Of a stretch of 64,000 nucleotides of DNA, positions 1-64,000 are shown one piece after another. Positions within the stretch are counted from its first letter, which is position 1; each line of letters opens with the position of its first letter. The stretch is from NCBI RefSeq assembly GCF_947492365.1, contig NZ_CANLMB010000002.1:496001-560000 (forward strand), given 5' to 3'. Source of the stretch: an uncultured Erythrobacter sp. GTDB taxonomy: Bacteria; Pseudomonadota; Alphaproteobacteria; Sphingomonadales; Sphingomonadaceae. The translations under genes and the position numbers were made by a program. The notes beneath the pieces were generated by a model. It saw nothing but the letters and a program-made list of their open reading frames with translations, was not told the DNA's origin and ran no database searches.

Positions 1-413
1 GTTGTGTTCGAGAACTCCAGCGTGACATGCCCTTCCCAACCTGGCTCGAGCGGGGTGACATTCACGATAATTCCGCAGCGCGCATAGGTGCTCTTGCCAA
101 GGCAGATGACGAGCACATCCTCAGGCACGCGGAAATATTCCACAGTGCGGGCCAGCGCGAATGAATTGGGCGGAATGATGCAGACATCGTTGTCGCGGTC
201 GACGAAGTTCTTCGGATCGAAGCTCTTGGGATCGACCGTCGAGCTGTCGACATTGGTGAAGATCTTGAATTCGGGAGCAACGCGCGCGTCATATCCGTAG
301 GAGCTAAGCCCGTATGAGATGCAGCCATCGCGCCTTTGGGCTTCCTCGAAAGGCTCGATCATGCCGTTCGATTGCGCCTGTTCGCGGATCCATTTGTCTG
401 AGAGAATCGCCAT
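1..413 (-). CDS. dcd: dCTP deaminase, C-terminal end cut by window edge
   Basis: Deaminates dCTP to dUTP, feeding dTMP synthesis. The visible 137 residues begin [12 protein letters not shown] and carry the family segments [18 protein letters not shown] and [12 protein letters not shown]; the latter holds the family's catalytic Glu. The ATG at 411-413 is the natural start because the family begins at this motif. Roughly the last quarter of the protein lies beyond position 1. It is cytoplasmic, and the next gene to the right is also leftward, about 80 bases away. Identification is by recognisable motifs; whether it is monofunctional or a dCTP deaminase/dUTPase cannot be told from this part. Confidence 0.93.
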
Positions 414-492
414 GCGCGATAGATTCCGCATGGGCGCATCGGGGGCAAGCGCAAGCGCGATTGCAGCGGCGTCCTATCCCCCGCTTAGACGT

Positions 493-1032
493 TCAATCAA
501 TCAATTCCGCCCCCAATTGGGGGTTTAGCGAGGTAATGTGGTTGAGCCATTTCTTGGGTCGCCGCAGCATGTTGTCAGGATACTCAACCCGTAATCCGAC
601 AAGCTGCGCCATCCGGCCCACAAAGTGGATGCAATTGCGCTGATCGAGACTGTAGCGTGAGCCTGGCTCATCCTTCCAGAGCCGCACCTCTTGCACGATC
701 CGGCGATATTGAGTGTCGGTGAGCGTAATCGAGAAATGGCGATTGGTGCGCCGGACATAGCGTTGCGGCTCGCTTTCGACCAAATGCCCGACCCAATCGC
801 GCGTGATCGCAGCCGATGATGATTGGGCGGTGAAGCCGTAATTCTCGTTGACTGCGGTGCCGTCATCGAGCGTCCCTTCGAGCACGATGAAGGTGTGCGG
901 ATATCGCCCGAACAGAACCGATCCGTTGAACGAATGGAAGTGGATCTGCACATCTGCCAGCGCTGCGCCGCTCCACATGAGAGCGACGAGCGTGAGCAGA
1001 TGGGTGGCCAGGCGGGCTATGCGTTTGATCAT
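493..1032 (-). CDS. secreted protein of unknown function (possible cysteine-peptidase-like fold)
   Basis: The 179-residue product starts with a typical signal peptide (MIKRIARLATHLL, hydrophobic core, cleavage likely after AALA near residue 26). The mature part has a His in RYPHTFIVLEG and a Cys in QRNCIHFVGRMA. This His-then-Cys order with a hydrophobic strand resembles small NlpC/P60- or DUF4105-like exported proteins, but the resemblance is weak and I do not assign a reaction. It stands alone between dcd and putA, all three reading leftward, with no obvious operon partner. Codon use looks native. Likely periplasmic. Confidence 0.75.
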   Translation of the reverse strand: MIKRIARLATHLLTLVALMWSGAALADVQIHFHSFNGSVLFGRYPHTFIVLEGTLDDGTAVNENYGFTAQSSSAAITRDWVGHLVESEPQRYVRRTNRHFSITLTDTQYRRIVQEVRLWKDEPGSRYSLDQRNCIHFVGRMAQLVGLRVEYPDNMLRRPKKWLNHITSLNPQLGAELID

Positions 1033-1089
1033 GCGCCTTTAGCTATCGCGCAACTGTGAGGCGTTTCAAGTCCGTATAAGGGTCATGTC

Positions 1090-4000
1090 TCACAGGCTGG
1101 CCAGCAGGCTCGCATTGCCGCCCGCCGCAGTTGTATCGATGCAGGTCACCCTCTCGGTCGCAAAGCGCGCGAGGTAATGCGGTCCGCCCGCCTTTGGGCC
1201 GGTGCCCGAAAGGCCCTCGCCGCCAAAGGGCTGGCTTTCGACGATCGCGCCGATCTGGTTGCGGTTGACGTAGAAATTACCAACCCGCGCGCGCGACTGG
1301 ACAAAGCGCCGCGTTGCCTCGATCCGGCTATGGAGACCGAGTGTTAGGCCGTAGCCGGTGGCGTTGATCTCATCCACGACTTGCCCCAGCTCATCGGATT
1401 CGAAGCGCGCGACATGCAGGATCGGGCCGAAATTCTCGCGCTTCAGGTCGAGGATCGAGTCAATCTCCATGATCGTCGGTGCAACGAAACACCCCTTGCT
1501 GGTGAAATCGGCCAGCTCGCGCCGCCAGACCGTGTGGCCCGAGGCCTCGCGCCGGGCGACGTGGCGTTCGAGCGCAGCCTGCGCATCGGGGTCGATCACA
1601 GGACCGACATCGGTGGCAAGGTCAGCCGGATCGCCGATATGAAGCGCCTCGAAACCCCCGCGGATCATCTCCAACATTTCGTCTGCGACATCATCTTGCA
1701 GATAAAGAACGCGCAGGGCCGAACAGCGCTGGCCGGCGCTCTGGAACGCGCTGGCGAGCACGTCGCGCACCACCTGTTCCGGCAGCGCGGAGCTGTCGAC
1801 GATCATTGCGTTCTGCCCGCCGGTTTCCGCGATCAAAGTCGCAATCGGTCCATCGCGTCCGGCCAGCGTGCGGTTGATCGCCTGCGCGGTCTCGGTCGAG
1901 CCAGTGAAGGCGACGCCCGCCAGCCTTGGGTCTGCGGTTATCATCTGCCCGACATCGCCTGCGCCGGGGAGCAATTGTAGCGCTTCGGGCGGAATGCCTG
2001 CTTCATGGCACAGTTTGACTGCCAGCGCTGCGATCAGCGGGGTCTGCTCAGCAGGCTTGGCGATAACCGAATTGCCCGCCGCGAGCGCGGCCGACGCCAT
2101 TCCAGTGAAAATCGCTAAAGGGAAATTCCACGGGGAGATGGTCGCAAACACGCCGCGCCCATGCATTCTGAGCGTATTCTCTTCCCCGGTCGGACCGGGC
2201 AGGTGGACCGGCGTTTCGAACTGGCGGCGCGCTTCGCTTGCATAATAGCGCAGGAAATCGACCGCCTCACGCAATTCGGCCACGCCGTCGAGCAAGGTCT
2301 TGCCTGCTTCGCGTTGGCACAGGACAAGAAACTCGTCGGTATGCGCCTCGAACAGATCGGCGGCTTCCTCAAGCAGGACGGCGCGCTTTTCACCTCCAAG
2401 CGCGTCCCATCCGGGCTGGATCGCGGCGGCGCGAGCGAAGGCGTCATCGACTTCCTCCTGCGTCGCATCGCGGCGTGTGCCCACTTCGGTTGTGAGGTCA
2501 TGCGGCATGGTGATCGGCGCAATCTCGCCCGGTTCCTCGCCCGGGAATGTTGGCTCCGCGCGCCATTGCAATTCGGCCAGACCGGCCAACCGCTCTTGGA
2601 GCGGAGCCAGCACCAGTGGGTCAGACAGATCGACCCCGGCGCTGTTGAGGCGCTCTCCCAATATGTCGCACGGTAAGGGGATCGCGGGATTGCGACGCTC
2701 CTCAAGCGCTTCCAGCTCGGCAATCGGATCGCCGACCAGCTCCTCGGCGGGCACTTCGGCATCGCCCATGCGGTTGACGAAGCTGGTGTTTGCTCCGTTT
2801 TCGAGAAGGCGGCGCACGAGATAGGCGAGCAGTTCTTTATGCCCGCCCACAGGTGCGTAAATGCGCACCGGCGTCGCGTTCTCGCCTTCGAGGTTGCGCA
2901 AGGTTTCGAACACCTCCTCGCCCATGCCGTGGAGGCGCTGGAATTCGAACGGACGGCCCTGAGCCAACTGCTTCACCACCGCGACTGTGTAGGCGTTGTG
3001 GGTGGCAAAAGCGGGGCGGATGATGTCGTCATGCTCAAACAGGCGCGAGGCGCAGGCGAGGTACGAGACATCGGTGGCGATCTTGCGGGTGAAGACCGGA
3101 TAATCGTCATAGCCACCAACTTGGCTGAGCTTTACCTCGGTGTCCCAATAGGCGCCCTTGACCAGCCGCACGAACAGCTTGCGATTGTGCCTGCGGGCAA
3201 GCTTGGCCACCCAATCGCACAGCGGCACGCCGCGCTTCTGATAGGCTTGCAGCGCGAGGCCGAAGCCTTCCCAGCGCGAACCATCAGCGCGGGTGAACAG
3301 CTCGTCATCGCTGACCAAGGTCTCAATAATGTCGAGGCTGACTTCGAGCCGCTCGGCCTCTTCTGCATCGATGGTGAAGTGGATGTCGGCGTCGCGCGCC
3401 TTGAGCGCAAGCGCCTTCACAATCGGAACGATTTCGGCGTGTGCCTGCTCGGCGTGGAAATGGGTGTATTTGGGGTGAAGCGCAGACAGCTTCACCGAAA
3501 TACCGGGCGAGGGACCAACACCTCCCGAAGCCTCGCGTGTCAGCCGCTCGATTGCGCCATCGTAAGCCTGACGATAGCGGTCGGCATCGGCGTAGGTCAT
3601 CGCGGCTTCGCCGAGCATGTCGAACGAATGCGTCAGGCCTTTCGCGCGTTCAGGCTTTGCGCGTTTGAGCGCCTCGTCGATAGTACGCCCGAACACGAAC
3701 TGCCCGCCCAGAATGCGCATGGCCTGCAAGGTTGCCTTGCGAATCACCGGCTCGCCCAGTCGGTTCATCGTGCGTTTGAGAGTGCCGCCCATACCGCGCT
3801 GGTGCTCTTCGGGGCGCTCAAGCACTTCGCCGGTCAGCATTAGAGAAAATGTCGCGGCATTGACGAAGGTCGAGGAGCTTTCGCCCAGATGCTCGCCCCA
3901 TTCGATTTCGCCGATCTTGTCGCGGATCAGCGCGTCTGCCGTCTCGTCATCGGGCACGCGCAGCAGCGCCTCTGCCAGACACATCAGCGCGATGCCCTCT

Positions 4001-4236
4001 TCGGTGTCGAGCCCGTATTGCTGCAAGAAGGCGTCGATCCCGCTCGCCTTGTGACTGCGCGCACCCTCGATCAATTCAATTGCGAGCTGTGCCGCCGCTT
4101 CGCTTACCTTGCGCGCAGGCGCTGCCTGTTCCAGCCTCTGCGCAACACAAGCCTCCTCTTCGGCGCGATAGGCGCGGCGCAATTCGCTGCGGTCGAGGAA
4201 GTTGGCCGTATTGGCCGGCAGGCTTGGGTGGGTCAC
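1090..4236 (-). CDS. putA: bifunctional proline dehydrogenase / L-glutamate gamma-semialdehyde dehydrogenase
   Basis: Oxidises proline to glutamate in two steps, FAD-dependent then NAD-dependent, with channelling between the active sites. The N-terminal proline dehydrogenase barrel shows FVRLVKGAYWDTEVK near residue 355 and EFQRLHGMGEE further on. The C-terminal aldehyde dehydrogenase has ISPWNFPLAIF, a Glu in AETGGQNAM (about residue 803) and the catalytic Cys in SAGQRCSALR (about residue 837). The protein ends in the TAAGGNASLL segment usual in PutA. No ribbon-helix-helix DNA-binding domain is present, so it is not an autorepressor. I chose the GTG at 4234-4236 (VTHPSLPANTANFLDR) because homologues begin near here; the same frame extends to an ATG at 4314, adding 26 unlikely residues. 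Divergent from a YciI-like gene. Confidence 0.95.
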   Translation of the reverse strand: MTHPSLPANTANFLDRSELRRAYRAEEEACVAQRLEQAAPARKVSEAAAQLAIELIEGARSHKASGIDAFLQQYGLDTEEGIALMCLAEALLRVPDDETADALIRDKIGEIEWGEHLGESSSTFVNAATFSLMLTGEVLERPEEHQRGMGGTLKRTMNRLGEPVIRKATLQAMRILGGQFVFGRTIDEALKRAKPERAKGLTHSFDMLGEAAMTYADADRYRQAYDGAIERLTREASGGVGPSPGISVKLSALHPKYTHFHAEQAHAEIVPIVKALALKARDADIHFTIDAEEAERLEVSLDIIETLVSDDELFTRADGSRWEGFGLALQAYQKRGVPLCDWVAKLARRHNRKLFVRLVKGAYWDTEVKLSQVGGYDDYPVFTRKIATDVSYLACASRLFEHDDIIRPAFATHNAYTVAVVKQLAQGRPFEFQRLHGMGEEVFETLRNLEGENATPVRIYAPVGGHKELLAYLVRRLLENGANTSFVNRMGDAEVPAEELVGDPIAELEALEERRNPAIPLPCDILGERLNSAGVDLSDPLVLAPLQERLAGLAELQWRAEPTFPGEEPGEIAPITMPHDLTTEVGTRRDATQEEVDDAFARAAAIQPGWDALGGEKRAVLLEEAADLFEAHTDEFLVLCQREAGKTLLDGVAELREAVDFLRYYASEARRQFETPVHLPGPTGEENTLRMHGRGVFATISPWNFPLAIFTGMASAALAAGNSVIAKPAEQTPLIAALAVKLCHEAGIPPEALQLLPGAGDVGQMITADPRLAGVAFTGSTETAQAINRTLAGRDGPIATLIAETGGQNAMIVDSSALPEQVVRDVLASAFQSAGQRCSALRVLYLQDDVADEMLEMIRGGFEALHIGDPADLATDVGPVIDPDAQAALERHVARREASGHTVWRRELADFTSKGCFVAPTIMEIDSILDLKRENFGPILHVARFESDELGQVVDEINATGYGLTLGLHSRIEATRRFVQSRARVGNFYVNRNQIGAIVESQPFGGEGLSGTGPKAGGPHYLARFATERVTCIDTTAAGGNASLLASL

Positions 4237-4357
4237 TTCGCAGATAGGCCTTTCGCTGAGGGTCGCCCTGAGTCGGGCGCAATTGAGGCGATTTGGACCG
4301 GTCGCGCCTCTCAATCAAGCAAAGTCGTAACATCGGAAACCATTTTGATCGTGCTTG

Positions 4358-4377
4358 ATCACAGCACCTGCTGTGAT
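4358..4377. promoter_or_regulatory. perfect palindrome between putA and the YciI gene (candidate operator)
   Basis: Nine-base arms ATCACAGCA and TGCTGTGAT flank a CC centre, giving a 20-bp perfect inverted repeat in the divergent intergenic region, 13 bases before the YciI ATG. This is the size and symmetry of a dimeric repressor/activator site. The half-sites are TCACA then TGTGA, opposite in order to a CRP site. Which regulator binds is unknown; no regulator gene is adjacent. Confidence 0.55.
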
Positions 4378-4389
4378 AACCCAGCCGTC

Positions 4390-4683
4390 ATGGCTCTTTT
4401 CTGCTTCTATTGCCGCGACGGTGAGAACAATGACAAGCTGCGCGAAGTGCATTTGGAGGCGCAGCGCGAGTGGATGGCGCAGCACGAAGAGAATTACCGC
4501 GCTGCCGGTCCGCTGACCAATGCCAAGGGCGAATTTGTCGGCTCTCTGTTGATCATCGAGGCCGAGGATGAAGCGGCCGCGCGCGCGACAGTGAACGATG
4601 ATCCCTATCTGGTGGGCGGCGTGTGGCAGTCGATCCGGGTGGACAAGTTCGAGCCGGTCAAAGGGCGCTGGAAGGATCGTTAA
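4390..4683 (+). CDS. YciI family protein
   Basis: Small 97-residue cytoplasmic protein of the YciI/YCII ferredoxin-like fold, starting MALFCFYCRDGENN. Family hallmarks seen: a His in LREVHLEAQREWM, AAGPLTNAKGEFVGSLLIIEA, an acidic DDPY segment (NDDPYLVGGVW) and VDKFEPVKGRW at the end. Some relatives are dehydrochlorinases or act in ring-cleavage pathways, but most have no assigned reaction. It reads away from putA and shares the palindromic intergenic region with it. The start is the ATG after the palindrome; a longer frame upstream overlaps putA and is not credible. Confidence 0.85.
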   Translation: MALFCFYCRDGENNDKLREVHLEAQREWMAQHEENYRAAGPLTNAKGEFVGSLLIIEAEDEAAARATVNDDPYLVGGVWQSIRVDKFEPVKGRWKDR

Positions 4684-4961
4684 TCGAGCAGTCGGAAGCT
4701 GCCCGCCGTATATCGAAAAATAGCGGGACGTTCAGGCGGACTATCATCGGGGAGTGTCTCTCCGAACGAAGCAAAGTAACAATCATAGAAGCCCATCACT
4801 TCGTCCTTCCAGCAGTGTACCATGATCCCAAACTCAGGGGATGGATTACCATGTTCATCCACCCAAGGGATGCAAACGCGCGTGCCGGGAGCGATGAAGC
4901 GATCGCCATTCTCAATGCTTGACGTTAGTAGATCGGACCTATCTGGGGGTTGCCTCGTCAC
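4680..4961 (-). CDS. small hypothetical protein in operon with mtnP
   Basis: Encodes 93 residues from a GTG at 4959-4961 that overlaps the mtnP stop codon (GTGA), so translation is probably coupled to mtnP. It has no signal peptide or membrane segment. The centre is rich in aromatic and Cys residues (IMVHCWKDEVMGFYDCYFASFG). Its stop overlaps the YciI gene tail to tail by four bases. Base composition is somewhat less GC-rich than the neighbours. I do not recognise the family. The coupling to mtnP and the lack of any better frame here support a real gene. Confidence 0.6.
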   Translation of the reverse strand: MTRQPPDRSDLLTSSIENGDRFIAPGTRVCIPWVDEHGNPSPEFGIMVHCWKDEVMGFYDCYFASFGETLPDDSPPERPAIFRYTAGSFRLLD

Positions 4962-5824
4962 CCCAATACCCGCCCCGCCACCGCATCAAGCTTCGCCATC
5001 ATTTCCGGATCCTGCTCCTCGGGTGCGGTGATAACCGCGTCATCGAGCGCTTTGTCGATCGGAGAGGCCTTGCGGGTTTTCGGCAGGGACTCAATGAACT
5101 TGACCACCGCCTCGCGCGCGAGTTGACTGTTTTCCTGCATCTGCGCGACGACTTGCGCGACGTTGACTTCCTCACCGTCCCGCCAGCAATCATAGTCGGT
5201 GACCATGCCCATCAGCGCATAGGGTAGCTCGGCCTCGCGGGCGAGCTTGGCTTCTGGCATACCGGTCATGCCGATTATATCCGCGCCCCATTGGCGGTAC
5301 ATGCGGCTTTCTGCGCGGGTGGAGAATTGCGGTCCCTCCATCGCCAGATAGGTCGCGCCGGTCGCGACCTTGCCCTTACAGGCAGTGACCGCCTTTGCAG
5401 CCATTTCGGACAGGCGCGGGCAGGTCGGGTCCGCCATCGAAACATGGGTGACAAAGCCGCTGGAATAAAAGGTCGAGGCCCGGTGCGCGGTGTGATCAAT
5501 GAACTGATCGGCTAGCACGAAGCGTCCCGGCTCAAGCTCTTCGCGTAGTGATCCCACAGCGGAGATTGCCAGAATATCAGTGCAGCCAGCCCGCTTGAGT
5601 GCGTCCACATTCGCGCGCGAGTTGAGGTCGGTCGGCGAGATCGGATGCCCGCGCCCGTGCCGCGGCAGAAAACGCACTTTTACATTGCCGATACGACCGA
5701 ACAGAATCTCGTCAGACGGATCACCCCAGGGCGTGTCGATCAGCAGCCACTGCTCATCGTCGAGCCCCTCTATATTGTAGAGGCCCGATCCGCCGATAAT
5801 TCCGATGCACCATTCTTTGGCCAT
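4958..5824 (-). CDS. mtnP: S-methyl-5'-thioadenosine phosphorylase
   Basis: Phosphorolytic cleavage of methylthioadenosine, a polyamine-synthesis by-product, to adenine and methylthioribose-1-phosphate in methionine salvage. The 288 residues are the normal family length. The N-terminal IGIIGGSGLYNIEGL phosphate-binding loop, RHGRGHPISPTDLNSRANV, a purine-site segment TYLAMEGPQFSTRAES and GMTGMPEAKLAREAEL are all present. The start MAKEWCIGIIGG fits the family. No mtnA or mtnB is adjacent. A small gene overlaps its stop, and a GST gene lies about 100 bases upstream in the same direction. Confidence 0.93.
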   Translation of the reverse strand: MAKEWCIGIIGGSGLYNIEGLDDEQWLLIDTPWGDPSDEILFGRIGNVKVRFLPRHGRGHPISPTDLNSRANVDALKRAGCTDILAISAVGSLREELEPGRFVLADQFIDHTAHRASTFYSSGFVTHVSMADPTCPRLSEMAAKAVTACKGKVATGATYLAMEGPQFSTRAESRMYRQWGADIIGMTGMPEAKLAREAELPYALMGMVTDYDCWRDGEEVNVAQVVAQMQENSQLAREAVVKFIESLPKTRKASPIDKALDDAVITAPEEQDPEMMAKLDAVAGRVLG

Positions 5825-5919
5825 GCGTGGCGACCATGCTCCGCTAATGTCTTATTGCAGGAGGCTTTACGTGCCTGACCCGCGCTCTGCAACGCTAGCT
5901 ACGATGCGAAACTTAACCA

Positions 5920-6624
5920 TCAGGAAATAACGGCGCGATCCGGCATGGCTTTGCGCACAATGGCCTCGGCCTTGGCATAGGGGGCGGCGATAGAGGGCCG
6001 CTCGGCCATGCGAGCATAATGCGCGGCCAGTGCGGGATAATCGTCCAGTGGCGTTTCTGCGACCAGAGCAATTTGCATCATCACGCAGGCGATCGAAATG
6101 TCTGCAATCGAGACCGCTTCTTCGGCGCAGAATGTTTTTCCCGACAGTTCGGCATCGAGAAAGGCGAGCATTGGCGGAATGGCAGTCGCCCAGGTCTCGC
6201 GCGCTTTGGCGATATCGGGTTCTTTGCCCTGCGTGATTGAGAAGAAGATCGGGCGGAAAATGCCCAAACCCCCGCTCGCCGCGAGCGTGGTGTCGACATA
6301 TTCTTCGATCATCAGCGCGCGGCCATGGGCAAAGGCATCGCGGCAATAAAGCGCGGGCTCGGGATGTTTGCGCTCCAAATAGGCGCAGATGGCCGAACTG
6401 TCGGCGATGGTGCCGGCGACGCCATCTGCTGCAATCGAGCGGTCACGCATCACCGGAATGCGCTTCATCGGCGAGATGTCGCGGAACCATTGCGGAGGAT
6501 CGAAGACATTGACCGGCTCGACCTCGAAAGGAATGTCCTTTTCAATGCAAACCGCCGCGGCCTTGCGCACAAAAGGCGAAAGGGGGCTGCCATAGATGAC
6601 GATGTCGGCTGCTTCTTCGGACAT
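5920..6624 (-). CDS. glutathione S-transferase family protein
   Basis: A 234-residue cytosolic GST. The N-terminal thioredoxin-like domain begins near residue 8 (IVIYGSPLSPFVRKAAAVC) and has the cis-Pro segment FRDISPMKRIPVMRD and the glutathione-contacting DSSAICAYLERKHPE. The helical C-terminal domain has an N-capping-like Asp in VSIADISIACVMM. The Ser-Pro in PLSPFVRK stands where the catalytic Ser or Cys of bacterial classes lies. The substrate is unknown. It is divergent from the aldehyde dehydrogenase gene, leaving about 190 bases between them. Confidence 0.88.
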   Translation of the reverse strand: MSEEAADIVIYGSPLSPFVRKAAAVCIEKDIPFEVEPVNVFDPPQWFRDISPMKRIPVMRDRSIAADGVAGTIADSSAICAYLERKHPEPALYCRDAFAHGRALMIEEYVDTTLAASGGLGIFRPIFFSITQGKEPDIAKARETWATAIPPMLAFLDAELSGKTFCAEEAVSIADISIACVMMQIALVAETPLDDYPALAAHYARMAERPSIAAPYAKAEAIVRKAMPDRAVIS

Positions 6625-6730
6625 ATTCGGGGAACTCCTGTTTGACGCCTTGATAGGGCGCGGATCGTTTGGGGCAACTGATTTGGCGCAAGTACTAGGC
6701 GCCTGATGCTGCCCGATGCTCTAGGTTGCA

Positions 6731-6746
6731 AATTGCAATCGCAATT
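6731..6746. promoter_or_regulatory. inverted repeat upstream of the aldehyde dehydrogenase gene (candidate operator)
   Basis: Arms AATTGC and GCAATT flank AATC; an extra TTGCAA lies just to the left, so half-sites of the TTGC/GCAA type occur three times in about 25 bases. The site is about 70 bases before the aldehyde dehydrogenase ATG and in the shared region with the divergent GST gene, where a dimeric regulator could act on either. The binding protein is unknown. Confidence 0.4.
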
Positions 6747-6816
6747 GATTTTTCTGCGCAAAGGTCCAACTTGAAGGCCAAGAAAAATCATCGTTTGGAT
6801 TCGAAAGAGGATTATC

Positions 6817-8244
6817 ATGGTCACCCAGTACAAGAACCTTATCAACGGCGAGATGGTTGGCACCGACGAATGGCTCGACGTGGTCAACCCGGCAAACGAA
6901 GAGGTTGTGGGGCAAGTGCCATCCTGCGGCGCGGGCGATCTTGACCGGGCAGTGGCTGCGGCGCGTGCGGCATTCAAGACCTGGAAAAAGACCTCATTCG
7001 AAGAGCGTCAGGCAGCCTGCATGGCGATCTCGGGCGCGATCAAGGAAAATGCTGACGAGCTTTACCGCTTGCTGACTACCGAACAGGGCAAGCCGCACGA
7101 ACAGGCCAAGGGCGAAATCTACGGCGCGGCTGGCATGTCGGCGGCGCAGGCTACGCTGAAACTCGAAGATGTCGTCAACGAAGACAGCGATGCTCGTCTG
7201 TCGCGCACTCGCCGCGTGCCGGTGGGTGTTGTTGGCGGAATCGTTCCATGGAACTTCCCCGTCATGATGGCGGTTCAGAAGATCGTTCCGGCGTTGATGA
7301 GCGGCTGCACCATTGTGCTCAAGCCTTCGCCCTTCACTCCGCTGACCACGCTTCGCATCGCCGAGCTGATCGCGGACAAGGTCCCGGCGGGTACGGTGAA
7401 CATCATCACCGGCGAAGATTCGCTCGGGCCGCTGATTACCGCGCACCCTGATATCGACAAGATCACCTTCACCGGATCGACCGCGACGGGCAAGAAAATC
7501 ATGGAGGGCGCCAGCAACGACCTCAAACGCATCACGCTCGAACTGGGCGGCAATGATGCCTCGATCGTTATGCCCGACGCTGACCCCAAGAAAGTGGCCG
7601 AGCAATTGTTCTGGTCCAGCTTTTCCAATGCCGGCCAAATCTGCGTCGCGGCGAAACGCATCTACATCCACGAAGACATCTATGACGAGCTGAGCGCGGC
7701 GCTTGCCGAATATGCCAAGACCGTTGTTGTTGGCGATGGCGCCCAGCAGGGCACCGGCGTGGGGCCGATCCAGAACAAGAAGCAGTATGACCGCGTGCTT
7801 GAGCTGATCCAGGACGCCAAAGACAATGGCTACAAATTCCTGACCGGCGGCGACAAAGATCCGTCCGGCACTGGCTATTACGTGCCGATCACGATCCTCG
7901 ATAACCCGCCCGAAGACGCGCGGATTGTTGCTGAGGAGCAGTTCGGCCCAGTTATGCCGCTGATGAAATTCTCGACCGAGGAAGAAGTCATCCAGCGCGC
8001 CAATGCCAGCGAATATGGCCTCGCCGGAGCAGTCTGGACCGGCAACCCGGACAAAGGCGTCGAGATTGCCGAGCAACTCGAAACCGGAACCGTGTGGATC
8101 AACGAGTATCTGCACCTGTCGCCCTTCACCCCGTTTGGCGGGCATAAACAGTCGGGCTTTGGTGCGGAATATGGCCTCGATGGGCTCAAGGAATTCACCT
8201 ATCCGCAGGTCATCACGGTCAAGAAAGACAACGTGCCGGCTTGA
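6817..8244 (+). CDS. NAD(P)-dependent aldehyde dehydrogenase
   Basis: Oxidises an aldehyde to the acid. The 475 residues are full length for the family. Seen: GGIVPWNFPVMM, Lys169 in LKPSPFTPL, the NAD-fold motif TFTGSTATGKK, Glu242 in LELGGNDA and the nucleophile Cys276 in NAGQICVAAKR, followed by AEEQFGPVMPL and the C-terminal FTPFGGHKQSGFG. All catalytic residues are present. A strong ribosome site (GAGG, seven bases before the ATG) sets the start. The protein resembles broad-specificity aldehyde or succinate-semialdehyde dehydrogenases, but the substrate cannot be read from sequence. It is a single gene ending at a clear terminator. Confidence 0.94.
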   Translation: MVTQYKNLINGEMVGTDEWLDVVNPANEEVVGQVPSCGAGDLDRAVAAARAAFKTWKKTSFEERQAACMAISGAIKENADELYRLLTTEQGKPHEQAKGEIYGAAGMSAAQATLKLEDVVNEDSDARLSRTRRVPVGVVGGIVPWNFPVMMAVQKIVPALMSGCTIVLKPSPFTPLTTLRIAELIADKVPAGTVNIITGEDSLGPLITAHPDIDKITFTGSTATGKKIMEGASNDLKRITLELGGNDASIVMPDADPKKVAEQLFWSSFSNAGQICVAAKRIYIHEDIYDELSAALAEYAKTVVVGDGAQQGTGVGPIQNKKQYDRVLELIQDAKDNGYKFLTGGDKDPSGTGYYVPITILDNPPEDARIVAEEQFGPVMPLMKFSTEEEVIQRANASEYGLAGAVWTGNPDKGVEIAEQLETGTVWINEYLHLSPFTPFGGHKQSGFGAEYGLDGLKEFTYPQVITVKKDNVPA

Positions 8245-8257
8245 TCCAGTCCGACCA

Positions 8258-8302
8258 AATCCCCCGAGTCGCAGCGTGACGCTGCGGGCATTTGGGGGGT
8301 TT
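8258..8302 (+). terminator. hairpin terminator after the aldehyde dehydrogenase gene
   Basis: Inner stem CGCAGCG / CGCTGCG with a TGA loop is nested in outer arms AAATCCCCC / GGGGGTTT with a bulged spacer, starting about 14 bases after the stop codon. There is only a short T-run, so it may be an attenuated or bidirectional terminator. Confidence 0.6.
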
Positions 8303-8426
8303 AGTTGATAAAGCACATGCGTGGGCCCGGGCTTCCATAGGGAGGGCCGTGTCGGTGCGGGTCGATTCACTTTGCAAAGAGCCGATGCGAACTTAACATC
8401 CTGGCTTCATGTAGGAAAACCAGCGG

Positions 8427-8432
8427 TATAAT
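8427..8432 (+). promoter_or_regulatory. possible -10 element before the kinase operon
   Basis: A consensus TATAAT lies 25 bases before the leader ORF. The expected -35 position (about 8404-8410) has only a poor match (GCTTCA), so this is a weak sigma-70 promoter candidate for the operon that follows. Confidence 0.3.
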
Positions 8433-8456
8433 GGCGCGCTAAAGGGGAGAGGCCGC

Positions 8457-8519
8457 ATGCCCGATCATGGGAGCATCGCAACGTCCTTGCTAGATGAGGC
8501 GCGGAGGTCGGGCCTGTGA
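8457..8519 (+). CDS. 20-codon leader ORF overlapping the kinase start
   Basis: ATG at 8457 is preceded by a strong purine-rich ribosome site (AGGGGAGAGG) and reads MPDHGSIATSLLDEARRSGL before a TGA that overlaps the GTG start of the kinase (GTGA). It could be a short regulatory or coupling peptide, or a remnant of a former N-terminus. There is no conservation evidence available here; the case rests on the ribosome site being better than that of the kinase and on the exact overlap. Confidence 0.4.
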   Translation: MPDHGSIATSLLDEARRSGL

Positions 8520-9859
8520 TCGACGCAAACGAGCTTCTCGAAGGACTGGCCAAGACCTGCGCCCGTGCTGGAATGGAGCCGCCGCGCACGCCCCAAAGGC
8601 TGACCGGCGGTGCGACCATGGAAAGCTGGCACTTCCGCTCGGGCGATAGCGCATTCGTCCTGCGCCGCGCGCCCAGCCTCGAATTTATGGAAGGCCGCCC
8701 CTACGGCCACGATGTCGAGGCCGCGGTGATCCGCGCCGCGCACGCCGCCGGTGTCACCGCACCCGAAGTTGTGGCGGAACTGGTGCCCGACGACGGCATT
8801 GGTAGCGGCTTTGTCATGCGCGCTCTGTCCGGCACGCCCAATCCCAAAGAGATTTTGGCGATGGAGGACGCGGACGCCTTGCTGCGCGAGGCCGCGCGCG
8901 ACCTCGCCCGCATCCACTCAGTCCCGCGTGAGGCCGTGCCCGAGGCCGTGCCGGTGATGGACTACCGGCAGGCTATCGCCGATCTGCGCGCGCAGTTCGA
9001 GGAGGCAGGCGGCGACCGCCCGATCATCGCGCTGGGCCTCAAATGGATGGAGGACAATTGTCCCGATCCTTGCGAGCCGGTGCTCAATCACGGCGATTAC
9101 CGGATGGGCAATCTGCTCGCCGAGCCGGGCAAACTCACAGGCGTGCTCGATTGGGAACTGGCGCATTTCGGCGACCGGCACGAGGACTTGGCCTTTGGCT
9201 GCATGGCGGTGTGGCGCTTTGCCCGATACGACCGGCCCGCGCTGGGGCTGGGGTCGCTGGAGGATTATTTTGCCGCCTATGAGGCCGAGGCCGGTGTGAG
9301 CGTCGATCGCGACCGCTTCCGCTACTGGCTGGTGCACCGGACGGTATGGTGGGCGCTGGGTTGCCTCAAATGCGCCAAGGTGTGGCGCGATGGATCGGAC
9401 CGGATGCTCGAACGCGTGGTCATCTCAAGGCGGACCAGCGAGCAGGAATTGGACCTGCTGATGCTGCTGGAGGAGGATGCGCCTGAGGAGGAACGCGAAG
9501 CATCATGCTATTTGGAAGAGACACAAGACAACCCCGGTGAGGCCATGAACGGCGAACTGGCTCAAGCTGTTTTGGAGTGGCTGGAAACCATCAAACCATT
9601 GATGAAGGGGCACGACCGTTTCCAACATGCCGTTGCCCGCAATGCTTTGAAGATGATCAGGCGAGATGAGGTTTATTGGACAAACCCGCTTGATTGGGAA
9701 AAGTCTAAGGCGATTCTTGCGGGGGAGATCACCTTGAACGTGCCCTTGGAACTGATGGAATTGCGTCAAAATGCTATCGAAAAGTGTGCGGCGGACTCCC
9801 CCAAATACCCGGCCCTTACATTAGCGAAAAAGCGATGGATCCTTCAGGAGGATGAATGA
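8516..9859 (+). CDS. APH-type phosphotransferase fused to a small LvaB/DUF6285-like domain
   Basis: The 447-residue product has an N-terminal aminoglycoside-phosphotransferase-fold kinase (about 1-340). It shows RLTGGATMESWHF, the catalytic loop LNHGDYRMGNLL (Asp194) and the metal-binding Asp212 in VLDWELAHFGD. Residues about 341-447 (MNGELAQAVLEWLE, then HDRFQHAVARNALKMIRRDE) resemble the small helical partner usually encoded separately next to such kinases. An acyl-CoA dehydrogenase gene follows. In Pseudomonas levulinate catabolism (LvaA, LvaB, LvaC) and in animal ACAD10/11, such kinases phosphorylate 4-hydroxyacyl-CoA for rearrangement, which is the likely role by analogy. Start is GTG with GGAGG nine bases upstream. 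DNA of the C-terminal part is visibly less GC-rich. Confidence 0.85.
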   Translation: MIDANELLEGLAKTCARAGMEPPRTPQRLTGGATMESWHFRSGDSAFVLRRAPSLEFMEGRPYGHDVEAAVIRAAHAAGVTAPEVVAELVPDDGIGSGFVMRALSGTPNPKEILAMEDADALLREAARDLARIHSVPREAVPEAVPVMDYRQAIADLRAQFEEAGGDRPIIALGLKWMEDNCPDPCEPVLNHGDYRMGNLLAEPGKLTGVLDWELAHFGDRHEDLAFGCMAVWRFARYDRPALGLGSLEDYFAAYEAEAGVSVDRDRFRYWLVHRTVWWALGCLKCAKVWRDGSDRMLERVVISRRTSEQELDLLMLLEEDAPEEEREASCYLEETQDNPGEAMNGELAQAVLEWLETIKPLMKGHDRFQHAVARNALKMIRRDEVYWTNPLDWEKSKAILAGEITLNVPLELMELRQNAIEKCAADSPKYPALTLAKKRWILQEDE

Positions 9860-9910
9860 ACATCGGCCCGACTTTGACCAGGCTTGCCGCGCCAGCGGTA
9901 AGCCCGCGCC

Positions 9911-9930
9911 CGCCCACCCCATGGTGGGCG
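9911..9930. repeat. intergenic hairpin between kinase and acyl-CoA dehydrogenase genes
   Basis: Arms CGCCCACC and GGTGGGCG flank a four-base loop CCAT, 60 bases before the acyl-CoA dehydrogenase start. There is no T-run, so it is more likely an mRNA-stability or processing hairpin within the operon than a terminator. Confidence 0.45.
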
Positions 9931-9990
9931 CGTTCCGCACCCACCTGGGCAGGCGCTCCGAACCGTTCCAAGAAGACCGGAGACAACTAA

Positions 9991-11277
9991 ATGGACTTCG
10001 CAATTCCCGCCGACCTGCAAGCCTATTTGGCCGAACTCGACGCCTTCATAGAAGCCGAGATCAAACCGCTCGAACAGCAGGACGACAATATCCGATTCTT
10101 CGACCACCGCCGCGAATATGCGCGCACTGATTTCGAGGCGGGCGGGTTGCCTCGCCCCGAATGGGAGGCGCTTTTGCGCGAGGCCACTGCGCGCTCGGAC
10201 AAGGCCGGCCACTGGCGTTTCTCCGCGCCCAAGAAATATGGCGGCAAGGACGGCTCGAACCTCTGGATGGCGGTGATCCGCGAGCACTTTGCGCGGCAAG
10301 GTTTGGGCCTGCAAAATGACCTGCAAAACGAACACAGCATCGTCGGCAACTTCCCTTTCGTCGCGATGTTCGATCAATGGGGCACCGAGGATCAGAAGCA
10401 TGAATTCATCACCGGCGGCTTTGAACGTAAGCGCCGGGTCGCCTTTGGCCTGACCGAACCCGATCACGGCTCTGACGCGACCCATATGGAGACGACCGCA
10501 GTGCGCGAGAGCCGCGACGGAGTCGATGGCTGGCTGATCAACGGCGAGAAGATGTGGATCACCGGCATGCATGTCGCCACGCATTGCGCGATGTTCTGCC
10601 GCACCGATGGCAAGGCCGGAGACGCGAGCGGGATCACCTGCTTCCTCGTCCCGAACCCGACCGAGGGCCTCACAATCGAGGAGTGGATGTGGACCTTCAA
10701 CATGCCCACCGATCACCCGCGCCTTTCGGTGAAAGATGTGTGGGTGCCCGACAGCGCGATGCTGGGCGTCGAGGGACGCGGGCTGGCGCTCGCGCAAAGC
10801 TTCGTCCACCAGAACCGCATCAGGCAGGCGGCCAGCTCATGCGGCGCAGCGCAATTCTGCGTCGATGAGAGCGTGCGCTATGCGCGCACCCGCAAGCCCT
10901 TCGGCCAAGAGCTGTCGCGCAATCAGGCGATCCAGTTCCCGCTGGTGGAGCTGGCGACGCAGTGCGAGATGCTGCGCCTGCTGATCTTCAAGACCGCGTG
11001 GGAGATGGACAACATGCCGCATGAGGAGATCGAGCGGACGATCTCTGACAAGGTGAGCATGTGCAATTACTGGGCGAACCGGCTGGTCTGCGAAGCCGCC
11101 GACCGCGCGATGCAGGTCCATGGCGGCATCGGCTATTCGCGGCACAAGCCCTTCGAACACATCTACCGCCACCACCGCCGCTATCGTATCACCGAAGGCA
11201 GCGAGGAAATCCAGATGCGCAAAGTGGGGGCGTATCTGTTCGGCTATCTGGGGCCGAAACGAGGGATGTTTGGGTGA
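9991..11277 (+). CDS. acyl-CoA dehydrogenase family protein
   Basis: FAD enzyme of the acyl-CoA dehydrogenase family, 428 residues. Seen in order: the substrate/flavin loop FGLTEPDHGSDATHMETTA, GEKMWITGMH, the FAD-contacting ARTRKPFGQELSRNQAIQF, AMQVHGGIGYSRHKPFE and RITEGSEEIQMRKV near the C-terminus. It resembles the dehydrogenase domain of ACAD10/11 and LvaC, which act with a kinase on 4-hydroxyacyl-CoA rather than as simple beta-oxidation enzymes. The upstream kinase gene supports that reading, though the true substrate is unknown. Start MDFAIPADLQ is preceded by GGAGACAACTAA. Its stop overlaps the next gene. Confidence 0.92.
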   Translation: MDFAIPADLQAYLAELDAFIEAEIKPLEQQDDNIRFFDHRREYARTDFEAGGLPRPEWEALLREATARSDKAGHWRFSAPKKYGGKDGSNLWMAVIREHFARQGLGLQNDLQNEHSIVGNFPFVAMFDQWGTEDQKHEFITGGFERKRRVAFGLTEPDHGSDATHMETTAVRESRDGVDGWLINGEKMWITGMHVATHCAMFCRTDGKAGDASGITCFLVPNPTEGLTIEEWMWTFNMPTDHPRLSVKDVWVPDSAMLGVEGRGLALAQSFVHQNRIRQAASSCGAAQFCVDESVRYARTRKPFGQELSRNQAIQFPLVELATQCEMLRLLIFKTAWEMDNMPHEEIERTISDKVSMCNYWANRLVCEAADRAMQVHGGIGYSRHKPFEHIYRHHRRYRITEGSEEIQMRKVGAYLFGYLGPKRGMFG

Positions 11278-11678
11278 GTAGGCAGTTGCGATCAAATTTC
11301 GTTGTCGCAATTCTCATTGCTTTGGTTGCAGGCATCGTCTCAATCACAGCAAGTGACACTGAGAAAGAAAGGGTTTTTCAGGGAGTCTGGGTCGATGGAT
11401 TTGAGATTGCCGCTTTCTTTGAGGGGGCATCTGCCACGGACATCCCTACACTACAGATGCCTTCCGACGGTTGGTTGACTTTCGATGAGGGGCAGTGGCC
11501 TTCTGAAGCCAGATCACCAAACTTGCCCAACTGGAATGAAACTGCATTCTTCGAAATTTCGTTCGTTGGCCAAAAAAAAGTCGGACGAGCGGGTCATATG
11601 GACCAGTATTTGGCAGAATTTACCGTCGAACGCCTCATTTCGATTGACCGAGTCGAGCCCGAAGACACTCGCCCCTAG
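11274..11678 (+). CDS. small membrane-anchored hypothetical protein
   Basis: Starts at the GTG that overlaps the acyl-CoA dehydrogenase stop (GTGA), giving 134 residues. Residues 7-27 form one hydrophobic segment (FVVAILIALVAGIVSITAS), a membrane anchor or uncleaved signal; the rest would be periplasmic, acidic and aromatic (WVDGFEIAAFFEG, DEGQWPSEARS). I do not recognise a family. The DNA is distinctly richer in A+T than its neighbours, which suggests a more recently acquired or poorly conserved gene. Confidence 0.6.
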   Translation: MSRQLRSNFVVAILIALVAGIVSITASDTEKERVFQGVWVDGFEIAAFFEGASATDIPTLQMPSDGWLTFDEGQWPSEARSPNLPNWNETAFFEISFVGQKKVGRAGHMDQYLAEFTVERLISIDRVEPEDTRP

Positions 11679-11728
11679 CAATATTCTTTCGCGCCGCTAG
11701 TCTCCCGTTCCAATACAGGGAGAGACTC

Positions 11729-15034
<3,306 letters not shown>

Positions 15035-15046
15035 TCCCAAGACTAA

Positions 15047-15778
15047 CTAATCTTCATCGCGTTGCATCGCTGCGCGCAGGTCTTTCAAGGCCTTGGCGCG
15101 CAGTTGATGCACGCGCGGGACGCTAACTTCGAGCACTTCGGCGATCTCGGTGAGGTTCATTTCCTCGACGAAGAAGAGTTGCAGCACCAGTTTTTGCCGG
15201 TCAGCCAACCCGGTCATCGCGGCGACTAGCCGTTCGCGATCTTCCTGCCCGCACAGCACTTCGAACGGGTCGGGATCTTCGCTGGCAAAGGCGGTGTTGC
15301 TGTCGTCATATTCCTCGCTGATCGAGGTGAGATGGACGGCGGAGGCTTCGATTTCGGCGAGCTCGCTATCGCTGACGCCAAGCGCTTGCGCGATCTGACT
15401 GCGGGAGGGATCATCGCCCGATTGCGCCCTTAGCGTATCGACCACTTCCAGATAGCGCATCCGTTTCTTGCGCGCGGTGCGGGTGTCACTCAGCAGCCTG
15501 CGGATCTGATCGAGCATCGCGCCGCGCACGCGGATCTTGGCATAGGCGGCAAAGCCGTCTTCGGTCGGGCCATTGTGCTTTTGGGCGCATTCGGTCAGCG
15601 CCATGATTCCGGTCTGGATCAGGTCTTCGATCTCCAGCCCGTCGCGGCCCATTCCGTAGATATGCCACGCCGCGCGGCGAACCATGGGGAGGAAACGCCG
15701 CACGCGGTCCTCCACCTCTTCGCGCGAGGATGCGCCATAGGCTTTTGCGCCTGCAAAACTGGCCGGATCGTGCTTCAT
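15047..15778 (-). CDS. fliA: RNA polymerase sigma-28 factor for flagellar genes
   Basis: The 243-residue sigma factor of the FliA/WhiG class directs late flagellar transcription. Region 2 shows LEIDDLIQTGIMAL and RVRGAMLDQIRRLL, region 3 SQIAQALGVSDSELAEIE and region 4 LQLFFVEEMNLTEIAEVLEVSVPRVHQLRAKALKDLR, a complete helix-turn-helix for the -35 element. The ATG overlaps the flhA stop (ATGA), so it is the third gene of the transglycosylase-flhA-fliA operon, placed under the sigma-54 promoter at 19031-19047. Its inhibitor FlgM is encoded close by at 19431-19733. Confidence 0.95.
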   Translation of the reverse strand: MKHDPASFAGAKAYGASSREEVEDRVRRFLPMVRRAAWHIYGMGRDGLEIEDLIQTGIMALTECAQKHNGPTEDGFAAYAKIRVRGAMLDQIRRLLSDTRTARKKRMRYLEVVDTLRAQSGDDPSRSQIAQALGVSDSELAEIEASAVHLTSISEEYDDSNTAFASEDPDPFEVLCGQEDRERLVAAMTGLADRQKLVLQLFFVEEMNLTEIAEVLEVSVPRVHQLRAKALKDLRAAMQRDED

Positions 15779-17898
15779 GCGGCCCTTCCTTGTTCGGCTG
15801 GTTCCTGTCCGATTTGCAGCGCCTCTTCGGCGCCGATCACCGCGATGACTTCAACCGGCTGCGTGACGGGGAGTTCGTTGATCGACAGCACCTGACAGCG
15901 GCTCGCGCGCTGGCGCAAAAGGCCGGCGAGCGCGCGGCGGGCAGGCGGCTGGACGATCAGCGCAAGCGGCGCTTGTGCTTCTTCGATAAGCTCTGAAATG
16001 CGCCCCGCGATCATCGCCCCGCAATCGGGTTCGATCAGCGGCTGCCCGGTCGCGGGGTCGACCATCCCGCCAAGGATCGCGCTTTCTAGCCCCGCATCAA
16101 GCGTGACCACTTTAAGCCGCTCACCGGATTCGCAAATCGGAGCAATCAACCGCGCGCCAAGGTCTGCACGAACCGCGTCGATGATCGCGTCAAATTCCTG
16201 CGTGGTCTGGAGCGCCAGCGCGAGGCTGGTCAGCAATGGCTGCGGATGGGCCAGACTGATCCCGTCGGCGATCAGCGCCCGGCAGATGCGGGTCAGCGCG
16301 GCAAGCGAGAGCGGATCGGGGTGGATCGCCTCGATCAAAGCAGGGGCGCGGTCTTTCAGGTCATCGATCAGCGCGCGGACCTCTTGGGGCCCCAGCAATT
16401 GGTGGCTTGCGCGCAGCAATTCCTGATTGGCATGGGTGGCGATCACGGTGCTGGGATCGACGGTCATAAAGCCTTCGGACACGGCGTGATCGCGCGCGGC
16501 TGCGTCGATCCACAAAGCCGGGCACTGGAAGCTGGGATCGCGGGTCAGGTCGCCGGGCACGCCGTGCCCTTCGCGCACTTCGCCAGTGTTGATGGCGAGC
16601 AGTTTGGCCGGTTTGACCTCGCCCTGCGCGATGGTCAGCCCGCCAAGCAGCACCTTGTACTGGTTCGCGGCGGCATCGAGCGAATCGCGAATGCGAAACT
16701 GCGGCAGAACAAAGCCGAGATCGCGAGAGAGCTGTTTGCGGATACCGGTGATGCGGGTGAGCAGCGGGGCGCCTTTACCTTCGTCAACGAGGTGGACGAG
16801 GCCGTAGCCGAGCTCGATTGTGACCAGCGTCTGGTCGGAAACTTCGGTGATGTCGATCCGGTCGGGCGATATCTCTTCGATCACTTCCTCGACTTCGTCA
16901 GGCAGCGCCGCGCGTTTGCGCATCGCCCACCAGATCGCGCCAGCAATCGCGGCGGCGGGCATGAAGATCATCTGCGGCATGGCGGGAACCACGCCGATGG
17001 CTGCGAGGATCACCGCGACCGGCAACCACCCGCGCGGGTCGGAAAATTGCCCGCCGATTTGCCCGGCCAGATCGCGCGTATCGGCGACGCGGGTGACAAT
17101 CGCCGCTGCCGCAATCGAGAGCAGCAGAGCGGGCACTTGCGCCACCAAGGCATCACCCACGGCAAGGGTGATGTAGAGCTCGCCCGCTTCGCTGGCCGAA
17201 AGTCCGTGGCTGATCATGCCGAGCGCGAAACCGGCGATGATGTTGACGCCAAGGATCAGCAAAGCGGCAATCGCATCGCCCTTCACGAATTTGGACGCAC
17301 CATCCATCGAGCCGTAGAAATCGGCCTCGACCGTGACTTCGCGGCGGCGCACGCGGGCTTCGTCGGCGGTGATGAGGCCTGCCGCGATATCGGCGTCGAT
17401 CGCCATTTGCTTGCCGGGCAAGGCGTCGAGCACGAAGCGCGCGGAGACTTCGGACACCCGGCCCGCGCCCTTGGTGATGACGATCATGTTGATGATCAGC
17501 AGGATGCAGAAGACGAACAATCCGACCGCGAAATTGCCGCCGACCAGAAACTGTCCGAAACTTGCGATGATATCGCCCGCCGCATCGCCGCCTTCGTGAC
17601 CGTTGACGAGCACGATCCGGGTCGATGCGACATTGAGCGCGAGGCGCAGCAACGTAGCGAAGAGCAGCACGCTCGGGAAGGACGAGAAATCAAGCGGAGT
17701 GCGCGCATTGAGCGCGACCATCAGCACTGCAACGGCGACCGCGATGTTGAGCACGAAGAACATGTCGAGCAGCAGCGGCGGGATCGGCAGCACCATCAGC
17801 ACGAACAGTGCGAAGATGCCCAGCGGCAAGGCTATGGCGGCAGGGGCGGCGCGCAACCGGTCGGCCCAGGTCACGCTCCTATTGGCAAGAACGCTCAC
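15775..17898 (-). CDS. flhA: flagellar export gate protein
   Basis: The 707-residue inner-membrane protein forms the nonameric export gate of the flagellar type III system. The N-terminal half has eight hydrophobic segments, with the conserved FHIPEP-family stretch between them (DALPGKQMAIDADIAAGLI and EADFYGSMDGASKFVKGD). The C-terminal cytosolic domain begins near residue 340 and ends NELPVTQPVEVIAVI. Length and motifs are normal. It overlaps the upstream transglycosylase gene and the downstream fliA by four bases each, so the three are translationally coupled. Confidence 0.97.
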   Translation of the reverse strand: MSVLANRSVTWADRLRAAPAAIALPLGIFALFVLMVLPIPPLLLDMFFVLNIAVAVAVLMVALNARTPLDFSSFPSVLLFATLLRLALNVASTRIVLVNGHEGGDAAGDIIASFGQFLVGGNFAVGLFVFCILLIINMIVITKGAGRVSEVSARFVLDALPGKQMAIDADIAAGLITADEARVRRREVTVEADFYGSMDGASKFVKGDAIAALLILGVNIIAGFALGMISHGLSASEAGELYITLAVGDALVAQVPALLLSIAAAAIVTRVADTRDLAGQIGGQFSDPRGWLPVAVILAAIGVVPAMPQMIFMPAAAIAGAIWWAMRKRAALPDEVEEVIEEISPDRIDITEVSDQTLVTIELGYGLVHLVDEGKGAPLLTRITGIRKQLSRDLGFVLPQFRIRDSLDAAANQYKVLLGGLTIAQGEVKPAKLLAINTGEVREGHGVPGDLTRDPSFQCPALWIDAAARDHAVSEGFMTVDPSTVIATHANQELLRASHQLLGPQEVRALIDDLKDRAPALIEAIHPDPLSLAALTRICRALIADGISLAHPQPLLTSLALALQTTQEFDAIIDAVRADLGARLIAPICESGERLKVVTLDAGLESAILGGMVDPATGQPLIEPDCGAMIAGRISELIEEAQAPLALIVQPPARRALAGLLRQRASRCQVLSINELPVTQPVEVIAVIGAEEALQIGQEPAEQGRAA

Positions 17899-18953
17899 AG
17901 GCCGAGCGCTTTCAGCCGCTCATAAGCGCGCTGGACTTGCTCGGGCGGGGCGCTGTGAGAGCTTGCGCCAAATGTGCTCTGGAGCAAGCCGGACATCGGC
18001 CCGCGCGATAAAGGCGCGGCGAGTTCCCCCATGCCGGATGCGCTCGCGCCCGGCCTCGACCGGCCTGTAATCGCGGGTGGGTTGCGGGGGCCAAAGACCG
18101 CTTCTTCAGCGATGATATAAGGAGGGGGAGGCTGGAACTGGCGTCCGTAAACTTCTTGAATCGCGGCAGGCGGCGGGGTCAGCGTATCGGGGGCGTAGCC
18201 TTGTGTGACGCTCGAAGGCGCGTCGGCGCGGGCGCGCTCAAGCTTGCCAGACAGGTGGTCCATCACCCCGGCAAGGCTGCGCGGGCGGCCACCGGGTTCA
18301 AAAAAGATCGCGCGGTTGGCGGCAGCCGGACGGCGGAAGAGCGAAGCGGCAGACTGCGACGGGTTCTGCTCCATCGCTGACAGGAAGCGTCCGGCTCCGC
18401 CTGCACCGAGGAAATGCGCGAGGTAGAGCTCGCTGTGATCGGGTTGACGGCCGAGGATCGGGGCCAGATGCGCGCGATTGTCTTCGGCCAGACCCGCCGC
18501 CATCAGCGAAGCGATCTGCGGGTCGCGCCGCAGCGCGAGGATCGAAGCGCGCGCCTGCGGATCGGCGACATAGGCACGCCCGCTGCTCGTCCGCCCGATC
18601 TGCGCGGCAACGTCGCCTAGGCCAAATCTTTCGCCGTGGCGCTCCATCGTGCCCAGCCATGTGCTTTCGATGAACTGATAGAGCCCCGTCGCAGAGGACG
18701 TGCGCGCGCGGGCATTGGGGTTCATCGAGCTTTCGACCTGCGCCTGTGCGACCAGAAAATCGAAATCGATTGTGGTTTGCTCGGCGGCGCTGGCAATCGC
18801 GCGCTCGACTTGAGTAGCGGGCTGCGCTGGGGCAATCTCGCGGCTGGCCCCCTCGCGGCTTATACCCTGCCTGGGCCGTGCCTCCTCATGCGCGCGCGCC
18901 GCTTGCTCGAAAGCGAGCCGCGTGCCTGCCGCAGGGATCAGTGGATGGGTCAC
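17895..18953 (-). CDS. flagellar lytic transglycosylase (SLT domain)
   Basis: The 352-residue protein has an SLT-type transglycosylase domain around residues 50-180: catalytic Glu74 in QAQVESSMNPNARA, then SSATGLYQFIESTWL and LGRQPDHSELYLAHFLGAGGA. The remaining 170 residues are low-complexity, Pro/Ala-rich. The gene leads the operon with flhA and fliA, and the in-window FlgJ lacks a muramidase domain, so this protein probably opens the peptidoglycan for the rod, like SltF. No obvious signal peptide is seen, so it may leave through the flagellar export apparatus. The start MTHPLIPAAG is the first ATG after the sigma-54 promoter. Confidence 0.85.
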   Translation of the reverse strand: MTHPLIPAAGTRLAFEQAARAHEEARPRQGISREGASREIAPAQPATQVERAIASAAEQTTIDFDFLVAQAQVESSMNPNARARTSSATGLYQFIESTWLGTMERHGERFGLGDVAAQIGRTSSGRAYVADPQARASILALRRDPQIASLMAAGLAEDNRAHLAPILGRQPDHSELYLAHFLGAGGAGRFLSAMEQNPSQSAASLFRRPAAANRAIFFEPGGRPRSLAGVMDHLSGKLERARADAPSSVTQGYAPDTLTPPPAAIQEVYGRQFQPPPPYIIAEEAVFGPRNPPAITGRSRPGASASGMGELAAPLSRGPMSGLLQSTFGASSHSAPPEQVQRAYERLKALGL

Positions 18954-19030
18954 GGCTTTCGCTTGCCTCTCTTGCCATTATTCGCATCGCAGCCCGCCTT
19001 TGCGGCAGAGGCCATGCAGGCAATGAAGAG

Positions 19031-19047
19031 AGCAAGCAGCGTGCCAG
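19031..19047 (-). promoter_or_regulatory. sigma-54 promoter of the transglycosylase-flhA-fliA operon
   Basis: Read leftward, the site is CTGGCACG-CTGC-TTGCT, a full match to the sigma-54 consensus TGGCACG-N4-TTGCW with GG and GC ten bases apart. It lies in the 124-base gap between flgN and the transglycosylase gene, about 80 bases before the latter's ATG. Activation would need the AAA+ regulator encoded at 37385. Confidence 0.85.
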
Positions 19048-19077
19048 AATGGCGGCTCTGCGCACAATTACCCAGGC

Positions 19078-19434
19078 TCAGGCGTGGGCGGCGTTAACCG
19101 TTGAATAGGTGTGCTGCGCGGCGCCCAAAGCTTCGAGGCGGGTCGCGACATTGGCCGCCAGCAGGTTGCGCACCCGCCGGTTGACGTCGTTGAGTTGCTG
19201 CGCGGTGCGCGCCAGATCGCGGGTTTGCTGGTCAAGCGCATCGGCGCCGAAAGGCGAAAGCGCATCGCAAAGCGACTGCTTCGCATGGGTCGCTTCGAAC
19301 AATCCGTCCGCATCCAGAGTGGCAAGCGCTTGCCGCTCATTTTCAAGAACGGCAATCATTTGCCGCAGATTGCCGCTTAAAGAGCGGTCTTCGATTGCCG
19401 TGTTATCAGATGCGGTTTCAATCACAGCGTTCAT
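19078..19434 (-). CDS. flgN: FlgN-type flagellar chaperone
   Basis: A 118-residue, mostly helical protein (VLENERQALATLDADGLF, QQTRDLARTAQQLNDVNRR) with the size, helix pattern and position of FlgN, the export chaperone for hook-associated proteins FlgK and FlgL. FlgN is poorly conserved, so the call relies mainly on the flgA-flgM-flgN gene order. Its ATG overlaps the flgM stop (ATGA). Confidence 0.8.
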   Translation of the reverse strand: MNAVIETASDNTAIEDRSLSGNLRQMIAVLENERQALATLDADGLFEATHAKQSLCDALSPFGADALDQQTRDLARTAQQLNDVNRRVRNLLAANVATRLEALGAAQHTYSTVNAAHA

Positions 19435-19733
19435 TGGGGTATCCCGAAGCTAAGCCTTGCGGCGATCATGGCATCGGCAATCTCTGCCGGCAAAAGCGGG
19501 TAACTGCCCTCCTGCAACGCCTTGCGGATCTGAGCCACACGGTCGGTATCGACCGGCGGGCTGGCAGCATCGACCGGGCTCGCCACTTCGATCGATACGC
19601 CGCTCGAAGGCGCGGCTGGTCCGGCACCGGCGCTTGATGAGGCGCGGCGCGCCTCAATCGCGGCACGGTCGGTTTCGGACAAGGCTCTGGGGCCTGTCAC
19701 CGCCTGCAATTTGCTCAGTTCGAAAGAGGGCAT
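19431..19733 (-). CDS. flgM: anti-sigma-28 factor
   Basis: The 100-residue protein binds FliA until it is exported through the finished hook. The C-terminal FliA-binding part is recognisable: DTDRVAQIRKALQEGSYPL followed by PAEIADAMI; the N-terminal half is low-complexity and probably unfolded, as in other FlgM proteins. I start at MPSFELSKLQAV with GGAG eleven bases before; the frame could extend 15 residues upstream (ATG-like start near 19778) but that part looks non-coding. Second gene of the flgA-flgM-flgN operon. Confidence 0.88.
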   Translation of the reverse strand: MPSFELSKLQAVTGPRALSETDRAAIEARRASSSAGAGPAAPSSGVSIEVASPVDAASPPVDTDRVAQIRKALQEGSYPLLPAEIADAMIAARLSFGIPQ

Positions 19734-19811
19734 GATGCGTCTCCAGCGTGAATTCGTAGTGCTATGAACGGCGACCACGAAAGAGGTTTAAGAGCGATCG
19801 GCAAAATTTTC

Positions 19812-20372
19812 TCAATTGCCCGGGATAATAGCGAGGCCGGGGCGTTCGATGCGCGCGCGCACCGGGGCCGCATCGCGCGACATGCGCACTGCGATCCAAT
19901 CGCCGATCGCGCCGTTTTCCATCGCCTCACCGCCCTGCTGGACGCTGAAACCGCGCCCGCGAACCTGCACCGCGATCGGATCGCCGCGCGACACGCTGGG
20001 TTCGGCCGCCTCTGCGCGCGCTTGCGGGCGAGTGGCGATGAAGATGCGCCAGCTTTGCGGTCCGGGGCAGGCGACGCGGATGGTCGAGCGGCCATTACCG
20101 TGCCAGGCGAGATCGAGCGGCCCTTCGCAGGCGGCGAGCCGCAAGCGCTGGTCCGCCGGAACGCGCGCGCCGCCGACTTCGCCGATGGGAACGCCGGTAA
20201 ATTCGCGCACCGCGCGGTCAATCTCACCCGGATCGGTAAAGCGCGCGACCGGACTGTTTTGCGCCTCGGCAGCAGCGGCAAAGATCGGCAGGCATGCAAG
20301 CAGTGTAGCCAGCGCGAGAAGCTGGAACTCCTTGCGCGCTGCACTGCGGGCGGCGGTTTCAAGCGGTCTCAT
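19812..20372 (-). CDS. flgA: flagellar P-ring assembly chaperone
   Basis: Periplasmic chaperone that assists FlgI assembly into the P ring. 186 residues with a signal peptide (hydrophobic LLALATLLACLPIFAAAAEA) and an SAF-like C-terminal domain: VSRGDPIAVQVRGRGFSVQ, then GDWIAVRM. I start at MRPLETAARSAARK because the sigma-54 promoter at 20422-20438 lies about 50 bases upstream; the longer frame starting at 20450 would run through that promoter. First gene of the leftward flgA-flgM-flgN operon, 78 bases before flgM. Confidence 0.9.
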   Translation of the reverse strand: MRPLETAARSAARKEFQLLALATLLACLPIFAAAAEAQNSPVARFTDPGEIDRAVREFTGVPIGEVGGARVPADQRLRLAACEGPLDLAWHGNGRSTIRVACPGPQSWRIFIATRPQARAEAAEPSVSRGDPIAVQVRGRGFSVQQGGEAMENGAIGDWIAVRMSRDAAPVRARIERPGLAIIPGN

Positions 20373-20421
20373 ATCAGGTTCCAATCGGTGATGTTTCAGA
20401 CAATTCCGTGTCCTGATGTTC

Positions 20422-20438
20422 TGCAAGCCTTGTGCCAA
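20422..20438 (-). promoter_or_regulatory. sigma-54 promoter of the flgA-flgM-flgN operon
   Basis: Read leftward, TTGGCACA-AGGC-TTGCA matches the consensus at all key positions, with GG and GC separated by exactly ten bases. The -12 element is about 50 bases before the flgA ATG. It lies in the divergent region between flgA and the diguanylate cyclase gene. Confidence 0.85.
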
Positions 20439-20563
20439 TAAGCGCGCCATGGCGGATCGCTGGCTGACTAGGGAGTTCCCGCAGGCACCGGCGAGCCGCG
20501 TATTAAGCCTCTTGCCCTAGGCCGGACCCAGAAAGACAAGAAACGAGGCGCACGAATTCAATC

Positions 20564-21622
20564 ATGGAAATGTCCGCACCGCCCGAAGTGCCCGAAAAGG
20601 ACTCGCCAAGCAGAGCCCGTGATGCCCGGAACGAATTGCTCGATCGTATCCGCGAATTTGTCATGAAGCACGATCTCAATGCCACCGGCTCCAATCTTGC
20701 GGCGATCACCACTGCGCTTTCGGGTTCGAATGCGGCGCTCGCCAAGGCCTTTGCCGCGCGCGAGATTTCAGGCGAGCCGATCGATCAGCGCTGGCTCGAT
20801 ACGGTGGTGCGGCTGGACCCAGAGACCGGCCAACGGATGAATGAGCTTGAGGAGTTGATGGACCGGATGGAATATTCGCTGATGCGTTTTGCCCAGACCG
20901 CCAAAAGCGCGGCAGACGAAACAACCGAGCAGCGCGGCGCGCTTGATGCGCAGCTGCGCGAGATGAAACGGACGGACGGAGACCTGACGCCCCAAGCCGA
21001 AGTTGACCGTGTTATCAGCCTGTCCAAGGTCATGCTCGACCGGTTGGGGCAGGTCGAAATCGCGATGGAGCGCAGTCAGGCCGAATCCGACCAGCTGCGC
21101 GCCAATCTGGCCAAGGCGCGGATCGAGGCAGATGTCGATCACCTGACCCGTCTGCCCAATCGCCGCGCCTTTGAACGCCGTCTGGCTTCGGCGGCTCAAG
21201 AGGCGCAATTGTCAGGCAAGCCGCTTTGCGTCGCCTTTTGCGATGTCGATCATTTCAAGTCGATCAACGACACGCATGGGCATGATGCGGGCGACCGCGT
21301 TCTGGTCACGATCGCAAGCCTGCTCAATGGCAATGCCAGCGATGAATGCTTCGTCGCGCGCCATGGCGGCGAAGAATTTGTGCTTCTGTTCTACGGGCTC
21401 GATGCCGATGCGGCTTTCAACAAGCTCGACGGAATTCGCAGTGCGCAGGCGATGAAGCAATTGCTCAACCGAGAGAATGGCAAGCCCTTTGGCAAGGTTA
21501 CATTCTCCGGCGGGATCGCAACCGTGAACTCGATCGAGGATATGCGCGACGCGCTGGGCCGGGCCGATGCGGCGCTGTATCAGGCCAAGGAAAATGGTCG
21601 CAACCAGATCATGGTGATCTAG
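20564..21622 (+). CDS. diguanylate cyclase (GGDEF domain)
   Basis: Makes cyclic di-GMP from two GTP. Of 352 residues, the C-terminal GGDEF domain (about 190-352) has DHLTRLPNRRAFERRL, FCDVDHFKSINDTHGHDAGDRVL, the active-site GGEEF at 268-272 and GRADAALYQAKENGRNQI, so it should be active. The usual RxxD inhibitory site before the motif is absent. The N-terminal 180 residues are helical and soluble, with no recognised sensor domain. It sits inside the flagellar island, divergent from flgA, which suggests control of motility. The start MEMSAPPEVPEK is the first ATG in frame. Confidence 0.92.
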   Translation: MEMSAPPEVPEKDSPSRARDARNELLDRIREFVMKHDLNATGSNLAAITTALSGSNAALAKAFAAREISGEPIDQRWLDTVVRLDPETGQRMNELEELMDRMEYSLMRFAQTAKSAADETTEQRGALDAQLREMKRTDGDLTPQAEVDRVISLSKVMLDRLGQVEIAMERSQAESDQLRANLAKARIEADVDHLTRLPNRRAFERRLASAAQEAQLSGKPLCVAFCDVDHFKSINDTHGHDAGDRVLVTIASLLNGNASDECFVARHGGEEFVLLFYGLDADAAFNKLDGIRSAQAMKQLLNRENGKPFGKVTFSGGIATVNSIEDMRDALGRADAALYQAKENGRNQIMVI

Positions 21623-21636
21623 CGCCTTATTGCTCG

Positions 21637-22068
21637 TCAGAGCTCCGTTTCCGGATCGATTATCGGAGCGTCATAGGCGAGGCTGGCATAGATATCGCTG
21701 CTGTCGGCGCGGCTTAAAACCACTCTGACAGCAAATCCGCTTTCACTTGCTTCGCTGGCCAAGGCTTCGGCGTCACGCCAGATTTGCGAGCGCTCACTCG
21801 CGGCGAAGCGGGCAAAGACGGTCAAAGTAGCGCGCCCGTCCGCCGGACGTTCGGCGAGCCATTGCGAAAGTGACGGACCGCGCGGGTCAGGCCGGAAGAG
21901 CGCTTGTGCTGCTGCGATTTGCGGAGCCTCTGTCTCAGGAGCCTCTGCCTCAGGGGCCTCTCCATCATGGCCTTCCTCAACGGCCAGCGCTGACAGAGTC
22001 ACCAGAAACAGGATCAGGGCAAGGTCGGCAAGGATCAGTTGCCAGCTTTGGGCATGGCGGACGATCAT
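21637..22068 (-). CDS. MotB/ExbD-like single-membrane-span protein without an OmpA domain
   Basis: 143 residues starting at the ATG that overlaps the upstream MotA-like gene (ATGA). Residues 8-28 form one membrane helix, SWQLILADLALILFLVTLSA. Its Trp9, Ala14 and Asp15 have the same spacing as in the MotB of this window (AWKVAYADF), so Asp15 would be the proton-carrying residue. An acidic Glu/Ala/Pro linker (about 32-55) leads to an 85-residue periplasmic part (RATLTVFARFAASERSQIW, GFAVRVVLSRADSSDIYA) that is not the OmpA-type peptidoglycan-binding domain. I do not recognise that part. It probably forms an ion channel with the partner gene, but whether it turns the flagellum or does something else is open. 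Confidence 0.7.
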   Translation of the reverse strand: MIVRHAQSWQLILADLALILFLVTLSALAVEEGHDGEAPEAEAPETEAPQIAAAQALFRPDPRGPSLSQWLAERPADGRATLTVFARFAASERSQIWRDAEALASEASESGFAVRVVLSRADSSDIYASLAYDAPIIDPETEL

Positions 22069-22754
22069 GCCGCATCCTGAACCGGAGTGATCGAGCGTGT
22101 GCTGCCGCCGGTCAGCTCTGCATCGAACCATTCAAGCAGATCCGCGCGCACTTCTTCCTCGCGTTCGCCGCGGCGCTCGATTGCGCGGGCGAGCGGGATG
22201 CAGACAAGGTTGGCGGTCAGCACTCCGTAAAGCGATGACAGAACCGCCGTCCCGACCGCTGCCATGGTCACTTCAGCTGCGCTTCCCGTAGCAGACGGCG
22301 CAAGCTGGGTAATCGAGAACAAGGTGCCCACCAGGCCGAAGACCGGAGCCAGCTCGCCGGCAAATTCGAACACGCGCACAGCCTGCGCCATGGCGATTTC
22401 GCGGTGCGCGCGCTCGGCTCTGGCGGTGGAATGGAGCAGGTCGAGCGAGCCGGAGACGACATAGGCATCGACCAGCCGCGCGGTTGCCGGGTCGGGCGGG
22501 GTGGAGGTCTCTGCGCAAAGGTGCCCGCGCTTGGCAATCGCGCTGACACTGCGGGCCAGGGCAGCGCGGTTGGCGTCTTCGTCGAACGTGCGTTTGCCGA
22601 GCCGGATCAATGCGCGCCCGGCGGCCCTGATCTCGCGCCCTCCGCAGCGGGCGATGGTGGCGAGAAATGTTCCGGCCAGCACGACCACCAATGCCGCAGG
22701 ATCGAAAAACCCCTCCAGAATCCCTCCGGAGCTTGCGGCGGTCTCGCTCAACAT
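22065..22754 (-). CDS. MotA/TolQ/ExbB-family proton channel protein
   Basis: The 229-residue membrane protein has the MotA/ExbB family layout: helix 1 at about 14-33 (FFDPAALVVVLAGTFLATIA), a cytoplasmic helical part, then the signature FAGELAPVFGLVGTLFSITQL (about 130-150) and VGTAVLSSLYGVLTANLVCIP. The start LVVVLAGTF.AT resembles MotA/PomA more than ExbB, but the first MotA helix appears to be missing. It precedes and overlaps a MotB-like gene and is divergent from flgB. True motA and motB lie at 30952-32803, so this is a second stator-like pair. AAGGAG precedes the ATG by nine bases. Confidence 0.8.
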   Translation of the reverse strand: MLSETAASSGGILEGFFDPAALVVVLAGTFLATIARCGGREIRAAGRALIRLGKRTFDEDANRAALARSVSAIAKRGHLCAETSTPPDPATARLVDAYVVSGSLDLLHSTARAERAHREIAMAQAVRVFEFAGELAPVFGLVGTLFSITQLAPSATGSAAEVTMAAVGTAVLSSLYGVLTANLVCIPLARAIERRGEREEEVRADLLEWFDAELTGGSTRSITPVQDAA

Positions 22755-22859
22755 CTGTGGCTGCTCCTTGGGTCCGATTGAGGTGGCATCAATCAGAACG
22801 GCGCTGGCACCGCAGAATTAAGCGCAATCATATCTGCGAGGCCGGGCAGGGGCAGCGTC

Positions 22860-22876
22860 TTGCAGGGAGCCTGCAA
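22860..22876. promoter_or_regulatory. inverted repeat upstream of the flgB promoter (candidate enhancer)
   Basis: Arms TTGCAGG and CCTGCAA flank GAG; a further TTGCCGCAA-like element follows at about 22880-22888. The site ends 55 bases before the -24 element of the flgB promoter, a usual distance for a sigma-54 activator site, and also lies upstream of the divergent MotA-like gene. The assignment is by position only. Confidence 0.4.
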
Positions 22877-22930
22877 AGGCTTGCCGCAATCCCGTGTCCT
22901 CCCCCTGTGATTGTAGGCGGAACGGTGCGT

Positions 22931-22947
22931 TTGGCACGCATGCTGCA
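22931..22947 (+). promoter_or_regulatory. sigma-54 promoter of the flgB operon
   Basis: TTGGCACG-CATG-CTGCA matches the sigma-54 consensus except C for T at the first base of the -12 element; GG and GC are ten bases apart. The flgB ATG is 51 bases downstream. This promoter would drive flgBCDEFGHIJKL, motAB and the two genes after them. Confidence 0.85.
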
Positions 22948-22997
22948 TCATGTGAACGCACACCGGATTGGCCGGTCCAATATGCAGGACATGATCC

Positions 22998-23351
22998 ATG
23001 AACGAGCAGATCTTTGGCATCCACGGCGCCGCGCTCGAACTGCGTTCGCAGCGTATGGGCGTGCTCGCTTCGAACATCGCCAATGCGGCAACTCCGGGTT
23101 TCAAAGCGCGCGATATCGATTTCAACGCTGCGCTTGATGCGCGGCTTTCCTCGTCACGCAGCGGCGACATGATGGCGGGCGAGCCGGAAATGCTGTTCCG
23201 CCGCCCGACCATGCCCAGCCTTGATGGCAACACGGTCGAGCTGGGGCGCGAGCAGGTCGCCTTTGCCGAAAACGCGCTCGCCTACTCCGCAACGCTCAGC
23301 TTCGTGCAGGGCAAGGTCAACACGATCACCCGCGCGCTGAAAGGGGAATGA
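22998..23351 (+). CDS. flgB: flagellar proximal rod protein FlgB
   Basis: 117-residue proximal rod subunit, normal length. Shows the rod-protein N-terminal signature RMGVLASNIANAATPGFKA and the FlgB C-terminal helix ALAYSATLSFVQGKVNTITRAL. Exported without a signal peptide and assembled with FlgC and FlgF on the MS ring. First gene after the sigma-54 promoter; three bases separate its stop from the flgC ATG. Confidence 0.96.
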   Translation: MNEQIFGIHGAALELRSQRMGVLASNIANAATPGFKARDIDFNAALDARLSSSRSGDMMAGEPEMLFRRPTMPSLDGNTVELGREQVAFAENALAYSATLSFVQGKVNTITRALKGE

Positions 23352-23354
23352 TTG

Positions 23355-23768
23355 ATGCCTGACCGCGCTCCCATGACGATGTTCTCGATGACGCAGCAGG
23401 CCATGTCGGCCCAGATGGTGCGGATGAATGCGGCGACTTCGAACCTCGCCAATGCCGGTTCGGTTTCCTCCAATGAAGCCGATGCGTACCGCCCGATCCG
23501 CGCGGTTTTCGCCAGTGAGCTGGACCGCGCGAGCGGGCTTTCGGCTGTGCGCAGCGACGGTCTGGTGCGCTCCGAATCGGCGCCGACCAAACGCTATGAT
23601 CCGGACCATCCGCTCGCCGACGAGACCGGCCATATCTGGGAGGCCGCCGTCGATGAGAGCGCCGAGATGGTCGAGATCATGGAAAGCGCGCGCCAGTACC
23701 AGAACATGGTCCAGGCGCTGCAAACCGCCAAGCAACTGATGCTCGAAACGCTGAGGAGCAATTCATGA
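23355..23768 (+). CDS. flgC: flagellar proximal rod protein FlgC
   Basis: 137-residue rod subunit with AQMVRMNAATSNLANAGSVSS at the N-terminus and a C-terminal EIMESARQYQNMVQALQTAKQ helix followed by LMLETL. The ATG three bases after the flgB stop is taken; an in-frame TTG directly before it and a later ATG at 23373 are possible alternatives. Overlaps flgD by four bases (ATGA). Confidence 0.95.
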   Translation: MPDRAPMTMFSMTQQAMSAQMVRMNAATSNLANAGSVSSNEADAYRPIRAVFASELDRASGLSAVRSDGLVRSESAPTKRYDPDHPLADETGHIWEAAVDESAEMVEIMESARQYQNMVQALQTAKQLMLETLRSNS

Positions 23769-24106
23769 CCGAGATCACCAATAATGTGCTGAATGACCTG
23801 AACGCGCCCGGTTCCATCCGCCGCGAAAGCGCGGCTGCTTCGCTCGGTGCGGCCGATTTCCTGCGCCTGATGACCGCGCAGCTGGCCAATCAGGATCCGT
23901 TGGAGCCGCAATCGAACGAGCAGATGCTCGCCCAGCTGGCGCAATTCTCTTCGCTGGAGAACAACACCGCCTCGCGCGCCACTTTGTCCGAGATTGCGGC
24001 CAAGCTCGACGCGCTGATCGAAGCGCAGGAGCGCGCCGCCGAGGCCGCAGCTGCCGAGGCCGCCGCGTCAGCCGCTGGCTCCACCCCCATCGCAGAAACC
24101 GTCTGA
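23765..24106 (+). CDS. flgD: hook-capping protein FlgD, short form
   Basis: 113 residues, about half the usual length. The N-terminal capping region is intact: LGAADFLRLMTAQLANQDPL followed by EPQSNEQMLAQLAQFSSLE. The FnIII- and tudor-like C-terminal domains normally following residue 100 are missing; instead the protein ends in an Ala/Glu-rich tail (QERAAEAAAAEAAASAA). The stop is clean and the next gene follows at once, so this looks like a true short form and not a frameshift. The N-terminal region is what is needed for export and hook capping in the family. Confidence 0.9.
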   Translation: MTEITNNVLNDLNAPGSIRRESAAASLGAADFLRLMTAQLANQDPLEPQSNEQMLAQLAQFSSLENNTASRATLSEIAAKLDALIEAQERAAEAAAAEAAASAAGSTPIAETV

Positions 24107-24133
24107 TCCTCTTTCAACCACAAGGAAAACCCC

Positions 24134-24946
24134 ATGTCCTTCTTCACTTCGCTTAGCGGCATGCGCAACGCCGAAACCGATCTGCGCGTGATCTCGAACA
24201 ATATCGCCAATGCCGAAACGGCGGGCTTCAAAAAGTCGAACGCGCAATTTGCCGATCTGGTCGCGACCGGCGGTAGCACCGATCCGCGGCGCACGCCCGG
24301 CATCGGCGCGGCTGTTTCAGCGATCTCGCAGGACTTTGGTCTCGGCCAGCTCGAACAGACCGGGCGCGTGCTCGATGTCGCGATCAATGGCGACGGATTC
24401 ATTGCCACGGCCAATGCGATTTCGGGCGACGTCACCTTCACCCGCAACGGCAATCTGCAACTGGTCGCAACCGGCGAATTGCAGGATGCGTTCGGCGACC
24501 TGGTGCAGGCCTTCCCTGTTGATGCAACCGGCACACCGACTTCGACCACGCCGGCCAATGTGCTTGTCCCTACCGTCAATGGCGCAGGTGAGACGCTGTC
24601 TAGCATTTCGCTCGATGCCCAGGGCCTGCTCGTTGCGACCTATTCCGATGGTTCGAACGAACCGGTTGCGATGATCTCGCTGGCTTCGTTCGCATCGAAT
24701 GGCGGATTGCGGCCGATCGGGCAGACCAAGTGGGAGACGACCGCTGATTCGGGACCGCCCACTTACGGTCAGCCGGGTATTGGCAATCTGGGCCAGTTGT
24801 TCAGCGGCGCGCTGGAACGCTCCAATGTCGATCTGGCTGAGGAAATGGTTTCATTGCTGACGGCGCAGCGCAACTTCCAGGCCAATGCCCGCGCGATCGA
24901 CACCGCCACCGCGATCTCGCAGACCGTCCTGAACCTCCAGCGGTAA
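24134..24946 (+). CDS. flgE: flagellar hook protein FlgE, short form
   Basis: 270 residues with the hook signature: N-terminal SFFTSLSGMRNAETDLRVIS and NNIANAETAGFKKS, a middle region with INGDGFIATANAISGD, and C-terminal GALERSNVDLAEEMVSLL plus AQRNFQANARAIDTAT. Typical FlgE is 350-450 residues; here most of the surface D2 domain is absent. The position between flgD and flgF supports FlgE and not another rod protein. GAAAACCCC precedes the ATG with AAGGA at about twelve bases. Confidence 0.92.
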   Translation: MSFFTSLSGMRNAETDLRVISNNIANAETAGFKKSNAQFADLVATGGSTDPRRTPGIGAAVSAISQDFGLGQLEQTGRVLDVAINGDGFIATANAISGDVTFTRNGNLQLVATGELQDAFGDLVQAFPVDATGTPTSTTPANVLVPTVNGAGETLSSISLDAQGLLVATYSDGSNEPVAMISLASFASNGGLRPIGQTKWETTADSGPPTYGQPGIGNLGQLFSGALERSNVDLAEEMVSLLTAQRNFQANARAIDTATAISQTVLNLQR

Positions 24947-24969
24947 TGGCTAGGATTTAGGAACCCGCC

Positions 24970-25719
24970 ATGGACCGCCTGATCTACACCGCTTTGACCG
25001 GCATGAACTCGGCGATGGATCGCCAGCGCACGATTGCCAACAATCTTGCCAATGCGTCCACGCCGGGTTTCCGGCAGGAGATCTTTGCCGTCACGCCCGC
25101 AACTTTGCGCGATGGCAGCATCGAAGCGCGGGCTATGGCGCGCGGCTTGGTGCGCGGGGCGGATATGGCGCAGGCGCGGGTCAATCCGACCGGCCAGCCG
25201 CTCGACATTGCGGTGCAGGGTCAGGCGCTGATCGCCTATCAATCGCCGGATGGTTCGGGCACCGAGATCTATTCGCGCCGCGGCGATCTGCGCGTGGCCG
25301 AAACTGGCGTTTTGGAGAATGGCGAAGGCCTTCCGGTGCTGGGCGAAAGCGGAGCGCCGATCACGGTGCCCGCAGGCTTCCGCATCACCATTGCTGGGGA
25401 TGGCAGCGTGCTTGCGAGCGATCCGGCAGCTCCCAACGCAGAGGCGCAGGCGATTGACCGGATCAAGCTTGTCTCTCCCGAAGGCAGCCAGCTGCTCAAG
25501 GGGATCGACAGCTTTCTCGAAGTGCCCGGCGGCGGCGTCTTGCCGATTGATCCCACGGCGCAAGTGACAGCGGGCGCGCTCGAGCAATCCAACGTCCAGA
25601 CCGCCGAAACCCTCGTTCAGATGATCGAGGCCCAACGCGCTTTTGAACAGCGCGCCAAGATTATCCAGACCGCAGGCGAACTCGACGAAGCAAGCAGCCG
25701 CTTGCTCGGCATGGGTTGA
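24970..25719 (+). CDS. flgF: flagellar proximal rod protein FlgF
   Basis: 249 residues with the rod N-terminus LIYTALTGMNSAMDRQRTIA and NNLANASTPGFRQE, middle LDIAVQGQALIAYQ and C-terminal GALEQSNVQTAETLVQMIE. Normal length. It joins FlgB and FlgC in the proximal rod. A 12-base tandem repeat spans its stop codon and the 62-base gap to flgG. Confidence 0.95.
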   Translation: MDRLIYTALTGMNSAMDRQRTIANNLANASTPGFRQEIFAVTPATLRDGSIEARAMARGLVRGADMAQARVNPTGQPLDIAVQGQALIAYQSPDGSGTEIYSRRGDLRVAETGVLENGEGLPVLGESGAPITVPAGFRITIAGDGSVLASDPAAPNAEAQAIDRIKLVSPEGSQLLKGIDSFLEVPGGGVLPIDPTAQVTAGALEQSNVQTAETLVQMIEAQRAFEQRAKIIQTAGELDEASSRLLGMG

Positions 25720-25748
25720 GCTTGGGGTTGAGCTTGGGCTTGAGCCTG
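25713..25748 (+). repeat. 12-bp tandem repeat across the flgF stop codon
   Basis: Two perfect copies of GGGTTGAGCTTG and a third diverged copy (GGCTTGAGCCTG), followed by a partial one. The first copy contains the flgF TGA; because the unit is four codons long, each later copy has a TGA in the same frame. Slippage would change spacing to flgG without changing FlgF. Confidence 0.8.
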
Positions 25749-25781
25749 AGCCTGCGGACCAGAGACTGAAAGGATACACAG

Positions 25782-26573
25782 ATGCCCACTTCCGCCCTTC
25801 ACGTCGCCCGAACGGGGCTTGAGGCGCAGGATGCGCGCATGCGTGTCATCGCCAACAATCTCGCCAATATCGGCACGTCGGGTTTCAAGCGCGACCGGGC
25901 CGATTTTGCCACGCTCGCCTATCAGGAACAGCGCGTGGCGGGCCAGCAATCGACGGGGCAGACCGCCTATGCGGTCGGGCTCAATCTGGGCACCGGCGTG
26001 CAGGTTCAGGGCACCACGCGGATCAATTCGCAAGGGACGCTGAACCAGACCGGCAACACGCTCGACATTGCGCTCGATGGTCCCGGCTTCTTTCAGGTTG
26101 AACTGCCCGGCGGCGGGCAGACCGCCTATACCAGAGCGGGCAATTTCACCCTCTCACCCGAGGGCCAGCTGGTCACCTCGCAAGGCTATTCAGTGACGCC
26201 GCCAATCCAGATTCCGGCCGGTGCGCGCAGCGTCTCGATCGCGCCTGACGGGACAGTCAGCGCGGTCCAGCCGGGTCAGGCCGCGCCGATCCAGGTCGGC
26301 CAGCTTCAGGTCGCCAGCTTCATCAACCCGGCGGGCTTGCAGTCTATCGGCGACAATTTCCTCGTCGAAACCGCTGCCAGCGGGCCTGCCGATAGCGGCC
26401 TCGCCGGACAATTCGGGCGAGGCAATATCCGGCAGGGCATGCTGGAGGGTTCCAACGTCAATGTCGTCGAAGAGCTGGTCGAGATGATCGAAGCCCAGCG
26501 CGCCTACGAGATCAATTCCAAGATGGTCAGCGCGGTCGATGAGATGCTCCGCAACGCCAATCAGACCCTGTGA
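25782..26573 (+). CDS. flgG: flagellar distal rod protein FlgG
   Basis: 263 residues, full length. N-terminal LHVARTGLEAQDARMRVIAN and NLANIGTSGFKRDRADF, middle LDIALDGPGFFQVELPGG, and the C-terminal FlgG signature EGSNVNVVEELVEMIEAQRA. Forms the distal rod between FlgF and the hook. AAAGGATACACAG precedes the ATG. The flgH start lies just after its stop. Confidence 0.96.
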   Translation: MPTSALHVARTGLEAQDARMRVIANNLANIGTSGFKRDRADFATLAYQEQRVAGQQSTGQTAYAVGLNLGTGVQVQGTTRINSQGTLNQTGNTLDIALDGPGFFQVELPGGGQTAYTRAGNFTLSPEGQLVTSQGYSVTPPIQIPAGARSVSIAPDGTVSAVQPGQAAPIQVGQLQVASFINPAGLQSIGDNFLVETAASGPADSGLAGQFGRGNIRQGMLEGSNVNVVEELVEMIEAQRAYEINSKMVSAVDEMLRNANQTL

Positions 26574-26581
26574 GGATATTC

Positions 26582-27265
26582 ATGCGAACCCCAATCCGCC
26601 TTGCCATTACCGCGCTCGCTGCGCTGTCGCTTTCTGCCTGTCTGGGGGGAGGTCCGGACCGCGAGCTGGGCTTTACCGCCCCGCCGCCTCCGCCTGCGCC
26701 CACCGCGATTGCCGGCGCGCAAAGCGGTACGCAGGGCGCAATCTTTCAGGCCTCGCAAGGTTACTCGGCGCTGGTCGTCGGCACCCGCGCGCGCCAGCTT
26801 GGCGATATGGTCACGATCCTGCTGATCGAAAGCACCAGCACTTCGAAGAGCACAACCGGATCAACCCAGCGCGATGGCGGCTTTGCCTTGATCCCGCCCA
26901 CCGCCGGTCCGCTCGATTTTCTCAACCCCAATGCCCTTAATGCCAGCGGCCAAGGGTCGTTCAATGGAAGCGGGAATGCTGCACAGCAAAGCCAGATGAC
27001 TGGCGCGGTCGCGGTCACGATTGCCGCGATCTATCCCAACGGAACCGCCGAAGTTGTCGGAGAGAAACAGATGTCGCTGAGTCAGGGGGATGAGTGGGTG
27101 CAATTTGCCGGCCGCATCCGCTTGGTTGATATCGACGCTGATAACACTCTGCCCAGCTCGCGCGTTGCCAATGCGCGGATCATCTATGCCGGGCAAGGCG
27201 CGGTGCAGCAGGCGAGCCGTCCGGGCTGGCTGTCGCGCTTCTTCAACGCGGTCTCGCCGTTCTGA
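26582..27265 (+). CDS. flgH: flagellar L-ring lipoprotein FlgH
   Basis: Outer-membrane lipoprotein forming the L ring. From the ATG at 26582 (GAGG eight bases before) it has 227 residues; a GTG overlapping the flgG stop at 26570 would add four. Signal peptide with lipobox LSAC, lipidated Cys20. Family segments: YSALVVGTRARQLGDMVTIL, IESTSTSKSTTGSTQRDG and VVGEKQMSLSQGDEWVQFAG, SSRVANARIIYAGQGAV. Overlaps flgI by one base (TGATG). Confidence 0.95.
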   Translation: MRTPIRLAITALAALSLSACLGGGPDRELGFTAPPPPPAPTAIAGAQSGTQGAIFQASQGYSALVVGTRARQLGDMVTILLIESTSTSKSTTGSTQRDGGFALIPPTAGPLDFLNPNALNASGQGSFNGSGNAAQQSQMTGAVAVTIAAIYPNGTAEVVGEKQMSLSQGDEWVQFAGRIRLVDIDADNTLPSSRVANARIIYAGQGAVQQASRPGWLSRFFNAVSPF

Positions 27266-28368
27266 TGCCCCGTTTCAGCATCTTTGCCGCTCTGCTCGCG
27301 CTCTTCGCTTTGCTCGCGCCCGCCCCTGCTGCTGCCGAACGCATCCGCGATCTCGGGCAGTTCGAAGGGCTGCGCGCCAACCAGCTCACCGGATATGGCG
27401 TGGTGGTCGGCTTGCAAGGGACCGGCGATGACAACCTTGAATATGTGACCGAAGCGATGCGCGGTGTCTCCGGCAGGCTGGGGCTGCAACTGCCGCCCGG
27501 TGTCAGCCCCAATCTGCGCAATGCCGCAGCCGTCATCATCACGGCTGAGCTCCCCGCTTTCGCAAAGCCGGGGCAGCGTATCGACATTACAGTCTCGACC
27601 TTGGGACAGGCGCGTTCCTTGCGCGGCGGCGCGCTGGTGCTCGCCCCGCTCTACGGCGCCGATGGACAGATCTACGCCATGGCGCAGGGCAATGTCGCGG
27701 TCGGCGGTCTGGGCGTGTCGGGCCGCGATGGATCGCAGCTGACCGTCAACGTCACCACTGTGGGCCGGATCGCTGACGGAGCCTCGGTCGAACGCGCGGT
27801 TGCAACCGGCTTTGACCGCGAGGCGAGCCTGCGTTTCAACCTCCATCAGGCCGATTTCCTCACCGCTGCCCGCGTGCGCGATGCGATCAATTCCCGCTAT
27901 CCCGGCATGGCGCAGATTGCCGACGGGGTGAGCATCGAATTGACGCTGCCCTTTGGCAATGATGTGCGCGCAGCGGCTTTGGCTGAAATCGAGATGCTGC
28001 CGGTGACGCCAGCGCCGGTCGCGGCGCGGGTGATCGTCAACAGCCGCACCGGCACCGTTGTAATCAATCAGGCCGTCCGGCTAGCGCCCGCCGCGATCAG
28101 TCATGGCAAGCTGGTAATCCGCATCGATGAAGCCCCGCGCGTGGTCCAGCCCGAACCCTTTGGCAATGGCGAGACGGCGGTGGAGGAATCCTCCGAAATT
28201 TCGGTCGTGCAAAGCGATGACCGTGTGGCTCTGATGCCGGGCGCGGCCAATCTTTCGGAGATTGTCGACGCGCTCAATCTGCTGGGCGTGGGTGCGTCTG
28301 ACCTTGTGGTGATCCTCGAAAGCCTCAAACAGGCCGGCGCTTTGCAGGCCGAGATGGTGGTGCTGTGA
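27265..28368 (+). CDS. flgI: flagellar P-ring protein FlgI
   Basis: 367 residues, exported through a Sec signal (MPRFSIFAALLALFALLAP, cleavage near AAA-ER). Forms the periplasmic P ring around the rod with help from FlgA. Seen: RIRDLGQFEGLRANQLTGYG, VVGLQGTGDD, NVTTVGRIADGASVER and the C-terminal LVVILESLKQAGALQAEMVV. Length and motifs are normal. Overlaps flgH by one base and flgJ by four. Confidence 0.97.
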   Translation: MPRFSIFAALLALFALLAPAPAAAERIRDLGQFEGLRANQLTGYGVVVGLQGTGDDNLEYVTEAMRGVSGRLGLQLPPGVSPNLRNAAAVIITAELPAFAKPGQRIDITVSTLGQARSLRGGALVLAPLYGADGQIYAMAQGNVAVGGLGVSGRDGSQLTVNVTTVGRIADGASVERAVATGFDREASLRFNLHQADFLTAARVRDAINSRYPGMAQIADGVSIELTLPFGNDVRAAALAEIEMLPVTPAPVAARVIVNSRTGTVVINQAVRLAPAAISHGKLVIRIDEAPRVVQPEPFGNGETAVEESSEISVVQSDDRVALMPGAANLSEIVDALNLLGVGASDLVVILESLKQAGALQAEMVVL

Positions 28369-28664
28369 TTACGCCCATTCGTCCCCAAACCGATGCCGCA
28401 TCCGCGCAGATCAGCCCTGAACGGCTGGAGCTGCGCGAGGCTGCGCAAGGGTTCGAGGCGATCATGATCCGGCGCATGCTGGAATCTGCGCGCGCGGCGA
28501 GCTTTTCAGAGGACACCCCGCTGACGGGCGGCGGGCTGAAACAGTTCGAAAAGATGCGCGATGAAAACTTCGCCGAGATCGCTTCGCAAAGCGGGGCCTT
28601 CGGGTTTGCACGGAGTATCGAAGAGCAGCTTGCTCAATTCCTCCCTGCCAATGGTGAAGAATAA
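28365..28664 (+). CDS. flgJ: rod-binding protein, FlgJ N-terminal domain only
   Basis: 99 residues from a GTG overlapping the flgI stop (GTGA). Contains only the rod-cap domain of FlgJ: LREAAQGFEAIMIRRMLESA, then FEKMRDENFAEIASQSGAFG. The C-terminal muramidase domain of enterobacterial FlgJ is absent, as in many alphaproteobacteria. The separate SLT-domain protein at 17895-18953 probably supplies that activity. Overlaps flgK by one base (TAATG). Confidence 0.9.
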   Translation: MITPIRPQTDAASAQISPERLELREAAQGFEAIMIRRMLESARAASFSEDTPLTGGGLKQFEKMRDENFAEIASQSGAFGFARSIEEQLAQFLPANGEE

Positions 28665-30019
28665 TGTCGACGAGCATCCTCAATATCGGCCGGACAGGGG
28701 CCGCAGCAGCGCGGGCCAGCCTCGAGCTGACTGCGCAGAATATCGCCAACGCCTCCAATTCCGACTACACAAGACGGCGGATGGATCAGGTTGAACTGGT
28801 CGGCACCGCGCGGATCGATCGCCAGTCGCGCAGCACTTTGAACGGCGTCCTGATCGGTGACGTACGCCGCTTTGACAGCGAGTTTGGCCAGCGGCAGGTT
28901 CGTGCGAGCACTTCGGATCTTGCCCGCGTTGCAACCGAGATATCGGGCCTGCGCGATGCCGAATTGGCGCTCGAAGAATCCGGGCTCTACGAAAAGCTGA
29001 TCGACTTTGAGGCCTCGCTCACTCTGCTGGAGAGCGACCCCACCGATCCTGCTTTACGTACCGGCGCGCTCGAAACCGCGCGCCAGCTGACGCAAACATT
29101 CCAGACCGCCGAATTTGCGCTTAGTAACGCGCGCAGCTTCATCGAATCCGAGCTGACCGCCGGGGTTGAAACTGTCAACGGCACCGCAAGCGAGCTTGCG
29201 CGGATCAATGTCGAACTTGTCAATGCCCGCGAGGGTACAGCAGGCCGTGCGGCATTGCTCGATGCCCGCGATGCGGCGCTGCGCGATTTGTCCGAGGAAG
29301 TGGGGATCACAGCCACTTTCGACGAATTCGGCGCGGCAGAAGTGCGCGTTCTTGCAGACCCGCCGCCGCCTGGCGAAACCGGCGTTCTGCTCGTTTCCGG
29401 GTCGAATTTCAGTCAGCTCAGCGCCACCACAAACAATGGCAATCTATCACTCGCGGTGGGCGGAGCGAGCTTCACTGCGGTCGGCGGAGCGATGGCGGGC
29501 CGGTCTTCGGCCCTGTCCGATATTGCTGGCCGCCAGGTCGAGCTCGATGCGATTGCAAACTCAATAATTATAGGCGCCAACGCTGCTCAGGCAGCCGGAA
29601 GCGCGCTCGATGGTTCGCCGGGACAGCCCCTGTTCTCCGGCAACGGGGCCAGCGACATCGCCTTGGTCCTTGACGATGGAGCTGGCCTCGCATTGGCTCC
29701 CGCGGGCGCTCCTGCGGGCAGCCGTGACACGTCCAATCTTGGCAATCTGATCGCCGCTTTTGGTGCCGATAACGGCCCTATAGCTGCAACCGACCGAATG
29801 TTGCTGTCGCTGTCGAGCCGGATATCCGGGCTTGATTCGCTGCGCGACGGGCTCGCGATTATCGCCGAGAGCGCTGAAGCCAACCTGCTCGCCGAAGTCG
29901 GTGTCGACCTAGATACCGAAGCGACCAATCTGATCCGGCTGCAACAGGCTTTCGAAGCAAACAGCCGCGTGATGCAGGTCGCAACCGAGTTGTTCGACAC
30001 GATCCTGGGGCTGGGCTGA
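28664..30019 (+). CDS. flgK: flagellar hook-associated protein FlgK (HAP1)
   Basis: 451-residue hook-filament junction protein. N-terminal rod/hook signature LELTAQNIANASNSDYTRRR and ELTAGVETVNGTASELARIN further on; C-terminal GVDLDTEATNLIRLQQAFEA and NSRVMQVATELFDTIL. It is somewhat short for FlgK but both terminal coiled-coil regions are complete. Exported with chaperone FlgN. Overlaps flgL by one base. Confidence 0.95.
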   Translation: MSTSILNIGRTGAAAARASLELTAQNIANASNSDYTRRRMDQVELVGTARIDRQSRSTLNGVLIGDVRRFDSEFGQRQVRASTSDLARVATEISGLRDAELALEESGLYEKLIDFEASLTLLESDPTDPALRTGALETARQLTQTFQTAEFALSNARSFIESELTAGVETVNGTASELARINVELVNAREGTAGRAALLDARDAALRDLSEEVGITATFDEFGAAEVRVLADPPPPGETGVLLVSGSNFSQLSATTNNGNLSLAVGGASFTAVGGAMAGRSSALSDIAGRQVELDAIANSIIIGANAAQAAGSALDGSPGQPLFSGNGASDIALVLDDGAGLALAPAGAPAGSRDTSNLGNLIAAFGADNGPIAATDRMLLSLSSRISGLDSLRDGLAIIAESAEANLLAEVGVDLDTEATNLIRLQQAFEANSRVMQVATELFDTILGLG

Positions 30020-30936
30020 TGAACATTGTTGGAAACTCAACCGGCGCATTTTTTGAGCGCTCGCTGGGCCAGATGGGGAGTCTGCGCGAGGCGCTGGAGA
30101 CCTTGCAGACCCAGATTGCGACGGGTGAGCGGATCACGCGCGGGTCCGATGATCCGGTGGGAGCCTCTCGCCTGCGCGCGCTTTCCCGGCTCGAAGTGCG
30201 CGGGCGCACCGAACAGGAAAACGCCGCACGGCTCGAACAGGATCTGACCGAAGGCGCCGAACAGATCGCCGGCGTGCTCGAATTATTCCAGCGCGCGCGC
30301 GAGCTGGCGATCACGGCAGCCAATGATCCAACCGGCGAGAACGGCCGCGCGGCGATTGCTGACGAGCTTGAGCAGATGAGCGAAGAGCTGTTTGCGCGCA
30401 GCAATTCCCGCTCGATCACCGGCGCGCCGCTCTTTGCAGGCACTGCTGGCAATCCCGCTTTCATTCGCGATGCGAGCGGCGTTGTCACTTATAATGGCAA
30501 CAATCAGAACGGATCGGTGCCGGTTGCTCCGGGCACAGAGATCGAACGCGGTGTGACGGGTGAGCAGTTGTTCGAATTCGATGTCGGGGGCAGCCAGACC
30601 AGCGCCTTTGCCGTCATTTCCGGCCTTGCCGCAGCGATGCGGGGCGGAGCGGTTGATCCCGCCGCGGCGGCACAAGATGCCATCGCCGGGATCGATGCGG
30701 CGATCGACACCGCCAACCGCAGCCAGACCGTCATCGGAACGCGGCTCGCCTGGGTCGAGGCGATCCAGCAGGACCAGCAGAACCGCGCGGTGACAGTCGC
30801 TGAAAAGCGCTCCGATATTGGCGATACGGACATTGCCGACACGATCGTGCGTCTGCAGCAAACCCTCACCGCGCTCGAAGCCAGCCAGGCAAGCTTTACC
30901 CGTGTCAGCTCGCTGACCCTGTTCAACGCGCTCTAA
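30019..30936 (+). CDS. flgL: flagellar hook-associated protein FlgL (HAP3)
   Basis: 305-residue flagellin-like junction protein: N-terminal LREALETLQTQIATGERITR and GSDDPVGASRLRALSRLE, C-terminal DIADTIVRLQQTLTALEASQ then ASFTRVSSLTLFNAL. The ending matches flagellin-family D0 domains. Last structural gene of the flg block; motA follows after 15 bases. Confidence 0.95.
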   Translation: MNIVGNSTGAFFERSLGQMGSLREALETLQTQIATGERITRGSDDPVGASRLRALSRLEVRGRTEQENAARLEQDLTEGAEQIAGVLELFQRARELAITAANDPTGENGRAAIADELEQMSEELFARSNSRSITGAPLFAGTAGNPAFIRDASGVVTYNGNNQNGSVPVAPGTEIERGVTGEQLFEFDVGGSQTSAFAVISGLAAAMRGGAVDPAAAAQDAIAGIDAAIDTANRSQTVIGTRLAWVEAIQQDQQNRAVTVAEKRSDIGDTDIADTIVRLQQTLTALEASQASFTRVSSLTLFNAL

Positions 30937-30951
30937 GAAGGGGTCGGTTCC

Positions 30952-31815
30952 ATGTTTGCCGCAATCGGTATCGTAGTTCTGATCGTCCTGGTGTTTGGCG
31001 GCTTTGTGCTGGCGGGCGGGGCGTTGGGGCCGGTTCTCGCCGCCTTGCCGCTTGAAATGATGATGATCGGCGGGGCCGCGCTAGGCGCGACCATAATCGG
31101 CAATTCCATGCACGAGATCAAACTGCTCGGCGGCGGTCTTGGCAAGGTGTTCAAAGGGCAAAAATACACCGACGAAGATCATATCGACGCCATCGCGCTC
31201 ACCAGCAAGCTGATGAAACTGATGCGATCGGAAGGGGCGGTCGCGCTCGAAAGCCATGTGACTGAACCCGAGAACTCAACCGTTTTCAGCGAATATCCGC
31301 GCCTGCAAAAAGACCCGGTCGTGGTCGATATGATCTGCGATCCGCTGACTTTGATGGTGGTGTCGTCGGGAACGCTCGACACCCATGCGGTCGAGGATGT
31401 GATCGACAATGCGATCAAGACCCAGCTGCACGAAATGCACGAGCCCGAACATGCGATCCAGTCGCTCGCCGATGCGTTCCCGGCATTGGGTATCGTCGCG
31501 GCTGTGCTGGGTGTGATCAAGACGATGGGTTCGATCAACGAACCGCCCGAGGTTCTGGGCAAGATGATCGGCGGCGCGCTGGTCGGCACGTTTCTGGGCG
31601 TGCTGCTGGCCTATGGATTTGCCGGGCCGATGGCCGCTCGGCTGAAACAGATCAACGCGCATGACGAACAGATCTTCCACACGATCAAGCAGGTCATCAT
31701 TGCCAGCCTCCACGGCTATCCGCAGCCAATGGTGCTCGAGGCCGCGCGTTCGGGCCTGCCGCCTGCGCACCGTCCGAAACTGACCGAATTGCTCGACGCG
31801 ATGCGGGGCAAGTGA
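30952..31815 (+). CDS. motA: flagellar motor stator protein MotA
   Basis: 287-residue four-helix stator subunit. Membrane helices at about 1-25 and 30-55, a large cytoplasmic loop with PLTLMVVSSGTLDTHAVEDV, then helices with ADAFPALGIVAAVLGVIKTM (conserved Pro) and GGALVGTFLGVLLAYGFAGP. Residues HEIKLLGGGLGKVFKGQKY are typical of MotA of the LafT/proton type. One base separates its stop from motB. It works with MotB to couple proton flow to torque on FliG. Confidence 0.96.
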   Translation: MFAAIGIVVLIVLVFGGFVLAGGALGPVLAALPLEMMMIGGAALGATIIGNSMHEIKLLGGGLGKVFKGQKYTDEDHIDAIALTSKLMKLMRSEGAVALESHVTEPENSTVFSEYPRLQKDPVVVDMICDPLTLMVVSSGTLDTHAVEDVIDNAIKTQLHEMHEPEHAIQSLADAFPALGIVAAVLGVIKTMGSINEPPEVLGKMIGGALVGTFLGVLLAYGFAGPMAARLKQINAHDEQIFHTIKQVIIASLHGYPQPMVLEAARSGLPPAHRPKLTELLDAMRGK

Positions 31816-31816
31816 G

Positions 31817-32803
31817 ATGGCGAAAGAGGCAGTCGCTGAACCGCCAGCCGAGATTCCGGCACCGATCATCGTCAAGAAGATCACGATTGAAGGTGGAGGC
31901 CATCACGGCGGCGCTTGGAAGGTGGCCTATGCCGACTTCGTGACCGCGATGATGGCGTTCTTTCTATTGCTCTGGCTGCTGGGTGCGACAGAGGAAAACC
32001 AGCGCAAGGGCATTGCCGACTATTTCGCGCCAACCCTGGTCAAGACCCGCCAGCAAAGCGCAGGTTCTGACGGCATGTTGGGCGGCAGCTCGATCACTGA
32101 TGTCGATAATTACCCCAACCGTCAGGGCCAGACCGGCACCCAGTCGATGACTGTTCCGCGCGGCGCGCAGGGCGGGCCGGTCGAAGGCGGCGGTCGGGGT
32201 GAGGCCGATGTGGAGCGGGTGCGCGACCTGCGCGAAGCCATTGATCGAAAGCTCGCGGAGCAGCGCGAACTCTCTCACCTCGCCAATCAGGTCCGCGTGA
32301 TGCGCGCGCCTGATGGCATCAGGATTGATCTGGTCGATGATGCGGACTTCTCGATGTTCTCGCTCGGCACCACGATCCTCACCGACGATGCGCGCGGGCT
32401 CCTGGAGATCATCGGAGAGGCGATCTCGGACCAACAAAGCCCGCTGATCCTGCGCGGTCACACAGATTCGCTGCCGTGGCGGTCAGGCGTTGTTGCCAAC
32501 AATTGGTCGCTCTCCGCAGGCCGCGCAGAGGCAACGCGCCAGCAGCTGATCCTCGGCGGCATTCCGCAGGGCCGCTTTGCCCGGATCGAAGGGGTTGCCG
32601 ATACCGAGCCGCTGATCGCTGATGATCCCGCCGACCCGCGCAACCGCCGGATTTCGCTGCTGTTGCTTAACGAGCCGCGCGAGCGGGTCAGGCCCCGCCC
32701 GAGAACTCCGCCTGCTATTCCGCCGGCAGAGGCTCCGCCTCTCGAGCGCCCTCAGCAAACCGCCCTAAGGGATAGCGCGGAGGCTGCTGCTCCGACCCCG
32801 TAA
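31817..32803 (+). CDS. motB: flagellar motor stator protein MotB
   Basis: 328 residues. A short N-terminal cytoplasmic part leads to one membrane helix, AWKVAYADFVTAMMAFFLLL, with the proton-carrying Asp40. A plug/linker region follows, then the OmpA-like peptidoglycan-binding domain (about 175-295) with SPLILRGHTDSLPWRSGVVA, NWSLSAGRAEATRQQLI and DPRNRRISLLL. A Pro-rich tail ends the protein. All functional elements are intact, in contrast to the MotB-like protein at 21637. Confidence 0.96.
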   Translation: MAKEAVAEPPAEIPAPIIVKKITIEGGGHHGGAWKVAYADFVTAMMAFFLLLWLLGATEENQRKGIADYFAPTLVKTRQQSAGSDGMLGGSSITDVDNYPNRQGQTGTQSMTVPRGAQGGPVEGGGRGEADVERVRDLREAIDRKLAEQRELSHLANQVRVMRAPDGIRIDLVDDADFSMFSLGTTILTDDARGLLEIIGEAISDQQSPLILRGHTDSLPWRSGVVANNWSLSAGRAEATRQQLILGGIPQGRFARIEGVADTEPLIADDPADPRNRRISLLLLNEPRERVRPRPRTPPAIPPAEAPPLERPQQTALRDSAEAAAPTP

Positions 32804-32852
32804 AGCATGATGGCTTAGCTCTGCCGTGCATGGACCAATGGGGAACGACGCG

Positions 32853-35318
32853 ATGACAGAGACAATCCTGCCGCATGAAATGCCGCACGCGCTGGAGCGC
32901 GGACCGGCCAATATGAAAGTGCTTTCACTCGATTGCTTCGACACTTTGCTGTGGCGCGATTGCCATGCGCCAACCGATGTCTTTGCCGGTCTTCCGGACC
33001 TGTCCATCGCCCAGCGCGTGAGAGGCGAAGCCAATGCCCGCAAACAAGCTGCGACCTTGCACCAGCGCAGCGAGGTTGGCCTTGCCGATATCTATGCCCA
33101 CTCAATGCCCAGCGCCTCGCCTGAGGCCCGCGAAGCCGCGATTGCGGAAGAACTCGCCGCCGAAGCGCGCGCCTGTTTTGGATTTGAACCGACTATCGCC
33201 CTGATGCGTGCAGCCAAAGCGGCGGGTCACAAGGTCATGATCGTCTCGGACACCTATCTCGATGCCGATCAGCTGCGCCAGTTGATCGCGGATGCAGCGG
33301 GTGCAGAAGTGGCCGCACTGATCGACAATGTTTTTGCCTCCTCGCAAGAAGGCGTTTCGAAAACCCAAGGGATGCTGGCCTGCGCGATCAAGGCGATGAA
33401 GTGCCGCGCGGCTGAGGTCTTGCATATCGGCGATAATAAGGCAGCCGATTTTGACGCGGCGCGCGCGTTGGGCATTCCGGCGCTGCATTTGCTCCAGTTT
33501 TCCGAGCACGCCCGCCAGCGGATGCGCTTTGAACGATCATGCCAGCAGCTTGCGGGTGATGAGCAAAGCGGCGTGCGCGGATTGATGCCGCATCGGCCGC
33601 TACTGGCGGCCGCAGAACCGCGAGAGGATGATCCAGCCGGAGCCTTGGGGGCGAGCGTGCTTGGCCCGGTCTTTCACGGATTTGACCAATGGCTGCGTGC
33701 CGAGGCGGAGGCCATCGAGGCTGAGCGGGGCGGAACGGTCCATTGGCTCTTCATGCTGCGCGACGGACATTTGCCGCATCTAATCCACCAGACCGGCGAT
33801 GAAGCGCCCAGCACCGCGCGGGTCGAGATCAGCCGCTTTGTCGCGATTGGCGCCTCGCTGACCACGCGCGAGGCCTATCGTCAGCAATGGACGCTTGAGT
33901 TTGGCCTTAACCCAGCAACCTTGGCGCGCCAGATGCTGTTTGAAGGCGCGGAAGTCGCCAAGATCGTCGGCAATCCCAGAACCGATGCGGACAGGGTTGC
34001 TGCGAGCCACCGCCTGCGCGCCGAACTGAAGAAAGGCCAGCGCGAGAAACTCACCCGCCGCCGTTCGCGCGCGCGCGCCGAACGCCTGATCGCGCATATT
34101 CGCGCGGCGGTCGATCCGCAAAAACCGATCGCGCCGGGCGACACGCTGATGCTGGTCGATCTTGGCTATAACGGCTCGGCGCAGGACCGCGTTGATGCGC
34201 TGCTGGCCGAGGCTTTCGATTGCCATGTTGCGGGCCGTTACCTGTTGCTGCGCGAGATGAGCGCAAGCGGGCTCGACAAGAAAGGGCTGATCGATGCGCG
34301 GCACTATGATGCCGAAATGCTCGAAGCCTTGTGCGCCAATGTCGCGGTGATCGAGCAGCTGGCTACTTGCGAGCTGGGATCGGTAGTGGACTTCAGCGAA
34401 GTCGGCGATCCAATCCGCAAGCAAAGCGCGGTCAAAGGCGCGCAAAGCGATGTGCGCGGCCGCGTGCAAGCGGGCGCGGTTCGCTTTGCCCAAGCGGCGC
34501 AACACCCCCCTATCAACCGTGAAACCGACACCCATGCCGAGCGTGGCTGGCGCGAAGCGGCGCTGGGCGTGCTCACCCGCTTTATGTTCCTTCCTCTCCC
34601 GCAGGAACTGGAGGTGCTCAAGAGCTTTGAGCATGACGTCAATCTGGGCAGCGAACGGATGGTGGCGCTGTTCGATCCGGATCATTCGGCAGAGGGGATG
34701 CGGCGGCGCGGACTGTTCTACATGAAGGGCTCAGCGCGCATGTTCCTGCCCGCCGAACTCGCAGGTGAAGACATCAATACGCGGCTGTCGCTGCTGGTGC
34801 AGAAACGCTTTGGCCTTAGCCTGTCCTATACCGACAGCAGTTTTGTCAAAATTGCGGTCCCGGCCTTTTATCTTGGCGAGAAAGACAGCGCGCGGCTCGA
34901 AGTTGAGGCCGAGGCCACGCATCAGGGTTACTACACAGTGCGGCTGCCAATTGCGCCGGGTGCGCGCGGAATTGCGCTGCAAGTCGGCTCGGTTTTCGAG
35001 TGGCTTGAATTGTCGTCGGTCACTTTGTCGGAAGTGGCGACGCTCAAGGGCGATGCCCGCAATGACGAGACTCCAGCCCGGCTCGAGGCGCAATTCGACG
35101 CGATGACCGAGCATGCAGAGGGCATTTTCGAATGCACCGATCCGGCGGCTTTTATGCTGGTCAATCCGCCTGCTCAAAGCGAAGGCGGCAAGCCTCAAAT
35201 GATCGAAATCACACTTCGGCCACTGCGTCTTCGACCTGTGGGCCAGCGCGCCCATCAGGCCAGCTCTTCCAGCCAGCCTGCAACCCGCGAAAACCAAATG
35301 AAGGATGCTGCGGCATGA
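32853..35318 (+). CDS. large HAD-superfamily protein in the flagellar operon
   Basis: 821 residues. The N-terminal 230 are a HAD-fold phosphatase domain: motif I LSLDCFDTLLWR (Asp27), motif II VMIVSDTYLD, Lys in VSKTQGML and motif IV HIGDNKAADFDAA. The other 590 residues include LMLVDLGYNGSAQDR, a segment also found in large HAD proteins of surface-polysaccharide clusters. No membrane span or signal is seen. It lies after motB and overlaps a methyltransferase gene, next to flagellin, so a role in modifying flagellin or a linked glycan is plausible but inferred. I chose the ATG at 32853 with GGGGAA nine bases before; an ATG at 32826 would add nine residues. Confidence 0.75.
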   Translation: MTETILPHEMPHALERGPANMKVLSLDCFDTLLWRDCHAPTDVFAGLPDLSIAQRVRGEANARKQAATLHQRSEVGLADIYAHSMPSASPEAREAAIAEELAAEARACFGFEPTIALMRAAKAAGHKVMIVSDTYLDADQLRQLIADAAGAEVAALIDNVFASSQEGVSKTQGMLACAIKAMKCRAAEVLHIGDNKAADFDAARALGIPALHLLQFSEHARQRMRFERSCQQLAGDEQSGVRGLMPHRPLLAAAEPREDDPAGALGASVLGPVFHGFDQWLRAEAEAIEAERGGTVHWLFMLRDGHLPHLIHQTGDEAPSTARVEISRFVAIGASLTTREAYRQQWTLEFGLNPATLARQMLFEGAEVAKIVGNPRTDADRVAASHRLRAELKKGQREKLTRRRSRARAERLIAHIRAAVDPQKPIAPGDTLMLVDLGYNGSAQDRVDALLAEAFDCHVAGRYLLLREMSASGLDKKGLIDARHYDAEMLEALCANVAVIEQLATCELGSVVDFSEVGDPIRKQSAVKGAQSDVRGRVQAGAVRFAQAAQHPPINRETDTHAERGWREAALGVLTRFMFLPLPQELEVLKSFEHDVNLGSERMVALFDPDHSAEGMRRRGLFYMKGSARMFLPAELAGEDINTRLSLLVQKRFGLSLSYTDSSFVKIAVPAFYLGEKDSARLEVEAEATHQGYYTVRLPIAPGARGIALQVGSVFEWLELSSVTLSEVATLKGDARNDETPARLEAQFDAMTEHAEGIFECTDPAAFMLVNPPAQSEGGKPQMIEITLRPLRLRPVGQRAHQASSSSQPATRENQMKDAAA

Positions 35319-36136
35319 GCGAACTCCTGATCCACTCGATGTCCGAATTTTCGAGCATTATCCTGCCCTGTCTTGACGAGGCCAAGGTCCGCGACATTGC
35401 CGAGATCGGCAGCGAATTCGGCGGGATGTCCAAAGTGCTTGCGCAGCGCGCGGCTAAGGTCGGAGGGACGCTTACTTGCATCGATCCCGAACCAGCCGAC
35501 GGCTTTCTCGAATGGCAAGCGGGCGAGGACCAGGTCAATCATGTCCCGCGGCCCAGTCTGGAAGCACTGGAGGATTCCGGCGCAGTTGATGCGTGGTTCA
35601 TCGACGGCGATCACAATTACTACACGGTCTACAATGAGCTGATTGCGGTCGACGCGATCCAACGCGAGGCTGACCGGCCCCTGCTCGCATTTATGCACGA
35701 TGTGTCATGGCCCTGTGCACGGCGCGACTTCTATTACGCGCCCGACCGTGTTCCGCCCGGCTGGCGCCACCCGCACAGCTATGATCACGGGGTGGTGCTC
35801 GGTAATGATGGGGTTTTCAAAGGGCGCGGCTTTCGGGGGCAGGGGCAGTTCGCTGTCGCACTTGAATCGGGCGGCGAACGCAATGGGGTTCTTACCGCTG
35901 TCGAAGATTTTCTGCGCGAAGCAGACACCGATGAGCGCCCGCTGTTCTATGTCCATGTTCCGGCGGTCTTTGGCCTTGGCATCATCTTCGATGCCAGCGC
36001 AGACTGGTCAACAGCTGTCGCCGAATTCCTGCTGCCCTTTCATGCCAATCAGCTGATCGCGCGGCTGGAGGAAAACCGCCTGCGCAATTATCTCGAAGTG
36101 GTCGACTGGCAGGACCGCAGCGCTGCCGGTTTCTGA
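35315..36136 (+). CDS. class I SAM-dependent methyltransferase
   Basis: 273 residues from the ATG overlapping the HAD gene stop (ATGA). Motif I is DIAEIGSEFGGMSKVLA, followed by LTCIDPEPADGF and the Methyltransf_24-type VDAWFIDGDHNYYTVYNEL. A C-terminal half (about 140-273) with FMHDVSWPCARRDFYYAPDR suggests a carbohydrate- or lipid-linked acceptor, but the acceptor is not known. Last gene of the flg-mot operon, ending at a strong terminator; together with the HAD protein it may decorate flagellin or a surface glycan. Confidence 0.8.
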   Translation: MSELLIHSMSEFSSIILPCLDEAKVRDIAEIGSEFGGMSKVLAQRAAKVGGTLTCIDPEPADGFLEWQAGEDQVNHVPRPSLEALEDSGAVDAWFIDGDHNYYTVYNELIAVDAIQREADRPLLAFMHDVSWPCARRDFYYAPDRVPPGWRHPHSYDHGVVLGNDGVFKGRGFRGQGQFAVALESGGERNGVLTAVEDFLREADTDERPLFYVHVPAVFGLGIIFDASADWSTAVAEFLLPFHANQLIARLEENRLRNYLEVVDWQDRSAAGF

Positions 36137-36175
36137 TCGCTCCGGTTCCAATTCTTATGACACGGCAGAAACGAT

Positions 36176-36210
36176 AAGGCCCGCTTGTGCACGTCGCGCA
36201 AGCGGGCCTT
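36176..36210 (+). terminator. terminator of the flg-mot operon
   Basis: Perfect 12-base arms AAGGCCCGCTTG and CAAGCGGGCCTT with an 11-base loop, followed by TTTAT. It starts about 40 bases after the methyltransferase stop codon and separates the rightward operon from the convergent fliC. Confidence 0.88.
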
Positions 36211-36238
36211 TTATCTGACCGGATTGTTTAAGCAGCAA

Positions 36239-36267
36239 GAAGCCCGGAGCGAATTGCCCCGGGCTTC
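36239..36267 (-). terminator. terminator of fliC
   Basis: Nine-base arms GAAGCCCGG / CCGGGCTTC with an 11-base loop, 37 bases after the leftward fliC stop; T-rich sequence follows in the fliC direction. Back to back with the flg-operon terminator. Confidence 0.7.
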
Positions 36268-36303
36268 CCTGCCACCCCAGCGGGGAGCTTGTCCTGCGTT
36301 CGA

Positions 36304-37122
36304 TTAACGGAGCAGGGACAGTACGCTTTGCTGCGACTGGTTTGCCTGGGCAAGCATTGCGGTTGAAGCCTGTCCGAGGATCTGCGCCTTGGCGAGCGCG
36401 GTGGTCTCGGACGAATAATCCGCATCCTGGATCCGCGACCTTGCATCGGAAAGGTTGGTTGAGGTTGTGGTCAGGTTACCGATAGCCGCTTCGAGCCGGT
36501 TCTGCCCCGCACCCAGCGAGGAACGCGTGGTGTTTACGGCCGAGAGCAGGGAGTCGACATTGGTGATCGTCGTTCCCGCTGCGGTGGCGGTGGTCACGTC
36601 AAGGCCGGTGGCGGTGATGTTGGTGCCATCGATCGCATTGCTGGTGAGCGTCACCGTGCGGCCCGCATCGATCGCGATATCGACCGTAACATCGGTGCCG
36701 CTCGTCGTGCTGAACAAGGTCACACCATTAAAGCTGGTGTTCGACAGAATGTCGGTGATCTGTGCGCGCAACTCGTCGACTTCCTGATCCATGAAGCCGC
36801 GAGCTTCCGTATCATAAGTGCCGGTGCTCGACTGGATAGCCAGTTCGCGAACGCGCTGGAGCATGTTGGTGACTTCTTCCAACGCGCCTTCAGCGGTCTG
36901 GGCGAGCGCAATACCGTCGCTGGCATTGCGAATGCCCTGATTGAGGCCGCGAATGTCGGAGGTAAAGCCGGTTGCAATCGACAGGCCAGCAGCATCATCA
37001 GCCGCACCGTTGATACGTTGGCCGGTCGACAGACGCTCCATTGCAGTGCCGAGCATTTCATTGGCCCGCATGCTCGCATTCTGAGCGCGAAGGGCCGAGA
37101 TATTGGTGTTAATTACAGACAT
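36304..37122 (-). CDS. fliC: flagellin
   Basis: 272 residues, a compact flagellin. The N-terminal D0/D1 is [40 protein letters not shown] and [20 protein letters not shown]; the C-terminal part has [18 protein letters not shown] and ends in [14 protein letters not shown]. The middle (about 130-200) is a short, Thr-rich insert with hardly any D2/D3 domain. Single-gene unit reading against both long operons. The best upstream match to a sigma-28 site is a TTAAA about 90 bases before the ATG with a poor -10, so the promoter is not settled. Export would use the FliS chaperone encoded at 52765. Confidence 0.97.
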
Positions 37123-37384
37123 TATTCAAACTCCCGTGGTGGTCATCGAGTGGTCAGGACAGGGCGGGGAAATGCACCTGCTGGAGCTAAGAGCGACCAC
37201 CTGCGAAAATGTTTAAGGGCTTTGCCGGAGAAGCTTTTCCCAACCGCCCGTTTCCGCGCTGTTTCTTGGCCCATCGATACGGGGGCAAACCCTTAGGGAT
37301 GATACGGGTGCTTAAATTCGTCCTATCTTGGACGCCGCGGGCGCAAATCCTTTCCACCAGCAATGATCTTGTGGATTCAGGCGA

Positions 37385-38722
37385 GTGCTCCAGAGCGAAA
37401 TTCCAGAAATACAAACAGACGAAACAAGCGGCGAAGCATTGTTTCCGGGCGAGCCGATTTGCGGTCCTCATAGCGCTCTTGTTGATCCGACCCTGCCTCT
37501 GCTCGCCCAAAGCTGGCAGCGCGACCGGATCGTTTTGGGCGATCATGGCCGCTTTGATCCGCGCAGCAAATGCAGCGCTGGTCAGCTTGCCATCGATCTT
37601 GTTCATGACGACAAGCCCGCACTTACCCGCATCGGCGCTGCCCGTGTCACTTTGGCCTATTCGCCGCAAACACTCGGCGCGGCGCAATCGGCGCTGATCG
37701 CCAGTGCTGCTGCAAAAGGCTGGCCGGTCGCGGGCGACAATGAAAGCCTTGCCCTGCTGACATTGGCAGAGCGGATCGCCGCGAGCGAGATACCCGTCCT
37801 GCTCGAAGGGCCGACCGGCACCGGCAAGGAAGTGATCGCGCGCTTCGTCCACCGGATGAGCGCGCGCAAGGACGCCGCATTCCTCGCGGTCAATTGCGCT
37901 GCCATGCCCGAGGCGATGCTCGAAGGCATGCTGTTCGGCCACCGCAAAGGCGCGTTTACCGGCGCCGCCGAAGCGCGCGAGGGGCTGTTCCGCGCGGCTG
38001 ACGGCGGTACATTGCTGCTCGACGAGATTGGCGAGCTGCCAATTGCGCTTCAGGCCAAATTGCTGCGGGTTTTGCAGGAAGGCGAAGTGCTGCCGCTGGG
38101 CGCGACCAAGCCGGTCAGCGTCAATGTCCGCATCGTCGCCTCCACCAACCGGACGCTGGCCAGCGAAGTGCAGGCAGGGCGGTTCCGCGAAGACCTGCTC
38201 TACCGTCTCAACGTTTTTCCCATGGCTCTGCCTGCCTTGCGCACCCGTGCGGGCGACATTGCTCCGCTCGCCTTTGCGATGCTGCTGCGGCACGCCTGCG
38301 AGCCGGGCATGCCGTGCTGGATCTCGCAATCCGCGCTCGACATGCTCAAAGCGCATGTCTGGCCGGGCAATGTCCGCGAGCTGGAAAATGTCATCCGCCG
38401 CGCGATCCTGTTGGCGGGTAAAGAGCCGTGCATCGGCTCTGAACACATTGTCTTTGATCAGAAAGTGCGTCCTGTCGATGCGGCTATGCAGGAGGCGGGC
38501 GAGGCCTCCCCGACACCTTCAACGCCATCCCGGTCCGGCGCGAAATCGCTCTCCGATGTCGCGTTCCAGTCCGAGGCGAAAGCGATCCTGTCGGCTCTGG
38601 AAAGCCATAACGGCCACCGCGCACGGACCGCGCAAAGCCTCGGCATTTCCGAGCGGACCTTGCGTTATCGGCTCGCCTCGATGCGCGAAACCGGATTGAT
38701 TGCCAAAGGGGGTAAAGCATGA
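37385..38722 (+). CDS. sigma-54-dependent flagellar transcription activator (FlbD/FleQ-like)
   Basis: 445 residues. The AAA+ domain (about 120-350) has Walker A LLEGPTGTGKEVIARFV, the sigma-54 contact loop GAFTGA in FGHRKGAFTGAAEA, Walker B GGTLLLDEIGELP and the arginine-finger region GRFREDLLYRLNVFP. A Fis-type helix-turn-helix ends it (HRARTAQSLGISERTLRYRL). The first 115 residues show no receiver-domain Asp motif, so activation is probably not by simple phosphorylation. It overlaps fliE and heads the fli operon; three sigma-54 promoters in the window are its likely targets. The first ATG in frame is used. Confidence 0.9.
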   Translation: MLQSEIPEIQTDETSGEALFPGEPICGPHSALVDPTLPLLAQSWQRDRIVLGDHGRFDPRSKCSAGQLAIDLVHDDKPALTRIGAARVTLAYSPQTLGAAQSALIASAAAKGWPVAGDNESLALLTLAERIAASEIPVLLEGPTGTGKEVIARFVHRMSARKDAAFLAVNCAAMPEAMLEGMLFGHRKGAFTGAAEAREGLFRAADGGTLLLDEIGELPIALQAKLLRVLQEGEVLPLGATKPVSVNVRIVASTNRTLASEVQAGRFREDLLYRLNVFPMALPALRTRAGDIAPLAFAMLLRHACEPGMPCWISQSALDMLKAHVWPGNVRELENVIRRAILLAGKEPCIGSEHIVFDQKVRPVDAAMQEAGEASPTPSTPSRSGAKSLSDVAFQSEAKAILSALESHNGHRARTAQSLGISERTLRYRLASMRETGLIAKGGKA

Positions 38723-39084
38723 GCAGCGTCGGACAAGCGAGCGGTGTCCAGCAGGTCATGGCGCTGCGGGCAGAAGTGCTCTCGCGCAGCCGGGCCTTGC
38801 AGGATGTGCGCGATGCAACCGGCAATCCGCCGGTTCAGGGCGCGAGCCAGACACCGCCTCAAGGCGGCGGTTTTGGCGAAGTGCTGACCGACGCGCTGCA
38901 AAATGTCAGCGCGGTTCAGCAACGTTCGGGCAATATGCAGGCCGCCTATGAGCGCGGTGAGGTGACGGATATCGCGCAGGTTATGCTCGCCCGTCAGGAA
39001 GCGGGTGTCGCGTTTGAGGCGACCTTGCAGGTCCGCAACAAACTGCTCTCCGCCTATCAAGAAATCATGCGGATGGGGAGCTGA
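38719..39084 (+). CDS. fliE: flagellar hook-basal body protein FliE
   Basis: 121 residues joining the MS ring to the rod. C-terminal FliE signature: FGEVLTDALQNVSAVQQRSG, YERGEVTDIAQVMLARQEAG and FEATLQVRNKLLSAYQEIMR. The N-terminal 45 residues are low-complexity. The ATG overlaps the activator stop by four bases; fliF follows after three bases. Confidence 0.93.
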   Translation: MSSVGQASGVQQVMALRAEVLSRSRALQDVRDATGNPPVQGASQTPPQGGGFGEVLTDALQNVSAVQQRSGNMQAAYERGEVTDIAQVMLARQEAGVAFEATLQVRNKLLSAYQEIMRMGS

Positions 39085-39087
39085 TAG

Positions 39088-40743
39088 GTGGCTGAAACAA
39101 TGGTTCCTGTGCCCGCTGAAGGCGCGATTGCGATTGGCGGCGCGCCTCCTGCCGATTGGCGCGCGCGCTTTTCCGAATTTACCGCACAGCCCGCCTTTCG
39201 CCGCGCTTTGCCCGCTTTGATCTGTGTCGGAGTGGTGGCGATCCTCGCCGCGCTCTATCTGATGATCGCCGATGGGCCGCAGCGCACGCTCTATGCAGGG
39301 CTTAGCGATGGCGAGCGGGCCAAGGTGGTCGAAACGCTCGACCGCTCTGGCATTTCCTATTCGATCGACAACGCAACCGGCGCGCTCACCGTGTCGGAAA
39401 ACGACGTCTACCGCGCGCGGATGCTGGTGGCGAGCGATGCCGGTCTGGCCGCTCCACAAGGCGCGAGCGAGATGCTCGATGCGATCCCCATCGGCTCCAG
39501 CCGCACGCTGGAAGGCGAAAGATTGCGGTTGGCACGCGAGCGCGAATTGATGCTGACCATCCGCGAAATTGACGGGATCGAGAGCGTGCGCGTCCACCTT
39601 GCGACGCCCGAACGCTCGGTCTTTGTGCGCGCCAACAATCCGCCCAGCGCCAGCGTGATGGTGCGGCTTGTCTCGGGCCGCAGTCTGAACGAGGCGCAGG
39701 TCAATGCCATCGTCAATCTGGTGTCCGGTTCGGTTCCGGGGATGAGCAGCGATGCCGTGCGCGTGGTCGACCAGAATGGCCGCCTGCTGTCGTCCGAACG
39801 CGAAGGCACGCTCGACGGGTTGATTCTCCAACGCGAATTCGAAGCGAAACTGCGCGAGCAGGTTACCAGTCTGCTTCTGCCGCTGCTGGGCGACGGAAAT
39901 TTCTCCAGTCAAGTTCAGGTCGAACTTGATCAGGCGGAGATCACTTCGGCGCGCGAAACCTATGATTCCGAAGGGGCGATCCGCAGCGAGAGCGAACGCA
40001 CCTCTACGCGCCTGGCCGGTGCAGGCGTTGGCGGAGTGCCGGGCGTGCCTGCCAACACCCCTCCGCCCGATGCAGAGCTTGTCGACGGTCCGCCCGACCC
40101 GCAGGCCGCCGGTGCCGGCGAAGAAGCGCCAGCGCAGCCACCCACCGACAGTGAAAGCGCGGTGCAACGCAATTACGAATTGGGCCGTGAAGTGGCGGTC
40201 TCCAGCACACGTCCGGGCGGTCTGGTGAAGCTCTCGGTCGCAGTCGCGGTCAGCGATGCCGCGCTCGAAGCGGCTGCGCCAATGACGTCCGAACAGCTGC
40301 AATCGCTGGTCAGCGCGGCAGTCGGCGCGGATGAAGCGCGCGGCGATCAGGTTCAGGTTGTGGTGAGCGCTTTCGAAGCCTCCGAATTGCCAGCGCCGGC
40401 CTTTTACGAAGCCAAGTGGTTCGCCGATGTGCTGCGCTATATGACCGCGCTGATCGCGGTGCTGCTGGTGCTGATGCTGGCCGTGCGCCCGCTGATCAAG
40501 CGGATGCGCGAAGCAGGCGCGGCGCCCGGCACGCTTGAAGAAGAGGGTGAAAGCGCAATGATCGAGGGCGACGAGAAACGCGAACGCGCCGCCGAGGATG
40601 CAGAGGTGCTGCAAGCCAACTTCCCGCAAAAGGTTGATCTGGCGCGGCAATTGGCTGCGGCCCAGCCCGATCGCGCGGTCGAGGCGCTGCAACGCATGCT
40701 CGATCTATCCCGCGACCAGCAAAAAGAGGCAACTGCCCGGTGA
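39088..40743 (+). CDS. fliF: flagellar MS-ring protein FliF
   Basis: 551-residue inner-membrane ring protein, with membrane helices near residues 47-66 and 447-468. Family motifs: LYAGLSDGERAKVVETLDRS, SEMLDAIPIGSSRTLEGERL and NNPPSASVMVRLVSGRSLNE, VNAIVNLVSGSVPGMSSDAV. The C-terminal cytosolic tail that binds FliG (ANFPQKVDLARQLAAAQPDR) is present. GTG start with a weak ribosome site. It overlaps fliG by four bases. Confidence 0.96.
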   Translation: MAETMVPVPAEGAIAIGGAPPADWRARFSEFTAQPAFRRALPALICVGVVAILAALYLMIADGPQRTLYAGLSDGERAKVVETLDRSGISYSIDNATGALTVSENDVYRARMLVASDAGLAAPQGASEMLDAIPIGSSRTLEGERLRLARERELMLTIREIDGIESVRVHLATPERSVFVRANNPPSASVMVRLVSGRSLNEAQVNAIVNLVSGSVPGMSSDAVRVVDQNGRLLSSEREGTLDGLILQREFEAKLREQVTSLLLPLLGDGNFSSQVQVELDQAEITSARETYDSEGAIRSESERTSTRLAGAGVGGVPGVPANTPPPDAELVDGPPDPQAAGAGEEAPAQPPTDSESAVQRNYELGREVAVSSTRPGGLVKLSVAVAVSDAALEAAAPMTSEQLQSLVSAAVGADEARGDQVQVVVSAFEASELPAPAFYEAKWFADVLRYMTALIAVLLVLMLAVRPLIKRMREAGAAPGTLEEEGESAMIEGDEKRERAAEDAEVLQANFPQKVDLARQLAAAQPDRAVEALQRMLDLSRDQQKEATAR

Positions 40744-41786
40744 ACGCGCTCTCAACCGAAGAAATGGAGGAAGGCGCTCCTACTGCACCCGCGCCCTTGC
40801 TCAGCCGGGTCGACCGCGCGGCAGTCTTTTTGATGTTGCTGAGCGACGACGAGGCCGCAGGCCTGTTGTCGCGGCTTGGCCCCGACGAACTTGAACAGAT
40901 CGGCGCGGCCATGTGCCAGCTGGGCGAGATCGACGCGCCATCCATGGCCGAGGCGCTGGAGGATTTCGTCAGCGAAAGCACGCGCGAGGTCCTTGCCAAG
41001 GCGGATCGCGGCGCTCAGGTGCGCGCATTGCTCAACCGCTCGATTGGCCCGACCAAGACCGAAAGCATGATGCTGCGGATTGATCCCGTCAGCCGTCCCC
41101 GCAGTATCGAGATGGCGCGCTGGCTGGCCCCGCCTGTGCTGATCAAGCTGGTCGAAGACGAACACCCGCAGATGATCGCGGCCTTGCTGCTGATGCTCGA
41201 GCCCGAACCCGCTGCCGAAGTGCTTTCTGCACTGCCCGAACAGGTCCAGTCGGCTGTGGTCGAACGCGTAGCGCGGATCGGGCCGATTTCGCAGCAGGCG
41301 GTCGGCATGATCGACAAGCTGCTATCCCAGCGGATCGGTGCACGCTTCGGTCCGGGTGCTCTGACTTTGGGTGGCCCGCGCGAAGCGGCCAACCTCATCA
41401 ATCTGGGCGCTGGCGATCTGCGCAACACTGTGCTGCCCGCAATCGCGCAGCGCGACGCGCCGCTCGCCGAGAAAATCGAAGAGGAACTGTTCACCTTCGA
41501 AATGCTCTACGACCTCGACGCAATGGCGATGGGCAGGTTGCTGCGCGATGTCGACAACGAAGCGCTGGTCGATGCGCTCAAAGGTGTCGACGAGGCCAGC
41601 CGCGAACCGTTCTTCGCATCCATGTCGAGCCGCGCTGCCGATGGCATCCGCGACGAGATCGAACTGCGCGGCCGCCTGGCGCGCAGCGAAGTGGACGCGG
41701 CGAAGCGCAAGATTGTCGAAGTCGCGCGCGCACTGGCCGATCAGGGAGAGATTGCAATAGGGGCCGACGATGGCGAATTCGTCTGA
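40740..41786 (+). CDS. fliG: flagellar motor switch protein FliG
   Basis: 348 residues, GTG start overlapping the fliF stop (GTGA). N-terminal FliF-binding domain (AAVFLMLLSDDEAAGLLSRL), the middle EHPQ motif in KLVEDEHPQMIAALLL, and the C-terminal torque domain with FTFEMLYDLDAMAMGRLLRD and RAADGIRDEIELRGRL, whose charged residues meet MotA. All domains are complete. It overlaps fliH by 17 bases. Confidence 0.96.
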   Translation: MNALSTEEMEEGAPTAPAPLLSRVDRAAVFLMLLSDDEAAGLLSRLGPDELEQIGAAMCQLGEIDAPSMAEALEDFVSESTREVLAKADRGAQVRALLNRSIGPTKTESMMLRIDPVSRPRSIEMARWLAPPVLIKLVEDEHPQMIAALLLMLEPEPAAEVLSALPEQVQSAVVERVARIGPISQQAVGMIDKLLSQRIGARFGPGALTLGGPREAANLINLGAGDLRNTVLPAIAQRDAPLAEKIEEELFTFEMLYDLDAMAMGRLLRDVDNEALVDALKGVDEASREPFFASMSSRAADGIRDEIELRGRLARSEVDAAKRKIVEVARALADQGEIAIGADDGEFV

Positions 41787-42411
41787 TTGGATCGCCGCGC
41801 TGGCAGATCCGGCGGAACCTGATGAGCGCCGCGGCACGCCTGACTGGATCGCCGCGCTCGCGGCTCCGGGCGGCTTTGTCGAAGGCCTGCCGATTGCGCG
41901 CAAACCGGCGGTTGTCGATTGTCCGGCTGACCCCAGCGTCACGGCTCCCCCGCCGCCCGATCCGGTGGCAGAGGCGCTCGCGCGGGGTGAAGCTCTGGGC
42001 CGGGCTGCCGCGAATGAAGAGCGCGAGGCCGATCTGCTTCACCGCAAGGCGCTGCGCCTGACCTTTCGCGAGCTTGATGCAGCAGCGATCGACAGTCTGG
42101 CAAACGAGCTGGCTGAGACGGTCATCGCGCTGTGCGGACAGACACTTGCAGATTACCAGCCCGAGGCCGAGGCGCTCAGGGCGCGCTGCGAGGCTGCGGC
42201 GACGCGGCTTGGCAAGGCGGCCTGCGAACATGCGCTGCACCTCAATCCTGCGGATATGGAGCTGCTCGACGCCGATACCAAAGAACATTGGCAAGTAGTT
42301 GCCGATCCAGCGGTGGAGCGCGGGGGGCTGCATTTCGAAGGACCCGATGGCGCGATCAGCGATGGTCCAGCCGACTGGCGCCGCGCCATCGCCGCTGCGA
42401 TCCGCGGATAA
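41770..42411 (+). CDS. fliH: flagellar export regulator FliH
   Basis: 213-residue stator protein of the FliI ATPase. Recognised from position between fliG and fliI and from the composition: Ala/Pro-rich N-terminus with a repeated DWIAALA motif (residues 4-10 and 22-28), a helical middle (DSLANELAETVIALCGQ) and a C-terminal ACEHALHLNPADMELLD resembling the FliH/HrpE domain. Primary sequence similarity in this family is low. Confidence 0.82.
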   Translation: MANSSDWIAALADPAEPDERRGTPDWIAALAAPGGFVEGLPIARKPAVVDCPADPSVTAPPPPDPVAEALARGEALGRAAANEEREADLLHRKALRLTFRELDAAAIDSLANELAETVIALCGQTLADYQPEAEALRARCEAAATRLGKAACEHALHLNPADMELLDADTKEHWQVVADPAVERGGLHFEGPDGAISDGPADWRRAIAAAIRG

Positions 42412-42416
42412 TAGCG

Positions 42417-43748
42417 ATGCTCGCTGAGATGCAGATCGAACTCGCGCGGTTCCGCAATATCGAAACCGCCTCGGGCCCTGTCTTGTCAGGCCGCGTGGTG
42501 GCCTGCGATGGCGGCTTGATCGAGGTCGCAGGGCTTGCTCTGCCGATTGGATCGCTGGGAGCTATCGAGAATGACAACGGCACCGAGGCGCTGGCCGAAG
42601 TGATCGGATTTCGCGGCGGTCATTCGCTGATGATGCTGCTTGGCGATACGCAATTGCTCCATCCCAGCGCCCGCGTCCGATCGGTCGGATCGCCGGGAAC
42701 GGTGCGCGTCGGAGAGGCCTTGCTGGGCCGAGCAGTCGACGGGCTGGGCAATCCGATTGATGGCGGCCCGCCGCTGGATTCTGGCGCGAAATGGCCGCTT
42801 TCCGGAATGCGCGAAGGGGCGCTCGAACGCGCGCCGGTGCGTGAGCCATTCGATTGCGGCGTGCGCGCGATCAACGCGCTGGCGACCATCGGCGTGGGAC
42901 AGCGAATGGGCATCATCGCAGGCTCGGGCGTCGGCAAGTCGGTTCTGCTCGACACGATTGCGGGCAATGCTGTGGCCGATATCACCGTCGTCGCGCTGAT
43001 CGGAGAACGCGCGCGCGAAGTCTCTGATTTTGTTGCGCGGCATATGACTGGATTGCAGCGCGGGCGAATGGTGGTGGTGGCGGTTCCAGCCGATCACGCC
43101 CCCAATCTGCGGCTGCGCGCGGCGCAATACGCGACCGCGATTGCCGAATATTTCCGCGCTCAGGGCAAGAATGTGCTGCTGGTGCTCGATAGCCTGACCC
43201 GTGTTGCCCATGCGGCGCGCGAATTGGCCCTTGTGCTGGGGGAGCCGGGCGCAGCGCGCGGCTATCCGCCATCTGCGCTGGCTGCGATCACGAGGCTGGT
43301 CGAGCGCAGCGGCAATTCGGCGCAATCGGGCGGAGCGATCACTGGTCTCTACACCGTGCTCGCCGATGGCGATGACACCAGCGATCCGGTGGTCGATACG
43401 GCGCGGGCGATCCTTGACGGGCACCTCGTCCTGTCGCGCGATCTGGCGCAGCGCGGGCATTATCCTGCGATTGATGTGCCTGCTTCGCTGAGCCGGGTGA
43501 TGGACGATATCGTGCCTGAGCCGATTGCCGCGACTGCCTTGCAACTGCGCGCGCTGATTGCCGCGCGTGAGGAGAACCGCGATCTGGTCTTGATGGGGGC
43601 CTATCGCGCGGGCTCAGACCCGTTGCTCGACCGCGCGCTAGCGCAGTCGCAGGCAATTGACGGGTTTCTGCGGCAGGCGCGGGGCGAGGCCTCTGCTTTG
43701 CCGGTCAGCTTCGAGGCATTGCAGACGCTGATGGTGCCTGATGAATGA
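42417..43748 (+). CDS. fliI: flagellum-specific ATP synthase FliI
   Basis: 443-residue hexameric ATPase that energises flagellar export, homologous to F1-beta. Walker A GSGVGKS at residues 169-175 (GIIAGSGVGKSVLLDTIA), LIGERAREVSDFVARH, Walker B VLLVLDSLTRVAHAAREL near 255 and HLVLSRDLAQRGHYPAIDVP near 335. The ATG at 42417 follows the fliH stop by five bases; MQIELARF at 42429 is a possible later start. Overlaps fliJ by eight bases. Confidence 0.96.
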   Translation: MLAEMQIELARFRNIETASGPVLSGRVVACDGGLIEVAGLALPIGSLGAIENDNGTEALAEVIGFRGGHSLMMLLGDTQLLHPSARVRSVGSPGTVRVGEALLGRAVDGLGNPIDGGPPLDSGAKWPLSGMREGALERAPVREPFDCGVRAINALATIGVGQRMGIIAGSGVGKSVLLDTIAGNAVADITVVALIGERAREVSDFVARHMTGLQRGRMVVVAVPADHAPNLRLRAAQYATAIAEYFRAQGKNVLLVLDSLTRVAHAARELALVLGEPGAARGYPPSALAAITRLVERSGNSAQSGGAITGLYTVLADGDDTSDPVVDTARAILDGHLVLSRDLAQRGHYPAIDVPASLSRVMDDIVPEPIAATALQLRALIAAREENRDLVLMGAYRAGSDPLLDRALAQSQAIDGFLRQARGEASALPVSFEALQTLMVPDE

Positions 43749-44184
43749 GCGCCGACGCCATAGCCGATTCGAACGCCAACTGACCCTGGCTAAGATTGCG
43801 CGGCGCGATGCGATGGCTGCACTTGCCGATGCTTTGGCTGAGGAAAGCAAAAGCGCTGCCCTGGCTGAGCGCAGCCGCGCGCTGATGCGCGAATATGTAG
43901 CACGCGGCGAGCTGCCCAGTGGCTCTGCCCTGCGCGATCACACCGCCTTTGTTCAATCGCTTCAGGGGGTCGCGGAGCAAGCCGACGAAGCGAGCAAGGA
44001 TGCTGGCGATCAGGCGCGCTGGCAGGTCCAGACACTGGCGGCCGCTGATACACGCGCAACACGGCTCGAAGCCCGCCTCGATGCCGCACGGCGCGAGCTG
44101 ACCGCGCTCGAGATCAAACGCGAAGGCGCGGCTTCGGCGGCAATGGCACGCAAGTTGCAAACTCCATCGGGCAAGACCCGCTGA
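43741..44184 (+). CDS. fliJ: flagellar export protein FliJ
   Basis: 147-residue coiled-coil protein that links the FliI hexamer to FlhA. Sequence is almost wholly charged helix: RFERQLTLAKIARRDAMAAL, ERSRALMREYVARGEL and TRLEARLDAARRELTALEIK. Its position directly after fliI and the overlap with it support the call, as sequence conservation in FliJ is weak. Confidence 0.87.
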   Translation: MNERRRHSRFERQLTLAKIARRDAMAALADALAEESKSAALAERSRALMREYVARGELPSGSALRDHTAFVQSLQGVAEQADEASKDAGDQARWQVQTLAAADTRATRLEARLDAARRELTALEIKREGAASAAMARKLQTPSGKTR

Positions 44185-44217
44185 CGCCGGTCGGTCACAG
44201 TAAAAAGGAAGCCGAAC

Positions 44218-46119
44218 TTGATTGCGACCCCGCTTGATCTCACCGCCAAAACCTCCGCAGCCAGTCCGGCAATCGCGCCGGATCTGCAGGTGGGTGGCGC
44301 CGAATTTCCCTCATTACTTGAGACAGTTAGATCAAGTTCGTCCGGTCAGCTGAGTGCGCAAACACGTTTGCTTGCCTCAGCCGCACCGGCTCAAAGTCCA
44401 GACATTCCGCCGACCGATAAGGCTCACGGCGAAGTTTTCGTGGCATCGCCGTTCCCGCGCGAGACGGCAAAATCAGGCATGGACTTGCCGGAAGGCGGAA
44501 AGACTTTGCCGATCAAGGGGCTGGCGGTGAGTGATCCGGCAATTGAGATTTGGGTCGAACCCGCTTTGGCCGAGCCGAAAACTGCCCCTGCCGAGCAGCC
44601 GCTTCCCGAAGCGGAAAATGATCTGCTGCGCTGGACGTTCCCGGCAGACAAGGCGCCAATTGCACCCAAAGCCAACGCAGACACCTCGCCGATTGTCGCG
44701 GAGCCCGCGCTTCGAGTGGTGCAGAATCCCCGTGCTTTGCCGGAAGGCGAGGCTATTGTGCCTGCTTCGCACCGACACACATCACAAGTTCCCGTCGGCG
44801 ATGACGTGCCGCGCGCAGCAATGGCTGCAAACGCGCCTTTAGCCCAGCAATCGCCAACGCCCTTGGCTGGCGAGTTCTCGCCTGTGCGCGAGGCAGCTTC
44901 TCCGCGTGAGATGGCCTCCACCCCCGCTTTGCCGCCGCGCGGTGAGACCTCGATTGTCGCTGCGAAGCCGCAAATGAGCGCCGCTCAAGTCGTGGAGCAA
45001 GACACCGCGTTACCGGCCAATGCGGCTCGATCCACGGGGCTGGAGCGGCATGGTGATGGAGACGTGCAACACCGGCCAAACACGTCAGATCAACAGCAAC
45101 CATCGATCCGCGAGGCTCACCGCGATATGGGCGAGGCTGCAAAAACAAGCCCTGCTCCAGCATCCGCTCCGGTTCTACATCGTGAGGCACATCGCGAGGC
45201 ACATCGAGAGGCACATCGCGTCGCCGCCCCGGCCAATAATCCAGCCGCGACGCCAAGTGCCCCCGTTGGCGCTGCGCCAGAAGTCGCACCCGCCGCGCCT
45301 TCTGCTCAGCCCGCGCGCACCGAAGCGATTCTGAACCCTGTGCCGGCGGCGCTGTTGCGCGAAGCGGCTGCTAAGACCGAGGCCCAGCGCACCGCTCCGA
45401 TTGCCGAAAGTCGCGCAATCGATGCGGAGCCAGCGTCAGCTATGCCAGCGCCCAACCGCGCCGAGGCCATTTCGGGTCTTGCCTCCGCCAGCCCTCCGGC
45501 AGGGAGCGCCAATGGAGCTGATCTGCCGCCCGTGCCCGCACAATCCCAAGGTCCCGCTCCCACCGCTCCCGCTGCGGCACAGGCGGCAGCAGCACCGACA
45601 GCCGTCACCCCAACCGCGCCAGCCGCGGTGCATTCAGCGGAGCATGCCGCCAGAACCGATGGCGGCGCCCAGCTTGAGTCGGCGATCAACCAGCTCGCCG
45701 AAGCGCGCGAAACGGGGCGTAAGTCGCGCCCCGAACTGACTGTCCGCCATCAGGATTTCGGCGCGGTGCGGATGCAGATCGAAGCCTCCGGGTCCGACCT
45801 GCGCGCGACAATCGCCAATCGCGACCCCGGCTTCATCCCGGCGGTGCAGGCAGCTCTGGCAGAGCGCGCATTGAGCCAGACCTCCGATAGCAGCCCGGCT
45901 GGATCACAGCGCGGATCGGAAAATGCAGGCAGTTCGGCTTCGGGCAACAATGCCCAATCGGATGCCCGCTACGGGTCTTCCACAGGGTCGGGTCAAGGCT
46001 CGTCGCAACCATACCGGGAGCAAATGGGGGCACGAGACGAAGACAGGCCAGCTCAGGGATCACCGGGCGCTGCGATTAGCGGCGAACAGGATCCGGGCGG
46101 CGGCGATGTCTTTGCATAG
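44218..46119 (+). CDS. fliK: flagellar hook-length control protein FliK
   Basis: 633 residues. The first 490 are low-complexity (Ala/Pro/Glu-rich), the ruler part that is exported during hook growth. The C-terminal Flg_hook domain (about 500-560) reads SRPELTVRHQDFGAVRMQIE, SGSDLRATIANRDPGFIPAV, which switches export specificity. The start is a TTG with AAGGA eight bases before; no ATG lies nearby in frame. A short in-frame tandem repeat (HREA units) lies near residue 325. Position between fliJ and fliL agrees. Confidence 0.88.
   Translation: MIATPLDLTAKTSAASPAIAPDLQVGGAEFPSLLETVRSSSSGQLSAQTRLLASAAPAQSPDIPPTDKAHGEVFVASPFPRETAKSGMDLPEGGKTLPIKGLAVSDPAIEIWVEPALAEPKTAPAEQPLPEAENDLLRWTFPADKAPIAPKANADTSPIVAEPALRVVQNPRALPEGEAIVPASHRHTSQVPVGDDVPRAAMAANAPLAQQSPTPLAGEFSPVREAASPREMASTPALPPRGETSIVAAKPQMSAAQVVEQDTALPANAARSTGLERHGDGDVQHRPNTSDQQQPSIREAHRDMGEAAKTSPAPASAPVLHREAHREAHREAHRVAAPANNPAATPSAPVGAAPEVAPAAPSAQPARTEAILNPVPAALLREAAAKTEAQRTAPIAESRAIDAEPASAMPAPNRAEAISGLASASPPAGSANGADLPPVPAQSQGPAPTAPAAAQAAAAPTAVTPTAPAAVHSAEHAARTDGGAQLESAINQLAEARETGRKSRPELTVRHQDFGAVRMQIEASGSDLRATIANRDPGFIPAVQAALAERALSQTSDSSPAGSQRGSENAGSSASGNNAQSDARYGSSTGSGQGSSQPYREQMGARDEDRPAQGSPGAAISGEQDPGGGDVFA
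45178..45219 (+). repeat. 12-bp tandem repeat inside fliK
   Basis: Three and a half copies of a CATCGNGAGGCA unit, differing at one position, encode repeated His-Arg-Glu-Ala. The unit keeps frame, so copy-number change would alter FliK ruler length by four residues per unit. Confidence 0.85.
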
Positions 46120-46162
46120 GACCGGGCCAAGGATCGAATTGGGCCCAAGGAGTTGATTGAGC

Positions 46163-46747
46163 ATGGCAAAGGCAGCCGAAGATACCGCGGAGGGCGATAA
46201 GCCCAAGGGCGGAATGCTGAAAATGGTAATCTTCGCGGTGCTGTTGCTCGGCATCGGGGCAGGCGGTGCCTATGGCGCGTTTGCCGCAGGCCTGATCGGC
46301 GAACAGGGACCAAGCGGCCCCGACTTTCCCGAATATGTGCGCAAGGGTGAGGGCGAACCTTACGCGCTACCCGAAAACAGCGCCACGAGTGATCCGGCTG
46401 GCATCGTTCACGGCGAAGGGGGGAGTGAATACCGCACCGCCTATTACAGCTTTGACGAGACTTTCACCTCCAACCTCGCCGATTCACCCGGACTGATCCA
46501 GGTCGATATTGCGGTGTCCACGCGGCGCGACGGCCGGGTGCTCTTGTGGGTGCAGAACCACGAGCTCGCAATCCGCTCAGCCATCCTCGCCCAGCTTGCC
46601 GCCACGCCCGAGGGGCCGATCTACACGGTCGAGGGGAAGAACGAATTGTCCGAACGGCTGACAGTCGCGATCAATCAGGTGCTTGAGGAAAACGAGGGCT
46701 TTGGCGGGATCGATTCGGTTCATTTCAAGGGGTTCCTCGTTCAATGA
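46163..46747 (+). CDS. fliL: flagellar basal body-associated protein FliL
   Basis: 194-residue inner-membrane protein around the stator. One membrane helix (MVIFAVLLLGIGAGGAYGAF, about 21-42) follows a short cytoplasmic N-terminus; the periplasmic stomatin-like domain has FTSNLADSPGLIQVDIAVST, RSAILAQLAATPEGPIYTVE and a final IDSVHFKGFLVQ. I use the ATG at 46163 with AAGGAG ten bases upstream; a TTG two codons earlier is possible. Overlaps fliM by four bases. Confidence 0.93.
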   Translation: MAKAAEDTAEGDKPKGGMLKMVIFAVLLLGIGAGGAYGAFAAGLIGEQGPSGPDFPEYVRKGEGEPYALPENSATSDPAGIVHGEGGSEYRTAYYSFDETFTSNLADSPGLIQVDIAVSTRRDGRVLLWVQNHELAIRSAILAQLAATPEGPIYTVEGKNELSERLTVAINQVLEENEGFGGIDSVHFKGFLVQ

Positions 46748-47703
46748 ATATGTCCGGAGCCTTTGCCGAGAGTTTTGCCGATGCGCGCCCGGTGGCGCAG
46801 CATTGCACCGAACTGACATGGCGCGGGCCGCGCCCTGAAGAGCGCGCGGAAACGATCTCCGCATGGTGCCGCGATCTGGGCAATGAGTTGTCACAGGAAC
46901 TGGCGCAGCTGTTTTCGGGCGGCAAGCTGAAGGCCGTGCTCAGCGAACCCGAAATGCTGCCGGGCAAGGATGTGTTTGACCGGATCGGACCGATCGCGGT
47001 GAACAGTCTGTTGCGCTGCGGTGACAGCGATCAGACAATGCTGCTCTCGCTCGATCTGGCGACAGCGATTGCGCTCACTGATGCCTCTTTCGGCGGGACC
47101 GGCGCTCTGCCTGACGAAGTGCCCGCGCAATTGCCGCGCTCGGCCGCGATGCTGGCCGAGCAATGCGCAGCGATGATTGCTCAGAGCATTGTGACCACCA
47201 ATGGGTCCTCGCCTCAGGTGAACAGCGATGTGCTGGTGCTCAGCGAAAACGCCGCGCGCCTCAAGCCTTTCAGCGCCGAAGCGCAGGTCGCGGTCTTCAC
47301 GCTCAATGTCCAGATGGGCGCCGAGACTGAATGGAAGTTTCTGCTCGCAGTTGGCAATGACCGGCTCGATGGGCTGCTTCCCGGTGAGGCAGGCGGGGCA
47401 ATGCCTATGGCCCGCCCGCACCTGCCCAGCGACGGGACCAGCGGCGCATTTGCCGAACTGCCGATGCCTGTCGAAGCGGTTCTGAGCGAATTTGAAGTCA
47501 CGCTGGGGCGGCTCGATAGCCTGTCACCCGGCGATGAAATCCCGCTTGCCATTGCTGGCGAACTGCCACTGCGGATGGGTGAGAAAGTGTTGGCGCATGG
47601 GGCGCTCGGCACGCTTGAAAACCGGATGGCGCTGCGGGTGACGCGGCTCGCGCATTCACCTCGTCCCGGAACCGCCAGCCCCTCACCGGAGTTTTCCGCA
47701 TGA
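46744..47703 (+). CDS. fliM: flagellar motor switch protein FliM
   Basis: 319-residue C-ring protein with a recognisable FliM middle domain (FDRIGPIAVNSLLRCGDSDQ, LTDASFGGTGALPDEVPAQL) and a SpoA-like C-terminal domain (VLSEFEVTLGRLDSLSPGDE). The conserved CheY-binding N-terminal peptide (LSQDEIDALL type) is not present; the protein starts MNMSGAFAESFADARPVAQH. The middle GGxG motif is replaced. So the FliG- and FliN-linked parts are kept while direct CheY binding is doubtful. Position between fliL and fliN confirms identity. Confidence 0.88.
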   Translation: MNMSGAFAESFADARPVAQHCTELTWRGPRPEERAETISAWCRDLGNELSQELAQLFSGGKLKAVLSEPEMLPGKDVFDRIGPIAVNSLLRCGDSDQTMLLSLDLATAIALTDASFGGTGALPDEVPAQLPRSAAMLAEQCAAMIAQSIVTTNGSSPQVNSDVLVLSENAARLKPFSAEAQVAVFTLNVQMGAETEWKFLLAVGNDRLDGLLPGEAGGAMPMARPHLPSDGTSGAFAELPMPVEAVLSEFEVTLGRLDSLSPGDEIPLAIAGELPLRMGEKVLAHGALGTLENRMALRVTRLAHSPRPGTASPSPEFSA

Positions 47704-48017
47704 ACGCCTTTAACCCCGCGATCCATCGCTTCGGCGAAGTGACCGTCCGCCTGTCGGTCGAGCTTGGCCGCACCGATATGCCGCTCAAAGACGTGCTCGC
47801 GCTGGGAGAGGGCAGTGTTGTGCCGCTTGACCGGTTGACCGACGAATTGCTCGACGTGACCGCCAATGGAAAAGTCATCGCGCGCGGTGAAGTGATCGCG
47901 CAGGATGGCCGCTTTGCATTGCGGATTGTCAGCCTTGTCGGCGATGAACAATCGGGCATGCAAGTTGGCAAGGGCAATGCGCCGGTCGAACCAGAGACGA
48001 CGGACGCCGTCCAATGA
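47700..48017 (+). CDS. fliN: flagellar motor switch protein FliN
   Basis: 105 residues with one SpoA domain: VTVRLSVELGRTDMPLKDVL, ALGEGSVVPLDRLTDELLDV and VIARGEVIAQDGRFALRIVS. This is the standard FliN fold that forms the base of the C ring with FliM. ATG overlaps the fliM stop (ATGA) and its own stop overlaps fliO. Confidence 0.96.
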   Translation: MNAFNPAIHRFGEVTVRLSVELGRTDMPLKDVLALGEGSVVPLDRLTDELLDVTANGKVIARGEVIAQDGRFALRIVSLVGDEQSGMQVGKGNAPVEPETTDAVQ

Positions 48018-48301
48018 TGGTCGAATATTTCCTCCGCCTGGCTTTGCTCCTGCCGCTGCTGGCTTTGCTTATCTGGGGCAGTCTGCGGCTCACGCGCTAC
48101 CTCCAGACGCGGATGGTCGGCGCTGCGGCAAGCGGCAAGCGGATTGAGCTGGTGGAGACAAGTCTGGTCGCGCCGGGGCTCAAGCTGGCGGTGGTGCGCT
48201 TCCACGACCGGGAGATATTGCTGGGTTGTTCGCGCGGCGGGCTGGTGCGGCTGGGCGAGGCCCAAGCATCCGTGCAGCCAAGCGAAATCGAAACGCAGTG
48301 A
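48014..48301 (+). CDS. fliO: flagellar biosynthesis protein FliO
   Basis: 95 residues with one N-terminal membrane helix (YFLRLALLLPLLALLIWGSL) and a small cytoplasmic domain (RIELVETSLVAPGLKLAVVR, FHDREILLGCSRGGLVRL) typical of FliO/FliZ-type proteins that help FliP assemble. Lies between fliN and fliP with overlaps at both ends. Confidence 0.9.
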   Translation: MMVEYFLRLALLLPLLALLIWGSLRLTRYLQTRMVGAAASGKRIELVETSLVAPGLKLAVVRFHDREILLGCSRGGLVRLGEAQASVQPSEIETQ

Positions 48302-49083
48302 TGATGCGCCGCTTTCTGACCATAAGCCTGCTGGGCCTGACCGCGTTAACCATGTTTGCCGTGCCCGACGCGGCGGTTGCGGCGACAGCTGAACCGGCTG
48401 GGATTGGCGGCGCAATCGAGCGCGCGTTGGGTTCTGAAGGGACAGGCGAAGACGCTCCTTTGAGCTTCTCGATCCAGCTGCTGCTGGTGATGAGCCTGCT
48501 CTCATTGCTGCCAGCCATTGTGCTGATGATGACCAGCTTTCTGCGCATCCTGGTGGTGCTGTCGATCTTGCGTCAGGCGCTCGGCCTGCAAGGCTCTCCG
48601 CCGATGCAGGTGCTGGTGGGGCTGTCGCTGTTCCTCTCGATGTTCGTCATGGCTCCGACAATCGAAGCGGTGAACGCGATGGCAATTGAGCCTTACTCCG
48701 CTGGCACAATCAGCGCCGATGCGGCGATTGCGGCAGCGGGCGAGGCCATGCGCGGTTTCATGATCGCCCAGACCCGCGAGGCGAACCTTGTGATGTTTGC
48801 CGACATCGCCGGTGTCGGCCTGTTCGAAAACCCTGACGACATACCCTTCTCGATCCTGATGCCCGCCTTTGTCACCAGCGAGCTCGAAACCGCATTCCAG
48901 ATCGGCTTCATGCTGTTCCTGCCCTTTCTGGTGATCGACCTTGTGGTGGCGAGCGTTCTCATGAGCCTCGGCATGATGATGCTGTCGCCGACAATCATCT
49001 CGCTGCCGTTCAAACTGCTCCTGTTCGTGCTGGTCGATGGCTGGGCACTGCTGATGGGCAGCCTTGCGATGAGCTTTGCGTGA
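48301..49083 (+). CDS. fliP: flagellar export gate protein FliP
   Basis: 260 residues, with a cleavable signal peptide (ISLLGLTALTMFAVPDAAVA) and four membrane helices. Family motifs: IVLMMTSFLRILVVLSILRQ, ALGLQGSPPMQVLVGLSLFL and LMPAFVTSELETAFQIGFML. The ATG overlaps the fliO stop by one base (TGATG); MMRRF gives a second ATG one codon later. Forms the export pore with FliQ and FliR. Confidence 0.96.
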   Translation: MMRRFLTISLLGLTALTMFAVPDAAVAATAEPAGIGGAIERALGSEGTGEDAPLSFSIQLLLVMSLLSLLPAIVLMMTSFLRILVVLSILRQALGLQGSPPMQVLVGLSLFLSMFVMAPTIEAVNAMAIEPYSAGTISADAAIAAAGEAMRGFMIAQTREANLVMFADIAGVGLFENPDDIPFSILMPAFVTSELETAFQIGFMLFLPFLVIDLVVASVLMSLGMMMLSPTIISLPFKLLLFVLVDGWALLMGSLAMSFA

Positions 49084-49093
49084 GGGGACCGCG

Positions 49094-49366
49094 ATGACAG
49101 AAGATGCACAACTCCTCGCATTGGCCGACCGGACGCTTTGGGTCACCGCATTGATCGTTGGCCCGGTGCTGCTGTCTGCGCTGGCTGTGGGCCTGCTGGT
49201 CGGGATCATTCAAGCCGCGACTTCTGTCAACGAACAGACGCTGACCTTTGTGCCCAAGCTCGGGATTATCGCGCTTGTCTTTATCTTGCTGGGCGGGACG
49301 ATGATGGCGTTGTTGGGTGATTTTCTGCGCGAGATATTCGCCCAGATCGCGCAGATTTCGGCCTGA
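49094..49366 (+). CDS. fliQ: flagellar export gate protein FliQ
   Basis: 90 residues with two membrane helices: LWVTALIVGPVLLSALAVGL and LGIIALVFILLGGTMMALLG, joined by IIQAATSVNEQTLTFVPK, the FliQ signature. The ATG at 49094 has GAGGGG eight bases before. Length and layout are normal. Confidence 0.96.
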   Translation: MTEDAQLLALADRTLWVTALIVGPVLLSALAVGLLVGIIQAATSVNEQTLTFVPKLGIIALVFILLGGTMMALLGDFLREIFAQIAQISA

Positions 49367-49382
49367 GGCGGCAGGGCGCGCG

Positions 49383-50177
49383 ATGAACGTCCTCGATCTC
49401 GGCTTTGGCGGGCTGGAGGAACAATTGTGGCAAATGCTGTTCCTCTCGATCCGCTGCGGAGCCGCGCTGGTGGCCGCGCCGATGATCGGCGGCATGACTA
49501 TCCCGCCGCAGCTGCGCGCGCTTCTCGCGCTGGTCTTTGCGGTGTTTATCGCCAGCTGGGGACCGCCGCTGCAAGTGCCCGAAATGCTCAGCTTCGCTGC
49601 GCTTTTGGCGATTGTGCAGGAGATTGTGATCGGGGCGGCGCTCGGCTTCATGTTGCAGATCGCCTTTGCCGTACCCTTGATTGCAGCCGAGCAGATTGCG
49701 GGCACAATGGGCCTGGCGATTGCGACCTCGATTGATCCGTCGAGCGGCGCGCAATCGGGCGCGCTGGGCACCTATTTTGCGCTCATCCTCACATTGCTGT
49801 TCTACGCGATTGGCGGGCATCTGCTGTGGTTCGAGCTGGTGATCGAAAGCTACCGCGTGCTGCCCGCCGGATCGTTTGCGGTGAGCGATCTGGCGCTGCT
49901 CGATATCGTCGGCTTTGCCGGATACGGCTTTGCCACAGCGGCTGCGATTGCCTTTCCCGTGGTGCTGGTGCTGCTGACCGTGCAGACCATCACCGGCACG
50001 ATTTCACGCTCCGCCCCGGCGCTCAACCTGTTCGCGCTTGGCCTGCCTGCGGGCGTGCTCGCCGGCATTTCCGCGCTCATCATCGTGATGCCGATTGTGG
50101 TTGAGCAGTTCATCGCGCTGCTCAATGTGACGATCGAGCAAACCGGAGCGTTGATCGGCGGCGGAGGCCTACGATGA
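49383..50177 (+). CDS. fliR: flagellar export gate protein FliR
   Basis: 264-residue membrane protein with about six helices. Seen: LSIRCGAALVAAPMIGGMTI, EIVIGAALGFMLQIAFAVPL, AEQIAGTMGLAIATSIDPSS and SAPALNLFALGLPAGVLAGI, all typical of FliR. Start MNVLDLGFGG; the frame is open further upstream but overlaps fliQ. Overlaps flhB by four bases. Confidence 0.95.
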   Translation: MNVLDLGFGGLEEQLWQMLFLSIRCGAALVAAPMIGGMTIPPQLRALLALVFAVFIASWGPPLQVPEMLSFAALLAIVQEIVIGAALGFMLQIAFAVPLIAAEQIAGTMGLAIATSIDPSSGAQSGALGTYFALILTLLFYAIGGHLLWFELVIESYRVLPAGSFAVSDLALLDIVGFAGYGFATAAAIAFPVVLVLLTVQTITGTISRSAPALNLFALGLPAGVLAGISALIIVMPIVVEQFIALLNVTIEQTGALIGGGGLR

Positions 50178-51301
50178 GCGAGGAATCAACCGGCGAAAAA
50201 AGGTTTGATCCAACTCCGAAGAAGAAACGCGACGCTGCGCTCAAGGGCGACACTTTGCGGTCCAAGGAAGTCTCGACCGCAGCCGCTATGGCGACCGGCA
50301 CGTTCATGTTGCTGATGATCGGTCCGTGGCTGTTCGAAGGCATGCAGAATGTGGCGCGCGCAAGCTTTCGCTTCGAGATCGGCCAGTTCACGCCCGGCAC
50401 CCAGTTCGCTCAGGCCGCGGGCGAGATATTGCCGCCGATCTTCGCGCTTGGCCTTGCGGTGATTGCAATAACGGTGGGATCGCAAATGCTGCTGGGCGAA
50501 GGGCGGTGGGTCCCCCAAAACCTGAAGCCCAAGGGATCGCGGATCAATCCGCTCGCCGGTCTCAAGCGGATTTTCGGGATTCAAGGCGTGATCGAGCTGG
50601 GTAAGTCGATCCTCAAACTGGGCCTGCTGGGCGGGATTGCGGCCTATTGGGTCTCGCTCAACATGGACAATATTCTGGGGCTGGGGCGCGGGACATTGGG
50701 CGCGCAAATCGCCTTTGCCTGGGACGGGCTGGTGACGTTGATCGGAATGCTGGTGATCGGCCTGCTGGTGATCGCGCTGATCGACTACCCGCTGCAAATG
50801 TTCCAGCGCAACAAGCGCCTGAAGATGAGCCATCAGGATCTCAAGAACGAGAACAAGCAAACCGAAGGCTCACCCGAAATGAAGATGGCGCGCAGACAGC
50901 GCCAGCGCGACTATGCTCGCGGCAGCGTCGCAAGTGCGATGAAGGAAGCGCAATTTGTGGTGGTCAATCCGATGCATTTTGCGGTCGCGCTAACCTATGA
51001 TCCCTTGCGGGCTCCTGCCCCCATCGTGCTGGCCAAAGGGCGCGGCGAAACCGCGATGGCGATGCGCGAAATGGCAAGCGAGGCGGGGCTGCCGGTGCTG
51101 CATTACCCGCAGCTCGCCCGCGCACTCTACTTCACCACCCGCGCCAACCAGATGGTGCGCGAAGAGCTCTATCTCGCCATCGCATCGCTGGTTGCATTTG
51201 TCCTGTCGCTGAAGCGCGGTGACAGTCCGGTCGAGCCGCGCGTCGAAGTGCCCGAAGACCTGCGCTTCGATGCCGACGGAAAGCTGCCGGAAACCTCTTA
51301 A
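50174..51301 (+). CDS. flhB: flagellar export switch protein FlhB (NPMH variant)
   Basis: 375 residues. N-terminal EKRFDPTPKKKRDAALKGDT, four membrane helices to about residue 210, then the cytosolic domain with QRNKRLKMSHQDLKNENKQ and EGSPEMKMARRQRQRDYA. The autocleavage site, NPTH in nearly all FlhB proteins, reads NPMH here (Asn265-Pro-Met-His268). The cleaving Asn-Pro bond is kept. The C-terminal PVLHYPQLARALYFTTRANQ is normal. Substrate-specificity switching depends on this cleavage, with FliK. Confidence 0.95.
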   Translation: MSEESTGEKRFDPTPKKKRDAALKGDTLRSKEVSTAAAMATGTFMLLMIGPWLFEGMQNVARASFRFEIGQFTPGTQFAQAAGEILPPIFALGLAVIAITVGSQMLLGEGRWVPQNLKPKGSRINPLAGLKRIFGIQGVIELGKSILKLGLLGGIAAYWVSLNMDNILGLGRGTLGAQIAFAWDGLVTLIGMLVIGLLVIALIDYPLQMFQRNKRLKMSHQDLKNENKQTEGSPEMKMARRQRQRDYARGSVASAMKEAQFVVVNPMHFAVALTYDPLRAPAPIVLAKGRGETAMAMREMASEAGLPVLHYPQLARALYFTTRANQMVREELYLAIASLVAFVLSLKRGDSPVEPRVEVPEDLRFDADGKLPETS

Positions 51302-51331
51302 TCCCTCGCGGCAAAGGCCGTCCTATGAGCC

Positions 51332-52765
51332 ATGGATAATCCCGGCTCTTCAATCATCTCGGCACTCGGCGGCGGCAGCGGCGTTGACTTCCTCCAGCTT
51401 GCTAGCGACCTTTCTGAAGCGACCTTCTCGTTCCAGCGCAGCAATCTGGAACAGCGTAATGAATCGCTCGAAGCGCGCATTTCCTCCGCCTCGATCCTGC
51501 GCAATGCCTTGACCAGCCTTTCGAGCGCTCTGGGTGACAGAGTGCGCAATGGCGACCTTTCGCCGCGCGCGACTATCGGCAATCCTGCGGTTGCCAGCGT
51601 CTCTACCACGCCGGGGATCAGCCCGACGGGCACCTATTCGCTCGAAGTGTCGCAGCTGGCGCAGGGGCAGAATCTCGTTTCGCAAAGCTATACCGGTTCC
51701 GGCGATCTGGTCGGCGAAGGCACGCTCAATATCCGCTTTGGCACTGTGAACGGCGCCAGCTTTACCGAAGACACCTCGCAAAGCGCGCTCAACATCACCG
51801 TTGATGCGAGCGACACGCTCGAGACGCTGGCGGGCAAGATTTCGACCGAGAGTGGCGGCAAGCTCGATGCCTATGTCGCCAATGGCACCAATGGCGCGCA
51901 GCTGGTGGTGAAGGGCGAGGATGGCGCGACGAATGGCTTTGTTCTCGACGGGCAGAGCAGCGCGCTCTTGCCTCTCGCGCAGCCGGGCGATCTGTCCTAT
52001 CTCTCATGGGACCCCTCCAGCGATGCGGGCGAGCTGCGGCAGGGCGCGCAGGACGCACTCTACGAATTCGACACCGTAGCCCTGAGCAGTTCGAGCAACA
52101 CGATTACCGGCCTGCCCGAAGGCATCTCGCTGAGTCTCACCGCGACCAATGTGGATGCGCCGACCTCTATCTCGTTCTCCAACAACACCAGCGCGATCAC
52201 CGATGTGATGAACGATTTCGTTGCCGCATTGAACGACCTTGCGGGACTGCTGAACGATGAAGCGGCGGCCTTTGGCGGTACTTTGGCCAATGATCCGGGC
52301 GCGCGTGAATTGAAGCGCGACCTCGCCCGGCTGACCAGCGAGACCGTGATGCCGACCGCTGCCGAAGGTGAGCCTTCGACGCTCGCCGATCTCGGCCTTA
52401 CTACCAATCGCGATGGCACATTCAGCCTCGATACCGAGCGTCTTGCTGAGACGCTGGCCGCCAGCCCCGATGGCGCGGCAGCGATGTTCACCACCGGCGC
52501 ATTCGGCGTCTTCGCGACGATTGACGGGCTGGCGCGCGACAACACGCTGACCACCGATCCGGGGTCGCTGGGCGGCTCGCTCGGTCGTTATGAAGGCCAG
52601 ATCGAGCGCAATGACGAGCGCCTGACCAAGATTTCTGAGCAACAGGAAGATTTGCGCCTGCGCCTGACCCGCCAACTGGTCGCCGCCGAGCGCCAGATCT
52701 CCTCCTCGCAATCGACCTTGACCTTCCTGCAGCAGCAGATCGAAGCTTGGAACGGATCGAACTGA
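51332..52765 (+). CDS. fliD: flagellar filament cap protein FliD (HAP2)
   Basis: 477 residues. N-terminal coiled-coil DFLQLASDLSEATFSFQRSN and TYSLEVSQLAQGQNLVSQSY belong to the FliD_N domain; the C-terminal FliD_C domain has TDVMNDFVAALNDLAGLLND, LADLGLTTNRDGTFSLDTER, ending TFLQQQIEAWNGSN. Caps the growing filament and aids flagellin folding. Start: ATG at 51332, 30 bases after flhB with no clear ribosome site, so coupling or an RBS further upstream is possible. Confidence 0.94.
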   Translation: MDNPGSSIISALGGGSGVDFLQLASDLSEATFSFQRSNLEQRNESLEARISSASILRNALTSLSSALGDRVRNGDLSPRATIGNPAVASVSTTPGISPTGTYSLEVSQLAQGQNLVSQSYTGSGDLVGEGTLNIRFGTVNGASFTEDTSQSALNITVDASDTLETLAGKISTESGGKLDAYVANGTNGAQLVVKGEDGATNGFVLDGQSSALLPLAQPGDLSYLSWDPSSDAGELRQGAQDALYEFDTVALSSSSNTITGLPEGISLSLTATNVDAPTSISFSNNTSAITDVMNDFVAALNDLAGLLNDEAAAFGGTLANDPGARELKRDLARLTSETVMPTAAEGEPSTLADLGLTTNRDGTFSLDTERLAETLAASPDGAAAMFTTGAFGVFATIDGLARDNTLTTDPGSLGGSLGRYEGQIERNDERLTKISEQQEDLRLRLTRQLVAAERQISSSQSTLTFLQQQIEAWNGSN

Positions 52766-53139
52766 TGCAGATGCTCGCGCGCAAACCGGCCGATGCCTAT
52801 CGCCGCGTCGACCTCGATGCGCGGATCGAGGCATCTTCGGGCGAAGAGCTAACCGTAATCTGCCTCGAAGAGGCGAGCGCGGCACTGGCGCAGGCGCTGG
52901 TTTGTGTTGAGCGCGAGCCTGCCACTTCGCCGCGCGATGCGCTGGCCCGCGCGCATGGCATCCTCGTCTCGCTGGCGCGCGGAGTGAGCGATGACAACCC
53001 GCTGCAAGAGGCAATGCGGCTGTTCTATGGCGGATTGTCAGCAACGATCGCGCGCAATTTGTCACGCTGCGAAGCGGTCGATCTGCGGCAAGCCCGGCGT
53101 GACATCGCCGACTTGCTCGAAGTCGTCAGACCAGCCTAG
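52765..53139 (+). CDS. fliS: flagellin export chaperone FliS
   Basis: 124-residue helical protein: AYRRVDLDARIEASSGEELT then VICLEEASAALAQALVCVER and NPLQEAMRLFYGGLSATIAR. This matches the FliS four-helix bundle that binds the flagellin C-terminus. ATG overlaps the fliD stop (TGATG). Last gene of the fli operon; its stop overlaps the convergent hydrolase gene. No fliT follows. Confidence 0.87.
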   Translation: MQMLARKPADAYRRVDLDARIEASSGEELTVICLEEASAALAQALVCVEREPATSPRDALARAHGILVSLARGVSDDNPLQEAMRLFYGGLSATIARNLSRCEAVDLRQARRDIADLLEVVRPA

Positions 53140-54011
53140 CGCGCGGCGAATTCCGCAATAATCCGCGCCGCATCGGCGGGGTCTTCAAACGGATGGAAAT
53201 GCGTTCTGTCGGGACGCGGCATATCTTCGCCCTTGGACATGGTTGATGCCAGAAGCGGCCAGGTTGGCGAGCTTTTGAAATCGGTGAGCTTGGTCTGCTT
53301 GGCGCGCACCACCAGCACCGGAATCTCGATCGAAGCGACCGCGTCGTGAATGCCGACATTGCTGCGGCTGGACCCGTAAACGCTTGCTTCCATTTCAGGC
53401 GAACAGGCCAGGACGTAGCCGCCTTTGCCGTCTTCGGTGAGGCCGTGCTGGCAGTAATCCTCGAACACGCGGGCCTCGAACAGGGCATAGGGATCGCGCG
53501 CAGCAAAGCGTTCCATCATCGCTTGCGGGGAGGCAAAGTCGCGCTTGCGCCGGATCGCGGGGTGGGGCGCGTCGGGGGTGAAGAGCTCCGAGCCTTCCAC
53601 GTAATAGTCAGGCGCGAGGATGACCGGATCGAACAGAACCAGCTTACTGAATGCTGGCCCGTTATCAGCCGCGCATTGAGCCAAAGTCAGCCCGCCCATA
53701 GAGTGCCCCACGCCAACCGCGCCGCGAATGCGCAATTGATCCAGAAACGCGCTCACATCCTCCACAATCGTGCGCCAGCTGTCGATTGGCCCGCCTGTGC
53801 TGCGGCCATGCCCGCGCAGGTCGAGCGAGATAACCCGCCGGTCAGGAAAAGCCTCGGCAATCGCGCTGTAGCAGCGGCCATGAAATCCGGTCGCGTGGGC
53901 GATCAGCAGCGGTGCTTCAAGATTGCCCGCCGCCCCGCGCCATTCGTTAAAAGCAAGGCTGATCCCGTTGACCGCGACTGTGCGGGTGACCGGTTTTGCA
54001 GGCTTCGTCAT
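53136..54011 (-). CDS. alpha/beta hydrolase
   Basis: 291-residue alpha/beta hydrolase of the epoxide-hydrolase/esterase type. Oxyanion segment LLIAHATGFHGRCY, VISLDLRGHGRSTG, nucleophile elbow VGHSMGG (Ser in GVGHSMGGLTLAQ), and a late His in RTHFHPFEDPADAAR; the acid Asp is probably in IPVLVVRAKQTKL region but less clear. Cytoplasmic. The long frame to 54839 is not used because the family begins at VNGISLAFNEW. Start MTKPAKPVTRTV. It marks the right edge of the flagellar island. Confidence 0.9.
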   Translation of the reverse strand: MTKPAKPVTRTVAVNGISLAFNEWRGAAGNLEAPLLIAHATGFHGRCYSAIAEAFPDRRVISLDLRGHGRSTGGPIDSWRTIVEDVSAFLDQLRIRGAVGVGHSMGGLTLAQCAADNGPAFSKLVLFDPVILAPDYYVEGSELFTPDAPHPAIRRKRDFASPQAMMERFAARDPYALFEARVFEDYCQHGLTEDGKGGYVLACSPEMEASVYGSSRSNVGIHDAVASIEIPVLVVRAKQTKLTDFKSSPTWPLLASTMSKGEDMPRPDRTHFHPFEDPADAARIIAEFAAR

Positions 54012-54194
54012 CGGTTGCGGTTTCCTTGGATCGGTTAAGGCCCGCATTGTGTGTCTTCGCGCGGCGCTTCGGGCAACAGTGATTTTGGTAGTCAGGCCTG
54101 GCGATTGCCGGGGCGTTATTGACAATCTTGCGCCTGTGCCCGAACGCCTTTCTTGATTATCCGGGGCGAGGCCCCATTCTCTTTTCTGCACATT

Positions 54195-54740
54195 ATGCCA
54201 CCGCCGGAGTTTCCCTTGCACAATATTCAGCCGGCAAAATCTGCCAGCACTGATGAAGTGCAGCGCGAGTTTCGCCGCGCGATGGGCCTGTTCACCACCG
54301 GCGTGTGCGTGATCTCGGTCCCTTCTGGCCAGCAGGGGGTGAGCGCCATGACGGTGAACTCCTTCCAGTCGGTGTCGCTGGATCCGATGCTGGTGTGCTG
54401 GAGCATCCAGAACGATGCGAGCCAGTTCGATCTCTACAATGATTGCGAGCGCTTTGCGGTTTCCATTCTGGCAGACGATCATGCCGAACTGGCCCGCCGC
54501 TATGCCGCGCGCGGCGACACTTTGCTGCGCGTCGACGATTTTGTGCAAAGCGATGGCGGCTTGCCGATCATCGACGGCGCGCTTTGCCATTTCGAATGCC
54601 GCCGCTGGTCTGAATTTGTCGCAGGCGATCACACTATTATCTTTGGCGAAGTCACCGGCATGAGCGCGAGCGAAGCCAATACTCCTGCTCGAGCACCGCT
54701 TGGCTTTTTTAACGGCACATTTTGTTCTATCGGCAGTTGA
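54195..54740 (+). CDS. flavin reductase family protein
   Basis: About 181 residues of the FMN-binding flavin reductase family (HpaC-like small component). Seen: FRRAMGLFTTGVCVISVPSG, GVSAMTVNSFQSVSLDPMLV, LLRVDDFVQSDGGLPIIDGA and DHTIIFGEVTGM. It reduces FMN/FAD with NAD(P)H for a partner monooxygenase, none of which is adjacent. Start uncertain: ATG at 54195 is used; a TTG at 54216 has a better-placed GGAG (six bases). Its stop overlaps the TetR gene. Confidence 0.88.
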   Translation: MPPPEFPLHNIQPAKSASTDEVQREFRRAMGLFTTGVCVISVPSGQQGVSAMTVNSFQSVSLDPMLVCWSIQNDASQFDLYNDCERFAVSILADDHAELARRYAARGDTLLRVDDFVQSDGGLPIIDGALCHFECRRWSEFVAGDHTIIFGEVTGMSASEANTPARAPLGFFNGTFCSIGS

Positions 54741-55360
54741 TGGTCGTAGAAACACTTCAGGACGCGCAAGATGATACGCGCGAAAAACTGCTTGCAGCGG
54801 CGCATCGGCAATTTGCCGATCGCGGGTTTTATGGCGCAAGCATCGCGCAGATCGCAGGCGAGGTCGGACTGACCAAGCAGGCGCTGCTGTATCATTTCAA
54901 GCGCAAGGAAGACCTTTACAGCTCGGTGCTCAAAGCGATTGCCGAGCGGCTGCTGGCAGCGATGCGGGCTGGGGTCGATCCGGCCAAATCGGCAGAGCAG
55001 CAGTTTGAGGACATCATCCTTGGCATTTACACGGCCGCGCGCGCGAACCCGCTTGATTCCAAAGTGCTGATGCGTGAGATTCTGGACGACCAGCGCCGCG
55101 ATGCTCCGCCTGAGGAATGGTTCTTCCGGACCTATCTTGATGAAATTATCGCAGCGCTTGATGCCGTTGCCGGAATGGCGAAACTGCCGCGTTCGATCAA
55201 ACTGGCGCGGATTTACCTTCTGATCTCCACCATCGAATATTTCTCGGCGTCAGAGCAGGTGCTTCGGCGGTTCTATGGCGATGAGGAATATGCGCAGATT
55301 TCGGCCGATTATCCCGAAGAGCTGCGCGCGCAGATCTACCACCTGCTTGAGCGGCGCTAG
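54740..55360 (+). CDS. TetR/AcrR family transcriptional regulator
   Basis: 206 residues. N-terminal DNA-binding domain: REKLLAAAHRQFADRGFYGA, SIAQIAGEVGLTKQALLYHF with KRKEDLYSSVLKAI following, a classic TetR helix-turn-helix. The helical C-terminal ligand domain (about 60-206) is not specific. ATG overlaps the flavin reductase stop by one base (TGATG), so it probably regulates that operon. The ligand is unknown. Confidence 0.9.
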   Translation: MVVETLQDAQDDTREKLLAAAHRQFADRGFYGASIAQIAGEVGLTKQALLYHFKRKEDLYSSVLKAIAERLLAAMRAGVDPAKSAEQQFEDIILGIYTAARANPLDSKVLMREILDDQRRDAPPEEWFFRTYLDEIIAALDAVAGMAKLPRSIKLARIYLLISTIEYFSASEQVLRRFYGDEEYAQISADYPEELRAQIYHLLERR

Positions 55361-55363
55361 CCT

Positions 55364-55765
55364 TTAATACAGGATCATCTGGGTGCAGCGGAACAGCGCG
55401 AGTTTGCGCCCGCTTTCGCGGTGTGTGACGGTTGATGTCCAGACCTGCGTGGTGCGCCCGAGATGATCGGCCTGTGACCTTCCCGCCAATGTCCCTTCGC
55501 TCGCTGAGCCGAGGAAGTTCGATTTGAGCTCAATGGTGGTGTAGCCCTTTGCGCCTTTGGGCAGGACCTGCCCGGCCGCAAAGCCGCAGACGCTGTCAGC
55601 AAGCGCGATCATGCTGGCTGCATGGAGCGCATTCGCGCCTGAGCGCAGGTGATGCTGGCGGATCACCATTTCCGCCTCCAACCAGCCTTCGCCTTCATCG
55701 ACCAGAGTGATCCCCATATGCGGGACAAGGCCGCCTGCTTCGGGGTGGAAGCGATTGTCGGCCAT
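55364..55765 (-). CDS. PaaI-type hotdog-fold thioesterase
   Basis: 133-residue hotdog thioesterase. Family pattern: HHLRSGANALHAASMIALAD with SVCGFAAGQVLPKGAKG next and TTIELKSNFLGSASEGTLAG. The Asn/Asp pair typical of the 4-hydroxybenzoyl-CoA thioesterase-like active site falls around GANALHAASM. It follows the cupin gene by six bases in the adhC direction, so it is the third gene of that operon. The CoA or glutathione thioester substrate is unknown. Confidence 0.82.
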   Translation of the reverse strand: MADNRFHPEAGGLVPHMGITLVDEGEGWLEAEMVIRQHHLRSGANALHAASMIALADSVCGFAAGQVLPKGAKGYTTIELKSNFLGSASEGTLAGRSQADHLGRTTQVWTSTVTHRESGRKLALFRCTQMILY

Positions 55766-55771
55766 TCTGCT

Positions 55772-56134
55772 CTAGACCTCTATCGGAGTGAAAGCGGTGG
55801 CTTCATCGCCGGTATTGGGCGTGCCATCTGCGTCCATGACCAGCAGCTTGACCTCGCCCTTGCGTGCGCAGGGACGGTGTTCGACCCCGCGCGGCACCAC
55901 GATCAGATCGCCGGTATGCATCGTCTCGGTCCGATCGCGGAATTCCATGTCGAGCTCACCTTCGATCACCAGAAACAGCTCGTCGGTATCCGCGTGATGA
56001 TGCCAGTGAAATTCGCCATCTATCTTTGCCAGCCGCACTTCGTTGCCGTTGTAATGCGCGGCCAGACGCGGCGCCCAATGGTCGGAGAACAGCGCGAACT
56101 TGTCCGCAAGGGTGACCTTAGCTGGCGCGGTCAT
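55772..56134 (-). CDS. cupin domain protein
   Basis: 120 residues, a single small beta barrel. Metal-binding cupin motif 1: GEFHWHHHADTDELFLVIEG (His and Glu ligands), motif 2: TGDLIVVPRGVEHRPCARKG. Starts at the ATG overlapping the adhC stop (TGATG), so it is translationally coupled to the class III alcohol dehydrogenase. The reaction is not known; the place is where FghA often lies in other genomes. Confidence 0.85.
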   Translation of the reverse strand: MTAPAKVTLADKFALFSDHWAPRLAAHYNGNEVRLAKIDGEFHWHHHADTDELFLVIEGELDMEFRDRTETMHTGDLIVVPRGVEHRPCARKGEVKLLVMDADGTPNTGDEATAFTPIEV

Positions 56135-57240
56135 CAGTAAACCACCACGCTGCGGATGCTCTCGCCTGCATGCATCAGGTCGAAGCCCTTGTTGATCTCT
56201 TCCAGGCTGAGCTTGTGGGTGATCATCGGGTCGATTGCGATCTTGCCGTTCATATACCAGTCGACGATCTTGGGTACATCGGTGCGGCCCTTGGCTCCGC
56301 CAAACGCCGTGCCGCGCCAGTTGCGCCCCGTTACCAGCTGGAAGGGCCGAGTGGCGATCTCCTTGCCCGCTTCGGCGACGCCGATAATGATCGAGGTGCC
56401 CCAGCCCTTGTGGCAGCATTCCAGCGCCTGCCTCATCACATCGGTGTTGCCGGTGCAGTCGAACGTGTAGTCCGCGCCGCCATCGAGCATCTCGACCAGA
56501 TGCGCGACAACATCCGAGGTGTCCTTGGGGTTGACGAAATCGGTCATCCCGAACTTGCGGCCCCATTCCTCGCGCGCCGGATTGATATCGACACCAACGA
56601 TCCGGTCAGCACCCGCCATCTTCGCGCCCTGCAGCACGTTGAGGCCGATCCCGCCCAGACCGAACACCACCACATTGTCACCCGGCTGAACCTTGGCGGT
56701 GTTGACCACCGCGCCGACGCCGGTCGTGACGCCGCAACCGACATAGCAGCTGGTGTCGAACGGCGCGTCGGTGCGGATTTTGGCGACCGCAATCTCGGGC
56801 AGGACGATGAAGTTCGAGAAGGTCGAACATCCCATATAATGGTAGATCGTCTCGCCCTTATAGCTCATCCGCGACGTGCCATCGGGCATCAGGCCCTGAC
56901 CCTGCGTGGCACGGATCGCGCTGCACAGATTGGTCTTGCCTGACAGGCACATTTTGCACTGACGGCATTCGGGCGTGTAGAGCGGGATGACGTGATCGTC
57001 GGGCGCGACCGAAGTAACGCCTGCACCCACTTCGCGCACGATCCCTGCGCCCTCATGGCCAAGCACGCTCGGGAAAATCCCCTCGCTGTCCAACCCGTCC
57101 AGCGTGTAGGCGTCGGTGTGGCAGATGCCGGTCGCCATAATCTCGACCAGCACTTCACCGGCTTTGGGCCCTTCGAGATCTAGCTCGACAATTTCGAGGG
57201 GCTGTTTGGCAGCGAAAGCGACGGCGGCTCTGGTCTTCAT
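56134..57240 (-). CDS. adhC: S-(hydroxymethyl)glutathione dehydrogenase / class III alcohol dehydrogenase
   Basis: 368 residues, normal length. Oxidises the glutathione adduct of formaldehyde, and also reduces S-nitrosoglutathione, with NAD. Zinc ligands: Cys and His in [18 protein letters not shown], and the structural-zinc cysteines in [17 protein letters not shown]; a further Cys in [12 protein letters not shown]. The class III mark is seen in [20 protein letters not shown] fold [19 protein letters not shown]. Start [13 protein letters not shown] is the family start. Leads an operon with the cupin and thioesterase genes. Confidence 0.96.
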
Positions 57241-57452
57241 GTTGGGGCTCTCCGGCAATTTGGCTGTCCGGACTAGCATAGCGGCAAGCGCAAGCGAAAG
57301 CGGCTTTGCGCAGTCATCATCGAACGCGATCAAGATCATTCCTGCAGCCGCAACCATCAGGGGTTCAGACGCGCGCCGAATTGTGCCATTGGCTTGCGCT
57401 TGATCCAGCGCGGGCACTTGTGCTGCCCGCTAGAAACTTTCGGGACCAACTG

Positions 57453-57701
57453 ATGAAAATCTTTACCCAGCATCCGGCCAGTATCGGCGAAACCTATGGC
57501 CAGCATTTCGCTCACGCGTCAGGTTTTGGCGTGGCGATGCTTTCCGGCGGCTTTGCCTGCCTTGTCCATGCGGTGTTCCCGTGGCTGTGCGAGCGGACCG
57601 GCAGCGACACGATCCGCCGCCTCTATCGCTCGATGGTCACCAACCGCGCTGACATCGCCAAGCTCGACGAGTTGGAAAGCCACTTTGACTGGGTGATCTG
57701 A
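57453..57701 (+). CDS. DUF6356-like small protein
   Basis: 82 residues starting MKIFTQHPASIGETYGQHFA, with a central hydrophobic stretch FGVAMLSGGFACLVHAVFPW that may be one membrane span and a charged C-terminal part (ADIAKLDELESHFDW). It matches a small family common in alphaproteobacteria, without known function. It is divergent from adhC across about 210 bases and its stop nearly meets that of the convergent YeiH-type gene. Confidence 0.8.
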   Translation: MKIFTQHPASIGETYGQHFAHASGFGVAMLSGGFACLVHAVFPWLCERTGSDTIRRLYRSMVTNRADIAKLDELESHFDWVI

Positions 57702-57702
57702 G

Positions 57703-58743
57703 CTAGATCAGGAAGTAAGCCAGCGCCAGCGCGGCTGCAAAAGAGGTCAAGGTCGCGCCAATCACCGGGGCGAAAGTGCGCCACCCGGCTTGCATGATCA
57801 GACCGAGTTCGGATCGCATCGCGGTTGATATAACCGCGATCAGCAGCATAGCCTTTGACGCGATCAGGCCGCTGCTGGTGATTTGCTCAGGGACCGGCAC
57901 GAATGAATTCACGGCAAGCACGGCGAGGAACAGCAGGATGAAACCGGGCATCGCGAAGCGCGGTCTTGCCGCCGCTCCTGCTTCGCCCTTGGCTTTTGCA
58001 GCCAGAAACAGCGCCAGCAGAGCAACCAGCGGGGCGAGCAAGGCTACCCGCGCAAGCTTGACCACCGCTGCGACCGTTCCGGCTTCATCGGAAATCGCAT
58101 AGCCGCCGCCAATCGCCTGCGCGACATCATGGATTGCTGCGCCTGTCAGAAAACCGGCCTGCTCATCGCTCAATGAAAGCCAGGTGGCGACCAGCGGATA
58201 GGTGGTGAGCGCAATCGCGCTCGCAATTGTGATGCCGACCAAGGTGATGGTGAACTGGGTATGCGAAATGCGCTTGTCCCCGATCACGCCATACAGCGCG
58301 AGCGCGGCGGAAATCCCGCAAATCGCGGTCGCGCCGCCTGCAAGAATGCCCGCTTCGCGCGACTCGCCCAGCAATCGCGCAAACAAAACTGCACCCAGCA
58401 GCGCAGCTACCATTACCGCGATCAGCGCGGCAAAGGGGGTGAGGCCCATCTCCATGATCTGCCCAAGCGTGACTTGAAGGCCCAGCAGGACGATCCCGAC
58501 CCGCAGCAATGTGCGCGAGGCAAAATCAAAGCCAGCATGCGTGCGCGCATCCTGGGCAACAAAGCTCATCGAAAAGCCCAGCAGCAATCCGGCGAGCATT
58601 AGCGGGAAGCTATAGGTGGCACTCAAGAAAGCCGCCGCCATTGCGGCGATCCCTGCGATCAGCAATCCAGGGACGAGCGCAGTGATTGTGGGCTTGGTCT
58701 CAACCTCGTCCGCATAGGCGAGCTCGCCAAACAGATCGCCCAT
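57703..58743 (-). CDS. YeiH/UPF0324 family membrane protein (putative sulfate exporter)
   Basis: 346 residues, about nine or ten membrane helices. Family motifs: RVGIVLLGLQVTLGQIMEMG, GGATAICGISAALALYGVIG, TGAAIHDVAQAIGGGYAISD and ISTAMRSELGLIMQAGWRTF. Members are annotated as putative sulfate exporters, mostly without experimental proof. The start MGDLFGELAYADE is chosen; a GTG at 58809 would add 22 residues that do not look like a membrane N-terminus. Confidence 0.88.
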   Translation of the reverse strand: MGDLFGELAYADEVETKPTITALVPGLLIAGIAAMAAAFLSATYSFPLMLAGLLLGFSMSFVAQDARTHAGFDFASRTLLRVGIVLLGLQVTLGQIMEMGLTPFAALIAVMVAALLGAVLFARLLGESREAGILAGGATAICGISAALALYGVIGDKRISHTQFTITLVGITIASAIALTTYPLVATWLSLSDEQAGFLTGAAIHDVAQAIGGGYAISDEAGTVAAVVKLARVALLAPLVALLALFLAAKAKGEAGAAARPRFAMPGFILLFLAVLAVNSFVPVPEQITSSGLIASKAMLLIAVISTAMRSELGLIMQAGWRTFAPVIGATLTSFAAALALAYFLI

Positions 58744-58864
58744 ATAATAGGATTCATGCGGTGACTTGCCCGATTTCACGCGTTTCTTTCCCCAAATGCC
58801 TGCGCACACCCATAGGCCCAGCCATGCCGGCTTTCCTAGCGTGTTTATCCAGCTTTGAGAGAAA

Positions 58865-58951
58865 TGGTGCGGTCGAGAAGACTCGAACTTCCACGGGCGT
58901 TAGCCCACAACGACCTCAACGTTGCGCGTCTACCAGTTCCGCCACGACCGC
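58865..58951 (-). tRNA. tRNA-Leu (anticodon GAG)
   Basis: Read leftward: acceptor arms GCGGTCG / CGACCGC, anticodon stem CAACG / CGTTG with loop TTGAGGT giving anticodon GAG, a long variable arm (GGGC...GCCC), T arm with TTCGAGT, and an encoded CCA end after discriminator A. The 87-base length is right for a class II tRNA. It decodes CUU/CUC. Confidence 0.97.
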
Positions 58952-59059
58952 ACTCGGGTGATGGGAGGCGTCAGCGACGCTCCCCTCGGTAGGCGCGCGC
59001 CTCTAGCAAGGGGCTGTGATGCGCGCAAGCTCTTTGATCGCGCAATCGTGCAGATGCGA

Positions 59060-60007
59060 TCAGTTGGGCGCCCAGCCGATATAGGCTGCCTTTGCGGCAG
59101 GCGGGATATCGGTGATCGCTTCGGTCACATTCAGGCTCTCGCCCGGTGCAAGTTCACGCTTTGACGGAACCACAACCCAGTTGCCGACATTGCGCTCGCG
59201 CTCGTCACGGAAGACGACCAGCAGGCTGGGCACGCTGACGCTTTCCTGACCGGTGTTGGAAATGCTTCCGCGCACCCGGAATATCTCTTCACCCGATTCG
59301 AGCAGCTCCTTGCGCTGCTGGGTGTCGGGAAAATCGAGTTCAAGATCAGCCTGACCGATGCCAAAGGTCGGCCGCTGGATCGGCAGCCAGTCGGGCAGGC
59401 CGTAATAATTGACCGCGACGATTGTGCCGGTTGCCAAAGCTGCAAAAACCGCCGCGGCAATGGTCCACATTTTGAGCGAATTGCGGCGGCGCGAGAATGG
59501 CGGGGAGTAATCGAAGCTCGACCCCTCGTCCTCATCATAACCTTCGTCGAAATTGTAGTCGGGATCCTCGTCGTAGCTCTCGCTGGAGCTTTCGCCGGCA
59601 AGCGGATCGACGCCGGGCGCGAAGTCTTCCTCGCTCTCCTCTTGCTCTGCCTCAGCCGCAGGCGGTTCTTCGTCCGCACCCGCCGGGACAGCGCCGCCGC
59701 TTTCAAAGCCCTGATAGGACGGTTCGCTAGGCGTTGCGGTTTGCGCATGGTCGCCGGTGCGCCAGTGGCTGACTGAGGGAGCCGCTGCCGGATCGGGTGC
59801 TTCGGCCTGCGGCTCTGGCTCCGTTGGCGCCGGAGCAGGTGTCGGGCTCGGCGCGGGGCTTTCTGCTTGCTGTGTCAGATCGAGCGGTGGCGGATCCTGA
59901 AACCAGCTGTGTTTGCATTTGGCGCAGCGCACAGTGCGACCGTCGCCGCCAATTGCGGTTTCGGGCACGACATAGCGTGTTCCGCAGGCTGGGCAGGATA
60001 TGATCAT
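59060..60007 (-). CDS. MJ0042-type zinc-ribbon membrane protein
   Basis: 315 residues. N-terminal zinc ribbon: MIISCPACGTRYVVPE and RTVRCAKCKHSWFQ, two CxxC pairs. A long acidic/Pro-rich low-complexity region (about 45-170) precedes one membrane helix at about 182-200 (MWTIAAAVFAALATGTIVAV), and the C-terminal 115 residues form a FxLYD/DUF3426-like domain (VRGSISNTGQESVSVPSLL). It is divergent from ftsE, an arrangement common in sphingomonads. Function unknown; a link to division is suggested by context only. Start MIISCPACG is the natural ribbon start. Confidence 0.88.
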   Translation of the reverse strand: MIISCPACGTRYVVPETAIGGDGRTVRCAKCKHSWFQDPPPLDLTQQAESPAPSPTPAPAPTEPEPQAEAPDPAAAPSVSHWRTGDHAQTATPSEPSYQGFESGGAVPAGADEEPPAAEAEQEESEEDFAPGVDPLAGESSSESYDEDPDYNFDEGYDEDEGSSFDYSPPFSRRRNSLKMWTIAAAVFAALATGTIVAVNYYGLPDWLPIQRPTFGIGQADLELDFPDTQQRKELLESGEEIFRVRGSISNTGQESVSVPSLLVVFRDERERNVGNWVVVPSKRELAPGESLNVTEAITDIPPAAKAAYIGWAPN

Positions 60008-60184
60008 TGCGCTTGATGCATGTGCCAGCGGCGGCTTGCAGACAAGGGGAGGCGCCGCGCTCTGTCCCGAATTGCGCGCTTTTTCCACATTACCGCGCCG
60101 ATATTGTGCGCAAGCGGCGAATTGAGGGGGCAAAGCGGTGCCTTCGCCCTTTCCCCGAGGGAATCCCGCTGATAAATCCGCGCC

Positions 60185-60940
60185 ATGAATGACCGGCCAG
60201 CCGAGATTGTAAAATTCGACAATGTCGGCCTGCGCTATGGCACCGATCCTGAAGTGTTGAGCGATCTCAGCTTCACGCTTTATCCCGGCAGTTTCTACTT
60301 CCTCACCGGTGCCAGCGGTGCGGGCAAGACGAGCCTGCTCAAGCTGCTCTATCTCGCGCAGCGCCCTTCGCGCGGGGCGATCCGGATGTTCGGCAAGGAC
60401 ATGATCACTCTGCCGCGCCAGCGCCTGCCCGATTTCCGGCGAAGGCTTGGCGTGGTGTTCCAGAACTTCCGTCTGGTTCAGCACCTCTCGGCCTTCGACA
60501 ATGTCGCGCTTCCGCTCAGGCTGGCAGGAACGGATGAAACCCGCGTGGTCAAAGCGGTGTCCGACATGCTCGATTGGGTTGGCCTGTCGCACCGCGCGCA
60601 TGCCATCCCTGCGACCATGTCAGGCGGGGAGCAGCAGCGTGTGGCGATTGCGCGTGCGGTGATCGCGCGGCCGCAAATGCTGATCGCTGACGAGCCGACC
60701 GGCAATGTCGACCCGGAAATGGCGCTCAAGCTGCTGCGCCTGTTCGAAGCGCTCAACAACCGCGTGGGCACAACCGTCATCGTGGCGACCCACGATGTCC
60801 ACTTGCTCAAGAAAGTGCCCGATTCGCTGATCATGCGGCTCAATAAGGGCCAGCTTTCCGATCCGACCGGCGCGCTGCGCTATCCTCCGCGACCCGCTTC
60901 GAAATCCTCGGGCACCAAATCCGGTGGAGGCAGCGCATGA
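60185..60940 (+). CDS. ftsE: cell division ATP-binding protein FtsE
   Basis: 251-residue ABC ATPase working with FtsX to regulate septal peptidoglycan hydrolases. Walker A GASGAGKT at 42-49, Q-loop FQNFRLVQHLSAFDNVALPL, signature MSGGEQQRVAIARA, Walker B LIADEPTGNVDPEMALKLL and the switch His in VIVATHDVHLL. Length and motifs are normal. The ATG overlaps no upstream gene; ftsX follows with a four-base overlap. Confidence 0.96.
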   Translation: MNDRPAEIVKFDNVGLRYGTDPEVLSDLSFTLYPGSFYFLTGASGAGKTSLLKLLYLAQRPSRGAIRMFGKDMITLPRQRLPDFRRRLGVVFQNFRLVQHLSAFDNVALPLRLAGTDETRVVKAVSDMLDWVGLSHRAHAIPATMSGGEQQRVAIARAVIARPQMLIADEPTGNVDPEMALKLLRLFEALNNRVGTTVIVATHDVHLLKKVPDSLIMRLNKGQLSDPTGALRYPPRPASKSSGTKSGGGSA

Positions 60941-61878
60941 CCGACGCTCCACCACAACCCGAAGAGGGTGCTGAAAAGGCTCCGCAGAACACTGCTCCCA
61001 AGCGTATGGGCAACGCAAAACTGCTGCCGCCAACACGCTTTGGCGGGCCTATTCCCTGGGTGATCGCAATCCTGATCGCATTGGTCGTGATCGCCGCAGC
61101 GGGCGGATTGGCGCTGCGCAATCTGGCGGAGAATGCGCGCGCGGACCTGTCGGGCGCAGTGACGGTGCAGATTGTCGAAGCGAACGCCGAAATACGCGCG
61201 GCCAGTGCAGATGCAGCCGCGCAGGCGCTGGGCAATCACCCGCTTGTCACCTCGGTGCGCGTGGTGCCCGAGGCGGAGCTGGCTGAATTGCTCGAGCCAT
61301 GGCTGGGCGCCAATGCGGCGAGCGGCGATGTGCCGATACCTGCGCTGATCGATGTCGAACTGTCGCGCCGCGCCTCGGCAGACGAAGTCGCCCAATTGCA
61401 GGCCGCGCTCGATTCTGTGGTCGAGGGCACGCGGGTTGATGCCCAGTCAGAATGGCTGCGTCCGGTCTATGATGCGCTCGCCGCGCTGCAATATCTCGCG
61501 CTCGTGCTGATCGCGCTGATCGCCTTTGCCACTGCAGCGGCCGTGTGGCTGGCGGCGCGCACCGCCTTTTCCAATCACCGCGAGACGGTGGAGGTCATCC
61601 ACTTGCTGGGCGGAACCGACGCGCAGGTCACCAGGATATTCCAGCGCTCGGTGCTGCGCGATGCGGCGTTTGGCGCGATTGTCGGCCTGCTGCTGGGGCT
61701 GGGCGCGGTCTGGCTGCTCGGCATGCAATTTGCCGCGCTTGATAGCGGAATGGTCGGCGGAGGGGGGCTAGACTGGGCAGACTGGCTGGTGATCGCCGCG
61801 ATTCCTGTCGGCGGCGTTCTGCTGGCGCTCATAACAGGGCGCATAACCATCGGCTTTGCGCTAAGGTCGATGTTGTAG
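60937..61878 (+). CDS. ftsX: cell division protein FtsX
   Basis: 313 residues with four membrane helices: about 43-64 (PWVIAILIALVVIAAAGGLA), 189-209 (ALVLIALIAFATAAAVWLAA), and two near the C-terminus. Between helices 1 and 2 lies the periplasmic loop that recruits hydrolase activators. The motif NHRETVEVIHLLGGTDAQVT is typical FtsX. Overlaps ftsE; the next gene starts four bases after it. Confidence 0.94.
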   Translation: MTDAPPQPEEGAEKAPQNTAPKRMGNAKLLPPTRFGGPIPWVIAILIALVVIAAAGGLALRNLAENARADLSGAVTVQIVEANAEIRAASADAAAQALGNHPLVTSVRVVPEAELAELLEPWLGANAASGDVPIPALIDVELSRRASADEVAQLQAALDSVVEGTRVDAQSEWLRPVYDALAALQYLALVLIALIAFATAAAVWLAARTAFSNHRETVEVIHLLGGTDAQVTRIFQRSVLRDAAFGAIVGLLLGLGAVWLLGMQFAALDSGMVGGGGLDWADWLVIAAIPVGGVLLALITGRITIGFALRSML

Positions 61879-61882
61879 GCCC

Positions 61883-62419
61883 ATGAAGATCATCCGCTAC
61901 CTCCTTTCCGGCACTGTGCTCGTATGGGCGCTCGGCTTCCTGTGGTTCGCTGTCTCGCTGCCGCAACCGGCAGACGGACTGACGACCGATGCGGTTATCG
62001 TGCCCACCGGCGGCGCGGGGCGGATCGCGCAGGGGCTCGAGGTGCTCGATCAGGGTCTGGCGACGCAAATGCTCGTCACCGGCGTTGATCCCGAAGTCAC
62101 GCCGGAAGAATTCGCCGCCGAATTCGAAGTGGACGAAGCGCGAATGGATTGCTGCATCACGCTGGGCTTCCGCGCAGTCGATACGCGTAGCAACGCCACC
62201 GAAACCGCAGAATGGGTCGAAGCCAATGCAATCACCTCGCTGCGGCTGGTCACAACAGACTGGCACATGCGCCGCGCGGCCAACGAATTGCACCGCAAAA
62301 TTCCATCCAACGTAAAAGTGGTGCGGGACGCCGTGCCTTCCGAGCCGAGCCTTGCCAGCCTGTTCCTTGAATACCACAAGCTGATCGCCAGTTTCGCGGC
62401 CGGTCTTTTGGGGTTTTGA
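61883..62419 (+). CDS. YdcF family (DUF218) protein
   Basis: 178 residues with an N-terminal membrane segment (YLLSGTVLVWALGFLWFAVS) and the DUF218/SanA-like domain: ADGLTTDAVIVPTGGAGRIA, LGFRAVDTRSNATETAEWV and LVTTDWHMRRAANELHRKI. Such proteins are thought to act in cell-envelope metabolism. Always near ftsX in related genomes as far as I recall, which fits envelope function. The stop is followed by plsC with seven bases between. Confidence 0.87.
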   Translation: MKIIRYLLSGTVLVWALGFLWFAVSLPQPADGLTTDAVIVPTGGAGRIAQGLEVLDQGLATQMLVTGVDPEVTPEEFAAEFEVDEARMDCCITLGFRAVDTRSNATETAEWVEANAITSLRLVTTDWHMRRAANELHRKIPSNVKVVRDAVPSEPSLASLFLEYHKLIASFAAGLLGF

Positions 62420-62426
62420 GGCAGTC

Positions 62427-63149
62427 TTGGCCTATCTTCGCAGTCTGATTTACTACCCCCTCTTCTACGGGTTCAGCGCCTGCCTTGTCGTGGCATCGGT
62501 GCTGGCGATCCCGTTCGGGCGCGAGCGGCTGAAGAAGGTCGTCGCGCTATGGGGCCGGTGGCATCACTGGTGCGTCGAGAATATTCTCGACATCAAGATC
62601 GTGCAGGAAGGGGTGATCCCGGACGAGCCGGTTCTGATCGCGGTCAAGCATGAGAGCTTCTTTGAAGCGATCGACATGCCGCGGCTTTTTTCCTTCCCGA
62701 CAGTCTTTGCCAAGCAGGAGCTGTTCTGGATCCCGGGCTGGGGTTACTCCGCCAAGATCTACGGGCTGGTGCCCGTCGCCCGCGACAAGGGGGCCAAGGC
62801 GCTGCGCAATATGATCGCGACCGCCAAATTGCGCATCAATGAAGGCCGCCCCTTGGTGATCTTCCCCGAAGGCACGCGGGTAAAACACGGCGCAGAGCCG
62901 CCTTTGCAATCGGGCTTTGCCGGTATTTACAAGCTGCTGGGCCTGCCGGTCGTGCCAATCGCGGTGGATAGCGGGCCGACCTATCACAGAATCGTGAAGC
63001 GACCCGGCACGATCACCTACCGCGTCGGCGAGATGATCCCCGCCGGCCTCCCCCGCGCCGAAGCCGAAGCTCGCGTGCACCGGGCGATTAATGCGTTGAA
63101 CCGGGGTGAGAGTGTGAGTGATAGTGGCTCGGTGGCTGCTAGCGCTTAG
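62427..63149 (+). CDS. plsC: 1-acylglycerol-3-phosphate O-acyltransferase
   Basis: 240-residue membrane-bound acyltransferase making phosphatidic acid from lysophosphatidic acid. Catalytic-type motif is AVKHESFFEAID, a variant of the usual NHxxxxD box with KHESFFE (His-x4-Glu). Others: YGLVPVARDKGAKALRNM, VIFPEGTRVKHGAEPPL and GLPVVPIAVDSGPTYHR. Starts at a TTG with GAGG six bases before; no ATG lies close in frame. One N-terminal membrane helix (FYGFSACLVVASVLAIPFG). Confidence 0.9.
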   Translation: MAYLRSLIYYPLFYGFSACLVVASVLAIPFGRERLKKVVALWGRWHHWCVENILDIKIVQEGVIPDEPVLIAVKHESFFEAIDMPRLFSFPTVFAKQELFWIPGWGYSAKIYGLVPVARDKGAKALRNMIATAKLRINEGRPLVIFPEGTRVKHGAEPPLQSGFAGIYKLLGLPVVPIAVDSGPTYHRIVKRPGTITYRVGEMIPAGLPRAEAEARVHRAINALNRGESVSDSGSVAASA

Positions 63150-63210
63150 TGGACAGGCCGATGTGTGTTTCCGCGGAGTCTTTGTTTGCGTGGACGCATC
63201 CGCGCCCACG

Positions 63211-63388
63211 TCCTCGCTAGACGTGCGGCAAGCCGCACCCGCTGCGGGCGCCCGGTCGGGCTTTGACTGCCGTGACCAAGGATCAGGAACAACATTCGTG
63301 GCTTGGAATGGGTCGGTCCGCGACAGCGGGCCGCAAGGGCGACCGCCCGTCCGCAGCGGGCGCATCTTTGATGCGCGTCTAGCGAGGA
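63211..63388. repeat. large imperfect inverted repeat in the plsC-tyrA gap
   Basis: Outer arms TCCTCGCTAGACG (63211-63223) and CGTCTAGCGAGGA (63376-63388) match perfectly; inner arms CCCGCTGCGG (63238-63247) and CCGCAGCGGG (63351-63360) match too. A transcript would form a long hairpin with a 100-base head. The 264-base gap between plsC and tyrA has no credible gene. It could be an interspersed element or a structured RNA/terminator for both converging genes. Confidence 0.6.
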
Positions 63389-63413
63389 GTTCGCCCGGAG
63401 GGGCGAACACAAA

Positions 63414-64000
63414 TCATAAATGATCCTCGCGCCCGAAGTCGGGGCGATCATCGTCTTGCCCTTCTTCGATCACCGCGCGGCGGATGGTGCGGGTGCGGCT
63501 GAAGAGTTCGTGCAAGGTCTCGCCATCGCCAGATCGGATCGCGCGTTGCAGCGCGGTCAAATCCTCGGTGAAGCGCCCGAGCATTTCGAGCACCGCGCCC
63601 TTGTTGGAGAGGAACACGTCGCGCCACATCACCGGATCGGAGGCGGCGATGCGGGTGAAGTCGCGGAAGCCACCTGCGGAATATTTGATCACTTCGGAGC
63701 GGGTGACTTCTTCCAGATCGCTCGCCGTACCGACGATGGTGAAGGCGATGAGGTGGGGGATGTGGCTGGTCACAGCGAGGACCAGATCGTGGTGCTCTGC
63801 GTCCATCAATTCGACATTCGCGCCGAGAGCAGACCAGAACTCTGACAGGCTGGCGATGGCGGCCTCATTGGCACCTTCTGGCGGGGTAAGAATGCACCAG
63901 CGATTGGTGAAGAGCGAGGCAAAACCGGCGTCCGGCCCGCTCTGCTCCGTGCCTGCGACCGGGTGCGCGGGAATGATCGTGTGACCGGGCAGCGCGCGGG
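63414..64000 (-). CDS. tyrA: prephenate dehydrogenase, N-terminal part beyond window edge
   Basis: C-terminal 194 residues of an NAD-dependent prephenate/arogenate dehydrogenase of tyrosine synthesis. Visible: the substrate-binding HPVAGTEQSGPDAGFASLF, VTSHIPHLIAFTIVGTASD and SAGGFRDFTRIAASDPVMW. The Rossmann N-terminal domain lies past position 64000. The last 40 residues are charged (RSGDGETLHELFSRTRTIRR). Convergent with plsC across the inverted repeat. Confidence 0.92.
   Translation of the reverse strand, partial: RALPGHTIIPAHPVAGTEQSGPDAGFASLFTNRWCILTPPEGANEAAIASLSEFWSALGANVELMDAEHHDLVLAVTSHIPHLIAFTIVGTASDLEEVTRSEVIKYSAGGFRDFTRIAASDPVMWRDVFLSNKGAVLEMLGRFTEDLTALQRAIRSGDGETLHELFSRTRTIRRAVIEEGQDDDRPDFGREDHL

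Follow-up and report, generated by a model that had tools for sequence, protein, structure and literature searches.

Two overlapping genes beside flgB in an Erythrobacter genome, here called A and B, are very probably a flagellar pair derived from PomAB. Our preferred reading, which we hold at a probability of about 0.5, is that they form a flagellum-dedicated, ion-driven PomAB derivative that has converged on a layout like that of ExbBD and TolQR and that acts as an energiser or regulator rather than as a canonical torque unit. The genes lie in what we call the window, the whole 64,000-nucleotide stretch analysed (contig NZ_CANLMB010000002.1, positions 496,001 to 560,000, from an uncultured Erythrobacter sp.). 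The features discussed below are listed in window coordinates.

19812-20450, minus strand: flgA, on the same strand as the pair and downstream of it, with the GGDEF gene between in the window; conserved neighbour in 79/80 loci
20564-21622: GGDEF diguanylate cyclase gene between the pair and flgA, convergent with B and 14 bp from it
21637-22068, minus strand: B gene, 143 aa (open reading frame and translation)
21676-21903, minus strand: B periplasmic domain, residues 56-131, read as degenerate OmpA-like
21904-21966, minus strand: B linker, residues 35-55, no plug helix (AlphaFold2 model, alignment)
21967-22050, minus strand: B transmembrane helix, residues 7-34 (AlphaFold2 model)
22024-22026, minus strand: B Asp15, equivalent to PomB D24 and to Asp40 of the window's MotB; conserved in 63/63
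22065-22068, minus strand: 4-bp stop/start overlap of A and B, ATGA (sequence)
22065-22754, minus strand: A gene, 229 aa, putative PomA-derived subunit
22194-22196, minus strand: A Pro187, equivalent to PomA P199 (TM4); conserved in 79/79
22323-22325, minus strand: A Thr144, equivalent to PomA T158 (ion site); conserved in 79/79, Ala in the window's MotA1
22344-22346, minus strand: A Pro137, equivalent to PomA P151 (TM3); conserved in 79/79
22932-22947, plus strand: sigma-54-type promoter-like site TGGCACGCATGCTGCA of the divergent flgB operon, near-consensus
22998-23351, plus strand: flgB, divergent neighbour; conserved in 79/80 loci (best 80 of 187)
30952-31815, plus strand: canonical MotA (TIGR03818), with Ala/Gly/Thr at PomA T158/T185/T186, H+ type
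31817-32803, plus strand: canonical MotB, MotB_plug and OmpA domains intact

The gene pair and its flagellar setting

Both of the overlapping leftward reading frames that the original prediction had placed at 21637-22754 are present. A was assigned there to the MotA/ExbB family, and it passes the Pfam model PF01618 (MotA_ExbB) above the curated cut-off (E 1.1e-9), with flagellar PomA/MotA models at the top of its NCBIfam matches; the genome holds four PF01618 genes, namely A, MotA and two of the ExbB/TolQ type. A has three transmembrane helices, equivalent to TM2, TM3 and TM4 of PomA, and the absence of the first helix is a feature that the original prediction had missed. B is a MotB/PomB-like partner with one transmembrane helix, an Ala/Pro-rich linker and a small periplasmic domain. 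The MotB-like Trp-x4-Ala-Asp spacing ascribed to its sole helix is indeed found (W9-x4-A14-D15) and recurs in the window's MotB (W34...D40), which is part of the complete motA-motB set foreseen at 30952-32803. Searches of B against Pfam and NCBIfam gave no match of note, and a search for ExbD/TolR (PF02472) in the window's B and 19 relatives gave none.

Searching 150 genomes of the same GTDB family for A yielded 30 strong loci. In all 30 the pair adjoins flgB-flgC-flgD divergently, and on its downstream side lies flgA or, as in the window, a GGDEF gene abutting the pair; B directly follows A in 29, and a contig end interrupts the 30th. In a collection of named genomes we confirmed 187 relatives, the named ones being Sphingomonadales (Erythrobacter and allied members of the order), and fetched the best 80. 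A divergent flgB adjacent to A, a downstream flgA and the presence of B were each found in 79 of these 80 loci, and the 4-bp overlap is kept in 73 of the 79 with B; ton/tol or tol-pal neighbours never occurred at the 80 loci. Since B follows A in 79/80 related loci, the overlap persists in 73 and Asp15 is invariant in a 63-sequence alignment, a chance arrangement can be excluded on sequence grounds. Profile searches set the A family apart from canonical MotA (E below 1e-22 versus above 1e-14), and in the genomes sampled the pair is confined to one GTDB family of Sphingomonadales.

We used FlgC type as the marker of the flagellar system in each genome, replacing a linkage count based on the joint presence of A and FliF. 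All 66 genomes with a three-helix A carried the window-type flagellar system, and none of the 64 genomes without that system had a three-helix A (Fisher p 7e-25, a statistic that ignores relatedness). The proposed flagellar association of a MotA/MotB-family pair thus held up, as did the expectation of co-occurrence with flagellar genes: homologues lie beside flgB and flgA, not tonB or tol. Weak A matches in three genomes (G007, G053 and G057), which have long frames and only a distant FlgC type, were left out; we read them as four-helix PomA of another flagellar system. Two FlgC types, with ~50-67% and ~30% identity to the window's, were seen in each of six genomes (G006, G021, G044, G072, G124 and G140), which appear to have two flagellar systems each and the pair with only one of them.

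Of 86 genomes that have this flagellar system, 20 lack the pair, which is therefore not required for having the system and counts as a dispensable accessory of it. Most of the 14 pair-less loci examined have flgA directly upstream of flgB. At one locus without the pair (L204 of G086, ~1450-2700), the gap between flgA and flgB is filled by other secreted-protein-like reading frames, which we suspect to be FlgP/FlgT-like.

A sigma-54-type site lies upstream of flgB in 79/79 loci, where about one would be expected in shuffled sequence. No sigma-54 promoter was found for the pair itself, such sites facing A in 8/79 loci versus 79/79 facing flgB. Further upstream of the flgB site is an inverted repeat, TTGCAGG...CCTGCAA, at which an activator might act on the pair as well.

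This setting bears on whether the pair is a regulator or ion-motive-force sensor, doing no mechanical work but linking motor assembly or gene expression to ion flow or to the energised state of the membrane. The pair is located among flgA, flgM and flgN, and that position would suit such a role, as would its dispensability and the GGDEF gene that adjoins it tail to tail in the window and has matches in 17/80 related loci (best 80 of 187). However, the GGDEF gene converges on the pair rather than sharing its transcript, and most loci lack it; the pair has no output domain, and a whole ion path would be costly to keep for sensing alone. We regard pure sensing as quite improbable, while a modulator role, one of the options first offered, is conceivable.

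Ancestry of the two subunits

A profile built from 24 A proteins matched Vibrio-type PomA in the PDB with an E value of 1e-43 and TolQ with only 2e-3; it aligns to residues ~25-221 of PomA (8bri), starting at residue 23-25, past TM1. The AlphaFold2 model of A (pLDDT 89.6; helices 12-16, 19-53, 59-76, 89-101, 104-149 and 159-219) had PomA and MotA chains as its top 23 Foldseek matches (TM 0.63-0.74, best PomA 8brd), while TM scores against ExbB/TolQ were only ~0.4-0.5. In a tree, the reduced A group (100/100) fell with the intermediates described below and with four-helix PomA, apart from ExbB/TolQ, the ExbB/TolQ and MotA1 rows being on very long branches and the root unsure. These comparisons make a solid case that A is a PomA descendant and not an ExbB or TolQ.

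TM1 is missing in all pair members examined. A mis-called start concealing it was considered and rejected: several orthologues have in-frame stops 2-9 codons upstream of the start, and the shortest stop-to-stop frames, at 219-229 codons, are too small to encode the helix as well. Of 37 alphaproteobacterial PomA proteins outside the family, 35 extend 15-38 residues further at the N-terminus, and the frames of the remaining two have space for such an extension. PomA relatives in other families of the order or class match at E values no better than 2e-48. The nearest four-helix relatives of A in the class are orphan PomA proteins of other Alphaproteobacteria, which differ from A in having TM1 and R88, in lacking an adjacent B gene and in their locus. 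These orphan genes, seen in other families of the order or class (L165, 3694-4470; L168, 3873-4637; also L180, L185, L188 and L189), lie between fliN and flbD in the order fliF-fliG-fliH-fliN-pomA-flbD-flhA. A may descend from the orphan PomA found at this locus, the tree with its unsure root and long MotA1/ExbB branches not being decisive.

For B, neither a direct comparison of window-type B with canonical MotB nor a sequence search of window-type B against the PDB found anything, and its link to PomB and OmpA runs only through intermediates. These occur in the same GTDB family, where the slot between flgA and flgB holds a three-helix A and a longer B with a MotB/PomB-like helix and an OmpA-like domain. 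One set of intermediate B proteins (n=11) matched Pfam OmpA in 10/11 and MotB_plug in 5/11; a second (n=4) matched both in 4/4, and its best PDB match was PomB (E 2e-11), covering the helix-plug region and the OmpA domain. Window-type B matched this second set with an E value of 4e-9 over nearly its full length. When the periplasmic domains of window-type and intermediate B were compared alone, the E value was 8e-6 and the score 33.7, whereas the highest score among 60 column shuffles was 12.8.

The AlphaFold2 model of B (pLDDT 87.8) has a periplasmic domain of the order strand-helix-strand-helix-strand-strand, as expected for the OmpA type. A search of 20 window-type B members for Pfam OmpA gave no match. 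The original prediction had left the 85-residue periplasmic domain of B unrecognised; the intermediates mark it as degenerate OmpA-like. We accordingly set aside a new fold as first choice, the intermediates and the profile match pointing instead to a decayed OmpA domain. Pfam matches of single B members to unrelated families were single and weak and were taken as chance. Across 63 B sequences there is no conservation at the positions where OmpA domains carry their ligand-binding Asp and Arg, and the helix residues Asp15, Leu20 and Phe21 never vary; the domain could nonetheless bind peptidoglycan weakly. Across the family, an Ala/Pro-rich linker of 15-52 residues with no predicted helix replaces the plug.

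The best, though weak, fold match of the B model was the peptidoglycan-binding domain of SiiA (6qvp, E 0.017). SiiAB, the proton-channel pair of Salmonella SPI4 type I secretion, is likewise a MotAB-like pair in an envelope task; it differs in being non-flagellar, we saw no close sequence similarity, and its SiiA domain binds peptidoglycan.

The pair and ExbBD/TolQR, energisers driven by the proton-motive force, have in common a three-helix A, a short plug-less B with an Asp helix, and a small periplasmic domain on a linker, a gross layout that might suggest recruitment of an ExbBD/TolQR-type pair to the flagellar cluster from outside. But A is placed with PomA, outside the ExbB/TolQ group, by sequence, fold and tree; B lacks an ExbD/TolR match and is tied by the intermediates to PomB and OmpA; and the neighbours are flgB and flgA, never ton or tol. 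Recruitment is therefore highly improbable, and the likeness in layout appears to be convergent. Because A descends, on this evidence, from PomA, the suggestion of an ExbBD-like energiser recruited to the flagellum was mistaken about origin; about working mode it may yet be right, given the three-helix A and the short B without plug or anchor.

Ion path, torque charges and selection

The pair keeps the ion path of PomAB, the Na+-driven stator of Vibrio and others (8brd, 8bri and 8zyv). The Pro and Thr of TM3 and TM4, D31 and glycines are shared with PomA: the equivalents of PomA P151, G154, G157, T158, Y188, G189 and P199 are invariant in 79/79 window-type A proteins, in which the T186 equivalent is Thr or Ser and that of D31 nearly always Asp. 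B, like PomB, keeps the W-x5-Asp helix at a flagellar locus. H+-type stators have Ala at the T158 and T185 positions. The Na+ site of PomA consists of T158, T185 and T186, all of them essential (PMC6677748, PMC10374538). At these three positions the window's A has Thr, Ser and Ser, and its MotA Ala, Gly and Thr, so by residue type A reads as Na+-type and the genome's MotA as H+-type; the pair may accordingly prefer Na+.

The features associated with torque are different. R88, D114 and E96 of Vibrio PomA are indispensable for motility (PMC10374538). The window's A has A74, E82 and V100 at the positions of R88, E96 and D114; among 79 window-type A proteins the R88 equivalent is Arg in only 37 (versus 37/37 four-helix alphaproteobacterial PomA), that of D114 is replaced throughout, that of E96 is E or D in 37, and that of E97 is Pro in 55. 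The cytoplasmic helices are present and the charges of the FliG-facing interface have moved, with new ones at R/K63 (79/79), D88 (79/79) and R118 (74/79). Relative to PomAB, then, the pair has lost TM1, the plug, a functional peptidoglycan-binding motif and most canonical torque charges, has gained new conserved charges in A, and has a B of half the length of PomB. With the H+-driven MotAB encoded separately in the window it has family, A-B gene order and a flagellar cluster in common, but it belongs to another subfamily than this TIGR03818 MotA and lacks the TM1, plug, anchor motif and torque charges of MotAB.

Could the pair nevertheless be an accessory stator that docks onto this motor's C-ring and adds torque, perhaps from Na+ beside the H+-driven MotAB? 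Such a unit would have a re-tuned rotor interface (R/K63, D88, E90, R102 and R118) and be anchored through another protein. The PomA ancestry of A, an intact Na+-type ion site beside an H+-type MotA, strict linkage to one flagellar system and the conserved charges at new cytoplasmic positions all argue for it. It is weakened by the lack of conservation of the torque charges R88, D114 and E96, the first and second being Ala and Val in the window, and by a B with neither plug nor peptidoglycan-binding Asp and Arg. This option of the original prediction thus keeps ancestry and ion site in its favour, and on balance we think it unlikely.

Flagellar stators ("FIT") have been defined by four features, a four-helix A, a torque interface, a plug and an OmpA anchor, reported as consistently conserved (PMC12505986). 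In the pair, A has three transmembrane helices where that definition has a square four-helix domain, and its torque-interface charges are gone; B is without the plug/linker and OmpA anchor features. What the pair shares with stators is an A within MotA/PomA, an ion-binding Asp in B, and the Pro and Thr of TM3 and TM4 in A. ExbB and TolQ work without an equivalent of TM1. In PomA the ion path runs alongside TM1 (PMC10374538), and conduction by A could suffer from the lack of this helix.

By the Nei-Gojobori method, applied to sequence pairs with dS below 2, dN/dS is ~0.16 in A and ~0.21 in B, where the helix segment has 0.13 and the remainder 0.26; flgB/flgC have 0.07-0.08. Both genes of the pair are thus under purifying selection. 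This bears on the view that the pair is a decaying relic of an old PomAB stator without present function, a view suggested by the progressive loss of domains, the clean loss of the pair in 20/86 systems, a degenerate A without B in L052 and a truncated A in L129. Against it stand these low ratios, the fixation of new residues, and the conservation of invariant channel residues and the 4-bp overlap across dozens of genera, and we judge it very improbable. Besides the copies just named (L052 is from G019), one locus has an A profile match in two pieces (L038 of G080), and in another member of the G019 genus (G106, L200) flgA and flgB are immediate neighbours.

Proposed working mode

Under our preferred reading, a PomAB-type stator would have been reduced within one Sphingomonadales lineage while remaining in the flagellar cluster, losing PomA TM1, the plug, most of the linker and the OmpA peptidoglycan-binding residues and changing its FliG-facing charges, with the ion path retained. 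In the usual 5:2 arrangement, five A subunits would surround a B dimer. Ion flow past Asp15 of B and Thr144, Ser173 and Ser174 of A, a Na+-type site, would still drive relative rotation or a conformational cycle. The output would pass neither through the canonical FliG torque contact nor through a wall anchor; as in ExbBD/TolQR or SiiAB, it may reach an envelope partner of the flagellar system by way of the small domain that B carries on an Ala/Pro linker, or alternatively a cytoplasmic partner through the new fixed charges of A. Those same charges are a point against this reading, as they could represent a re-tuned FliG contact.

The most economical job for the pair is probably to energise a step in the envelope or in the assembly of this flagellum, a role that we assign tentatively. 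More speculative still is the fuller picture of a stator that evolved back to a generic, Na+-type, plug-less and anchor-less 5:2 energiser powering such a step beside an H+-type MotAB.

In the open-access papers searched we found no description of the A-B pair, and a 2025 survey of MotAB evolution does not mention sphingomonads (PMC12505986). The family itself is familiar; new are its reduced form and the confinement of that form to the flagellum. One sphingomonad lineage has dropped or rewired all four stator features stepwise, leaving living intermediates and, beside flgB, an ion channel still under selection. The pair is a natural experiment for separating the stator parts that carry ion flow from those that generate torque, and it makes testable whether a flagellum needs a second, non-torque, ion-driven motor.

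Together with MotAB, the pair suggests mixed Na+/H+ energisation of one flagellar system. MotA1 was also present in 67 of 69 genomes with A matches, a count made before the FlgC refinement. In one near-complete, single-contig genome (L012 of G037) the intact pair and flgBCD are retained, but no MotA1 was seen and FliF matched only in fragments; its flagellum may be decaying, or the case may hint at a function independent of MotAB.
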